From: a virus
Virus record (IMG/VR): IMGVR_UViG_3300037119_002078
Span: 1-41,974 of that record
Reading direction: 5' to 3' (one strand)
Length of the DNA: 41,974 nt
Below the pieces are notes generated by a model. The model did no database searches and had not been told where the DNA came from. It worked only from the letters and a program-made list of their open reading frames with translations. The position numbers and the translations under genes were made by a program. Position 1 is the first letter of the stretch; each line of letters begins with the position of its first letter. This document shows, one piece after another, positions 1 through 41,974 of the stretch.

Positions 1-105
1 AAGAGGGTTAATGCCGGGGACCACGCCGGAGCCGCCAAGGAATTCCACAAATGGAATAAAGGCGGAGGAAAAGTCCTCGCCGGACTGACGCGCCGCCGCG
101 CCTCC
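1..105. repeat. Terminal direct repeat, left copy (contig circularity)
   Basis: These 105 bases are identical to 41862-41966. Both copies lie in the same reading frame of the endolysin gene, so joining them restores one intact gene. This is what an assembly of a circular or circularly permuted molecule looks like, rather than a biological terminal repeat, which would not normally split a gene needed for lysis. Confidence 0.9.
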
Positions 106-219
106 GAAAGTCTGCTCTACCAAGGTATTCCGGACGTTGACTACGACGGCAAGGCCGATCCGAAACCACCGAAACATCCAATGCCGCAGGCGGTCGACAA
201 CCCGGAGGACGTAGCATGA
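1..219 (+). CDS. Endolysin (GH24 phage lysozyme), C-terminal part
   Basis: This is the 3' end of the lysozyme gene that starts at 41523 and runs off the right end of the window. Through the 105-base terminal overlap the two pieces join in frame to a protein of about 185 residues, normal for a T4/P21-type lysozyme. The part here carries the C-terminal helices (residues from KRVNAGDHAGAAKEF onward) and a Pro/Asp-rich tail ending before TGA at 217-219. No start codon is expected here. The stop overlaps the ATG of the next gene (ATGA at 216-219), so the two lysis genes are translationally coupled. The protein would degrade peptidoglycan at the end of infection. Confidence 0.9.
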   Translation, partial: KRVNAGDHAGAAKEFHKWNKGGGKVLAGLTRRRASESLLYQGIPDVDYDGKADPKPPKHPMPQAVDNPEDVA

Positions 220-419
220 TTGGCACCTTGATATCGGTCATCCTGCTGCTGATCGTGCTGGGCGTCATTCTCTGGGCGGTCGAGCAGCTGCTACCGATGG
301 TCCCGATGCCGGCACCATTCGCCCAGATCATCCGGGTGCTGATCATCGTCATTGTCGTGCTGGTCGTCGTTTACATCATCGCCGGCTTGCTCGGCGCGGT
401 AGCGCCGCTGAAGTTCTAA
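216..419 (+). CDS. Small membrane protein, holin candidate
   Basis: The 67-residue product is almost entirely hydrophobic. It has one membrane segment at about residues 3-24 and a second at about 39-60, joined by a Pro-rich turn (PMVPMPAPF). It resembles small two-span membrane proteins of the Thivi_2564 type. It overlaps the endolysin stop codon by four bases, and position next to endolysin plus two transmembrane helices make it a holin candidate. There is no sequence signature that proves holin function. The other candidate is the single-span protein at 41107-41520 just upstream of the endolysin. Confidence 0.7.
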   Translation: MIGTLISVILLLIVLGVILWAVEQLLPMVPMPAPFAQIIRVLIIVIVVLVVVYIIAGLLGAVAPLKF

Positions 420-431
420 GGAAGCTGGGCC

Positions 432-2162
432 ATGTCTGACATCAACATCAACGGCATCCCCAACATGGGGTTTCAGGGCGGCGGCGGTGGCTATTTCTAT
501 AACCCCGCTGCTAACCTCGCCCAGAACCAAGCCGCGTTGGCCCAGCAACAGGCTACAGCCGCCCAGCGGCAACAGCAGATGCAGGCTGAAGGCCAATACT
601 TCAACAACTGGTCTACAAGCACAAACGCCCACGCCAAGGCGATAACCGACGCAATGATTGCGTCCAACCTCTCTGTCGGCAAGGCCCAAGCACCGGGGTA
701 TTATGCTGGTAATCGCATTGTCACCCCGATCAACACCGCCGGGTATTCGCAACAGAACCTGGACGTCGCAGCCGCAGGCGTGGACCCGACGGCGCACTGG
801 TTCGATTACGGCTTGAAAGAGGGCCGCAACGCCCAGACCTTTAATCCTTACCAATATCTGCAACAGAACCCGGACGTCTGGTCGGCCGGGGCGGATCCGT
901 ACCAGCATTATAATCAGTACGGGATCACCGAGGGACGCACCGGCGCGTGGAGCGACTATAACCCCACCGACTATCTGAACCTGAACCCAGACGTTAAAGC
1001 CTCGGGCATGGATCCGACGGCGCACTGGTTTCAGTTTGGCGAGAAAGAGGGCCGCCAAGGCGCTGCCGGCTTTCCAGCTCCTGCGCCGTGGCTCGGGGTT
1101 TCCAACCAACCCGCACAGCCGCAGCCACAGCAACAGCAGCTTGCCGGCGACTGGAACAGTTTCTTTAATACGGCTACGGCGGGCGGCGGCGGGGACTACA
1201 CCGGCAAAGACGCCTTGGCGGCGGAATACTATCTGGCTAATCCCGACGTGTTCAAGGCGGCCCAGCAGGCGGGTGGTAACCACACTGACTACGCGCTTAA
1301 TCACCTCATGAGCTTCGGCGATGATGAGGACCGCAGATTTTTTGACGCCAACGCCTACTTGCAACAAAACCCCGACGTGTTCGCGGCAGGTGCAAACCCG
1401 TTCCAGCACTACACCCAATATGGCAAGGCCGAGGGCCGCGCCGCGCCCCTGAGCGGCACGTTCGATGACCGCTGGTACGGCTTACAAAACCCGGACGTTC
1501 TTGCTGCGGGCATGGACCCTACCGCGCACTGGTTCGAATACGGCGCGAAAGAAGGTCGTGCCGGTGGCCCCGCGTTCAACACTTCAGGGTATAAAGATCC
1601 TTGGGCAGCAGGCATCCCGCAGGGGCGTAATAGCCGTGACGTGCTAGCTGCGATGCTGGCAGCGTCTCAGTCTACCGGCATGAGCCCAAATGCCATGTCG
1701 GCACTCTTTGGTGTGGAAAGCGTCTGGGATCCGAGGGCTAATACCAAGGGCAATCCGAATTGGGGCGTGCCGCAGTTAAGTGAAGACATGTGGGGTGATG
1801 CGCCATTCAAAGGCGTAATCAACGGCAAGACTTGGCAGCAATACAGGGACGGGACAGCTGCCGAGCAGATCGGCGTTTTCGCTGACTGGCTTAAACGCTC
1901 CGGAGCTATGACCCGAGGCGGCCTCGACTTCGCCGCGCAGCCAGAAGACATGCAATTTGCTTTGCTGATGGCTAACCAACTTGGCGGTCATTACGGGATG
2001 GACTGGCGTAACCGCATAGCTGGAGGCGACATGACGACGCCTGTCTACCAGGGAGACAGGCAAGCCGGTGAGCTAGGCAATTTAAGCCCGCAGGCTTTCA
2101 TAAAAGCTTATTGGGATCGAGTAGCCAGATGGCCTACGCAGCAGACAAACTGGGGACCGTAG
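432..2162 (+). CDS. Virion protein with NPDV/EGR repeats and C-terminal lytic transglycosylase-like domain
   Basis: A 576-residue protein. The N-terminus has a Gly-rich tag (GIPNMGFQGGGGGYF) shared with the product at 31155-31910, then a Gln/Ala-rich helix. From about residue 103 to 383 there are six copies of a roughly 30-residue repeat of the form YLxxNPDVxxAGxDPxxHWxxYGxxEGR, one degenerate. This repeat is common in proteobacterial surface and RTX-like proteins and also occurs once in 32778-34289. The last ~180 residues look like an SLT/lysozyme-type domain: FGVESVWDP carries the likely catalytic Glu near residue 430, followed by GVPQLSEDMW. I infer a tail-associated protein that locally opens peptidoglycan; it could instead be part of the lysis cassette because it follows the holin candidate. 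Confidence 0.75.
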   Translation: MSDININGIPNMGFQGGGGGYFYNPAANLAQNQAALAQQQATAAQRQQQMQAEGQYFNNWSTSTNAHAKAITDAMIASNLSVGKAQAPGYYAGNRIVTPINTAGYSQQNLDVAAAGVDPTAHWFDYGLKEGRNAQTFNPYQYLQQNPDVWSAGADPYQHYNQYGITEGRTGAWSDYNPTDYLNLNPDVKASGMDPTAHWFQFGEKEGRQGAAGFPAPAPWLGVSNQPAQPQPQQQQLAGDWNSFFNTATAGGGGDYTGKDALAAEYYLANPDVFKAAQQAGGNHTDYALNHLMSFGDDEDRRFFDANAYLQQNPDVFAAGANPFQHYTQYGKAEGRAAPLSGTFDDRWYGLQNPDVLAAGMDPTAHWFEYGAKEGRAGGPAFNTSGYKDPWAAGIPQGRNSRDVLAAMLAASQSTGMSPNAMSALFGVESVWDPRANTKGNPNWGVPQLSEDMWGDAPFKGVINGKTWQQYRDGTAAEQIGVFADWLKRSGAMTRGGLDFAAQPEDMQFALLMANQLGGHYGMDWRNRIAGGDMTTPVYQGDRQAGELGNLSPQAFIKAYWDRVARWPTQQTNWGP

Positions 2163-2164
2163 GG

Positions 2165-2428
2165 CTATAAAGTGTAGCAATGCTTGCCGTCTTTGCTGGG
2201 CTTACCAACACCACCCTTGCCATAGGTGCAATAGCCGCGCGCCTTGAGGATTTTGCGTAGCCTGTTTTGAGCATCGCAGTATTTTTTGGCTTCACCGACT
2301 TCGCCGCCTTCAGCGCCGGTACGAAGGTGAATGCAACGCATGCTGGCATACCCGTATTTTTCGATATCCCCGGCGAGGGCAGGCGTCGCCAGTACCAGCA
2401 GCGCCACGGCTACAATTAGGGATTTCAT
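2165..2428 (-). CDS. Small secreted cysteine-containing protein
   Basis: An 87-residue product on the minus strand. It begins with a clear signal peptide (MKSLIVAVALLVLATPALA, cleavage after ALA), followed by a basic mature domain of about 68 residues with four cysteines, able to form two disulphides in the periplasm. I do not recognise the family. Its stop lies two bases beyond the stop of the convergent gene ending at 2162. A TAATAT hexamer on the minus strand at 2452-2447 could be its -10 box. It lies beyond the terminator at 2489-2528, so it probably has its own promoter and may be expressed at a different time from the other leftward genes. Confidence 0.7.
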   Translation of the reverse strand: MKSLIVAVALLVLATPALAGDIEKYGYASMRCIHLRTGAEGGEVGEAKKYCDAQNRLRKILKARGYCTYGKGGVGKPSKDGKHCYTL

Positions 2429-2488
2429 GATCTAGTTCTCTGTGTCATATTAGTCCTGCTTCGTTGTGTGTGTTTGTGTGTGTGCGAA

Positions 2489-2528
2489 ACGCCCGGCTCG
2501 TCCCCCAGACCCCCAGCCGGGCGTTTTT
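2489..2528 (+). terminator. Rho-independent terminator (rightward)
   Basis: A perfect 10-bp stem (2489-2498 with 2515-2524) with a C-rich 16-base loop is followed by TTTTT on the plus strand. It would stop transcripts coming rightward from the lysis/virion genes ending at 2162, after they have run antisense through the small gene at 2165-2428. On the minus strand the hairpin is followed only by TTTCG, so leftward termination would be weaker. Confidence 0.8.
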
Positions 2529-2532
2529 GCGT

Positions 2533-2850
2533 CTAAGCGTTGCCGACGGTCGGCAGCATCTGGTCGCAATAGGCCCGCAGTTCCCGGCTGATTTCCGACA
2601 TGTACTCCAGCTGGCCCGGCGTCGGCATGCCCTTGGACTGCCGCGCATTCTCGGTGATGGTCGAGAACACGAACGTCGCCCCTGCGAAGAACGTCTCGCG
2701 CATGTCGTCAAACTGGTCTTTGGGCATGCCTTCCGGCGCGTAGCGGTAGCAGTAGGCGACCCACGCCGCCTCCACTGGTTGGCCGGCCTCGAGGTATTCT
2801 TCCATCAGTTCCCGAACCCGCTCTTTCCTAGTGCTGCGATCCACTCTCAT
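2533..2850 (-). CDS. Hypothetical protein, 105 aa
   Basis: A soluble, charged 105-residue protein with helical character and no signal peptide or membrane segment. I do not recognise a domain. A strong purine-rich ribosome site (GAAGGGGGGA) sits just upstream of its ATG, inside the methyltransferase gene, and its first codons overlap the methyltransferase stop by four bases (ATGA). The pair is therefore translated together. It is the last gene of the leftward operon before the hairpin at 2489-2528. Confidence 0.75.
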   Translation of the reverse strand: MRVDRSTRKERVRELMEEYLEAGQPVEAAWVAYCYRYAPEGMPKDQFDDMRETFFAGATFVFSTITENARQSKGMPTPGQLEYMSEISRELRAYCDQMLPTVGNA

Positions 2851-3806
2851 GGCGCAATCCCCCCTTCCATAAACAACCCGGCATCGTCACGAATGCGGCG
2901 CTCTGCCATTACGGTGTATTCCGGATTTAGTTCGATCAGCAGCGCGTTGCGGCCGAGCCGATCGGCGACCAACCCCGTCGTGCCGGCGCCGCCAAAAGGG
3001 TCAAGGACGGTGCCGCCTTTCGGGCAGCCGGCCTTGATGCACGGCTCAATCAGGTCGGGCGGGAAGGTCGCGAAATGTGCTTCGGCGAACGGTTGGCTGG
3101 CGACTTCCCAAACGCTGCGCTTGTTGCGGGTGCCGTTCATCGGGCCATTGCCTTCCCGCTTGCCGCCATCCATCCGTCCGTCCTGCGCCGTCATATATTT
3201 TGCGCCGACAGTCTCATTCCAAAATTCCCGCGAAACAGGATCGGCAATCGCCGCCGCATCATAGAAATACCGCGCGCTCTTGCTCATCAGGAAAATATAC
3301 TCGTGCGCCTTGGTGCAGCGGTCGGTGACGCTCTCAGGCATCGGGTTCGGTTTCGACCAGATGATGTCCTGGCGCAGATACCAGCCGTCAGCCTGTAGGG
3401 CGAACGCGACACGCCAGGGGATGCCGATCAGATCTTTGGGCTTTAAACCGGCAACATTTCCCGGCCTGACGGCAAAATTGTTGAGATACGCCTGTTTGCC
3501 GCTCGCTTCGTCCTTGCCATTATCGCGCAGCGTTGGGGCGACTTGCGTTGTCCTCCCTCCGCTTGAATAACTATCCCCCAGATTAAGCCATAGCGTGCCA
3601 TCGTCCCGTAGCACCCGGCGCACTTCGCGGAACACCGCCACCAGTTCAGCCACGTAGGCATCCGGCGTCGGTTCCAGTCCGATCTGGCCGGCGATGCCGT
3701 AATCGCGCAAGCCAAAGTACGGCGGCGATGTCACACAGCAATGCACGGATTTGTCCGGCATTGCCGCCAGCACGTTGCGGCAATCGCCGTGTCTAATCGT
3801 TAGCAT
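2847..3806 (-). CDS. DNA methyltransferase (N4-cytosine/N6-adenine type)
   Basis: A 319-residue SAM-dependent DNA methyltransferase. The catalytic motif IV TSPPYFGL is near the N-terminus (about residues 26-33) and the SAM-binding motif DPFGGAGTTG is near the C-terminus, so the order is catalytic motif first, as in beta-class enzymes. The TSPPY form is more typical of N4-cytosine enzymes than DPPY, but N6-adenine cannot be excluded. The ATG at 3806 fits the family start (MLTIRHGDCRNVL, the usual N-terminal strand with NVLAAMPDKSVHCC); the reading frame stays open further upstream but that part overlaps neighbouring genes. No restriction enzyme gene lies beside it, so it is probably an orphan enzyme for protecting phage DNA or marking regulatory sites. 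Confidence 0.9.
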   Translation of the reverse strand: MLTIRHGDCRNVLAAMPDKSVHCCVTSPPYFGLRDYGIAGQIGLEPTPDAYVAELVAVFREVRRVLRDDGTLWLNLGDSYSSGGRTTQVAPTLRDNGKDEASGKQAYLNNFAVRPGNVAGLKPKDLIGIPWRVAFALQADGWYLRQDIIWSKPNPMPESVTDRCTKAHEYIFLMSKSARYFYDAAAIADPVSREFWNETVGAKYMTAQDGRMDGGKREGNGPMNGTRNKRSVWEVASQPFAEAHFATFPPDLIEPCIKAGCPKGGTVLDPFGGAGTTGLVADRLGRNALLIELNPEYTVMAERRIRDDAGLFMEGGIAP

Positions 3807-3981
3807 TGGATCTGGCCTTTTCACGCTGCTTCCAGATTGACAATGCCTTGCGGGCCTTGTCTCGGGTCTGGATGTTAGTCTGAACGATGGTTTCCTTGCC
3901 ATCTTCCCAGCGCACGACCTCGTAATGACCAAGCGCCAAATCCCGCCAGATTGAATAACGCACGGGGTCGTGCCGGTTCAT
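3793..3981 (-). CDS. Hypothetical protein, 62 aa
   Basis: The start at 3981 is chosen because ATG there overlaps the stop of the 33-residue gene upstream (ATGA at 3978-3981) and GAGG lies about 8 bases before it. The product has a short beta-rich domain (YSIWRDLALGHYEVVRW, then ETIVQTNIQT) followed by a basic helix. It could bind nucleic acid, but I do not recognise the family. It overlaps the methyltransferase start by 14 bases, so the leftward genes form one translationally coupled operon. Confidence 0.6.
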   Translation of the reverse strand: MNRHDPVRYSIWRDLALGHYEVVRWEDGKETIVQTNIQTRDKARKALSIWKQREKARSNAND

Positions 3982-4079
3982 TGCGGCGGCCTCATTGAAT
4001 GCAGCGCTGCCAGATAGATCATGAGCACCAGCCCGATAGTAACCACACTTACCAAAAACGTTAGAGCGAGGTCGTGCAT
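3978..4079 (-). CDS. 33-residue single-span membrane protein
   Basis: A very short gene encoding MHDLALTFLVSVVTIGLVLM followed by IYLAALHSMRPPQ. Residues 4-26 form one strongly hydrophobic helix; the tail is short and basic. Support for it being real comes from a strong ribosome site (GGGGAGG, 7 bases before ATG) inside the preceding gene, a TGATG junction with the upstream stop and an ATGA junction with the downstream start. Such tiny phage membrane proteins often modify host membrane enzymes or exclude other phages, but the sequence gives no function. Confidence 0.65.
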   Translation of the reverse strand: MHDLALTFLVSVVTIGLVLMIYLAALHSMRPPQ

Positions 4080-4348
4080 CAGCGTGCCTCCCCATAAACG
4101 TAGGCGGCGGCGCTGTAGGCGGTGGCCTCGTGCGGGCAGGCGTTGAGCGGCTTGGTGGCCTTCACCGCGTCATTGATGGCCTCGACCAGACGCTTAGTCA
4201 GACCCTCGTCCTCGAAGAAGAACGTCAACTCGGTCGCGCCGTAGCGGGTTTCCAGCCGTAGGATCATCGGCTGGCCGAATGATGCGTGGTCAATCGCCTG
4301 AATGCCGGTGATCAGGTGGAACGAGATGTTGGTAGTCGGGACACTCAC
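4079..4348 (-). CDS. Hypothetical protein, first gene of leftward operon
   Basis: An 89-residue protein starting at GTG 4348 (VSVPTTNISFHLI), chosen because GGAG lies 8 bases upstream. An ATG at 4384 in the same frame has no ribosome site and would lie in the control region. The product is an alpha/beta protein with a hydrophobic strand pattern (MILRLETRYGATELTFFF) and a C-terminal helix. I do not recognise the family. As the first leftward gene it sits directly next to the divergent control region shared with the HTH gene at 4438. Confidence 0.65.
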   Translation of the reverse strand: MSVPTTNISFHLITGIQAIDHASFGQPMILRLETRYGATELTFFFEDEGLTKRLVEAINDAVKATKPLNACPHEATAYSAAAYVYGEAR

Positions 4349-4437
4349 TTGTGATGCTCCATCGGTTGTGTGTTCAGCCAACATATAGCAAAAAAGCTAT
4401 TGCACAATCCCTATTTGCTGCTGTAAGGTTTGATCCC
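4349..4437. promoter_or_regulatory. Divergent early control region with inverted repeat
   Basis: This AT-rich gap separates the leftward methyltransferase operon from the rightward early operon. It contains a perfect inverted repeat ATAGC-A6-GCTAT at 4385-4400, and two similar direct half sites, CTATTGC (4397-4403) and CTATTTGC (4411-4418). TATATG reading leftward (about 4388-4383) and TTGCAC at 4400-4405 reading rightward could be promoter elements. I infer an operator region for the adjacent HTH protein. The exact promoter hexamers are uncertain. Confidence 0.5.
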
Positions 4438-4665
4438 ATGAAAAAACTCCATCCCAACATTGTCCAGCTGCTCGCCGACATCGAGACCTACCGTACGCTG
4501 TCCGGTGAGGACCGCACCGCGTTCGGCCTCGGAGCCGTGAACGACGGGAACTTTATCTCCCGCGTCGAGCACGGCCGGCAACCGTCGTTTTCGACCATCG
4601 ATCGAGTGTATCGCTACATCGAGGTCCGCACCAAGGCTGTCCACAAGAAAGCCGCACGTCGATGA
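4438..4665 (+). CDS. Small HTH DNA-binding regulator (Cro/CI-like candidate)
   Basis: A 75-residue basic protein starting at ATG 4438 (MKKLHPNIVQLLADIETYR). The segment NDGNFISRVEHGRQPSFSTIDRVYRYI has the recognition-helix and following-helix layout of XRE/Cro-type HTH proteins. The frame is open upstream to 4351, but those codons lie in the control region and lack a ribosome site. It is the first rightward early gene, divergent from the methyltransferase operon, so it is well placed to control the switch between the two, like a phage Cro or the controller protein of a methyltransferase unit. No integrase is present, so lysogeny is not supported. Its stop overlaps the GcrA-family start (ATGA). 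Confidence 0.7.
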   Translation: MKKLHPNIVQLLADIETYRTLSGEDRTAFGLGAVNDGNFISRVEHGRQPSFSTIDRVYRYIEVRTKAVHKKAARR

Positions 4666-5135
4666 AGGGCGGTGGACATCGTGAGACTTGGACGCTGGCA
4701 ATGCTGGTGCGGCTGCGCGAGCACCACGCCGCCAACCTGACGTTCGGCCAGATTGCCAACAAGCTGAACACCGAGTTCGGCACCATCGTCACCCGCAACG
4801 CCTGCATTGGAAAGGGGCGGCGTCTGGGCCTGCCCCAGAGAGAGAAGCCCGCCATGCTGACCGCCGAGCAACGCCAAGCACAGACCCGCATCGAGCGCCG
4901 CCGCCGCAAGGCCGAGAAGCGGATTGCGCCGCCGCCGACCTACGTTCCATTACCGGATCCGCCGCGGCCGCCGCCGGACGCGCTGACGATCTACGACCTT
5001 CAGCACAATGACTGCCGCTGGCCGGTACATGGCGAGAAAACCGAGATGCTGTACTGCGGCCGGCCCAAGGTCCGCGGCTCCTACTGCTTCAAGCACGCGC
5101 GGACCGCCACCGATCGATCGGGGAGGGGCGGATGA
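4662..5135 (+). CDS. gcrA: GcrA-family cell cycle regulator homologue
   Basis: A 157-residue protein with both GcrA signatures. The N-terminal HTH has WTLAMLVRLREHHAANLTFG followed by TRNACIGKGRRLGL at about residues 44-57, matching the conserved VTRNAVIGKxHRLGL of GcrA. The C-terminal sigma-interacting part has CRWPV near residue 118, YCGRP and YCFKHAR. Between them is a Pro- and Arg-rich linker. GcrA in alphaproteobacteria recruits sigma70-RNA polymerase to promoters carrying methylated GANTC sites. A phage copy could redirect host transcription or recognise phage promoters. It overlaps both neighbours by four bases, in an early operon that starts back-to-back with a DNA methyltransferase operon. 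Confidence 0.9.
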   Translation: MKGGGHRETWTLAMLVRLREHHAANLTFGQIANKLNTEFGTIVTRNACIGKGRRLGLPQREKPAMLTAEQRQAQTRIERRRRKAEKRIAPPPTYVPLPDPPRPPPDALTIYDLQHNDCRWPVHGEKTEMLYCGRPKVRGSYCFKHARTATDRSGRGG

Positions 5136-5386
5136 TTGCCAAGACAACGCGGCCTCACTTACTCACCCGCGAAGCCGCCGCCGCCCGCATCGAGGCGCTG
5201 GAGGCGGCGCTGCGGGCGTGTGTCCAGTACCATGTCAAGGCCGCCGCCGACAATCGAGCCATCGCGGCGGTCAATCAGAACAACGATCTGGGCGAGGACA
5301 GTCTGACAGCCGCCATCGACCACGATATAGCGGCGGAAGATATCGGCGACATCGCCCGCGCCGCCCTCGAGGAGCAGGACAAGTGA
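5132..5386 (+). CDS. Hypothetical protein, 84 aa, coiled coil
   Basis: An 84-residue Ala-rich acidic protein. The first half (TREAAAARIEALEAALRACV) is a predicted coiled coil; the second half is acidic (EDSLTAAIDHDIAAEDIGD). No family is recognised. It starts on the ATGA that ends the GcrA homologue and ends on the GTGA that starts the VRR-NUC gene, so it is locked into the early operon. Confidence 0.7.
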   Translation: MIAKTTRPHLLTREAAAARIEALEAALRACVQYHVKAAADNRAIAAVNQNNDLGEDSLTAAIDHDIAAEDIGDIARAALEEQDK

Positions 5387-5733
5387 AGCTAAAAATCAGC
5401 GAGCATTCGCTGCAAGTCACCGTGCTCGACTACCTGACCTACAACGCCAAGCCGGACATCTTCTGGCTGGCAATCCCGAACGCTGCCCGCCGCTCGCTTA
5501 GCCTCGGCGCTCGGATGCGGGCCGAGGGTCTGCAAGCGGGCGTCGCTGACCTCTGCATTATGCTGCCGGGCGGCAAGGTCGGCTGGCTGGAACTGAAGAC
5601 CGACAGAGGCCGGCAATCGATCGCGCAGAAAGGTTTCGAGGCCAAGTGCAAGCGGCTCGATCATCCCTACGCGCTAGCAAGGACGCTGGACGAAGCAATT
5701 GCCGCACTCACACAATGGAAGGCCCTGAAATGA
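5383..5733 (+). CDS. VRR-NUC domain nuclease
   Basis: A 116-residue stand-alone VRR-NUC (PD-(D/E)XK superfamily) nuclease. The GTG at 5383 is chosen: it overlaps the previous stop (GTGA) and follows GAGGAGCAGGAC. The N-terminus has HSLQVTVLDYL; IPNAARRSLSLGARMRAEGL precedes the catalytic GVADL (Asp near residue 56), then WLELKTDRG gives the Glu-x-Lys pair near residues 70-72, and QKGF supplies the conserved Gln. VRR-NUC enzymes cut branched or free-ended DNA and are common in phages as structure-specific or Holliday-junction-type nucleases. Its stop overlaps the start of the IS110/Nop-like gene by four bases (ATGA), and that gene abuts the repeat array. This makes it a candidate nuclease partner for that system, although it could simply serve recombination. 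Confidence 0.85.
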   Translation: MKLKISEHSLQVTVLDYLTYNAKPDIFWLAIPNAARRSLSLGARMRAEGLQAGVADLCIMLPGGKVGWLELKTDRGRQSIAQKGFEAKCKRLDHPYALARTLDEAIAALTQWKALK

Positions 5734-6590
5734 CCGACACTCTCGAGCACCGCGAACCGGCAATCCGTCTCAGCCGGGATCTGATCAAGGCCAGCAGCAC
5801 CATGACGACGATGGAAGCGCGCTACCTGGTCGACGCCTACTATCTGATGCAGGACGATCGCAAGCGCGCCCATAACCAGGTGCGAGCAATGGAGGAGGAA
5901 CCGCATAGTGTGATCGGCTGGCTAGCCGGGCAGAGCGAGACGCTGGAGGGCCAGATCAAACGCGCGCTGGACAGCTACAGCGACAGCCACCCCGCGGGCG
6001 CGTGGCTGAAATCCAACTACGGCATCGGGCCGGTGATCGCGGCCGGGCTGCTGGCTCATATCGACATCCGCAAGGCACCGACCGTTGGCCATATCTGGCG
6101 GTTCGCCGGCCTCGACCCGACCACCAAGTGGGAGAAGGGCCAGAAACGGCCGTTCAATGCCGAACTGAAAACGCTGTGCTGGAAGCTGGGGCAGTCGTTC
6201 ATGAAGTTCAGCAACAAGGACGAGTGCGTCTATGGCGCGGTGTATCGCGAGCACAAGGCCAAATACGTCGCCCGCAACGAGGCTGGCGACTATGTGGCGC
6301 GATCGGCCGAGATCCTGGTCGAGAAGAAATTCCGCGCCGACACCGACGCGTTTAAACATCTGAGCGGCGGCAAGCTACCGCCGGCCCAGATCGATGCCCG
6401 CGCCCGCCGCTACACGGTGAAACTGTTCCTGTCGCACTTGCAATGCGTCTGGTGGTTTATCGAATTCGGTGAGCTGCCGTCCGCGCCGTATGCGATCGCG
6501 CAGAAGGACCATACACACTTCATCGCCATGCCCGGTCACCAACTGGTACCGGGATTGACCGAGGCATTGCGTAAGAAGGGATGGGCCTAA
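5730..6590 (+). CDS. IS110/Nop-domain-like protein, probable nuclease-less Tas protein of a TIGR array
   Basis: A 286-residue basic protein. ATG 5730 overlaps the VRR-NUC stop (ATGA). Residues about 30-90 are helical and coiled-coil-like. Residues about 95-165 resemble the C-terminal Transposase_20 region of IS110 enzymes: NYGIGPVIAAGLLAHIDI (helix-hairpin-helix, near 95-112), then FAGLDPTTKWEKGQ and a helix with LKTLCWKLGQSF. This is the fold family that relates IS110 to the Nop domain of box C/D proteins and to Tas proteins. I see no DEDD RuvC motif and no HNH motif, so it is neither an active IS110 transposase nor a TasR/TasH nuclease. The 36-nt-period array begins 12 bases after the stop. 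I infer that it binds RNAs made from the array. The assignment rests on motif layout and neighbourhood. Confidence 0.7.
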   Translation: MTDTLEHREPAIRLSRDLIKASSTMTTMEARYLVDAYYLMQDDRKRAHNQVRAMEEEPHSVIGWLAGQSETLEGQIKRALDSYSDSHPAGAWLKSNYGIGPVIAAGLLAHIDIRKAPTVGHIWRFAGLDPTTKWEKGQKRPFNAELKTLCWKLGQSFMKFSNKDECVYGAVYREHKAKYVARNEAGDYVARSAEILVEKKFRADTDAFKHLSGGKLPPAQIDARARRYTVKLFLSHLQCVWWFIEFGELPSAPYAIAQKDHTHFIAMPGHQLVPGLTEALRKKGWA

Positions 6591-6602
6591 GCCAGCTTCA
6601 GC

Positions 6603-7622
6603 GAGAGCACCATGACGATTGAGCGAGCCAGAGAGGTAGAGAGTGCCATTGGCAGAGAGCGAGCCTAACGGAGAGAGAGCGCCAAAAAACAAGAGCGAGC
6701 CGTTCAGGTCGAGAGCACCTAAGGGTATGAGCGAGCCACGGAATTCGAAAGCACCGAGGAAAAGGAGCGAGCCAGATGGATTGAGAGCACCTGAATGCTG
6801 GAGCGAGCCGTCGGTTTTGAGAGCACCAAAGATCGTGAGCGAGCCAAGTCTGATGAGAGCACCGTAAGAGGGAAGCGAGCCAAGAGGCCAGAGAGCGCCG
6901 TGCGACAAGAGCGAGCCAGTTCATGTGAGAGCACCATACAGCGTGAGCGAGCCACCTCCTCGGAGAGTACCAAACGAAGTAAGCGAGCCAGCAAAACTGA
7001 ACGCGCCATATTCCGGGAGCGAGCCACGAAATGTGAGAGTACCAAGATCACCGAGTGAGCCAGTTGGTGAGAGAGCACCGAATGAGCAGAGCGAGCTAGA
7101 TAACTGGAGAGCACCAAGGTCGCCGAGCGATCCATTTAAATAGAGAGCACCAAAATGAGCGAGCGAGCCACGCGAGGTGAGAGCACCAGATAACGCGAGC
7201 GAGCCAGCAACGTGACTGCAACAAAATCCGCGAGCGAGCCGCATCCACGGAGAGTACCGCGCAGCGTGAGCGAGCCAGTCATCGCGAAAGCAACAGGGCT
7301 AATGAGCGAGCCGACAGGATTGAGAACACCAGAGTAAGCGAGCGAGCCTTTGTGGATGAGAGCACCAAGCGAGCCGAGCGTTAGCCATCCACAACGAGAA
7401 CACCACAGAAGGCGAGCGAGCCGGGCATGCTGAGAGTACCGAGGAGCAGGAGCGAGCCAGCCGCAGGGAGAGTACCATCCACAAGGAGCGAGCCACACAC
7501 GCTGATAGCATCATCAAATAGGAGCGAGCCACACCCCCAGACGGCACCAAACTAGATGAGCGAGCCAACTGAAGTGAGAGCACCAAGCAAGCCGAGCGTC
7601 AGCCACTTGCAGCGAGAGCACC
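6603..7622 (+). repeat. TIGR-like array: 57 alternating 9-nt repeats with 56 different 9-nt spacers (28 dual-spacer units of 36 nt)
   Basis: The array alternates repeat A (consensus GAGAGCACC, 29 copies, 13 exact) and repeat B (GAGCGAGCC, 28 copies, 21 exact). Every repeat is followed by a 9-base spacer, giving an 18-base step and a 36-base AB unit. All 56 spacers differ, and 41 of 56 begin with A, so the tenth base is partly conserved. Irregularities are one 8-base spacer (7206-7213) before a decayed A repeat GACTGCAAC (7214-7222), and two B repeats with two extra bases, GAGCG-TT-AGCC and GAGCG-TC-AGCC (second one at 7594-7604). No reading frame stays open across it. A degenerate half unit overlaps the stop codon at 6585-6602. 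The array lies in the early operon directly after the IS110/Nop-like gene. Layout, unit length and neighbour match TIGR arrays, which yield 36-nt guides with two spacers. Transcription is inferred to be rightward. Confidence 0.85.
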
Positions 7623-7629
7623 AAAACCC

Positions 7630-8139
7630 ATGAGCACCAACCCGTTTGACCAACTCGCCGCCGAGCAGATGGCGGATGCCACCAAGCGTAAGCTGGAAGC
7701 CAGCCGCAAGCGCGCCGAGAAACGCCAAGCGCACATCGTCCAGAGCGACGCCGACGCACCGATGATCTTAGGTCCGCAAGAACAAAAGCTAGCGGATCAA
7801 TCCAAGCAGATGCGAAGTTATCGGGCGTGGAAGAAATCCGAGTTCGATGCGATGGCCAAGCATCCGCTGTACTTCTCGAAATGGAACGAGTTCACGCGCC
7901 GCGTCCGCGAACTAACGCCGGACAACACCGACGCCTTCGTTGGCTACGTCGCCAAGCAGCGCTGGCTGCTCGAGGCCGAACTCGACATTCGCCGGCTGGC
8001 GCTGTCGTTCGTCGCCAACCGGCTGATCCGGATCCGGCTGGAGCAGGGGCTTAGCCCCATGGACGACAGCCTGCCGTTCTCCGAGGAGCCGCCGACCTTG
8101 TTCGAAACCATCCGCAACCTACTGAGGACCATGACGTGA
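7630..8139 (+). CDS. Hypothetical early protein, 169 aa
   Basis: A basic, helical 169-residue protein. The N-terminal ~60 residues are highly charged (TKRKLEASRKRAEKRQAHIV); the middle contains FSKWNEFTRRVRELTP and the C-terminal part has a hydrophobic helix pattern (RLALSFVANRLIRIRL). No family is recognised. Its ATG lies inside the last spacer position of the array, and the last A repeat (GAGAG at 7614-7618) is the only purine-rich stretch available as a ribosome site. It is coupled to the next gene by a GTGA overlap, so it probably belongs to the recombination/replication group. Confidence 0.75.
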   Translation: MSTNPFDQLAAEQMADATKRKLEASRKRAEKRQAHIVQSDADAPMILGPQEQKLADQSKQMRSYRAWKKSEFDAMAKHPLYFSKWNEFTRRVRELTPDNTDAFVGYVAKQRWLLEAELDIRRLALSFVANRLIRIRLEQGLSPMDDSLPFSEEPPTLFETIRNLLRTMT

Positions 8140-9173
8140 GCATTATCAAGAAGACCCTCGACCAATACGCCGCCTCTGTGGATAAGCTGTGGACACACGA
8201 CCGCAGTAACACGCTAGGGGCTTCAGAAGTCGGGCAATGCGCGCGCAAAGTCTTCTGGCTCAAGAGTGAGAACGACAGTGCCCATCGTGTGGATAGAGAC
8301 CCCGACTACACCGAAACCTGGGGCGCGCGGATGCGCGGCACGGTATTCGAAGACAAGTTCTGGGAGCCGGCGTTGCGGGCCAAGTTCGGCAAGCGGCTGT
8401 TGTTTGCCGGAAGATATCAAAAGACATTCGTCAGCGATTTCCTGTCGGCGACACCGGACGGCATGATCATCAACCTGACCGCCGAGGAACGCGCCGAAAT
8501 CGGGACCGGCGCTGATTGCGTCATGGTCGAGTGCAAGACTGCGGATCCGCGGACAAACCTCGACGTCGCCAAGCCGCAGAATGTCTTTCAAACACAAGTC
8601 CAGATGGGGCTGGTTCGGGAGAACACCGACTATCGGCCAACACACAGCGTTCTCAGCTACACCGACGCCAGCTTCTGGAGCGACGTGAAAGAATTCGTGA
8701 TCGAATTCGATCCCGCGCTGTACGAGACGGCCAAGCAGCGCGCGATGATGATCATGACCGCGACCGAGCCGCCCAAGCCAGAGGGTTATATCGGCGGCGG
8801 CTACGAATGCCGCTACTGCCCGTTCACGATTGCCTGCGGGATCCAGCGCCGGAACTTGCCTTTTCAGGACAACGAAGTTGACCCGCAATTCGCCGCCGAG
8901 ATGAAAGATGCGGCATTGTCCCTCAGGGCAATGGAAAATTCTAGGGACACACTAGACAGTGACGTCCGCGCGGCTCAGGATCAAATCAAGTCTCGCCTGC
9001 GCGAGAAAGGCGTTCGGAAGATCCCCGGCGTGTTGCAATGGTCCTCAGTCAAGGGACGCACCGGGTTCGATAACAAAGCAATCCAAAAAGCCGCCGTCGA
9101 GGCGGGTGTTGATCTGGATCAGTTCAAGACACAGGGCGAGCCAACAGATCGCCTTGTCATCACCGTTACCTGA
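8136..9173 (+). CDS. PD-(D/E)XK nuclease, Cas4/RecB-like, with probable Fe-S cluster
   Basis: A 345-residue protein starting at GTG 8136, which overlaps the previous TGA. Motifs in order: GASEVGQCARKVFW (about residues 27-40, containing Cys35), TPDGMI near 107 (catalytic Asp), MVECKTAD near 130-137 (Glu-x-Lys), a Gln-rich helix (QTQVQMG), and CRYCPFTIAC near 225-234. Cys35 plus the three C-terminal cysteines form the pattern of the 4Fe-4S cluster of Cas4 and AddB nucleases. Such phage enzymes act as exonucleases in recombination and replication. The next gene encodes an acidic-tailed protein that may bind its ssDNA product. An adaptation role for the nearby repeat array, as Cas4 has for CRISPR, is possible but unsupported. 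Confidence 0.85.
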   Translation: MSIIKKTLDQYAASVDKLWTHDRSNTLGASEVGQCARKVFWLKSENDSAHRVDRDPDYTETWGARMRGTVFEDKFWEPALRAKFGKRLLFAGRYQKTFVSDFLSATPDGMIINLTAEERAEIGTGADCVMVECKTADPRTNLDVAKPQNVFQTQVQMGLVRENTDYRPTHSVLSYTDASFWSDVKEFVIEFDPALYETAKQRAMMIMTATEPPKPEGYIGGGYECRYCPFTIACGIQRRNLPFQDNEVDPQFAAEMKDAALSLRAMENSRDTLDSDVRAAQDQIKSRLREKGVRKIPGVLQWSSVKGRTGFDNKAIQKAAVEAGVDLDQFKTQGEPTDRLVITVT

Positions 9174-9229
9174 CATCCGTCAGGTGAAAACCGGCTGCCG
9201 CCATGGCGGGGCTAACAGAGAGCAGAGAC

Positions 9230-9970
9230 ATGAACGATATCGTCACACGCAATAATACCAACGTCGCCAAGCAATCCGACAATCCCTTTTCCGACTACGC
9301 CGATAGCGCCGTCACGACGTCGATTGTCGGCAAGCTGCTGAAGTTTTCGAAAGGCGACTGGCTCGCCGGCAAGGACGAGGACGAAGTGCCGGCGGGAACC
9401 AGGTTTGTCGCCAACATGGGCGAGTTGCTGACCGGCTGGCAACGCTGGGAGGACAACAAGCCGACTGACATGGTGATGGGCAAGGTTATGGAACGTTTCC
9501 AAGCCCCGCGCCGCAATGAACTCGGCGACATGGACCGCGAGCAATGGGAGGTCGATAGCACCGGCAAGGAGCGCGATCCGTGGCAGCGCACCAACTATCT
9601 GCTGATGAAGGGCGCGAATGACGGCGAACTGTACACGTTCACGACCTCGAGCAAGGGCGGCCTCGATGCCGTCGCACGGCTCTGCAAGGACTACGCGCCG
9701 TTCATGGCCCAGAAGCCGAACGAGTGGCCGGTGATCGAGATCGGCCACGACAGCTACGCCCACCCGAACAAGGATTTCGGGCGGATCAAGGTGCCGACGT
9801 TCAAGATTGTCGGTTTTGCGCCCAAGGCTTCGTTCGCGCCGGATCTGGGCGAGCAGCATCAGGTGGTGATGGATGACGATGCTGACGTGGATGAGTTTCC
9901 GGATGTCGAGGCTGAGAAGCCCGAACCCAAGCCCGCGCCAAAGCCGGCAGCCAAGAAGAACAGGATCTAA
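9230..9970 (+). CDS. Hypothetical protein with acidic tail, ssDNA-binding-protein candidate
   Basis: A 246-residue protein starting at ATG 9230 (MNDIVTRNNTN) behind AGAGAGCAGAGAC; an ATG at 9203 in the same frame is less well placed. The core has several aromatic strands (KGDWLAGKDED, LLTGWQRWEDN, LYTFTTSSKGG). The C-terminus has an acidic stretch (DDDADVDEFPDVEAE) followed by a Lys/Pro tail. Acidic tails are typical of phage ssDNA-binding proteins, and the gene lies between a Cas4-like nuclease and the primase-helicase. I do not recognise a named family, so the ssDNA role is inference. Confidence 0.6.
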   Translation: MNDIVTRNNTNVAKQSDNPFSDYADSAVTTSIVGKLLKFSKGDWLAGKDEDEVPAGTRFVANMGELLTGWQRWEDNKPTDMVMGKVMERFQAPRRNELGDMDREQWEVDSTGKERDPWQRTNYLLMKGANDGELYTFTTSSKGGLDAVARLCKDYAPFMAQKPNEWPVIEIGHDSYAHPNKDFGRIKVPTFKIVGFAPKASFAPDLGEQHQVVMDDDADVDEFPDVEAEKPEPKPAPKPAAKKNRI

Positions 9971-9993
9971 GAGGGAAGAAACGGCGGATCGAT

Positions 9994-10031
9994 AAAAAAG
10001 CGGCGGCAGGGCCTACTACTCCCTGCCGCCG
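9994..10031 (-). terminator. Rho-independent terminator reading leftward
   Basis: An 11-bp perfect stem (10001-10011 with 10021-10031) with a 9-base loop. Read on the minus strand it is followed by six T residues (9999-9994); on the plus strand no T run follows. It therefore looks like a terminator for leftward transcription, although both neighbouring genes run rightward. In the rightward transcript it would be a stable hairpin before the primase gene. Confidence 0.65.
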
Positions 10032-10067
10032 ACATCGTCCGGTAAGCATCCTCGAAGGGGCACAACA

Positions 10068-12881
10068 ATGACGCTACGCGCGGACAATGAAGCACGTACA
10101 ACAGTAGAAATAATTACCGAGTTCCTCTCCGCCATCTTTGAGGGAACGCAAGAACCGAAATTCTTCCAGACACTGGCGAATGACGCTGGTGACGCCGACG
10201 AAGCCCTGAACAAGAAATCCATCCTGACCGACCAGGTCGCGAGCATCGCGCACTTTGTGAGGCGTCATGATCGTAACCGGCGGGGAACATTTTTTTGTGT
10301 CGCAACGATAGCTAAAGGGTCATCGACGCGCAACAAAGATAATTGTAGCGAAATCACGGTAGCGCACACAGACCTCGACTTCCGGTCGATCGCCGAGGAC
10401 GAGCCGGCGATCCGGAAAGTGGTCGAGACACTGCCGATCCCGCCGTCGATCGTTGTCTTCTCGGGAGGCGGCCTACACCTGTACTGGCTGCTGAAAGAGC
10501 CGCTGCCGGCGCAGGAATACCGCGAGCGTCTGGAGGCGCTGAACCGCCAACTGGCCGCGGTGCTAGCCGGCGATGGTAGCGCTACCGACGTCTGCCGGCT
10601 GATGCGGCTGCCCGGCACTGTGAACAGCAAGCACGGCGACCAACGAAAAGTAGTGGTCGAAAAACTGGACGCTGCTTTTCGTTACGACTTTGACGACCTC
10701 GAGGCGAGAGTTGGCGAGTTGCGTCCGGGGCGGCTGACCGTCAAGGCGGTAGCGCCCCTACCACAGTCTCGTGCCGGGAAGGGTATGGGCCAGACGAAAA
10801 CCGGCAATGACGATCGTACCCTTCCCGGACAGAACGCGAACCCGTTCCTGAAGGTCGCCGAGGAGCAGGGCTGGAAGCCGCCGCTCGATGTCGCGCAGGC
10901 GCTGGCCTCGATGACCTACCCCGGCAACGTGCACGACACCCAGATCCGGGTGGCGGCCTCGATGGCTAAGGCCGGAGCCGGGCGTGACGACGTGATCAAC
11001 ACGGTACTGGAAGCGACCATGAACGCCCCAGGCGTCGACGTCGCCAAGTGGGACTTGAGGGCCGAGGAGAAGAAGATAGGCGGGGCGTACGACAGCGCGG
11101 TTGCCAAGTTCGGAATGCCGGGAAATGCGCCGGCAATTACGCCGGATTACGCCGTTTCACGTGAAACGCCCAAAACTACGGCCAGCGTGTCCGGGAAAGG
11201 TGCTCCGATAGGGGCTGCGGAGGTGGGAAATGTCGTACCATTTTCCACCGGGAAAAAGCGGAAAGCCGCAACCGCGCAGGCCATGCATATCGTGCTGGCA
11301 AACAACGCTCTGACGGTGCTGGAGGATCGTGGCTACCGGCTGATGTTTACCGAGCGCGGGGGCTACGTCTACGAAACCGGGCTGTGGACGTTGCGCGACG
11401 ACAAGGACCTGACCGGCTGGCTGAACGCCTACCTTGAGGACAGTGCACAGCAGGGGCTGAAGCTGGAAAGCACTACCCGGCTGATCAATGAGGCGCGGGC
11501 CTACATTATCCGCCAGCCGAGGCTTCAAGGCCGAGGGACGATGTTTGACCGGCACGGCAAGGTGCCGACGCTGTCCGGATTAGTCGATCCCCGCACCGGG
11601 GAAGTCGAGCCGTGCCTGCCAGAGCATTTTTGCACCTGGCAGATCCCATTTCATTATGACCCGGAAGCAAAGTGTCCGCGCTGGCTCCAGATGCTAGGCG
11701 ACATGTTCGCTGATCGCCCGCTGGAAGATCAGCAACTGCACATTCGACTGTTGCAGGAAATGCTGGGCATGGGGATGGTTGACGACAGGAGTAAGCACCT
11801 GTCTCTCGCCTTGATTTTCCAAGGTAATCCCGATGCCGGTAAATCAGACGCGATCGATGTCATGGCCGGGCTGTTCGGGCCTAACGTGAACCCCACTCCA
11901 TTGGACGATCTGGACAAAACGCACGGCACAATGGCGTTCGCAAAGCGGGTGCCGTGGGTTCTGCACGAGGCTTTTGAGCAAGCCAAGTGGCACATGTCGG
12001 GAACAGTCAAATCGATCATCAGCCTGGACGGTATCCGGATCAACATGAAGGGCGGCCGGATTTTCGAGCACCGCCCGACCGGACCCATCTTCTGGGGCAC
12101 CAACCCGGTGCCGCAGTTCAAGGAAAGCAGCGGAGCGATCGTCAGCCGTATCGTCGTCGTGGCGTGCCGCCAGAAGTTCGATAAGAAAAACCCCATTGGG
12201 GTTGCCCTCCTCGCCAAAAAGGCGGGCCTGGCAGGGCCGTCGCAATTAATCCTCAAGACCGAAATGGAAGGCGTGCTGGCGTGGGCATTCGCCGGCCTCC
12301 AGCGGGCGCTGAAACGCGGCTACTTTATCCAGCCGAAGGACAGCGAGGAAATCGCCGGGGCTATCCGGGAAGACAGCAACATTGTCATCGGGTTCATGGG
12401 GTGCGTCGACTTCAATCCGAACGGCAGGATAAGGGTCGCCGACTTTGAGGCGGCGCATTCTGCATGGTGGAAAGAACGCAAGAGGACCGACCGTGGCACG
12501 CCTTCGGGTGACAGCATCACCAAGGCGCTGAAGGCATTAGGGGAACCCCGGATTGCTTTCGGCCTCAAGGACAATCGCTACCGCTACTATTGCGGCATGT
12601 GGCTGAACGAAGAAGGCATGGCCTACTGGAAGCACACCGTCAATTCCAACAGCTACGACGACCACGCCAAGAAGGCTTCGACGCACCTACCAGATGAGCA
12701 CGCTGAGGTAAATCAACTCATCCCGCCGGCCTGGGACGGCAAGCCAGCTGTTTTTGCTATGCAGGCAGCGCATACGCAATCGGTGACGAGTGGTGACAGG
12801 GAAGGTGACAACGACTTCCCTGGTGACAGGCCCCTCGGTGACAGTGGTGACAGTGGGGTGGACTTGGGTGACACGTTTTGA
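10068..12881 (+). CDS. Primase-helicase, phage P4 alpha-like (prim-pol plus SF3/D5 helicase)
   Basis: A 937-residue replication protein. The N-terminal part looks like an archaeo-eukaryotic-type primase/RepB domain: VAHTDLDFRS near 103, VFSGGGLHLYWLL near 128-140, and RLMRLPGTVNSKH near 177-189. The C-terminal half is a superfamily 3 helicase of the D5/P4 type, with Walker A GNPDAGKSDA near residues 586-595, the DDLDKTHGTMAF region, and IFWGTNPVPQFKESSGAIVSR, which resembles motif C and the arginine finger. It would open the origin, unwind DNA and make primers. The last ~35 codons contain repeated GD(S/R) because the DNA there holds GGTGACAG repeats, part of a candidate origin. The gene follows GAAGGGG at a usable distance. 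Because no phage polymerase is seen, a host polymerase is probably used. Confidence 0.9.
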   Translation: MTLRADNEARTTVEIITEFLSAIFEGTQEPKFFQTLANDAGDADEALNKKSILTDQVASIAHFVRRHDRNRRGTFFCVATIAKGSSTRNKDNCSEITVAHTDLDFRSIAEDEPAIRKVVETLPIPPSIVVFSGGGLHLYWLLKEPLPAQEYRERLEALNRQLAAVLAGDGSATDVCRLMRLPGTVNSKHGDQRKVVVEKLDAAFRYDFDDLEARVGELRPGRLTVKAVAPLPQSRAGKGMGQTKTGNDDRTLPGQNANPFLKVAEEQGWKPPLDVAQALASMTYPGNVHDTQIRVAASMAKAGAGRDDVINTVLEATMNAPGVDVAKWDLRAEEKKIGGAYDSAVAKFGMPGNAPAITPDYAVSRETPKTTASVSGKGAPIGAAEVGNVVPFSTGKKRKAATAQAMHIVLANNALTVLEDRGYRLMFTERGGYVYETGLWTLRDDKDLTGWLNAYLEDSAQQGLKLESTTRLINEARAYIIRQPRLQGRGTMFDRHGKVPTLSGLVDPRTGEVEPCLPEHFCTWQIPFHYDPEAKCPRWLQMLGDMFADRPLEDQQLHIRLLQEMLGMGMVDDRSKHLSLALIFQGNPDAGKSDAIDVMAGLFGPNVNPTPLDDLDKTHGTMAFAKRVPWVLHEAFEQAKWHMSGTVKSIISLDGIRINMKGGRIFEHRPTGPIFWGTNPVPQFKESSGAIVSRIVVVACRQKFDKKNPIGVALLAKKAGLAGPSQLILKTEMEGVLAWAFAGLQRALKRGYFIQPKDSEEIAGAIREDSNIVIGFMGCVDFNPNGRIRVADFEAAHSAWWKERKRTDRGTPSGDSITKALKALGEPRIAFGLKDNRYRYYCGMWLNEEGMAYWKHTVNSNSYDDHAKKASTHLPDEHAEVNQLIPPAWDGKPAVFAMQAAHTQSVTSGDREGDNDFPGDRPLGDSGDSGVDLGDTF
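11153..11168. promoter_or_regulatory. parS-like palindrome inside the primase-helicase gene
   Basis: CGTTTCACGTGAAACG is a perfect 16-bp palindrome whose inner 14 bases (GTTTCACGTGAAAC) equal the core of bacterial chromosomal parS, the binding site of ParB. It falls in the linker between the primase and helicase domains, where it encodes VSRET. I found no second exact copy and no ParA or ParB gene in the window, so any binding protein would have to come from the host. Confidence 0.7.
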
Positions 12882-13078
12882 TTTTACCTGTCACCGACGC
12901 AAGGCTCTGATTTAACGACAGGATCGAGCGGTGGTGACAGGAGTGACAGGGTTTTTTCTTTATTGGTTGTTGTTGTTGTTGTTGTAAGAGAAGGGGGAGG
13001 TAGGAGGTAGGGGGGTGTGGATAGAAGGGTGTACAGATAATATACGCAAACTCGTCACCACGCCTGTCACCTGTCACT
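12782..13078. other. Candidate replication origin: GGTGACAG iterons with T/GTT-rich and purine-rich tracts
   Basis: Thirteen copies of GGTGACAG or a close variant occur here. Nine are forward (starting 12782, 12792, 12804, 12822, 12837, 12846, 12867, 12933, 12942) and four inverted (12888, about 13052, 13064, 13071). Between the two inverted clusters is a T-rich stretch with GTT repeats (12950-12986) and then a nearly all-purine G-rich tract (about 12988-13030). The first seven iterons lie inside the 3' end of the primase-helicase gene. P4-alpha proteins bind the similar octamer TGTTCACC (GGTGAACA) at the P4 origin, so the encoded P4-like helicase probably acts here. The 223-bp gap 12882-13104 contains no other gene that I can support. 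Confidence 0.7.
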
Positions 13079-13104
13079 TTCGTCGGAAATCATGGGATGT
13101 AGCT

Positions 13105-13317
13105 ATGAAAAAATCTGAATGGCAGGACCGACAGGACCGCGTCGCCGGCGAGGCTGAACGCCTGAAACAACGCGAGCCGCCGAGCCTCCAGCAGCTGGTG
13201 CTGGATCACGGCACCTACGACAAGATCACCCCCGAGGCCTGGGACAAGTTCGACAAGGCCATGGCCGAGTGGAAGGCAAAGATCCGGTTCGGGGAGTTCC
13301 CACCGAAGCGGATCTAA
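13105..13317 (+). CDS. Hypothetical protein, 70 aa
   Basis: A 70-residue highly charged helical protein starting at ATG 13105 (MKKSEWQDRQDRVAGEAERL). The frame is open further upstream, but those codons lie in the iteron region and are not protein-like. The sequence ends KIRFGEFPPKRI. No domain is recognised. Position directly after the presumed origin suggests a replication or early accessory role. Confidence 0.6.
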   Translation: MKKSEWQDRQDRVAGEAERLKQREPPSLQQLVLDHGTYDKITPEAWDKFDKAMAEWKAKIRFGEFPPKRI

Positions 13318-13350
13318 TGTTACTCGGGAACAGAACACAGGAAGAACGAA

Positions 13351-13755
13351 GTGAGCATCACACACCTGCACGGCACAACACCCCCGCCAAACGATTTGCA
13401 GCCTCGTACAGAGCCGATCCTGTCGACGGCACTGGCAACCAGCCATCACCGCCCGGAGCGCGTCACGGACCAGCGGGAGCGGCTCGGTGGGGCACTGGAG
13501 GAGATCCGGGCGATGGGGGACAAGTTGGATGAAATGCGGGAGGTCGCTGCGGAGCGGGCCAGCACGATCCGGGAGCTGAACGCCCACGTCGACTATCTCG
13601 AGGGCCGGATCATTCGGCTCGAGGATGACCTCCAGCTCTACATGCGCAAGGCGGTCAGCCTCGCCCGCACTATCCAAATCATCTGGCAGGCGGCCGACGA
13701 GGGCAATCGGCTGGCTAGGGCGGCGGACGAGGGCGAGGCCGAGCCGGAGGCGTAA
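13351..13755 (+). CDS. Hypothetical coiled-coil protein, 134 aa
   Basis: A 134-residue protein starting at GTG 13351, shortly after GAAGAACGAAG. A disordered Pro/Thr-rich N-terminus (about 45 residues) is followed by a long coiled coil (from RERLGGALEEIRAMGDKL to LEGRIIRLEDDLQLYM) and an acidic tail. I do not recognise the family. It is the last gene of the early/replication block and is followed immediately by a strong hairpin. Confidence 0.65.
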   Translation: MSITHLHGTTPPPNDLQPRTEPILSTALATSHHRPERVTDQRERLGGALEEIRAMGDKLDEMREVAAERASTIRELNAHVDYLEGRIIRLEDDLQLYMRKAVSLARTIQIIWQAADEGNRLARAADEGEAEPEA

Positions 13756-13762
13756 TAAAGCG

Positions 13763-13789
13763 GCCCGCTAATTCCTCGAATTAGCGGGC
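13763..13789 (+). terminator. Transcription terminator hairpin after early region
   Basis: An 11-bp perfect stem GCCCGCTAATT/AATTAGCGGGC with a 5-base loop starts 7 bases after the stop codon at 13755. The tract after it (TATTCTAT) is T-rich but interrupted. Because the upper stem is AT-rich on both sides it can work in either direction. It closes the early/replication transcript just ahead of a new promoter. Confidence 0.75.
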
Positions 13790-13808
13790 TATTCTATGGG
13801 CGGAAAGT

Positions 13809-13852
13809 TTGTCCTAGGACGGCTTGACAGGGGTATCAAATTGTCCGATAAA
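13809..13852 (+). promoter_or_regulatory. Sigma70-like promoter with TTGTCC/GGAC operator sites
   Basis: TTGACA at 13824-13829 and GATAAA at 13847-13852 are separated by 17 bases, a good sigma70-type promoter reading into the gene at 13879. A 10-bp palindrome GTCCTAGGAC (13811-13820) lies just upstream, preceded by TT so that it also forms TTGTCC, and another TTGTCC (13841-13846) lies between the -35 and -10 boxes. Similar TGTCCC-GGGACA sites occur behind the HTH gene at 14471-14494. I infer autoregulation by the HTH protein at 14234-14467. Confidence 0.65.
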
Positions 13853-13878
13853 GGCTCCACACACAACGGAGTTACATT

Positions 13879-14163
13879 ATGAAATGCATCTTCGCGCTGC
13901 TGCTGCTCGCTAGCCCGCTCGTCCCTGCCGTCACCGGCTTCGCGATCGGGCAAGAGGTCAAATACATCTACCCGGAGATCCCGACCGAGCAAGAAAAGAT
14001 CGACGCCCTCAAGTTGGCCTACGAACTCAACGGTAACAGCATGGTCCGCCGGCCCGAGCAGGGCATGATCGACCTCTCGGGGCCGGCCAGCTTCTCCCTG
14101 CCAAAGGGCGATCGCATCATCCCGCTCATCAAAAACCCCCAAGGCCGAAAGACCGCGCCATGA
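13879..14163 (+). CDS. Small exported protein, 94 aa
   Basis: A 94-residue protein with an N-terminal signal sequence (MKCIFALLLLASPLVPAVTG) and a mature part of about 70 residues containing KYIYPEIPTEQEKIDALKLA. No family is recognised. CGGAG lies 7 bases before the ATG, and it is the first gene behind the promoter at 13824-13852. The stop overlaps the start of the 25-residue membrane protein gene, so the cassette of three genes is coupled. An envelope-acting role such as changing the host surface is possible. Confidence 0.7.
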   Translation: MKCIFALLLLASPLVPAVTGFAIGQEVKYIYPEIPTEQEKIDALKLAYELNGNSMVRRPEQGMIDLSGPASFSLPKGDRIIPLIKNPQGRKTAP

Positions 14164-14237
14164 TGGCTGAAATCTATCTCGGTCTAGGTGTCGTTCTGGT
14201 GCTGGTCATTGTCGCCTTCATAAAGAACGAAATATGA
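14160..14237 (+). CDS. 25-residue single-span membrane protein
   Basis: The reading frame encodes MMAEIYLGLGVVLVLVIVAF plus IKNEI: one transmembrane helix with a short charged end. It starts on the ATGA that ends the exported protein gene, with a second ATG three bases later, and ends on the ATGA that starts the HTH gene. This double overlap in a compact cassette is the main support. No family is recognised. Confidence 0.55.
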   Translation: MMAEIYLGLGVVLVLVIVAFIKNEI

Positions 14238-14467
14238 CTTGGCAGGACGAACGCATGATGTCCCCAGCGCAATACCGCTGGTACATCAAGGCGCTAGGTA
14301 TGTCACAGGCCGGCGCAGGGCGATACCTCGGCGTCTCCGAACGAACCTCGCGCCGGTTCAGCCGGGGCGAGGCCGAAGTGCCGACCTCGATGGTGCTACT
14401 GCTGCGCTCGCTCTACCACCACGGCGATAAGCCGGTGGTGCCGAAATGGCACAAGAACGGAAACTGA
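14234..14467 (+). CDS. HTH transcription regulator
   Basis: A 77-residue protein with a helix-turn-helix: MSPAQYRWYIKALGMSQAGA then RYLGVSERTSRRFSRGEAEV, in which YLGVSERTSRRFSRGE is the turn and recognition helix of XRE-type proteins. The remaining helix is SMVLLLRSLYHH. It is the last gene of the cassette behind the promoter at 13824, and TTGTCC/GGACAA sites lie on both sides of the cassette, so it probably represses or tunes its own promoter. It could act as the early-to-late switch protein because the late genes begin just downstream. Confidence 0.8.
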   Translation: MTWQDERMMSPAQYRWYIKALGMSQAGAGRYLGVSERTSRRFSRGEAEVPTSMVLLLRSLYHHGDKPVVPKWHKNGN

Positions 14468-14470
14468 CCC

Positions 14471-14494
14471 TGTCCCTCGGGACAAGGTGGACAA
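14471..14494. promoter_or_regulatory. TGTCCC-GGGACA inverted repeat plus GGACAA half site
   Basis: TGTCCC at 14471-14476 and GGGACA at 14479-14484 form a perfect inverted repeat with a two-base gap, and GGACAA follows at 14489-14494. The half sites match those in and upstream of the promoter at 13824-13852. This is a candidate second operator of the HTH protein encoded immediately upstream. Confidence 0.45.
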
Positions 14495-14519
14495 ACCACT
14501 AAATCTGGTGTCTTTTCAA

Positions 14520-14547
14520 AGCCTCGCCCCAACTGGCGGGGCTTTTT
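14520..14547 (+). terminator. Rho-independent terminator
   Basis: AGCCTCGCC pairs with GGCGGGGCT (one internal mismatch) across a short loop and is followed by TTTTT on the plus strand. It ends the transcript of the exported-protein/HTH cassette and separates it from the late region. Confidence 0.8.
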
Positions 14548-14570
14548 CATGCCATCTGGCGGGCACACCA

Positions 14571-14762
14571 ATGGCGAATGCCAAGATCATTTATCTGATC
14601 GCCGACGCTGCCGACCGTCTCTCCGAGCGGGTCGAGAACGAGCGCGAGGCCGACGCCGCCGCCCTCCTGGAAATCATCGAAGAAGAACTGAATAGCGCAC
14701 GCGACGAAATCGAGGCGTTGCGGCGGCGTGTTCAGAAATTGGAGGAGGGGGTGCACCCCTAG
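14571..14762 (+). CDS. Hypothetical coiled-coil protein, 63 aa
   Basis: Start ATG 14571 (MANAKIIYLIADAADRL) is chosen because the frame upstream runs through the terminator hairpin. The 63-residue product is mostly one acidic coiled coil (RLSERVENEREADAAALLEI, then EIEALRRRVQKLEEG). It is the first gene of the late block and lies four bases before the probable small terminase. A packaging or DNA-binding accessory role is possible, but I do not recognise it. Confidence 0.6.
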   Translation: MANAKIIYLIADAADRLSERVENEREADAAALLEIIEEELNSARDEIEALRRRVQKLEEGVHP

Positions 14763-14766
14763 CTAA

Positions 14767-15003
14767 GTGGCTGAAACCAAACGAGTAGTCGATTTGAAAT
14801 CTTTGGCTCGCGGCTATACTGAGCAGTGCATTAACGTGCTTGGCGGGTATGCCAATAGCGAGGGTGTCGAGCCTGACATCAAACTCCGTGCGGTTGCCAT
14901 ACTGCTCGACCGCGGCTGGGGCCGGCCAATGCAGACAACTGAAAACAAGCACGAAGGCGAACTCAACATAACCGTGCGCAACATTATGGAGGGGCGAAAA
15001 TGA
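14767..15003 (+). CDS. Probable terminase small subunit-like protein
   Basis: A 78-residue protein starting at GTG 14767. The pattern DLKSLARGYTEQCINVLGGY, then DIKLRAVAILLDRGWGRPMQ, is typical of short phage proteins encoded just ahead of large terminase genes, where an N-terminal helical DNA-binding unit is followed by LLDRGWGKP. It is shorter than full small terminases. Its stop overlaps the next start (ATGA). I consider a packaging role likely from position and pattern, though these proteins are often left unnamed. Confidence 0.55.
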   Translation: MAETKRVVDLKSLARGYTEQCINVLGGYANSEGVEPDIKLRAVAILLDRGWGRPMQTTENKHEGELNITVRNIMEGRK

Positions 15004-15176
15004 AAATCGCCGCGCTCATTCGTCACTCCGAACGCACGAAAGCAGAGCGTGACGAACTCGAGCACGCGATGCGTGAGATCGAGCGCGTGCAAATCATGGA
15101 CAGCCTCTCCGCAATCCGCATGCGCTCGATCGCGCGCGTGACGCTGAAGATGGTCGACAAACATGAGTTGGTTTGA
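15000..15176 (+). CDS. Hypothetical 58-aa protein
   Basis: A 58-residue highly charged helical protein (MKIAALIRHSERTKAERDEL and so on). It is coupled to the preceding gene by ATGA, and its last codons overlap the start of the 31-residue membrane protein gene at 15163. No domain is recognised. The coding-like amino acid content and tight packing support it. Confidence 0.6.
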   Translation: MKIAALIRHSERTKAERDELEHAMREIERVQIMDSLSAIRMRSIARVTLKMVDKHELV

Positions 15177-15258
15177 TCCAGACATCAGCTTCATCATCAT
15201 TGCGGTCATCAGCGTTCTTGTGCTCGCCCTCGCACTGCTGATCTGGAGGCCGGTGTGA
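15163..15258 (+). CDS. 31-residue single-span membrane protein
   Basis: The frame encodes MSWFDPDISFIIIAVISVLV plus LALALLIWRPV, one hydrophobic helix with aromatic and basic caps. It overlaps the previous gene by 14 bases and the next one by four (GTGA). Two such genes in a row directly before the terminase suggest a conserved small membrane pair, perhaps lysis accessory or superinfection proteins. Function unknown. Confidence 0.5.
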   Translation: MSWFDPDISFIIIAVISVLVLALALLIWRPV

Positions 15259-15350
15259 GTGGTCACAGCTGTTTGATCAACCTCGCAATGTCATTGGCGC
15301 TCTGGTTCGTCATCATCTACTCCGTGCGGAGGGCGCTGTATGTCGATTGA
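15255..15350 (+). CDS. 31-residue membrane protein
   Basis: GTG 15255 follows GGAGG at 15245-15249, an ideal ribosome site. The product (VSGHSCLINLAMSLALWFVI, then IYSVRRALYVD) has one membrane helix and a basic tail. It overlaps the terminase start by 11 bases. A Cys in the N-terminus is seen, but no lipobox. Function unknown. Confidence 0.5.
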   Translation: MSGHSCLINLAMSLALWFVIIYSVRRALYVD

Positions 15351-16716
15351 CATCACGGTCCCGCACAACGGCTGGACGCCGCGCCCGCACCAAATGGCGC
15401 TGTGGCGCTATCTGCACGAAGGCGGCAAGCGCGCGATCGCGATCTGGCATCGCCGGGCCGGCAAGGATGATGTCTGCCTGCATCATGCGGCTGTCTCGGC
15501 GGTGACTAGAGTGGGCGGCTACTGGCACGCCTTGCCGGAGTTCAACCAGGCCCGCAAGGCGGTGTGGGCGGCAGTCAATCCACACACCGGCAAGCGTCGC
15601 ATCCACGAAGCGTTTCCATCCGACTTCATCGAGAACATGGATGATCACGCCATGTTCCTGCGGTTCAAGAATGGCAGCACGTTCCAGATCATCGGCAGCG
15701 ATCGCTACGATGCCACGGTCGGCTCGAGTATCGCAGGCGTCACATACTCAGAGTATGCTCTCAGCAATCCGAGCGCCTGGGCTTATCACCGCCCGATGCT
15801 GGCTGAGAACAACGGCTGGGCATGCTTCATCAGCACACCACGCGGTCGCAACCACGCCAAGACGATGTACGACTATGCGCTGCAAGCGCCGAACTGGTTT
15901 GCTGAGCGGCTGACGGTCAATGACACGGACGCGCTGACACCGGAGCAGCAACGTGAGACGTTGGCCGAGATGCAGGCGCTGTACGGCGTCGAGCACGGCC
16001 AGGCGATGTACAAGCAGGAATACGAATGCGATTGGGCGAGTGCGTTGTTGGGGAGTTTCTATGCACTGGAGATGCAAGCCGTGCGCGAGGAGGGGCGGAT
16101 CATCGAGTGCGAGCCGATCGAGGGCGCTCCTGTCAACCTGGCTTGGGATCTGGGAGTGTCTGACGACACGTCTATATGGTGGTGGCAGGCGCAGCCGTCC
16201 GGACAGCTGCTGATCCTTGATCATTATGCTGCCAGCGGTGTCGGCCTCGAGCATTACTGCGACGTCATCCAGCAACGCGAGCAAGAGCGAGGATGGATCC
16301 ATGGCAGCGATTACGTCCCGCACGACGCGAAAGTTAAGGAATGGGGAACAGGCCGAACGCGAGTTGAAACAATGTCTGGCCTCGGCCTCAAGCCAATACT
16401 TGTCCCACTGGCCTCGATCGATGACGGGATTAACGCCGTCCGAAGATCTTTACCTTTATGCGTGTTTCATCCGCGGACTGAGGATGGTGGTATCAGCGCG
16501 CTTGAGCAGTACCGCCGAGAGTGGGACGATGAACGGAAATGCTTCAAGCCCAGTGCCGTCCATGACTGGACCAGTCACCCGAGCGATGCCTTCCGGTACC
16601 TCGCGCTATCCTTCCGGCCAGCGCCCCGCCGCGAAATCAAAACCCCGGCTCCTCAAGGTTGGATAATCCCGCCGCCGCGGGATGATTACGGTCGACGTGG
16701 AGGGATCCGGCTATGA
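15340..16716 (+). CDS. terL: Terminase large subunit
   Basis: A 458-residue DNA-packaging motor and nuclease. Residues 37-43 HRRAGKD form the Walker A-like loop, GVTYSEYAL near 133-141 is the Walker B strand with its catalytic Glu, FISTPRGRNH near 163-172 is the coupling motif, and NLAWDLGVSDD near 266-276 starts the C-terminal RNase H-like nuclease with its first metal-binding Asp. Later HDAK and HDWTSHPSDAFRYLA fit the remaining nuclease acidic and His residues. CGGAGG lies 7 bases before ATG 15340. It is followed directly by a small gene and the portal, the normal packaging order. Confidence 0.95.
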   Translation: MSIDITVPHNGWTPRPHQMALWRYLHEGGKRAIAIWHRRAGKDDVCLHHAAVSAVTRVGGYWHALPEFNQARKAVWAAVNPHTGKRRIHEAFPSDFIENMDDHAMFLRFKNGSTFQIIGSDRYDATVGSSIAGVTYSEYALSNPSAWAYHRPMLAENNGWACFISTPRGRNHAKTMYDYALQAPNWFAERLTVNDTDALTPEQQRETLAEMQALYGVEHGQAMYKQEYECDWASALLGSFYALEMQAVREEGRIIECEPIEGAPVNLAWDLGVSDDTSIWWWQAQPSGQLLILDHYAASGVGLEHYCDVIQQREQERGWIHGSDYVPHDAKVKEWGTGRTRVETMSGLGLKPILVPLASIDDGINAVRRSLPLCVFHPRTEDGGISALEQYRREWDDERKCFKPSAVHDWTSHPSDAFRYLALSFRPAPRREIKTPAPQGWIIPPPRDDYGRRGGIRL

Positions 16717-17033
16717 GACGGATCACCCGCAACGAGCGCATTCGAGACATCAAGCCGGAGCGCGAGCGCGGTCCGGCGGTGTTCAAGTTGCCGCCGCGTG
16801 GTGACGCCGAGCACGATCCGATGTTTCCGCGACCCACAGGGGTGATTGGGGCTGTGTGGGTCGGCGGCCTCGACCCGTTGCCGGCGTCACCGACACCGGC
16901 AACGCCCGAGCCGGTGCAAGAGTTGCAGCAATATTATGAGCAACTGCCGTCGCCGCCCGAACAGCACAATGACCACGTCATGACATACTGGATGTGGCGT
17001 CTCGACCGCATGGAGGCGAAACGCAATGGCTGA
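16713..17033 (+). CDS. Hypothetical protein between terminase and portal
   Basis: A 106-residue protein that overlaps both the terminase stop (ATGA) and the portal start. The N-terminus is basic (MRRITRNERIRDIKPERERG), the middle is Pro-rich (LPASPTPATPEPVQE), and the C-terminus is an amphipathic helix (VMTYWMWRLDRMEAKRNG). No family is recognised. Its position suggests a head or packaging accessory. Confidence 0.65.
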   Translation: MRRITRNERIRDIKPERERGPAVFKLPPRGDAEHDPMFPRPTGVIGAVWVGGLDPLPASPTPATPEPVQELQQYYEQLPSPPEQHNDHVMTYWMWRLDRMEAKRNG

Positions 17034-19335
17034 ATATGACAAGCCGGACGAAGACGACATCCGGCTCGATGACGAGGACTACAACCCGCAGCTGGAGTCG
17101 AAGTCGGCCAAGGCGTGGCTGAACTTGTTGCAGGAGAGCGAGGACGCGTTCAAGGACTGGAACGAGCACTGCGACCTGATCGACCGGCAATACGCTAGCC
17201 TCGAGCGTCTCAGCCAGATGAACCGCGACAAAGAGTTTCAGATGTTCTGGGCCAACGCCGAGGTCATCAAGCCTTCAATCTACGCCAAACCACCGCAGCC
17301 GGTAGTCGTGCCTAAGTTCCAGGATCGACGTCCGGTGTACCAGGCAGCGAGTGAACTTGCGGAACGTTGCACTGTCGTCGCGTTCGACCTCGCAGAGATA
17401 GATGAACTGATGAAACTTGTTCGTGACGATCTCGCCCTTGCCGACCGCGGCGTGGCCTGGTGTCGTTATGAAAGCGGCAAGGGCAACTACTACGGCCACG
17501 AGAAGGTTTGTATTGATTTCAAGAACCGTAGAGACTTTCTGCATTCGATCTCGCGAAACTGGAGGGAAGTGACGTGGGTTGCGGCGGCAAGTTATCTAAC
17601 GCGCGGACAGGCCCGCAAGCGGTTCCGGAGGCATAGTGGCGACGAATACCAGCAAGCCGAGTATCGAGTTGACAAGGACAGCCAAGAAGTCGGAGGCGCC
17701 GACAACCGAGAGCGCGCCAAGTTCTGGGAAGTCTGGGACAAGGCCAACCAGCGCGTGCTCTGGGTCGCCCACGGCTGCGAAAAGATCCTCGATGAAGACG
17801 ACCCCCACCTGGATCTCCGAAGCTATTTCCCTTGCCCAAAGCCGGCATATGGAACGGTGCAGCGGGGGTCTCTGGTTCCTGTGCCCGACGTGCTCCAGTA
17901 CCGTGACCAGCTTGAGGAAATCAATCTCTTAACCGGGAGGATCCATGCGCTATCCGACGCGCTGGAGGCGAAGGGTTTTTATCCGGCTGGCGGGTCGGAA
18001 ATTGCGGATGCGGTCCAGACGGCAATGGCGACGCATACGCCCGGGCGTGTACTTGTTCCTATCTCCAATTGGGCAGCGTTCGGTGGATCGAAAGAGGTTA
18101 TTGTCTGGCTGCCGATCGACATGATCGCGACCACGATCACGGCGCTGGTGGCGCTGCGAAAACAAGTCATTGAAGACATTTATCAAGTCATGGGCTTGTC
18201 CGACATCATGCGCGGCGCGACCGATCCGCAGGAAACGCTGGGTGCGCAACGGCTTAAGAGCCAATACGGATCGACCCGGATCCGCGACAAGCAGCAGGAA
18301 CTGGTTCGCCTTGCCAGGGACTTGGTCGAGATCTCGCTGGAGATCATCAGTGAGAAGTTTGACGAGGCCACCATCATCGAAATGAGCCAGACCCAGCTGC
18401 CGACCAAGCAGATGATTGACAAGCAGATCAAACAGATCATGCAGCAGGCGACGCAGGCGCAGCAGCAGGCACAGCAGATGATGCAAACGCCGCAGGCGCA
18501 GCAGGCGATGCAGCAGAAGCCGGATCAGGTCAAGCAGATGATGGAGCAGTTCCAACAGATGCAGCAGAAGATGCAGGACAGCATTCAGGCGCTGCAACAG
18601 AAACCGACGATCGACCAGGTGCTGCATTTCCTCAAAGACAACCGGGCGCGGTCGTTTACGCTCGACATCGAGACCGACAGTACAATCATGGTTGACGAGC
18701 AGATGGAGAAGCAGCAGCGCACCGAGTTCGTGCAAGTGCTGGGAACGTTGCTGCCGCAACTATCGCAGATGATCACGGCTGACGCCAAGACCGCGCCGTT
18801 CTGCGGCGAGATCCTGAAGTTTGCCACTGCGCCGTATCGGGCGGGGCGCAGTCTGGATGCTGCGATCGATGATTTGATCGAGCAGATGAAGATGAAGGGC
18901 GACCAGCCGCGAACTGATCCTGAAGCCGAGAAGGTCAAGGCACTGATGCAGATCGAGAACCAGAAGCTGGAAGTGCAGAAGCAGAAGAACCAGGCAGATA
19001 CCCAGCTGAAGCAGGCCGAATTGCAGCAGAAGGATAAGCAGCACACTGCCGAGCAGGAGACGCAGAAGCAGATCAAGATGATCGAGATGCAGAGCAAGAC
19101 GCGAGACGACGAGTTGCGCGCGCAGACGGTCAATCACAAGCAGATGGCCGATCGCGAGAAGCATCAGGCCGACATGATCAAGAAACAAGTCGACATGCAG
19201 GCGGCGCAGCAGAAAGCGCAGCTAGCGTCGGAGCAGGTGCAAATGCGCCGGCACGACATGGCTGCGAAGGCTGCGGAGCGGCAGGCGATGCAGCAGTTCA
19301 AGATGCAGCAGTCGCCGGGAGGGCAGGGGCCATGA
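17026..19335 (+). CDS. Portal protein
   Basis: A 769-residue protein placed right after the terminase. The N-terminal acidic region is followed by a typical podovirus portal core: DRQYASLERLSQM, WANAEVIKPSIYAKPPQPVV, DLALADRGVAWCRYE, DVLQYRDQLEEINLLTGRIH, and KQVIEDIYQVMGLSDIMRGA, which leads into the barrel region. From about residue 460 on it becomes extremely Gln/Met/Lys-rich with long coiled coils, broken by FTLDIETDSTIMVDEQMEKQ. The ring of 12 would form the DNA entry vertex and attach the tail. The long Gln-rich tail could form an extended barrel reaching into the capsid. Confidence 0.9.
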   Translation: MAEYDKPDEDDIRLDDEDYNPQLESKSAKAWLNLLQESEDAFKDWNEHCDLIDRQYASLERLSQMNRDKEFQMFWANAEVIKPSIYAKPPQPVVVPKFQDRRPVYQAASELAERCTVVAFDLAEIDELMKLVRDDLALADRGVAWCRYESGKGNYYGHEKVCIDFKNRRDFLHSISRNWREVTWVAAASYLTRGQARKRFRRHSGDEYQQAEYRVDKDSQEVGGADNRERAKFWEVWDKANQRVLWVAHGCEKILDEDDPHLDLRSYFPCPKPAYGTVQRGSLVPVPDVLQYRDQLEEINLLTGRIHALSDALEAKGFYPAGGSEIADAVQTAMATHTPGRVLVPISNWAAFGGSKEVIVWLPIDMIATTITALVALRKQVIEDIYQVMGLSDIMRGATDPQETLGAQRLKSQYGSTRIRDKQQELVRLARDLVEISLEIISEKFDEATIIEMSQTQLPTKQMIDKQIKQIMQQATQAQQQAQQMMQTPQAQQAMQQKPDQVKQMMEQFQQMQQKMQDSIQALQQKPTIDQVLHFLKDNRARSFTLDIETDSTIMVDEQMEKQQRTEFVQVLGTLLPQLSQMITADAKTAPFCGEILKFATAPYRAGRSLDAAIDDLIEQMKMKGDQPRTDPEAEKVKALMQIENQKLEVQKQKNQADTQLKQAELQQKDKQHTAEQETQKQIKMIEMQSKTRDDELRAQTVNHKQMADREKHQADMIKKQVDMQAAQQKAQLASEQVQMRRHDMAAKAAERQAMQQFKMQQSPGGQGP

Positions 19336-19553
19336 GCGAGCAGCGGGATCGTATTACACAGGCCTTGATGGCGCAGATGGTGCCCTCACCGTGGTTGGTC
19401 GCGCCGGGCGAGGCTGTGATGATGGTGCCGCCGAGTGAGCGGGATCTGATTGAGCGCGCGCCGGTGATGGAGGGGCAGGATCTGAACGCCATCCGCGGCG
19501 AGGATCTGATGCAGCAGTATTTCTGGCCTGATCCGGTCGAGGAGAACATCTGA
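19332..19553 (+). CDS. Hypothetical virion-region protein, 73 aa
   Basis: A 73-residue protein coupled to the portal stop by ATGA. The N-terminus SEQRDRITQALMAQM resembles SGQRDRIAQTLMNIS near the start of the product at 32391-32774, so the two share a short motif. The rest is acidic with LMQQYFWPDP near the end. Probably a small structural or assembly protein; no known family. Confidence 0.6.
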   Translation: MSEQRDRITQALMAQMVPSPWLVAPGEAVMMVPPSERDLIERAPVMEGQDLNAIRGEDLMQQYFWPDPVEENI

Positions 19554-19568
19554 TGTCGGAGGTTCACA

Positions 19569-20048
19569 GTGCCGGATCATGTATGGGGCCAAGGCTTATG
19601 GGATCAGGCGCACTGGGACACCCGCACCGCCGATCACGGCGCGTTGACGCTAGCCGGCGGTTCGACGGCGTTGCGTCTCGGCCGCGGTGTGTTCGCGACC
19701 AATGGCACGCTGAGATTATCGGGCCAGCCTGCTACGTTTCGGCTGTCGCGCAAACTGGTGGCGCAAAACGGATCTCTGGCGCTGGCTGGTGGCGCGGCGG
19801 CGTTGCGTCTCGGTCGTCGATTGCCTGCGGTGGCCGGGACGCTGGCGCTGTCGGGCCGAACGGCGGCGCTGATTTACACGCCTGCGGCCGGGATCAACCA
19901 CTACACGCTGACGACAGAACTTGGTGTGCTTACGCTGTCCGGCAAGCCTGCCATTCTGGACGTGACGCGCGGCGCGCCACCGCTACCACAAGTCTGGCAC
20001 ATGGGACGGCGGCAGCGGTATTTGCTTGGACCTTGGGTTTCCAGATGA
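19569..20048 (+). CDS. Beta-repeat structural protein, 159 aa
   Basis: Start GTG 19569 with GGAGG 7 bases upstream. After VWGQGLWDQAHWD comes a series of beta repeats of about 25 residues of the type NGTLRLSGQPATFRLSRKL, repeated about five times. It ends with AILDVTRG and a basic tail MGRRQRYLL. The same repeat and the same C-terminal pattern (FLDVTR, FGRKVYLRR) occur in the larger product at 20512-21864, so the two are related. The overlapping frame from 19553 is not coding because it lacks these repeats. Likely a virion surface or tail component. Confidence 0.7.
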   Translation: MPDHVWGQGLWDQAHWDTRTADHGALTLAGGSTALRLGRGVFATNGTLRLSGQPATFRLSRKLVAQNGSLALAGGAAALRLGRRLPAVAGTLALSGRTAALIYTPAAGINHYTLTTELGVLTLSGKPAILDVTRGAPPLPQVWHMGRRQRYLLGPWVSR

Positions 20049-20066
20049 ACACATTGGGAGGCTAAA

Positions 20067-20501
20067 TTGGCCGCATTCACAAAGTACAATTTCTTCGTTG
20101 ACGAAATCGCGATCGGCGGCCACCAGCTGAAGACGGCGGTGTTCAAATGCGCACTGACCAACACGGCGCCGACGCCGTTGACCGACACAGTCTGGAATAC
20201 CACCGTGTACCCGGCCCCGGCGGCGGTCGGCGGCTATACTGCGGGCGGCAATACGCTGACGACCAGTTCGGCAACAACCTCGGCCTACGTGTTCAAGCTG
20301 GTGATCGCCGATACCGTATTCACGGCGACTGCGGCCGGCATCGGGCCGTTCCGCTACGCCATCATTTACAACAGCAGCGCCACCAGCAAGGTCGTTGGCT
20401 ATTACGACTATGGCTCGAGCATCACGCTGGCCGACACCGAGACTTTTACGGTCGATTTCGACCCGACCAACGGCATGATCCAGCTGACGATGACGCCGTA
20501 A
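20067..20501 (+). CDS. Structural protein, TTG start
   Basis: The start is the rare TTG at 20067, supported by GGGAGG 6 bases upstream (20055-20060) and by family-like beginnings (AAFTKYNFFVDEIAIGGHQL). The 144-residue product is beta-rich: DTVWNTTVYPAPAAVGGYTA, FRYAIIYNSSATSK, and YDYGSSITLADTETFTVDF. This resembles small phage virion proteins found near head genes, but the exact role is unknown. Confidence 0.75.
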   Translation: MAAFTKYNFFVDEIAIGGHQLKTAVFKCALTNTAPTPLTDTVWNTTVYPAPAAVGGYTAGGNTLTTSSATTSAYVFKLVIADTVFTATAAGIGPFRYAIIYNSSATSKVVGYYDYGSSITLADTETFTVDFDPTNGMIQLTMTP

Positions 20502-20511
20502 AGCTAAGTTT

Positions 20512-21864
20512 ATGGCGATTACCTATACAATCGACCATGCGTTAAAGACTGGCGGAAGCGCCGGGTCTGTAGTTACCAGCGGTACGCTAACCATCGTTTC
20601 GACAAGTGTTATCACCGTTATGGTGATGTCGGAGGATAACACCACCGCCGGCACACTTACGATCTCCAACAGCGGGACGGCGTTATCTTGGACGCAGATT
20701 GCCGTCACCAATACGGCCAGTAACTGTAAAGTCCAGGCTTGGCGGGCGTTTGGTGACGCGAACGGCAATCGAACGGTGACGGTTACTGCGGGCCAACCTA
20801 ACCAGTACATGAAGCTATCGAGCGTGGTCCATGCAGGCGCACACCAGACCACCCCAGTCCCGGCAGGAAAAGTTTTCAGCGGTGTAGGTACTACCGACGT
20901 TTCGCAGGCGATTACACCAACAGCCTCGGGCTCTTGCTTGTGGATGTGTGCGGCGGACTGGAATGCGACAAATACGTTTGCTGCTCGCGCCAGCAATACG
21001 CTGGAAAGCACGTCCAACGACGCTACCCGCGCAACCTTTACCGTTATTCGTCCGACGACGCAGCCGCTATCGAGCGGTTCGGCGTTTACGATGGGGGAGA
21101 CCGATACTTCCGGCAAGATTGCGTGGATTGCGTTTGAAGTTGTCGCGGCAGCGGGCGGCGTTACCCATTACACGATGCCGGCGGTCAATGGCACGCTGAC
21201 GCTGGCGGGGCAGACCAACCGGCTGGCGCGTTCACGCGATATGGACGCGGTGAACGGCACGCTGACGCTAGCGGGACCAACGGTTAACCTGATCTATTCG
21301 GGGGCCGGGCCGAAGTCGATGCCCGGTGGGATCGGTTTCCTGGCTGCATCGGGTCGGACGGTGACGCTAGCTCGCTCGCGCAAGATGCCTTCGGTAAACG
21401 GCACATTGACGCTGGCGGGGCAGGTCGCGGACCTCGATGCCGATCGCCGGGCAGCAGGCGGATTGGGCATCCTAACGTTGGCTGGGCAGGCCAACAGGAT
21501 GGCCTATGGGCAGAAGGGCGCTGCTGGAAAGGGCCAACTGACGCTGGCGGGCCCGGTTGTCAACCTGATCTATTCCGGCGCGGGCGCGAAAGTATTGCCT
21601 GCCGGGCTGGGCTTCCCGGTGCTGTCGGGACGTACCGCAGTTTTACGGTACAGCCGCAACATGCCGGCCGCTGTTAGTATGGCGACGCTGGGTGGACAGC
21701 TGGCGGTTCTGACTTACACGGCTGTCGAAGGCGACATCGTCATGCCGGTATCGGCGGGCGTGTTGAGGATGGCGGGACAATCTGCGTTTCTGGATGTCAC
21801 ACGGATCCCGCCCAAGCCAATGGAATTGAAGTTCGGTCGGAAGGTGTATCTGAGACGATGGTAG
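20512..21864 (+). CDS. Virion surface protein with immunoglobulin-like N-terminus and GTLTLAG repeats
   Basis: A 450-residue all-beta protein. Residues 1-215 form a module common in phage and bacterial surface proteins (AITYTIDHALKTGG, TVMVMSEDNTTAGTL, AHQTTPVPAGKVF, FEVVAAAGG). From about 220 there are about eight beta repeats of the GTLTLAGQ...LARSR type, including two nearly identical NLIYSGAG blocks. The end (FLDVTRIPPKPMELKFGRKV) matches the end of the product at 19569-20048. It may decorate the capsid or tail. The repeats suggest growth by internal duplication. Confidence 0.7.
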   Translation: MAITYTIDHALKTGGSAGSVVTSGTLTIVSTSVITVMVMSEDNTTAGTLTISNSGTALSWTQIAVTNTASNCKVQAWRAFGDANGNRTVTVTAGQPNQYMKLSSVVHAGAHQTTPVPAGKVFSGVGTTDVSQAITPTASGSCLWMCAADWNATNTFAARASNTLESTSNDATRATFTVIRPTTQPLSSGSAFTMGETDTSGKIAWIAFEVVAAAGGVTHYTMPAVNGTLTLAGQTNRLARSRDMDAVNGTLTLAGPTVNLIYSGAGPKSMPGGIGFLAASGRTVTLARSRKMPSVNGTLTLAGQVADLDADRRAAGGLGILTLAGQANRMAYGQKGAAGKGQLTLAGPVVNLIYSGAGAKVLPAGLGFPVLSGRTAVLRYSRNMPAAVSMATLGGQLAVLTYTAVEGDIVMPVSAGVLRMAGQSAFLDVTRIPPKPMELKFGRKVYLRRW

Positions 21865-21884
21865 CAACCAAAGGAGAGACCTAG

Positions 21885-22550
21885 ATGGCCCAGAATGCGT
21901 TTACGGTAACGCCACCGAACCCTACGCCGCCGACAAACCTGAGTTACGTCGGCAACACGCCGCCGCTCGATCCGGCGCAGCCGTATGTTGACGACGGCAT
22001 CCCGGCGGCGGTTCCCAACTCGCGGCTACTGACGCCAGCCAATGCGAACACCATCAACGACCCGGCCGGCGCGCTGACGTTGTTTGCGGTCAAAGTCGCC
22101 GCCAGCAATACCGCGGGTGCGCCCGGTGCCGGCGTTAGCGTCGATCACGAGGGCCGTGGCGCGGAAGTACCGCTGTCGGTGACCAGCACGCTACAGTCAG
22201 GCGCGACTTTCACCACGACGTGGGTCGTCCTCAACCCGCCGGCCTATTCCAGCAACCCGAACGCCACCCACGCCTCGAGCCTGTCGGCGACTGTGGCCTC
22301 GACCCTGACCGGCGTGACCGGAGCGAGCAACGTTTCCGGCGTCGGCACCACGTCGCTAACGGCAACGGGCACGCTGTTCAACCGCTCTAGCGTGCTTTAC
22401 GTCAACGGCATCGCGCAGAACACGCAATATGTCAGCCCGACCTCGCTGACGGTTGCGACTGCGCTGAAGAAGACGTCAGCCGGCACGGTGCCTTGCTACG
22501 TCGTAACCAATGGTGGCGTAACCTCAACCGTGAACTGGACCCTGACATGA
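21885..22550 (+). CDS. Structural protein with IPT/TIG-like C-terminal domain
   Basis: A 221-residue protein. The N-terminal Pro/Asn-rich region is followed by a beta domain containing VSVDHEGRGAEVPLSV. The last ~75 residues follow the IPT/TIG immunoglobulin-like pattern (GTLFNRSSVLYVNGIAQNTQ, then VSPTSLTVA and VTNGGVTSTVNWTL). AGGAGAG precedes the ATG. The stop overlaps the next gene by ATGA. It is probably a decoration or tail-associated protein, like the IPT domain in the product at 23206-23727. Confidence 0.65.
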   Translation: MAQNAFTVTPPNPTPPTNLSYVGNTPPLDPAQPYVDDGIPAAVPNSRLLTPANANTINDPAGALTLFAVKVAASNTAGAPGAGVSVDHEGRGAEVPLSVTSTLQSGATFTTTWVVLNPPAYSSNPNATHASSLSATVASTLTGVTGASNVSGVGTTSLTATGTLFNRSSVLYVNGIAQNTQYVSPTSLTVATALKKTSAGTVPCYVVTNGGVTSTVNWTLT

Positions 22551-23209
22551 CCACGAAAAGGACCACACCCGAGAATGAAGAACAGGGCCTCAAGCTGAAC
22601 GAAGGCGAGCGCACCGCCTCCGACACGAAGCCCAGCGACCGTGAAGTCGAGCGCGCGCGCGATGGTGCTGAACTGACGCCGCAAACCGACCCCAAGCAGA
22701 ACGAGGACCTCGGCATCCCCGGCGGCTACACCGAGGCGCAGAAAGAAAAGATGCGGGCCTCGCGCGACGAGCCGCCGAACACGCCGGATATCAATCCGGA
22801 GGCCGAACTAGAGACGATCAAGCGCAACACCGAGGCGGCGGTCGAGGGTCGCAGCGTCGACATCGGGAGCGCGCCGAAAGTCAGTGAAGGCAGCAGCGGC
22901 GGCAAGAATGAGGTCAAAGACGGCATCCCGACGCTTGAGATGCAGACCCAGATCAGCAACCAGATCGACGCCGAGCGCCGTAAGGAGCAGCAAAAGGCGC
23001 AGGCGGAACACGATGCCGCCGCCAAGCAAGTGAAAGAAGCACTCAACGCCGAGCAGAAGAAGCAGGCCGACGAGGCCAAGCAGGCGCAGCCGCGCGAGAC
23101 GTTGCCGAAGTCCGAGCAGGGCCAGCCGAAGGATCAGCCCAAGGCCAAGGCCAAGGATGATGACGAGGATGAGGACGACGAGAACGGCAAGAAAGGCAGG
23201 AAGCGATGA
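22547..23209 (+). CDS. Charged, disordered protein, 220 aa
   Basis: Start ATG 22547 overlaps the preceding stop. The protein is almost wholly polar: Lys/Glu/Gln-rich with a long coiled coil (QISNQIDAERRKEQQKAQAE) and a tail with an Asp/Glu block followed by Lys/Arg (DDDEDEDDENGKKGRKR). No domain is recognised. Such composition fits an internal or assembly protein, but a separate scaffold candidate sits right before the capsid gene. Confidence 0.65.
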   Translation: MTTKRTTPENEEQGLKLNEGERTASDTKPSDREVERARDGAELTPQTDPKQNEDLGIPGGYTEAQKEKMRASRDEPPNTPDINPEAELETIKRNTEAAVEGRSVDIGSAPKVSEGSSGGKNEVKDGIPTLEMQTQISNQIDAERRKEQQKAQAEHDAAAKQVKEALNAEQKKQADEAKQAQPRETLPKSEQGQPKDQPKAKAKDDDEDEDDENGKKGRKR

Positions 23210-23727
23210 GCGGTATTGCCATTAACGAGCCGGAAGGCGTCAGAGAGAGAACCCTGACGCCGGCGAGCCCGAACGAGCCGCCGGCGTTACCGGAGTGGGC
23301 GACTGAAGCTCCGGTTGTCACCGGACTGGAGCCGACCGAGTGCACGCTGGGGGATCCAGACTTCCGGATCTACGTCAGCGGCACCGGCTTCTATGAGCAG
23401 AGCACGCTGGTATTTGCCGGGCAGGACGAGCCGACGACGTTCGAGGACGGCAAGCTGTCGACTGGCGTCAACATGGCGGTGTGGCAGGGACCGGACACGG
23501 TTCAGGTTGGCGTCCGCAACGGCCCGATCGAGAGCAATACGATGCCGTTTACGTTCAAGGCGGCTGAGACACCGGAGGCCGAGGGGCAGTGGCGCACGAC
23601 ATCGGTTTCGACCGCCACGCCTCCCGGCCATGACGCCGACTATTCCGACCCGGACGAACTCGAGGACGAGCTCGATCAGGCCCGCGAGGAAGGCGATTTC
23701 ACTCCGGCTCGAGGAAAACGACGATGA
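23206..23727 (+). CDS. IPT/TIG-domain virion protein
   Basis: A 173-residue protein with one immunoglobulin-like IPT/TIG domain at about residues 38-120 (PVVTGLEPTECTLGDPDFRI, VSGTGFYEQSTLVFAGQDE, VQVGVRNGPIESN). The tail is acidic (DELEDELDQAREEGDF) and ends in RGKRR. Overlaps on both sides (ATGA) show translational coupling. Ig-like domains on phage virions commonly bind weakly to surface glycans. Capsid decoration is likely but not shown. Confidence 0.75.
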   Translation: MSGIAINEPEGVRERTLTPASPNEPPALPEWATEAPVVTGLEPTECTLGDPDFRIYVSGTGFYEQSTLVFAGQDEPTTFEDGKLSTGVNMAVWQGPDTVQVGVRNGPIESNTMPFTFKAAETPEAEGQWRTTSVSTATPPGHDADYSDPDELEDELDQAREEGDFTPARGKRR

Positions 23728-23912
23728 CGGCGTGGGTGCCGAGCATCAAAAGCGTCAACGAGCCGCTGGCACCGTGTTTCACGGTGACGACAAGCCCGGT
23801 CAGCATCAATGAACCGGAAGCGACGGCAACGGAGCCAGCACAGGTTCGGATGCCGCGAGAGCGGCCGCCAATTGACGAGTTCAAGCCAATGCACCGAGAC
23901 AGGAGACGCTGA
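23724..23912 (+). CDS. Hypothetical 62-aa protein
   Basis: A 62-residue Pro-rich protein. It shares a short INEPEA pattern with the N-terminus of the upstream IPT protein (INEPEG). Overlaps of four bases at its start and one base at its end fit the late operon. No domain is recognised. Confidence 0.5.
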   Translation: MTAWVPSIKSVNEPLAPCFTVTTSPVSINEPEATATEPAQVRMPRERPPIDEFKPMHRDRRR

Positions 23913-24940
23913 TGGCGATCGCTGTCGTGACCAAGGCATCCGGCGGCCGGCCGGTCGTAGAGGTAACAGCAACCAATCCGGCGCTTGGTATGCCGGTTAC
24001 GGAAGTCACCAACGGCTGGGGCATGGCGGTTACCAAAGTGTCGGCGACTGTTGGTGGTTTGCCAGTGACATTCGTTCCTGTGGAGACGGGAAGCGGCGGC
24101 GGCGGCGGTGCCACATGGCCGTCTGCCGCCGACCGCCCCATGTGGACCGAAGGCACCAGCACCCTGTCATGGTCGGGACCGTCTGGCGGCGGCGCGACCG
24201 GAACGGCAGTGCCGCAAACCCGTGTGCTGACTTTACAAAGTACGACGATTAACACCAGTAGCGTCGGGCAGGTCATTCAAGGGCTTAACTTCAGCTCCGC
24301 TGAAGTCAGGATCAGGCACAACAATGTTGTTTTAAAACAGTGCCGTATTTTTTCCGGTAATCCGTTTTTGATCGAGGCGGACAGCGGATCACCGACTGGC
24401 GTGATCATCGAAGATTGCCTTATTGACGGCAATTTGAACCTTGGGACGACCGGCTACAACCCGACTGTTGGCGGCGGCGGCTCGATCATCCGGCGCTGCA
24501 ATATTACCAGATGCGAGAACGGCATCGGTATCGGCGAAAACAACATGTCAATCTTTGACTGCTGGATCCACGATCTTAAATCCGGTGGCGGGGCGCATAC
24601 TGACGGCATCCAGGGCACCGGCGGCTATACTGCACTGACGATCCGGGGCAACGCGATCTACTCCACCGACACCAGTTGCATCATTTTGCAGAACGAGAGT
24701 GCCGGCTATAGCGGGCTGGTGGTCGACAGCAATTTGCTGGTGATGAACAGTGGTTCTGCCTGCATCGTCTGCCGTGGTGATAAATCTGCTGGGGTGGTCG
24801 GTACCATATCGATCACCAACAACAAGCTGCAAAAGATTGGGGCGGTCTCTTACAACGACATTCAGTTCGTCACCGGCCCGGTCACCTATACCGGCAACAC
24901 CGACTACGTCAGCGGCTTGCCGATTACGCAAGGACAATGA
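23912..24940 (+). CDS. Parallel beta-helix (pectate-lyase-like) tailspike or surface protein
   Basis: A 342-residue protein. The first ~55 residues form a repeat-like module (VTATNPALGMPVTEVTNGWG), then a Gly linker. From about residue 105 it has the stacked short strands of a right-handed beta helix: QVIQGLNFSSAEVRIRHNNV, then VIIEDCLIDGNLNL, IIRRCNITRCENGIGIGENN, LTIRGNAIYSTDTSC, VVDSNLLVMNSGSAC and SITNNKLQKIG. Phage proteins of this fold often bind or cleave surface polysaccharide. It lies among head genes rather than next to the tail fibre, so it may be a capsid-linked enzyme. Confidence 0.75.
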   Translation: MAIAVVTKASGGRPVVEVTATNPALGMPVTEVTNGWGMAVTKVSATVGGLPVTFVPVETGSGGGGGATWPSAADRPMWTEGTSTLSWSGPSGGGATGTAVPQTRVLTLQSTTINTSSVGQVIQGLNFSSAEVRIRHNNVVLKQCRIFSGNPFLIEADSGSPTGVIIEDCLIDGNLNLGTTGYNPTVGGGGSIIRRCNITRCENGIGIGENNMSIFDCWIHDLKSGGGAHTDGIQGTGGYTALTIRGNAIYSTDTSCIILQNESAGYSGLVVDSNLLVMNSGSACIVCRGDKSAGVVGTISITNNKLQKIGAVSYNDIQFVTGPVTYTGNTDYVSGLPITQGQ

Positions 24941-25033
24941 CGCGCGACAATGGAAGGGGCACACGGCGAGCAGGTGTACATGACGGTTGGAGGCCGCCAG
25001 TGACTGTATTGCCGCGACGACAGGCGGCCACCG

Positions 25034-25360
25034 ATGGTGGAATTGATAGAAGTCGAGCCGGGGAAGTGGCGCATCAAGCGTCCACCGCTGACCCCGGCAC
25101 GGAGCGACCTCCCGCTCCCGAGCGTGATCAGCGACAGCATGGAGCCGACCGAGCACGTTGACGGCCGGTTCTACGCAAGCAAGGCGGCGTTTCGGGCGGT
25201 TACCAAAGCCCACGGTCTGACTGAGGTTGGCAACGAGAAAACTGCCAAGCCGAAGGCGCGCGCCAGTACCAGCAAGCAGCAGAAAGAAGCACGGCGGCAG
25301 GCCATCCGGCAGGCCGTCGCGCGCTATCGCGCGGGCGAGCGTCCGCAACGGTCAGTCTGA
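25034..25360 (+). CDS. Hypothetical protein, 108 aa
   Basis: A 108-residue protein: an N-terminal beta part (MVELIEVEPGKWRIKRPPLT), SDSMEPTEHVDGRFYASKAA, and a very basic C-terminal helix (KQQKEARRQAIRQAVARYRA). It may bind DNA or scaffold. The 94-bp gap before it (24941-25033) has a possible 17-residue frame at 24951, but I would not annotate it. The frame opening at 24937 appears to be a shadow. Confidence 0.65.
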   Translation: MVELIEVEPGKWRIKRPPLTPARSDLPLPSVISDSMEPTEHVDGRFYASKAAFRAVTKAHGLTEVGNEKTAKPKARASTSKQQKEARRQAIRQAVARYRAGERPQRSV

Positions 25361-25392
25361 CCGGAACAAATCAGGAAGGGAACACCTATACC

Positions 25393-26712
25393 ATGACCGA
25401 TACATCCAGCGCGCCTCCGAGTTCACCGACCACGCCAACCGTGCCGACTGCGCCGACGCCCTCGAATTACGAGGTGACGATCAACCAGAACCCGACCAAC
25501 ACGCCGAACCCGCTGGGGCCGCAGGCTCCGGACGCGCCGACCGGCGACATCAAGGGATCCGAGCACCGGCCGATGAGCCGGCGCGAGGCCATTCAGGCCG
25601 CATTCGACCGCGCCAACAACCCGCCGCCGAAAACCAAGCCAGCCGAGGCAAAAGAGGCAAAGGAGGCGAAGCCCGCCGAGGCCAAGAAGGGCCACAATCA
25701 GCCGCCCGAAGATATGCCGACCGAGAAACTTGATCTCAAAAAACGTCCAACTGGTGACGTGCCGCGCGGCGAACGGGGGCAGTTCGCGCCGCGAACGAAC
25801 CAGCAACCTGAAAATCAACCTAAGGAGGGGGGTCACACCGAAAACGGGACAAACCAGCAACCTGGCCAACCCACCCAGCGTGCCAATCCGCTGCCCGACC
25901 ACGCTCCGTACCGCGAGCCGCCGCCGCGGTTCTCCGAGCCGGGTAAGGCGGAATGGGCCGCAGCACCGGAGAGCGTGCGCGCCGATGTCTACCGGATGCA
26001 CCGCGAGTTTGACGGGGCCTATCAGCAGTACCGTGGCGCGGCCGAGGCATTCATGCCGGTCGCCAAGTATCACGCGATGGCGCAGCAGCACGGCACGACG
26101 CTGGAGAAGGCGCTGGAGAGCTACACCGGCATTGAGATGAAGCTGCGTGCGGACCCGGTGGCCGGACTAGACAACATTGTCTACAACCTCGGCCTCACCG
26201 ATCCGGAGACCGGCCGGCGGCTTAATCTGCGCGACATCGCCTATCACGTTCTCAGCCAGACCCCCGAGCAACTGAAGCAACTCCAGCAGGGCAACCAGCA
26301 GAGCGCTGCGCAACAGCAGATCGGCGCGTTGCACCGTGAAGTTACGGGGTTGAAAGGCGCGTTGCATCAACTGCATACTGCGCAGCAGTTTCATTATACC
26401 CGGTCGCAAGTTGATCAGTTCGCTGACCAGCATCCGAGGTTTGATGAGCTTGGGCCGTTGATCGAGAACGAGTTGAAACTCGGCTTCGATCTGGAGACGG
26501 CCTATCGAAGGGCAGAGTTGCTTCATCCTGCCACGCACGCGGCTCAGACCCGCACCGCATCGGCTCAGACCCGACCCACGAACATTGACCGCAGCATTTC
26601 CGGCGCGCCTGAAGCTGGCCCATCGAATGGCCAGTCACGGCCGAAGGGACCGCCGCCAAGTCGCAGAGAAGCCGTTCAGAACGCGATCCGCCGCGTTCAA
26701 GGCTCGATGTAG
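25393..26712 (+). CDS. Probable scaffolding protein
   Basis: A 439-residue protein directly before the major capsid gene. The first ~190 residues are disordered (Pro/Thr/Asn/Gln/Lys-rich) and include SRREAIQAAFDRA; a nearly identical SRREAVQNAIRRV closes the protein. Residues about 195-400 are helical (SVRADVYRMHREFDGAYQQY, LRADPVAGLDNIVYNLGL, a Gln-rich coiled coil, and DELGPLIENELKLGFDLETA). Position, helical content and absence of enzymatic motifs fit a podovirus scaffold. The repeated SRREA motif at both ends is unusual and may bind capsid subunits. Confidence 0.75.
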   Translation: MTDTSSAPPSSPTTPTVPTAPTPSNYEVTINQNPTNTPNPLGPQAPDAPTGDIKGSEHRPMSRREAIQAAFDRANNPPPKTKPAEAKEAKEAKPAEAKKGHNQPPEDMPTEKLDLKKRPTGDVPRGERGQFAPRTNQQPENQPKEGGHTENGTNQQPGQPTQRANPLPDHAPYREPPPRFSEPGKAEWAAAPESVRADVYRMHREFDGAYQQYRGAAEAFMPVAKYHAMAQQHGTTLEKALESYTGIEMKLRADPVAGLDNIVYNLGLTDPETGRRLNLRDIAYHVLSQTPEQLKQLQQGNQQSAAQQQIGALHREVTGLKGALHQLHTAQQFHYTRSQVDQFADQHPRFDELGPLIENELKLGFDLETAYRRAELLHPATHAAQTRTASAQTRPTNIDRSISGAPEAGPSNGQSRPKGPPPSRREAVQNAIRRVQGSM

Positions 26713-26749
26713 TCACGTCTGAGTTTCAACCGATGAAAGGACAAGGGCG

Positions 26750-27781
26750 ATGCCCAACCTGACGAGTAATGCCCAATACATGCAGATCTTGAGCATGTCG
26801 CTCGAGCAGCGCGCGAGCGGTTATCAGGACCTCGTGAGCAACAACAACGCACTGCTCGCGGTGATGAAGCGCAAAGGCCTCTGGCAGACCTATCATGGTC
26901 CGCGCATTCGCCAGACGCTGCAAGTCGCGAAGCAGATCGGTCAGTGGTACAGCGGCTATGACCAGCTGCTCAATCCGGCGATCGATCTGTTTAACGATGC
27001 CTATTTTGAGCCGAAGATGGTCGTCGTTCCCGTCATTCTCAGCATGCAGGAAATCCTCAACAACGAGGGCGAAGGCCAGCTGATGGATGTCTATGACAGC
27101 TACATCGACGCGGCCGAGCGCAGCCTCGAGGACATCATGGACGCCGCGCTGTATGGCGATGGCTCGCTCAACGGCGGCAAGCAGCTGACCGGACTAGCGA
27201 CGGCTATTCCGATCATCAACAACACCGGCGTCTATGGCGGCATCGATCGCGCGCCGGCAGCGAACGCCGTGTGGCGCACGGCGACTTATGACGCCAATGC
27301 CGCGCCGTTCACGTCGATCGGCACGCAAGTCAACTCGACCACGATCCGGCCGATGCTCAACCTGATCATGACCAAGCAGTCCCGCGGTAAGGACTATGCG
27401 GACCTCCTGATCATGTCGCCCGAGCATTACGCGGCCTATGACGCCGCCACGGTGGCAATCCAGCGCATTACCAACGAGACATCGATGGGCAAGCTGGGCT
27501 TCAGTTCGCTGGAGTATGTCGGCGGCGGCAAGCGCGCCGAAATCGTGATGGACGGCGGCATCGGATCCAACATGCCGGCGAACACGACCTTTGGCATCGA
27601 CACCGACAGCCTCCGGTTGCGTTACCATCCGAACCGGAATTTCGACACCCTGTTCGAGGGCGACGGCATGATGCCGATCGACAAGGACGCAGTGGCGCAA
27701 TTCATTGGTTGGATGGGTGAATTGACCATGGTCAACCCATTCTTCAACTGGCGCTTCTACGACAGCAACCCGGCTGCCTAA
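26750..27781 (+). CDS. Major capsid protein
   Basis: A 343-residue HK97-like capsid protein: an N-terminal helix (YMQILSMSLEQRASGYQDLV), central strands and spine helix (MVVVPVILSMQEILNNEGEG, YIDAAERSLEDIMDAALYGD), a P domain with DLLIMSPEHYAAYDAATVAI, and a C-terminal strand ending in NPFFNWRFYDSNPAA. AAAGGACAAGGGCG precedes ATG 26750. It follows the scaffold gene and is followed by a long conserved-looking hairpin, which would allow strong expression. Confidence 0.9.
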   Translation: MPNLTSNAQYMQILSMSLEQRASGYQDLVSNNNALLAVMKRKGLWQTYHGPRIRQTLQVAKQIGQWYSGYDQLLNPAIDLFNDAYFEPKMVVVPVILSMQEILNNEGEGQLMDVYDSYIDAAERSLEDIMDAALYGDGSLNGGKQLTGLATAIPIINNTGVYGGIDRAPAANAVWRTATYDANAAPFTSIGTQVNSTTIRPMLNLIMTKQSRGKDYADLLIMSPEHYAAYDAATVAIQRITNETSMGKLGFSSLEYVGGGKRAEIVMDGGIGSNMPANTTFGIDTDSLRLRYHPNRNFDTLFEGDGMMPIDKDAVAQFIGWMGELTMVNPFFNWRFYDSNPAA

Positions 27782-27822
27782 TACAACTTTTGCGGAAGTG
27801 GCCTCCAACCGCCCCGCAGAAA

Positions 27823-27882
27823 CCGGAGCCGTCCCGGCAAGGATCTAACGCCTTCCGAGCGCTTTGCCGAAGACGGCTCCGG
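27823..27882 (+). terminator. Long stem-loop after the capsid gene (attenuator or RNA-stabilising hairpin)
   Basis: CCGGAGCCGTC (27823-27833) pairs perfectly with GACGGCTCCGG (27872-27882), and an inner CGGCAA/TTGCCG pair (27835-27840 with 27864-27869) extends the stem. No T run follows, so it is not a classic terminator. It could reduce read-through to later genes or protect the 3' end of abundant capsid mRNA. It occupies most of the 131-bp gap 27782-27912. Confidence 0.6.
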
Positions 27883-27912
27883 ACCAATTAACAACGGAAG
27901 GAAATCTCGCCT

Positions 27913-28641
27913 ATGGCTATTCAGCAAGATCCCGATGCTTCAGTCGTCGCCCTGTTCAAGATGATGGCACGCAAGAACGAAACCGAAAGCATCCAACAGA
28001 ACCGTCCGGTGTTCGATGACCTCGAGGTGGTCGAACTGCGCTATCCAGGATCCAAGAACGTTGGCGTCTATCCCGCCACCGGCTTCTCGCATTGGATCAC
28101 CGCGTCCGATGGCAGCCAGCAGCCGCTAACCTACGCCGAGCGTTTCCGGCGGCAATACCAGCAGTTCAAAGCCGAGGCCGTGCAGACCAAGTCCGGCACG
28201 CCGCTGGACTACGGGCGCTTCCTGACCGAAGCGCGCCGCGCCGAACTGCGCGCACAGAACATCTACACCATCGAGGCGCTGGCCGCGATCGACGGGCTAG
28301 AGCTGAAGAACCTCGGCATGCACGGTCGCGACCTCAAGAACAAGGCGCAGGAGTATCTGGAAGAAGCGCGAACCGGCGCACCGAACACCCAGATGCTGTC
28401 TGAACTGGAGGCGCTGCGCGCTAAGAATGCACTGCTTGAGGAAGACATTCGCGCCATTAAGGACCGCGGCCCAGAGGTTACCCCGACGCGCGAGGACCGC
28501 TTCGACGGCATGAACCTCGATGAACTGCGCGAGTTCGTCACCACCAACACCGGCCAAACTCCGTTGGGATCGATGAACCGCAAAACCCTAATCCGGCTGG
28601 CGCGTGACGCCGCCGGCAATTCGACCACGAAGGCGGCATGA
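27913..28641 (+). CDS. Virion-associated protein following capsid, 242 aa
   Basis: A 242-residue protein with an N-terminal domain (FDDLEVVELRYPGSKNVGVY, FSHWITASDGSQQPLTYAER) followed by RAQNIYTIEALAAIDGLELK, which resembles a helix-hairpin-helix or SAP-like repeat, then a coiled coil and a C-terminal helix-extension-helix (MNLDELREFVTTNTGQTP, MNRKTLIRLARDAAG) similar to HeH/SAP folds. This layout is common in genes right after podovirus capsid genes. It may be a head protein contacting DNA. Function unproven. Confidence 0.65.
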   Translation: MAIQQDPDASVVALFKMMARKNETESIQQNRPVFDDLEVVELRYPGSKNVGVYPATGFSHWITASDGSQQPLTYAERFRRQYQQFKAEAVQTKSGTPLDYGRFLTEARRAELRAQNIYTIEALAAIDGLELKNLGMHGRDLKNKAQEYLEEARTGAPNTQMLSELEALRAKNALLEEDIRAIKDRGPEVTPTREDRFDGMNLDELREFVTTNTGQTPLGSMNRKTLIRLARDAAGNSTTKAA

Positions 28642-29348
28642 CGATGACCCTGTTGTCTGTGGTGCGGGATGTGTGCGCGGCGGTCGGTGTGACTATTCCG
28701 CAGTCCATATTTTCCGGCATCACCGGCAACAGGACCATGCAGGAGATGCTGTCGCTCGCCAACGAAATGGCGCAGCGCATCGCCTACGACAATCGCGACT
28801 GGACCACACTGAAGAAGACTGCGACCTTCGTCGGCGACGGCGTTACCACGGCATGGGATCTGCCAGCCGACTACAAGCGGATGCTGCTGACCTCAAATGT
28901 ATGGCGCTCGACCTCGTCGCAAACGGCGATGCATTTTGTTCCCGACACTGATGAATGGCTCAACCGTCGCGTCGATAATGGCGATAGTGATAATGCGTGG
29001 GGCGAGTGGACGATGATGGGCGGGCAGATGCATATTTTCCCCGCACTAGCAGCTGATCAGAGCGCTTATTTCGCCTACTTGCACAAGAATTGCGTGAGAC
29101 TTGGCAGCGGCGGCGTCAACGACGTTTTCCAGAACGACGACGATAGCTTCGCGCTGGACGAACGCGTTTTTAAACTCGGAATGATTTGGCAATGGAAGGC
29201 GCAGAAAGGGTCGCCTTACGCCGAGGATATGGGTACCTACGGTGACGCGCTGACCTATGCGATGGGTCACGACAGTCCAGGGCCGATCATCGTTGGCCGG
29301 GGCCGTGCGATCTACAGGGGAAGCTCGAATGCCTGGGTGGGGCCATGA
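28638..29348 (+). CDS. Head-tail adaptor / tail tubular protein A-like
   Basis: A 236-residue protein. It has the podovirus adaptor pattern: MTLLSVVRDVCAAVGVTIPQ, EMLSLANEMAQRIAYDNRDW, the beta core FVGDGVTTAWDLPADYKRML, EWTMMGGQMHIFPALAADQS, and ALDERVFKLGMIWQWKAQKG near the C-terminus. This is the P22 gp4/T7 gp11-like group that joins the portal to the tail. The start codon overlaps the previous stop (ATGA), as does the next gene. Confidence 0.85.
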   Translation: MTMTLLSVVRDVCAAVGVTIPQSIFSGITGNRTMQEMLSLANEMAQRIAYDNRDWTTLKKTATFVGDGVTTAWDLPADYKRMLLTSNVWRSTSSQTAMHFVPDTDEWLNRRVDNGDSDNAWGEWTMMGGQMHIFPALAADQSAYFAYLHKNCVRLGSGGVNDVFQNDDDSFALDERVFKLGMIWQWKAQKGSPYAEDMGTYGDALTYAMGHDSPGPIIVGRGRAIYRGSSNAWVGP

Positions 29349-31144
29349 GCCAACACCAGTTCTTTCGCCGATCCCCGGTGCCGCCGCAGGCGGCGCAACA
29401 GTTGCAGACCATCACGATCCCCGCCCCGACCCGCGGACTGATCCTGAACGAGAACGAAGCCTTCATGCAGCCCGGCGCGGCGCTGGTCTGTGACAACTGG
29501 AAGCCGACCATGCGCGGCGTCAGCCTGCGCGGCGGCTGCGAGGAATGGTGTCAACTGCCGGAAACGACGCCGGTTATTTCCGCGTTCGAGTACAACAGCG
29601 GCGTCAAACACCAGATTTTCGCAGCCAACCAGACCAAGATCTACAACGTGACAACCTCGACGCCGGTCGAGGTCGACAGCACCCGGACGTCGGGCAACCA
29701 TGTCGCCTCGCAGCTCGCCAATCAGGGCGGCGATTTCATGATCGTGGCGGACGACGCCGGCGACCCGCTGCTGCGCTATGACGGCACGACCTGGACGTCA
29801 CTCACCACCACGACACCTTCGGATTGGGTCAACGGCGCGGCGTATGTCATTGACGACCGGGTGCGCGACCCCAATGACGGCTCGCGCTGGAAATGCCTAG
29901 TGGCGCACAGTGCGCCAGCGTCCGGCACCTTCGAGGCCGACCGTATTGCCAACCCGTTGCGCTGGGGTTTTGACGTGGCCTCCGACGATGCGCCATGGAT
30001 CATCGGCCCGGCGGGAACGCCGGTCGAGAACGGCGAGGCGCTGACCTACGTCTGCAAATACCGCAACAGGCTGTTCTTCATCGAGCGCCAGAGCATGAAT
30101 GCCTGGTATCTCGGCCTGAACGCAGTGGGCGGACAGTTAAACCTTCTGCCGCTGTCGGGTGCCGCGACCAAGGGCGGCAAGCTGCTGTTTTGCGCTACTT
30201 GGTCGATCGACGCCGGCGACGGCATCGATGACAAACTGGTGTTCTGCACCGACCTCGGCGAGCTTCTGATCTTTACCGGCGGCAACCCGGCAGATCCCAA
30301 CAACTGGCGGCAGGAGGGTCGTTACGAGATGTCGCCGCCGCTGGGCATGAACGCGCATCTGGCGGTGGGTGGTGATCTGCTGATTGCGACTGTCGACGGC
30401 ATTCTTCCTACCAGCGGCGCGATTACGAAATCCCGCGCCGAGCTGGAGCTGGCCGCGATCACCCGCAACATCAAGCCGATGTGGCGCGATGAGGTCAACG
30501 ACAAGCGCGAGCACCACTGGACGCTGTGCAAGTGGGATGAATACGGCGGGATCTTTGTCACGCTGCCGGGCGGCCTGCCCGGCAAGCAACGCTGTCTGGT
30601 CGTCAACTCGGCAACCGGAGCCTGGACGCGGTTCACCGGCTGGGACTGCATGTGCTTCATGCGGCTGGGCAGCGACATGTTTTTCGGCACCCAGACCGGC
30701 CAAATCATGCTGGCCGACCGCACCGGCTACGACAATGGCGTGCCGTATGTCGCGACGCTGGTCGGAGGCTGGGAGATGTTCTCCTCGCCATCGCAGACCA
30801 TCACATGGCGACAGGCGCGGGCATCGTTCTTCTCGCGCGCCAGTGAGCCGTTCCAGCCACAACTGTCAGCGACGACCGACTATGTCGTGACCTTGCCGCC
30901 GCCGCCGAACGCCGGGCCGGATCCGGGGCTGCTCGATCTTTGGGACGAAGGCTTGTGGGACACGGCATTATGGGACGCCACCGCGCCAACGCCAACCGTG
31001 CGCAATACCATGTGGGTGTCGATCGGTATGACCGGATACTCGCACGCGCCGATCGTTCAGGTGACAGTGGCGCAAAACGCCAGGCCGATCGTAGACCTCA
31101 TTTCAATTGCGGCAATTTTCGATCGGGCGGGCGTCAACGTGTGA
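29345..31144 (+). CDS. Tail tubular protein B-like (tail nozzle) protein
   Basis: A 599-residue beta-rich protein directly after the adaptor. It begins with ITIPAPTRGLILNENEAFMQ and GAALVCDNWKPTMRGVSLRG, the usual opening of podovirus tail-tube B proteins, followed by propeller-like strands (FAANQTKIYNVTTSTPVEVD, FMIVADDAGDPLLRYDGTTW), CKYRNRLFFIERQSMNAWYL, and a C-terminal LWDEGLWDTALWDA stretch related to GLWDQAHWD in the product at 19569. It would form the end of the short tail tube. Confidence 0.85.
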   Translation: MSQHQFFRRSPVPPQAAQQLQTITIPAPTRGLILNENEAFMQPGAALVCDNWKPTMRGVSLRGGCEEWCQLPETTPVISAFEYNSGVKHQIFAANQTKIYNVTTSTPVEVDSTRTSGNHVASQLANQGGDFMIVADDAGDPLLRYDGTTWTSLTTTTPSDWVNGAAYVIDDRVRDPNDGSRWKCLVAHSAPASGTFEADRIANPLRWGFDVASDDAPWIIGPAGTPVENGEALTYVCKYRNRLFFIERQSMNAWYLGLNAVGGQLNLLPLSGAATKGGKLLFCATWSIDAGDGIDDKLVFCTDLGELLIFTGGNPADPNNWRQEGRYEMSPPLGMNAHLAVGGDLLIATVDGILPTSGAITKSRAELELAAITRNIKPMWRDEVNDKREHHWTLCKWDEYGGIFVTLPGGLPGKQRCLVVNSATGAWTRFTGWDCMCFMRLGSDMFFGTQTGQIMLADRTGYDNGVPYVATLVGGWEMFSSPSQTITWRQARASFFSRASEPFQPQLSATTDYVVTLPPPPNAGPDPGLLDLWDEGLWDTALWDATAPTPTVRNTMWVSIGMTGYSHAPIVQVTVAQNARPIVDLISIAAIFDRAGVNV

Positions 31145-31154
31145 GGAGAATGCA

Positions 31155-31910
31155 ATGACGGACGTTTCTGGCATTCCTAACATGGGCTTCGGTGGCGGCG
31201 GCTATTTCGGGGGCATCCCGAACCAGCAGCCGGCGATGTCGGCAGCGCAGATCAATGCCGGGATGTGGGGCAACTACTCGCCTGGCGCGGCGCAGGCGAC
31301 GCAGAACAACATCTATGGCGCGGGCGGCTTCGGTGCGCAGCCGGCCTATTATGCCGGGCTGGGTGCGGCATACGGCAGGGCGACAGGCGGTTTTATCCCC
31401 GGCGGCAGCCGAAGCATGAATGCCATGCGGACGGGTGGCGGCATCGGTAGCGACGCTGCGCGTGCACCGGACCAGCCCCCTATCCTGCCGCAGTATAACG
31501 GTCCCGCGTCATATGGCTGGGACACCAATGAAGGTGCTCCCGTCCCGCAGCAGTCCTATACCCCGCCAATGGGACAGTTCGCGCCTCAGGTCTATGGCTG
31601 GGACCATAACGAAGGTTTGCCCGGCGCGATCCCCGGCGGCAGTCGAAGCATGAACGCCATGCGGAGCGGTCAAAATTTCAATTACCTGAACCCGAACCCG
31701 ATGGGTCCAGCTCAGAGTTTCCAACTACCGCAGCTAAACTTCAATGATCGGTACGTCCAGCCGCCGCCGCGCCAAATACAGTCGCCGTATGGGCCGGGAG
31801 GATATCCGCAAATGGAACCGCGCGTGCCGGGACAGCAAAGTGATGCGACGTTCGGGATGGGCTTCCCTAACGGGCTGCCGCTTGGTTGGAGCAATTCGTT
31901 CAATACCTGA
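31155..31910 (+). CDS. Gly/Asn/Pro-rich virion protein with GIPNMGF tag
   Basis: A 251-residue low-complexity protein starting at ATG 31155, after GAGGAG; the frame upstream to 31107 overlaps the tail gene. The N-terminus (MTDVSGIPNMGFGGGGYFGG) matches the start of the protein at 432-2162. Inside are two copies of IPGGSRSMNAMR and two of YGWDxNEGxP. No folded domain is recognised. It may be an internal or tail-filling virion protein. Confidence 0.65.
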   Translation: MTDVSGIPNMGFGGGGYFGGIPNQQPAMSAAQINAGMWGNYSPGAAQATQNNIYGAGGFGAQPAYYAGLGAAYGRATGGFIPGGSRSMNAMRTGGGIGSDAARAPDQPPILPQYNGPASYGWDTNEGAPVPQQSYTPPMGQFAPQVYGWDHNEGLPGAIPGGSRSMNAMRSGQNFNYLNPNPMGPAQSFQLPQLNFNDRYVQPPPRQIQSPYGPGGYPQMEPRVPGQQSDATFGMGFPNGLPLGWSNSFNT

Positions 31911-31920
31911 AAGGTTGACA

Positions 31921-32391
31921 ATGCTCGACTACGTATTCGGCCATGACGAGGTAGTAGCGGCGTTCGTGGCGCAGCTAATCCCCGAGTGCCGGGAGCGCGG
32001 CTTCGGCAAGTGTCGCGCCATTGGCGTGGTTGATGAAACCGGCCTGCTAGGCGGGTTGGTCTACCGCAACTGGTGTCCGGAGGTCGGCACGATCGAGATC
32101 AGCGGAGCGGCGCTGCCCGGCACCAACTGGCTGTCGAGGCGGACCATCCAGATCATGTACGATTACCCGTTCTACCAATGCGGCTGCCAGATGGTGATCA
32201 AAACCACGATGGCCGACAACGAGATCGTGCTGCGGATCATGGCCGCGGTCGGGTTCTCGCTGCATCACATCAAGCGCCTCGGCGGCCGCGATCGGGACGG
32301 CGTGGTCGGCACGCTGACGGTCGAGGACTGGGAAGCCAGCAAATACAACGCCAATCGCAAGCGTAAACCCGAACTGAAGGACGCCGCCTGA
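31921..32391 (+). CDS. GNAT-like acetyltransferase
   Basis: A 156-residue protein starting at ATG 31921 (MLDYVFGHDEVVAAFVAQLI), ten bases after the previous gene and behind GAAAGG. The order of elements fits the GNAT fold: CRAIGVVDETGLLGGLVYRN (strands 2-3), EVGTIEISGAALPGTNWLSR (strand 4 and the turn into the acetyl-CoA helix), then MADNEIVLRIMAAVGFSLHH and IKRLGGRDRDG. Phages often place such proteins among tail/ejection genes, where they may be packaged or modify host proteins. The substrate is unknown. Confidence 0.8.
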   Translation: MLDYVFGHDEVVAAFVAQLIPECRERGFGKCRAIGVVDETGLLGGLVYRNWCPEVGTIEISGAALPGTNWLSRRTIQIMYDYPFYQCGCQMVIKTTMADNEIVLRIMAAVGFSLHHIKRLGGRDRDGVVGTLTVEDWEASKYNANRKRKPELKDAA

Positions 32392-32774
32392 TGCCGTACG
32401 GACCCCCACCCCAAGGCCCGCCACAAGGCGCGTCCGGCCAGCGCGACCGGATCGCGCAAACGCTGATGAACATCTCGCAGCCGCCGCCGCAGTCAATGGC
32501 ACCGCAGATCCCGCAGATGCAGATGCCGCAGATGCCGCCGCCCGGTGCGCCACCACAAGGCGCGCCGCCGCCGCAGCAGCCTGGGCCGGCTCCATTGCCG
32601 CTATCACCGGGCGTGCCGCCGATGCAGCCACAGCCGGGGATGCCGTCACCGGGGTCAGCTGGCGCAATGCCGCCGGGGATGCCGGGCGGCGCGCTGGGCA
32701 TGGCGCAGCCGCAACAGCCGCAGGGCATGCCGCAACAGATGCCGCCGCAGGGAATGCCTCCGCAGGGAATGTGA
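32391..32774 (+). CDS. Pro/Gln/Met-rich low-complexity protein
   Basis: A 127-residue protein of Pro, Gln, Gly and Met with repeats such as PQGMPP. Its only non-repetitive segment is SGQRDRIAQTLMNIS, similar to the start of the 73-residue protein at 19332-19553. It overlaps the GNAT stop by one base (TGATG). The composition could otherwise be a coincidence of GC-rich DNA, but the frame is intact and in the operon. Likely an unstructured virion component. Confidence 0.55.
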   Translation: MPYGPPPQGPPQGASGQRDRIAQTLMNISQPPPQSMAPQIPQMQMPQMPPPGAPPQGAPPPQQPGPAPLPLSPGVPPMQPQPGMPSPGSAGAMPPGMPGGALGMAQPQQPQGMPQQMPPQGMPPQGM

Positions 32775-32777
32775 GCC

Positions 32778-34289
32778 ATGTCGAAGCCCGAAGCTCCTAC
32801 ACCGCCCAACCCGTATCAAACGGCAGCGGCGCAGACCGGCACCAACGTCTCGACGGGGGTGGCGAACGCGTTCCTCAACAACGTCAACCAGAGCACGCCG
32901 CAGGGGAGGATTAATTACGACGTCACCGGCAACTACAGCTGGCAAGATCCATCCACCGGGCAGACCTACAACATTCCGCGCTTTACCTCGACGCAAACCT
33001 ACGGCATCGACCCGTATACCTACAGGAGCCAGAACCCCGACGTCGTCGCGTCCGGGATGGATCCGCAGCTGCACTGGCAGCTGTATGGACAGAAAGAGGG
33101 GCGCGCGGCCTCCGGCGAGGCGGCGCTGTACAATACCTCGCTGGGCACCCGCCAAGCGCTGGCGAGCATGGGGCTGTCGCAGGCTAATCGGGCTTCTAAC
33201 ATACTCTCAACGCCGTTCAATCCGAACGCGGGTGCACCAACCGCCGGCAGTGCCAGCGGTATCCTGGGCGCGCCGCAGGCGAAAACCTCCTACGACGCGG
33301 GCGGCCAGATCCAGACTGAGTTTGGTGACGCGGGCGATATCACCAAGAGCTATGGCGCAGGCGATTTCAGTCAGGACCGCCAGAATGTTGAAGACGCGCT
33401 AATGGCGCGGATCAACCCGCAACTGTCGAAAGAACGCGGCAACATCGAGCAGCGGCTGGCGGATCAGGGCATTCGCTACGGCTCGCAGGCCTATACGTCG
33501 GCAATGGACGACTACAACCGGCAGGCTACCGATACGCGGTTCGGCGCGATCGGCCAGGCCGGGCAAGAGCAGCAGCGCATGATGGACATGGCCGCGCAAA
33601 GAGCAGGCTTTCAAAATAGTGCGCAGCAGCAACAATACGATCAGCTGATGGGGCGCGGCAGCTTCGCCAACCAGGCACAAGCGCAGCAGAACGCCCAGAA
33701 TGCCGGTGCGGCGGGTTTCTACAACGCTGGCGCAGGGCAGCAGTTGGCGCAGCAACAGTCCGGCTTCAATGCGCAAAACGCCGCGCGCAACCAGTACATG
33801 CAGGAGCAATACCAGCAGCGCAACCAGCCGCTGAACGAAATCGCGGCCTTGATGAGCGGCTCGCAAGTCCAGCAGCCGAACTGGCTCAACTCGCCGTCGT
33901 CACAGATCGCTACCACTGATATCGGCGGGTTGATCAACCAGAATTTTGCGCAGCAACAGCAGAACTACCAGACCGCCACCAGCAGCTGGAACGCGACAAT
34001 GGGCGGTTTACTGGGGCTGGGCGCGGCAGGCATCAAGGCGTCCGATCGGCGGGTGAAAAAGAACGTCGATCGCATCGGCACGGTGTTCGCCGCCAGCAAT
34101 GACGGCGAGCGCGAGAAACTGCCGATCTACGAATACGACTACAAGGAAGGCCACGGCACGCCCGGCCGGCATGTCGGTCCGATGGCGCAGGACGTCGAGC
34201 GGCTCGATCGCAGCGCCGTGCATAACATCGGCGGCGTCAAGCATATCGACACCGGCAGGGTCATGGGCAGCATTCTGAGGGCGGCGTGA
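32778..34289 (+). CDS. Internal virion (ejection) protein with one NPDV repeat and S74-like C-terminus
   Basis: A 503-residue protein. Near residue 82 it carries one copy of the YxxQNPDVVASGMDPQLHWQ...YGQKEGR repeat that occurs six times in 432-2162. The middle is a very Gln/Ala/Asn-rich helical region of about 200 residues. The C-terminus (KASDRRVKKNVDRIGTVF, LPIYEYDYK, RHVGPMAQDVERLDRSAV) matches the opening of Peptidase_S74 intramolecular chaperones, which normally end tail fibres. Here it is cut short, without the full catalytic domain. The combination suggests an ejection protein in which the chaperone piece is used for folding or as a docking part. Confidence 0.7.
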   Translation: MSKPEAPTPPNPYQTAAAQTGTNVSTGVANAFLNNVNQSTPQGRINYDVTGNYSWQDPSTGQTYNIPRFTSTQTYGIDPYTYRSQNPDVVASGMDPQLHWQLYGQKEGRAASGEAALYNTSLGTRQALASMGLSQANRASNILSTPFNPNAGAPTAGSASGILGAPQAKTSYDAGGQIQTEFGDAGDITKSYGAGDFSQDRQNVEDALMARINPQLSKERGNIEQRLADQGIRYGSQAYTSAMDDYNRQATDTRFGAIGQAGQEQQRMMDMAAQRAGFQNSAQQQQYDQLMGRGSFANQAQAQQNAQNAGAAGFYNAGAGQQLAQQQSGFNAQNAARNQYMQEQYQQRNQPLNEIAALMSGSQVQQPNWLNSPSSQIATTDIGGLINQNFAQQQQNYQTATSSWNATMGGLLGLGAAGIKASDRRVKKNVDRIGTVFAASNDGEREKLPIYEYDYKEGHGTPGRHVGPMAQDVERLDRSAVHNIGGVKHIDTGRVMGSILRAA

Positions 34290-36568
34290 TGTTCGAAAAT
34301 CTCAGGACATTCTTCGATCCCACCGGGAAGGTCGCGCCGACCTATGAAGATTTGCAGCAACGCAAGAAGATTGCGGTGATGATGATGGCGCGCGCCGGCA
34401 AGATACCGACCACATTCGGCGGCGGCTTGCAGGCGATCGGTGAGGCGCTGGGCGATCGCTATTACTACGACAAGACACTGGAAGATGAGCGAGGGTCGCG
34501 GGCCTACGAGGCGGGCAAAACCGGAAACATCGCAGAACCAGAAGCGCCAGTGGTCGCGCCTTACTCGCCCGGCGCAGCACCGGGATCGCAAGCCAGCGTC
34601 GCGCCAGCAGTCGCGGTGGCACCCGGCCCGCAAGCCGCCGTCGCGCCCGACGCCGCCGATCCGTGGACAGCTAGGTCAGCTGGCATTGCCGGCATCGAAA
34701 GCGGCGGGGCGAAAGACCCCTACAGTCTGGTGGGCGCGCAAACCCGGACCGGCGACCGCGCCATCGGCAAGTACCAGATCATGGGGGCCAACGTTCCGCA
34801 GTGGACGGCGGCGGCGCTGGGCCAGCCGATGACGCCGGAACAGTTCCGCGCCAGCCCGGAAGCACAAGAAGCCACGTTCAGGCACCGTTTTGGCCAGTAT
34901 GTCGACAAATACGGCGAGGAGGGCGCAGCCAGGGCTTGGTACGCCGGCGAAGGGGGTATGAAAAACCCCAACGCCACCGACGTCCACGGCAGGCTAACTG
35001 TTGCGGGCTATGGCGGCGATTACCTGAAGCGGCTTGCGGCTGCAGGCGGCAATCCCAACGCTGCCGTGGCGCAGGCTGGCGGCTCGCGCGATACCGCTGC
35101 GGCGATCCTAGCCGACCGGCAGCAGCCGTTAGGCGGGGCCGACGTAGCGCAGAATGCATTACTGGCCGAAGTGACCGGGATATCGCCCCAAGCCGAGCGC
35201 GCCGCCTACGCGCCCACAGCAAGCCTGCGCACCGGCAACGTAATGAGCGACGCTGACCCGGAAAGCCCGGTGATGCAGTCGGTGGTCGATACCGTCCAGG
35301 CCCGCCGCGGCGGCACAGTCGCGCCGCAGGCGATGCAGCCGCCACCGCCCGGTCCACAGGTGGCGCAGGCCAATGTGTTTCCGCCAGTTGTCTCAGCGGG
35401 CGGGCAAGTCGCGCCGATCATTCCCGGCGGCGGGTTACCGCCAGCGCCCGCGCCCGCGATTGCGAAAGCACCGGAGCCGCCATCGGCTCAGATCCGGTCC
35501 GCACCGGAAGCGCCACAGGTGAAGCCGATGGCACCGCCAACCGCGCCGCGGTTGCAGCCGATGGTCGATGACTACATCCGCCAGCAGGCCACCATCGCCA
35601 ACGATCCGCGGCTGTCCGACACCACCCGCGCGATGGCGCTCAAGCAGATCGAGAAGCGGCAGGGCCAGATTAAGGCGGTCAATGACCAGACGCTGACCGA
35701 ATACAACGACTACCGAAAACGGTACGAGGACCAGCAGACCCCGGCCACGGTCTACGGCAACGAAAAGCTGCGCCGCGAGCTGGAAGGCGAAGGCGCGGTT
35801 CCGCTGACAGCCGACCAGCGCAAGCAGTTCGCCATTCCGGAGAGCCAGCCGGCATGGCTGACCCGCCGCGGCGAAATCAAGCTGGGGCCGGTCGGTACCA
35901 AGGTCGAGGTCAATACCGGCGACAAGGCGCAGAGCAAGGGTGACGAGAAGTTGCAAGAGAAGCTGTCCGAGAGCTTCATCAAGACCTTTGAGGAAGGCCA
36001 GGCCGCAGGCGACCAGATCAAGCAATTGGCCGAAATGCGGGCACTAGCGGCGCGTGTCGGCACCGGAGCCGGGGCTGTGGCCAAGCAGTATCTTGGCCAG
36101 TGGGGCATCAAGACCGAGGGTCTAAGTGAAATCCAGGCCTTGCAGGCTGGCGTTAGCCGCTTGATCCCGCAGCAGCGGGTACCGGGCAGCGGCACATCGT
36201 CCGACTTTGACGGCGAACACTTCAAGAACTCTATCTTCGCGCTGAACAAGACCCCGGAAGGCAACAACCTGATCTTCGATACGATGGAGGGGCTGGCCAA
36301 GAACAAGCTGGATCGCGCCGACGTTTCCGGCAGGGTGATTTCTGGTGAAATTACCAGGGCCGAGGGCGTCAAGGAGATGCTGACGTTGCAGCGTCAAGCC
36401 GTCGATCTGTCCGAGCGCGTCAAGGAGCATCTGAAGGCGACCGGGCAGGACAAGTCGGTAGCCCCGGCGGTGCCGAAAGTGGTTTCAGACGACCAGATGC
36501 GGGAGTTCGTCAAGAACAATCCTAACCATCCGAAAGCCGGCGAAATCCGCAGACAGTTGGGGATGTGA
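34289..36568 (+). CDS. Ejection protein with lytic transglycosylase-like domain
   Basis: A 759-residue protein; ATG 34289 shares its A with the previous TGA, and a GTG three bases earlier is an alternative start. Residues about 130-250 form a lysozyme-like domain: AGIAGIESGGAKDPYSLVGA with the likely catalytic Glu, GDRAIGKYQIMGANVPQWT, and ARAWYAGEGG. A Pro/Ala-rich linker and a helical C-terminal half follow (TRAMALKQIEKRQGQIKAVN, then AEMRALAARVGTGAGAVA). It would be injected and open peptidoglycan so the DNA channel can cross the envelope, like T7 gp16. Confidence 0.85.
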   Translation: MFENLRTFFDPTGKVAPTYEDLQQRKKIAVMMMARAGKIPTTFGGGLQAIGEALGDRYYYDKTLEDERGSRAYEAGKTGNIAEPEAPVVAPYSPGAAPGSQASVAPAVAVAPGPQAAVAPDAADPWTARSAGIAGIESGGAKDPYSLVGAQTRTGDRAIGKYQIMGANVPQWTAAALGQPMTPEQFRASPEAQEATFRHRFGQYVDKYGEEGAARAWYAGEGGMKNPNATDVHGRLTVAGYGGDYLKRLAAAGGNPNAAVAQAGGSRDTAAAILADRQQPLGGADVAQNALLAEVTGISPQAERAAYAPTASLRTGNVMSDADPESPVMQSVVDTVQARRGGTVAPQAMQPPPPGPQVAQANVFPPVVSAGGQVAPIIPGGGLPPAPAPAIAKAPEPPSAQIRSAPEAPQVKPMAPPTAPRLQPMVDDYIRQQATIANDPRLSDTTRAMALKQIEKRQGQIKAVNDQTLTEYNDYRKRYEDQQTPATVYGNEKLRRELEGEGAVPLTADQRKQFAIPESQPAWLTRRGEIKLGPVGTKVEVNTGDKAQSKGDEKLQEKLSESFIKTFEEGQAAGDQIKQLAEMRALAARVGTGAGAVAKQYLGQWGIKTEGLSEIQALQAGVSRLIPQQRVPGSGTSSDFDGEHFKNSIFALNKTPEGNNLIFDTMEGLAKNKLDRADVSGRVISGEITRAEGVKEMLTLQRQAVDLSERVKEHLKATGQDKSVAPAVPKVVSDDQMREFVKNNPNHPKAGEIRRQLGM

Positions 36569-38583
36569 TGGCCGACGAACCCGACATCGACGCATGGTTG
36601 GCGAGTAAGAAGGCGGCGGATCCTCCGGTGGACGAGATTGACGCGTGGCTAGCGTCCAAAGCTGCCGCCAATCCACCGCCGCCCGAGGTGCTGGCCGACC
36701 CAAACGCCGTGGCGGCATTGCGGCTGGCGCGCGGCGTCAAAAGCCCGCGCAAAGTCAGCGGGGCTGACAGCACGATCAGGGCGCTCGAGAACCGCGCTGA
36801 GGCGGGCGCGTTTGGTGCCGGCAATGCCGCGACTTTCGGCATGATGAACCGGGGGTTCGGACTGGCTGATGACATCCGCACTGGCGCGCCTTGGGGCACC
36901 GGCACCGATAAAATGGTCGCCCGTGAGGCAGAAGTTCAGAAGCAATACCCCGGTTATCATCTCGCCGGCAGCGTGCTCGGCGGTGTCGGGACCGGCGTCG
37001 GCTTGGCGCGGGGTGGCATTGGTATTTCCCGCGAAGGCCTCGGTCTGGCGGGTCGCGTCGGGGCCGGCGCGGCCGAAGGCGCAGCGTTTGGCGCTGCCAG
37101 CGGCGCGGGCCAGACCTACAGCGGCAATCTGCCGGACTATCTCAAGAACGCAGCGGTCGGCGGCGCGTTCGGCACCGCCGGCGGCGCGATCGGCGAAGGC
37201 GTCGGGGCTGGTGCGGGCGCGCTCTACAACCGGGTGCGCGACGCCCGCAGCGCAGCGTTTCCCGAGCCGGTGATCCGCGGCGCGCGGGCGGACGTCGAAG
37301 GCCTCGAGAACTTGCCCAGGCTTGGTCCTGACGCGATGCTGCCGGATGCGGGGCCGTCGATGCAGGCCACCGCGCAGCAGGCCGCGCTTGGTATCGGGCC
37401 GAACCGTACATCGATCGTCAATGCGCTGATGGAGCGCGACCTTGGGACGGTACCGCGGCTGCGCGCCGACACCGAGGCCGCGATCGGGCCAGCACCGCGG
37501 GTTAGCGCGGTCGAGGAAGGGATCGACGCCGGCAGGAAACAGATCAACACCGAATATAAGCCGGTGCTCGAGGGCCGCGTGCTCGACCCCGGCGAAGCCA
37601 ACCGGGTGATGGCGCAACTCAACCATCTCGAGCAGTCACGCCGCGTTGACCTCGGGGCCGTCCGCGAAAGCCTGGTGCTGCCAGGATCCAACGGCTTGCC
37701 GGATCTGTCACCACAGGCATGGCTGCAAGCCCGGCAACGGCTCGACAGCCTGATTGAGGCCGCCAACAGCCCGGTGCAGCCCGATCGTTACCGCGCGATG
37801 GTGTTGGGCGATGTCCGCCGCATGATTGACGACGAGCTGGCCGCGGTCGCGCCCGGCATCAAAGCGGTTGACGCCAAGTTCGCCGCCAACCGTGAGGAAC
37901 TGAAGGCGCTGGAGACCGGCCGCAATGTGCTCGACACCGGCAAACAGGCGGTGCACCCGGAAGATCTGCGCGATCTGCTGCGCACCCAGGCCGCGCCGCA
38001 GGGTTTAGCGCCACCCGGCCCACCAGCTGCCAATGTACGGCTGCGCCAGGGCGCGCGGGCCGAAATCGATCGCCGCGTCGGCACCAAGGCCAATGACTTG
38101 GTCGAGCTCGAGCGCACGATGGGCACGCCGCAGGACTGGAACGCGCAGAAGCTGAACCAGATTTTCGGTCCCGAAGCAGCGCAGGCGGTGCGCGACAGCG
38201 TCGCTCGCAATCGCCAGTTCCGCGAAACCTACCAGCGCATCGCGCAGGGATCGGACACCGCGCAGCGCCAAGCCGCGGCGAAAACCGCCGACGTGTCGGC
38301 GCAGCAGATGCCGATCCGCAACCTGGCCGGCACCGCCGAGCAGCTGGGCCGCATGGGGCTGGCCCAAGTGATGGAAGCGCGCAAGCAGGCGCAGCGCGAG
38401 GCGATTGCAACATTGATGGCAACGCGCGATCCGGCCGAAGTGGCACGGCTGCGCGCAGCACTGCTGGCGCATATCCGGGCCGGCGCACCAGGGGCTGCGC
38501 GCGCTGCGCAGACCGGCCGCGGCGTGCTTCAAGGCGTTGGCATGGGCATCGGCCCGGCCGCAGACGATTATTTACAGTGGTGA
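36568..38583 (+). CDS. Large internal/ejection protein with Gly-rich membrane-like segment
   Basis: A 671-residue protein; ATG 36568 is preferred to GTG 36565. The N-terminus has two copies of DIDAWLASKKAA / EIDAWLASKAAA. Residues about 130-225 are rich in Gly and Ala with alternating short hydrophobic stretches (HLAGSVLGGVGTGVGLARGG), resembling membrane-inserting segments of ejection proteins. The C-terminal ~350 residues are helical. Position after the transglycosylase-like ejection protein and before the fibre genes supports a role in the DNA ejection channel. Confidence 0.75.
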   Translation: MADEPDIDAWLASKKAADPPVDEIDAWLASKAAANPPPPEVLADPNAVAALRLARGVKSPRKVSGADSTIRALENRAEAGAFGAGNAATFGMMNRGFGLADDIRTGAPWGTGTDKMVAREAEVQKQYPGYHLAGSVLGGVGTGVGLARGGIGISREGLGLAGRVGAGAAEGAAFGAASGAGQTYSGNLPDYLKNAAVGGAFGTAGGAIGEGVGAGAGALYNRVRDARSAAFPEPVIRGARADVEGLENLPRLGPDAMLPDAGPSMQATAQQAALGIGPNRTSIVNALMERDLGTVPRLRADTEAAIGPAPRVSAVEEGIDAGRKQINTEYKPVLEGRVLDPGEANRVMAQLNHLEQSRRVDLGAVRESLVLPGSNGLPDLSPQAWLQARQRLDSLIEAANSPVQPDRYRAMVLGDVRRMIDDELAAVAPGIKAVDAKFAANREELKALETGRNVLDTGKQAVHPEDLRDLLRTQAAPQGLAPPGPPAANVRLRQGARAEIDRRVGTKANDLVELERTMGTPQDWNAQKLNQIFGPEAAQAVRDSVARNRQFRETYQRIAQGSDTAQRQAAAKTADVSAQQMPIRNLAGTAEQLGRMGLAQVMEARKQAQREAIATLMATRDPAEVARLRAALLAHIRAGAPGAARAAQTGRGVLQGVGMGIGPAADDYLQW

Positions 38584-38592
38584 GGTAGAGCG

Positions 38593-38625
38593 ATGCCCCG
38601 TGACGGATCCGGAAGTGTGCTATGA
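38593..38625 (+). pseudogene. Stranded original start of the tail-fibre gene
   Basis: Ten codons (MPRDGSGSVL) precede a stop. GAGG lies 8 bases before the ATG. The first residues match IPRDGSGVYTK at 39225, where the intact tail-fibre frame begins. PRDGSG is a usual N-terminal signature of podovirus fibre proteins. I interpret this as the 5' end of the fibre gene cut off by insertion of the endonuclease gene at 38652-39215. Confidence 0.65.
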
Positions 38626-38651
38626 TAGAGCCTCAATCAGGAGGTTTATCA

Positions 38652-39215
38652 GTGAGTGCACTCAGCGCGTGGTACGGGATGAAACAGCGATGCGGAAACC
38701 CGAGTTTCCGACAGTGGAAGGATTATGGCGGTCGCGGGATTTCAGTACGGTTCGCCTCGTTTGAGGAATTTTTTGCTGAAGTCGGAGAACGTCCTCCCGG
38801 TAAGGAGATCGACCGGATCGACAATAATGGGGATTACGCACCGGGTAACGTGCGATGGGCAACGCGCGCAGAGCAGCAACGTAATCGCAGGAATGCCGCG
38901 TTCGTTGAGATAGAGGATAAACAGTATCGGGTTCTGGATCTAGTCAAGCAATCCAGTATCAAGCACGACACGATCGTAGACCGCGCCAAGCGCAGGTTGT
39001 CTTTAGCTGAAGTGCTATCACCGAAGCGGTTCTATAATTTGTCTGGATTTGCGTTAGGCGGCGCTGCTTCTGGAGCAAAGCAACAACAAAGAACTCATTG
39101 CTCCAAGGGCCACGAATTTACACCAAAGAATACGCGCATCACGCCGGAAGGCTGGCGGAATTGCCGGACGTGTCACCGCATGAAAATGCGCATCCGCAAC
39201 CTCAAGAAGCAATAG
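38652..39215 (+). CDS. HNH-type homing endonuclease
   Basis: A 187-residue protein. GTG 38652 follows AGGAGG at 38639-38644 with 7 bases between. The N-terminal half has the HNH-like core of phage homing enzymes: LSAWYGMKQRCGNPSFRQWK, YGGRGISVRF, then EIDRIDNNGDYAPGNVRWAT with AEQQRNRRN. The last ~45 residues form a zinc-ribbon-like module (CSKGHEFTPKNT, CRTCHRMKMR). Such free-standing genes cut uninterrupted relatives and copy themselves. It lies between the stranded fibre start and the fibre gene. Its stop TAG is in the same frame and nine bases before the fibre start. Confidence 0.85.
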   Translation: MSALSAWYGMKQRCGNPSFRQWKDYGGRGISVRFASFEEFFAEVGERPPGKEIDRIDNNGDYAPGNVRWATRAEQQRNRRNAAFVEIEDKQYRVLDLVKQSSIKHDTIVDRAKRRLSLAEVLSPKRFYNLSGFALGGAASGAKQQQRTHCSKGHEFTPKNTRITPEGWRNCRTCHRMKMRIRNLKKQ

Positions 39216-39224
39216 GAGGCTACC

Positions 39225-40826
39225 ATTCCCAGAGATGGCAGCGGAGTTTACACCAAGCCTTACCCGAGCGTGGTGAGCGGCACGACGATCGAAAGCCTGG
39301 TCTACAACGGCCAGGTCGATGACGTCACCGCCGACCTCAACACGGCGCGGCCGATCGTTTCCGGCGGCACCGGGGCGAACAACGCCGCGGGCGGGTTGTT
39401 CAACCTCGGCGGCGAGAAGGCCACTCAAGTCGTTACCAGTTACGACACCCACATCTGGGTGCCGGGCAGTTTTCGATCGGCGGTCGGCGCAACGGGCGCG
39501 CCCAATGCAAACGCTTTCGCTGGCGTATGCTACATCGGCGAAGCGCTGGCGAACCCGCCAACCAACGCGAACGTAGTGGTCGAGGCGCGTGATCTGTCGG
39601 ATACCGCTGACCCCGGAATAGTATATGTGCGCCAGAAAATTGCCGGCGTATGGGGAGGTTGGGTCGCGGAAGCCGGCCGCAGTAATTCGGTCGTCGTCGA
39701 TGCTGACCAGATATTTACCGAAACTCAAAAGGCGCAAGGCCGCGAAAACATCTACGCCGCGCCGTTGGACGCGCTGGCCTATAACGGCATGCAGATCAAC
39801 GGTTCGATGGAGGTCAGCCAAGAGAAAGGCACGACCACCAACCCGGCCAGTGGTTATGCTGTCGATGGTTGGTCCACTGCTGTGAGCGGAGGCACCGTAA
39901 CAGCCACACAGCAAACTGGCGGGCCGCTTGCCAGCGGCGTTTTTTTCGCCAAATCGCTAGGCTTGAGTGCTTCGGTAGCCGTGCCAAACGCGGCGGGCAC
40001 TTACGCCTACATGGCGCACAGTATCGAAGGGTATCGCGTTGCGCGGCTCGGGTGGGGCAGTGCGGGAGCGCAATCGGTCACGATTGGTTTCTGGGTCTAC
40101 TCCAATAACGCCGGCACGATGGCGGTCGCACTCAGAAATGCCGCCGTAACGAGAATGTATGTGGTCGACGTCCCCGTGACGGCGGCGGTCTGGCAATACA
40201 AGACCGTTACGATCCCAGGGGATATCACGGGTACGTGGGTCAAGGACAACACGACGGGCATAGGGGTATTCTTCACCTTCGCTGGCGGTTCGACGTTTCA
40301 GACGACCGCAGGTGCCTGGGCGACAGGTGGTAATTTCTTTGCGAGTCCAGCAACGACCAATCTGCTGGGCACCAACGGTTCGGCTGTCTACCTGACCGGC
40401 GTCGTCATCCTCCCCGGCAACGAAACGCCATCTGCCGAGCGTTCGGCGTTTATCCTGCGGCCATACGATCAGGAGCTGCTGACGTGCCAGCGGTATTTTG
40501 AAATGTGGTCGAGCGAGGGGGCCAGTTATTTAAGTTTTGCAGCGGGTAGTGCGTCCAGCACCACCGTGGCAGATCATCCATTCGTTTTCAAAACCGAAAA
40601 GCGATCCGCCCCGACGATCTCGGTTTCATCCCCGACGCATTTTGCCGTTCTATACAACGGATTTACCGCTCCGGTCGTCTGCGCCAGCGTCACATTGGCT
40701 CTGTCCAGTCGTTACGGCATGACATTGCGCGGCACCGTTGCTGGTGGATTGCCAGCGTTTGGACTGACCTCCATTGCTGCCAACTCGACCGCACAGGCCA
40801 AACTGTTCATGGATGCGAGGATCTGA
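39225..40826 (+). CDS. Tail fibre protein, probable ATT start
   Basis: A 533-residue receptor-binding fibre. The frame has no ATG, GTG or TTG until 39270, which would remove the conserved PRDGSG signature. AGGAGG at 39214-39219 lies five bases before ATT 39225, so initiation at ATT (IPRDGSGVYTK) is the best fit. Residues 1-60 are the usual fibre N-terminus (VVSGTTIESLVYNGQVDDVT, RPIVSGGTGANNAAGGLFNL), then KIAGVWGGWVAEAG and a short coiled part. The last ~330 residues form a beta-rich head ending in AFILRPYDQELLTCQRYFEM and a terminal strand domain, similar to carbohydrate-binding fibre tips. Confidence 0.8.
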   Translation: MPRDGSGVYTKPYPSVVSGTTIESLVYNGQVDDVTADLNTARPIVSGGTGANNAAGGLFNLGGEKATQVVTSYDTHIWVPGSFRSAVGATGAPNANAFAGVCYIGEALANPPTNANVVVEARDLSDTADPGIVYVRQKIAGVWGGWVAEAGRSNSVVVDADQIFTETQKAQGRENIYAAPLDALAYNGMQINGSMEVSQEKGTTTNPASGYAVDGWSTAVSGGTVTATQQTGGPLASGVFFAKSLGLSASVAVPNAAGTYAYMAHSIEGYRVARLGWGSAGAQSVTIGFWVYSNNAGTMAVALRNAAVTRMYVVDVPVTAAVWQYKTVTIPGDITGTWVKDNTTGIGVFFTFAGGSTFQTTAGAWATGGNFFASPATTNLLGTNGSAVYLTGVVILPGNETPSAERSAFILRPYDQELLTCQRYFEMWSSEGASYLSFAAGSASSTTVADHPFVFKTEKRSAPTISVSSPTHFAVLYNGFTAPVVCASVTLALSSRYGMTLRGTVAGGLPAFGLTSIAANSTAQAKLFMDARI

Positions 40827-41110
40827 TGGCAGACTATCGACTCACCCAACCCGAAGAACCCTGCGTCGTCATCCGCGCCGAGGACGGCGCAAGCATCCCG
40901 CCCGATCCGGTCAACCGCGACTATGCGGAATACCTCGACTGGAAAGCGGACGGCAATACGCCGGACGCTTACGTCGAGCCTGAACCAGCGCCGCCGCAGC
41001 CGACCGAGGGGCAGGCGCTGGCGTTCGACCATGAGAACCGGATCCGCACGCTGGAGGGCCAGCCGCCGCTGTCGATCGCGGATTTTATCACAAAAGCAAA
41101 ACCGGGATGA
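40826..41110 (+). CDS. Tail-fibre-associated small protein
   Basis: A 94-residue acidic protein, starting on the fibre stop (TGATG). The opening MADYRLTQPEEPCVVIRAED followed by IPPDPVNRDYAEYLDWKADG is a pattern often encoded right after phage fibre genes. The C-terminus has ALAFDHENRIRTLEGQPPLS. A fibre assembly or chaperone role is usual in that position, but I cannot show it from sequence. Confidence 0.7.
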   Translation: MADYRLTQPEEPCVVIRAEDGASIPPDPVNRDYAEYLDWKADGNTPDAYVEPEPAPPQPTEGQALAFDHENRIRTLEGQPPLSIADFITKAKPG

Positions 41111-41520
41111 TGACCCTGACTGAAACCGTGACGGAGCGGCAGATGACCAATACCGATCAAAATCTGCCGCCGCGCCGTGAGCTACCGGTCAGCACCGTGC
41201 AGCTCGCCGCGATCACCAGCGATGCGGTGATTTCAGGTTTGGGTAAGTCGCCCTACCTTCTGGGGCTGATCGTCTTGACGGCCATCGGCGTCGGCGCGGC
41301 GATCTACTTTCTTCAGATTTTGATTACCGGACAGTCAACGCACCTGAATAATTTGTTGCAGCAGCAGACCCGGCAACAATCCGAACTGCTGGCAATGCAC
41401 AAGGCGGAATTCGAGGCGCTGCTGGAAATGTCCAACCGACTGACGGCGGTACCGCCGCCATCGCCGCTCGCGCCGAACTCGCCGATCCTGCAACAGCCGG
41501 CAACGCCTCCAAGGAGGTAA
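41107..41520 (+). CDS. Single-span membrane protein before endolysin (lysis candidate)
   Basis: A 137-residue protein with an N-terminal polar part of about 45 residues, one membrane helix near residues 48-72 (SPYLLGLIVLTAIGVGAAIY), a coiled coil (NLLQQQTRQQSELLAMHKAE), and a Pro-rich C-terminal tail. This layout resembles inner-membrane spanins or pinholin-like proteins. It lies directly upstream of the endolysin, and its start overlaps the previous stop; ATG 41110 and 41143 are alternative starts. Its exact role is uncertain because another holin candidate lies at 216-419. Confidence 0.65.
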   Translation: MMTLTETVTERQMTNTDQNLPPRRELPVSTVQLAAITSDAVISGLGKSPYLLGLIVLTAIGVGAAIYFLQILITGQSTHLNNLLQQQTRQQSELLAMHKAEFEALLEMSNRLTAVPPPSPLAPNSPILQQPATPPRR

Positions 41521-41522
41521 CC

Positions 41523-41974
41523 ATGAACGCGCATCTGAAGCTAACGCAGGCCGGCGCAAACCTGATCCAGCACTTCGAGGGCTGCCTCAAGAAAGCCGGT
41601 GGCCATTACGTCCCCTACAAGTGCCCGGCCAACGTGCTGACGATCGGCTGGGGCCACACCAACCACCATGGCCGGAAGTTCGATGCAGCTACTCGATGGA
41701 CCAGCGAGGAATGCCATGCAGCATTTCTGGAAGATATGGCAGGCTTTGAAGCGGCTGTACGCAGACTGGTACGGGTGCCTCTCACTGACTATCAGTTTGA
41801 TGCGCTGGTGTCATTCACATACAATTGCGGAGAGGGTAACCTTGCGAAATCAACTCTCCTCAAGAGGGTTAATGCCGGGGACCACGCCGGAGCCGCCAAG
41901 GAATTCCACAAATGGAATAAAGGCGGAGGAAAAGTCCTCGCCGGACTGACGCGCCGCCGCGCCTCCCTTTTTCC
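41523..41974 (+). CDS. Endolysin (GH24 phage lysozyme), N-terminal part
   Basis: Start ATG 41523 follows a strong ribosome site AAGGAGG (41511-41517), which is itself half of CCTCCAAGGAGG and might fold. The lysozyme motif is HFEG (catalytic Glu19), then YKCPANVLTIGWGHT with Cys34 and Thr40 in place of the usual Asp/Cys and Thr. The Glu-Cys spacing is about six residues longer than in most members because of KKAGGHY. Later DYQFDALVSFTYNCGEGN is the conserved second motif. The gene continues through the terminal overlap to 219 at the left end. The final 8 bases (41967-41974) disagree with the left copy, so the last codons here are unreliable. No signal peptide is seen, so release needs a holin. 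Confidence 0.92.
   Translation, partial: MNAHLKLTQAGANLIQHFEGCLKKAGGHYVPYKCPANVLTIGWGHTNHHGRKFDAATRWTSEECHAAFLEDMAGFEAAVRRLVRVPLTDYQFDALVSFTYNCGEGNLAKSTLLKRVNAGDHAGAAKEFHKWNKGGGKVLAGLTRRRASLF
41862..41966. repeat. Terminal direct repeat, right copy
   Basis: Identical to bases 1-105 and in the same endolysin reading frame. The following 8 bases (CTTTTTCC) do not match position 106 onward and look like an assembly edge error. Removing one copy gives a circle of about 41,861 bp. Confidence 0.9.

What the first reader, a model, noticed from the sequence alone, without database searches (positions are those of the whole stretch)
6603..7622. TIGR-type dual-spacer array: 28 units of 36 nt with two alternating repeats and 56 distinct 9-nt spacers
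Seen directly: GAGAGCACC and GAGCGAGCC alternate without a break 57 times, always followed by a 9-nt unique segment (one is 8 nt). The strict 9+9+9+9 pattern is neither CRISPR (repeats far too short, two kinds) nor a simple tandem repeat (half the sequence is unique). Known: TIGR-Tas systems, reported in 2025 from phages and parasitic bacteria, use arrays processed into 36-nt guides with two spacers and a Nop-domain protein. The array here lies 12 bases behind an IS110/Nop-like gene. This appears to be a phage-borne RNA-guided system with 28 possible guides.
Basis: partly seen in the sequence, partly recalled or inferred. Interest (0 to 1): 0.97.

Follow-up and report, generated by a model that had tools for sequence, protein, structure and literature searches.

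The report
Phage TIGR array with TasA gene
A phage carries 29 tandem two-part RNA guides next to the gene for the protein that should hold them, which makes it a clear new member of the recently described TIGR-Tas RNA-guided systems; its relatives show that evolution preserves each 36-base guide as a unit, but what the guides aim at is still unknown.

Summary
Window 6590-7635 is a dual-repeat TIGR array, fused to the stop codon of a 286-aa nuclease-free Nop-domain gene (tasA, 5730-6590). The protein's best solved relatives by sequence and by fold are TasR and TasH, ahead of IS110 transposases. All 75 relatives parsed with their gene carry such an array, as does the founding TasH phage, whose edge repeat nearly matches this one.

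Corrections: the edge repeat is GAGCGAGCC and the loop repeat GAGAGCACC, giving 29 units and 58 distinct spacers; the array overlaps the tasA stop codon and the next gene's start codon.

New evidence from about 1,500 distinct units: edge-repeat base pairs are kept between the two edges flanking a unit (z = 14 and 18), not within one edge, as selection on a mature 36-nt tigRNA would give (module inheritance adds to the signal). Spacers are inherited and reshuffled as whole A-loop-B units. TasA is under strong purifying selection (74 synonymous, 2 non-synonymous codon differences).

Controlled target searches (own phage, 16 phage records, about half of one bacterial chromosome, viral contigs) gave only chance matches. 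Targets and biological role remain open.

The parts
5730..6590 (+). tasA: 286-aa solo Nop-domain protein with no nuclease domain; stop codon 6588-6590
   Evidence: PDB sequence hits TasR/TasH; AF2 model and Foldseek; Pfam PF02371 only, no DEDD/RuvC/HNH; 74 synonymous vs 2 non-synonymous codon differences from L002
6590..6593 (+). 5'-truncated edge repeat AGCC, sharing its A with the tasA stop codon TAA
   Evidence: Sequence; same overlap in all seven closest relatives; first loop 14-15 nt after the stop codon in 40 of 63 relatives with a downstream array
6594..7631 (+). TIGR array body: 29 units of spacer A (9) - loop repeat GAGAGCACC - spacer B (9), separated by edge repeat GAGCGAGCC
   Evidence: unit phase from spacer linkage and cross-unit edge covariation
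7376..7386 (+). 11-nt edge repeat GAGCG-TT-AGCC: insert at the predicted processing point
   Evidence: same kind of insert in L002, L003, L004, L017
7594..7604 (+). 11-nt edge repeat GAGCG-TC-AGCC: insert at the predicted processing point
7632..7635 (+). 3'-truncated edge repeat GAGC, overlapping the start codon (ATG at 7630) of the next gene
   Evidence: Sequence
7630..8139 (+). Downstream phage gene of unknown function; context only, present near tasA in 4 of 87 loci

Best explanation
This is a phage-borne dual-repeat TIGR-TasA system. One transcript runs through tasA and the array (inferred from the overlap with the stop and start codons). The array is cut in the middle of each edge repeat (GAGCG|AGCC) into 29 different 36-nt tigRNAs of the form AGCC-A9-GAGAGCACC-B9-GAGCG (predicted), whose two ends pair with each other at edge positions 3-8 and 4-7 (evolutionary evidence). 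A TasA dimer holds one tigRNA: the loop repeat on one protomer, the joined edge halves on the other (by homology with TasR/TasH). Spacer A then pairs with one DNA strand and spacer B with the other, at an adjacent ~18-bp site (by homology). TasA has no nuclease domain and no conserved nuclease partner gene, so it most likely binds and bends its targets rather than cutting them, blocking transcription or replication of other mobile DNA (inferred, about 50%; the role is not shown). The stated confidence is for the identification as a working TIGR-TasA system, not for the role.
For: Sequence and fold match Tas proteins first. All 75 relatives whose genes and arrays were parsed together carry arrays on the coding strand. 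The founding TasH phage array has edge AAGCGAG(C/T)CA. Edge positions 3-8 and 4-7 covary across 1,437 edges (91.8% paired vs 61.1% expected; 90.8% vs 82.7%). Within arrays the pairing holds between the two edges flanking one unit (z 13.7 and 18.2, 0 of 300 permutations), not inside one edge (z -2.8 and -1.3). 1-2 nt inserts sit at the predicted cut. Shared spacers are linked across the loop (67%) more than across the edge (39%). TasA differences are 74 synonymous vs 2 non-synonymous. No gene other than tasA is conserved beside the array.
Against: No RNA or binding data exist. No natural target was found in the own phage, related phages, about half of one carrier chromosome or viral contigs (against control). 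No rho-independent terminator follows the array, unlike most published arrays. Part of the cross-edge signal may come from units being inherited as modules rather than from pairing itself. The structure model is moderate (pLDDT 76).
Confidence: 0.95

Rival explanations
1. The array is a set of DNA binding sites (iteron- or parS-like) for a phage DNA-binding protein, with meaningless spacers.
For: Regular spacing of short repeats; such sites are common in phages and plasmids (general knowledge).
Against: Spacers are shared exactly between divergent phages, up to 6 loci. Edge halves covary between two repeats 36 nt apart in one direction only, which makes no sense for DNA sites. All 75 arrays parsed beside a tas gene read on the tas coding strand, though only that strand was parsed. 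TasA matches RNA-guided Tas proteins.
Confidence: 0.02
2. It is a degenerate IS110-like transposon with a tandem bridge-RNA-like remnant.
For: Pfam PF02371 (IS110 C-terminal) hit; PHROGs calls the family 'transposase'.
Against: No DEDD catalytic domain; Tas structures beat IS621/ISCro4 by sequence and fold; long multi-unit arrays in relatives; strong purifying selection.
Confidence: 0.02
3. A TIGR-TasA system whose guides act inside the carrier cell as regulators, on the phage's own genes or on host genes (a rival to the roadblock role, not to the identification).
For: TasA has no nuclease, so self-targeting would not be lethal; some units are conserved between phages, as expected for stable targets.
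Against: No own-phage matches above chance; no excess in about 2 Mb of the L029 carrier chromosome. The host of this phage is not known, so host targets were not testable for the window.
Confidence: 0.25
4. A TIGR-TasA system acting with a separate nuclease, for example the VRR-NUC-like protein encoded just upstream (5383-5733).
For: The upstream gene overlaps the tasA start codon and has endonuclease/resolvase-like PHROG hits.
Against: That gene is found near tasA in only 2 of 87 loci, both close relatives.
Confidence: 0.04

Closest known systems
TIGR-TasA dual-repeat systems (Faure et al. 2025, PMC12045711), e.g. Flavonifractor plautii TIGR-TasA
   Same: Solo Nop-domain protein, adjacent array of two alternating ~9-nt repeats with ~9-nt spacers, 36-nt unit, truncated edge repeats at both array ends.
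   Different: 29 units here (published: most often 5-15); array embedded between a stop and a start codon with no terminator; box D is GA rather than the UG of TasR arrays; two covarying edge pairs beyond the box C/D pair, where the paper describes one for TasR.
TIGR-TasH of Salicola phage CGphi29 (PDB 21kl, 9vzx, 9w02-04)
   Same: Same Nop core (E 1.5e-9), 36-nt unit, nearly the same edge repeat (AAGCGAG(C/T)CA vs GAGCGAGCC(A)).
   Different: TasH has an N-terminal HNH nuclease; this protein has none.
IS110-family transposases with bridge RNA (IS621, ISCro4)
   Same: Related RNA-binding fold (Foldseek E about 1e-2), Pfam PF02371.
   Different: No DEDD catalytic domain here; an array of 29 guides instead of one bridge RNA.
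CRISPR-Cas arrays
   Same: Repeats separated by unique spacers, RNA-guided in principle.
   Different: Two 9-nt repeats, no Cas1/Cas2 or effector, and spacer turnover that is not confined to one end.

Membership tests
TIGR-Tas (dual-repeat) | Nop-domain Tas protein encoded next to the array | tested here: met
TIGR-Tas (dual-repeat) | Two distinct alternating 8-12-nt repeats with ~9-nt unique spacers | tested here: met
TIGR-Tas (dual-repeat) | Array begins and ends with truncated edge repeats | tested here: met
   AGCC at 6590, GAGC at 7632
TIGR-Tas (dual-repeat) | Shared box D/box C-like ends of edge and loop repeats; pairing of the edge halves supported by covariation | tested here: met
   Both repeats run GA...CC(A); edge 3-8 and 4-7 covary. 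The motif is GA, not UG as in TasR arrays.
TIGR-Tas (dual-repeat) | Rho-independent terminator after the array (typical, not universal) | tested here: not met
   No + strand terminator-like site in 4300-8300; the array runs into the next gene
TIGR-Tas (dual-repeat) | Array processed to 36-nt tigRNAs bound by the Tas protein | not testable with these tools
   Indirect support only
TIGR-Tas (dual-repeat) | tigRNA-guided binding of both DNA strands | not testable with these tools
   Natural target searches at chance level
TasA subtype | Solo Nop domain without RuvC or HNH | tested here: met
   286 aa, only PF02371 found; model is nearly all-helical with no nuclease fold
IS110 transposase | N-terminal DEDD catalytic domain | tested here: not met
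CRISPR-Cas | One repeat of ~25-36 nt with cas genes nearby | tested here: not met
   Repeats of 9 nt; the RecE/Cas4-like exonuclease at 8136 is best matched by a phage recombination exonuclease family

The most novel reading that the evidence does not exclude
A widespread group of phages carries nuclease-free TIGR-TasA with large arrays (median 20, up to 62 units per locus) that grow and change by recombination of whole A-loop-B modules inside the array rather than by capture at one end. They would act as multi-guide RNA-directed DNA roadblocks against other mobile DNA that is not in current collections.
Probability: 0.35. Interest if true: 0.78.

Novelty: new member of a known kind. Interest (0 to 1): 0.5.

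Why it matters
TIGR-Tas systems were described in 2025 with natural targets, spacer origin and array growth all unknown. This window and its relatives give about 1,500 distinct guide units in related phages, including near-identical TasA proteins with very different arrays. That makes array evolution directly measurable: the units behave as A-loop-B modules, change internally, and keep their end-pairing. It also gives a sequence-only test for mature 36-nt guides.

Tried and rejected
Target search with the published rule (A, gap 0-2, reverse complement of B) and its mirror, full 9+9 and trimmed 8+8, against flanks of related phages, 16 phage records, about 2 Mb of the Latescibacterota chromosome carrying L029, and the window itself: nothing above permuted pairs. 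Exact scans of viral contigs with four conserved units: 1, 8, 2 and 4 hits; a deliberately mispaired control gave 3. Test for codon-like (period 3) variation between orthologous spacers: none (the looser set is dominated by chance pairs). Rfam: no match. Conserved partner gene: none. Long ORFs inside the array are an artefact of the 36-nt (12-codon) period and are broken by 1-2 nt inserts in relatives. A target search in the window's own host was not possible because the host is unknown.

Full report
What is in the sequence. Between the tasA stop codon (6588-6590) and the start codon of the next gene (7630) the + strand carries 57 alternating short repeats with unique 9-nt segments. Exact copies of GAGCGAGCC (21) and GAGAGCACC (13) occur only there, and the period-36 self-match far exceeds the shuffled window. 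All 58 spacers are distinct and less G+C-rich (46%) than the window (61%). GAGCGAGCC is therefore the edge, GAGAGCACC the loop, and there are 29 units.

What the gene is. The 286-aa product has only an IS110 C-terminal Pfam hit. Its best solved relatives by sequence are TasR (9mty, 7e-10) and TasH (21kl, 1.5e-9), with IS621 at 0.03. An AlphaFold2 model (pLDDT 76) matches TasH and TasR chains in all 11 hits with E<=0.001, with IS110 elements next. No nuclease domain is present, so it is TasA. Between the window and L002 the gene has 74 synonymous and 2 non-synonymous codon differences: it is under strong purifying selection and so in use.

The family. Two scans of viral contigs returned 16 and then more than 400 relatives, of which 80 were kept; genome contigs gave 12, including loci in Halomonas sp. 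NO4 and Acidobacteriaceae KBS 96. In 398 genomes sampled from the phylum of Propionivibrio it is rare: apart from the centre genome, one strong hit (Halomonas, itself already known) and one weak hit. Of the 75 loci in which gene and array were parsed together, all have an array: 54 downstream only, 12 upstream only, 9 both; median 20 units, maximum 62. In 40 of the loci with a downstream array the first loop lies exactly 14-15 nt after the stop codon. As a positive control, the published TasH array of Salicola phage CGphi29 is recovered with edge AAGCGAG(C/T)CA and loop AAGACAACCA, and a Microcystis phage shows a further array. No other gene is conserved beside tasA, so there is no visible adaptation gene or trans nuclease. 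The closest isolated phages by terminase infect Rhizobium and Bradyrhizobium at 57-59% identity, so an alphaproteobacterial host is likely but not shown.

Evidence that the 36-nt RNA is the working unit. (a) Spacers shared between loci keep their neighbour across the loop in 67% of cases but across the edge in 39%. (b) Edge positions 3-8 (G-C, A-T, T-A) and 4-7 (C-G, T-A) covary across 1,437 edges. (c) Within arrays, pairing is kept between the 3' half of the left edge and the 5' half of the right edge of the same unit (z 13.7 and 18.2; 0 of 300 permutations), and not within one edge (z -2.8 and -1.3). Those two halves meet only in a unit cut inside the edges. Because units also move as modules, part of (c) reflects linkage; both readings require the same unit boundaries. 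(d) Inserts of 1-2 nt occur between edge positions 5 and 6, where the cut would fall, including two in the window, and leave the 9-nt spacers intact. (e) Spacer position 5 varies least between orthologous units (12 variable sites against a mean of about 26 per position), close to the seed reported for TasR; this is suggestive only.

How arrays change. The window and L003 have TasA proteins about 99% identical but share only 11 of 29 units at up to 4 mismatches in 18 (5 exactly); with L002 they share 7 and with L004 one. Shared units lie at the start, middle and end, some in changed order (units 8 and 12 of the window are adjacent and reversed in L002 and L003). This fits shuffling and turnover of whole units inside the array, not capture at one end as in CRISPR.

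Targets. The geometry used, A-(0-2)-rc(B), is my derivation from the 8-nt 3' overhangs and the C-5 rule in the paper; the mirror geometry was tested as well. No excess over permuted pairs was seen in 0.73 Mb of related flanks, the window, 0.76 Mb of phage sequence or about 2.0 Mb of the Latescibacterota chromosome that carries L029. Four conserved units gave 1, 8, 2 and 4 exact hits in viral contigs, against 3 for a mispaired control. So the guides show no sign of aiming at the carrier phage or its sampled kin; host or other mobile DNA of the true host could not be tested.

Mechanism. Shown here: gene identity, array anatomy, unit boundaries, selection on the gene, module-like inheritance. Inferred from TasR/TasH: dimer, tigRNA binding, two-strand recognition. 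Inferred without direct support: that binding without cutting blocks other mobile DNA. I hold the identification at 0.95 and the roadblock role at about 0.5.

Novelty. The system is a new member of a known kind. Whether this very family was in the table of the 2025 paper could not be checked (its supplements were not readable here). Its value is the comparative set, which makes questions left open in the 2025 description (array growth, spacer origin, targets) measurable.

Noticed in passing
L063 unit at 5194, L056 at 1773, L049 at 5339: Units whose two spacers are near reverse complements of each other (CCCTATG / CATAGGG), so the predicted target would be a tandem direct repeat.
   Followed up: no
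window 5730-6587: PHROGs files this family (phrog_4285) as 'transposase, integration and excision'; it is better called TasA.
   Followed up: yes
L005 (3 arrays), L008 (4 arrays), L061 (many blocks): Some phages have several arrays spread between genes over several kb; in L005 the array blocks are separated by unrelated small genes.
   Followed up: partly
window 4662-5135: GcrA-like cell cycle regulator gene (Pfam PF07750, 1.9e-22), consistent with an alphaproteobacterial host.
   Followed up: no
window 2847-3932, - strand: DNA methyltransferase gene (phrog_67, 3e-78) transcribed against the neighbouring genes.
   Followed up: no
window 432-2162 and 32778-34289: Two proteins share repeated motifs of the type DPTAHWFxYGxKEGR / NPDVxAAG.
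   Followed up: no
window 6375-7759: Long antisense and sense ORFs inside the array arise from the 36-nt (12-codon) period and are not genes.
   Followed up: partly
L043, L046, L051, L054, L056, L057, L059, L065: One unit (ACGAGCATC / AAGGAGATC) is conserved with scattered changes in eight phages, which suggests a conserved target.
   Followed up: partly
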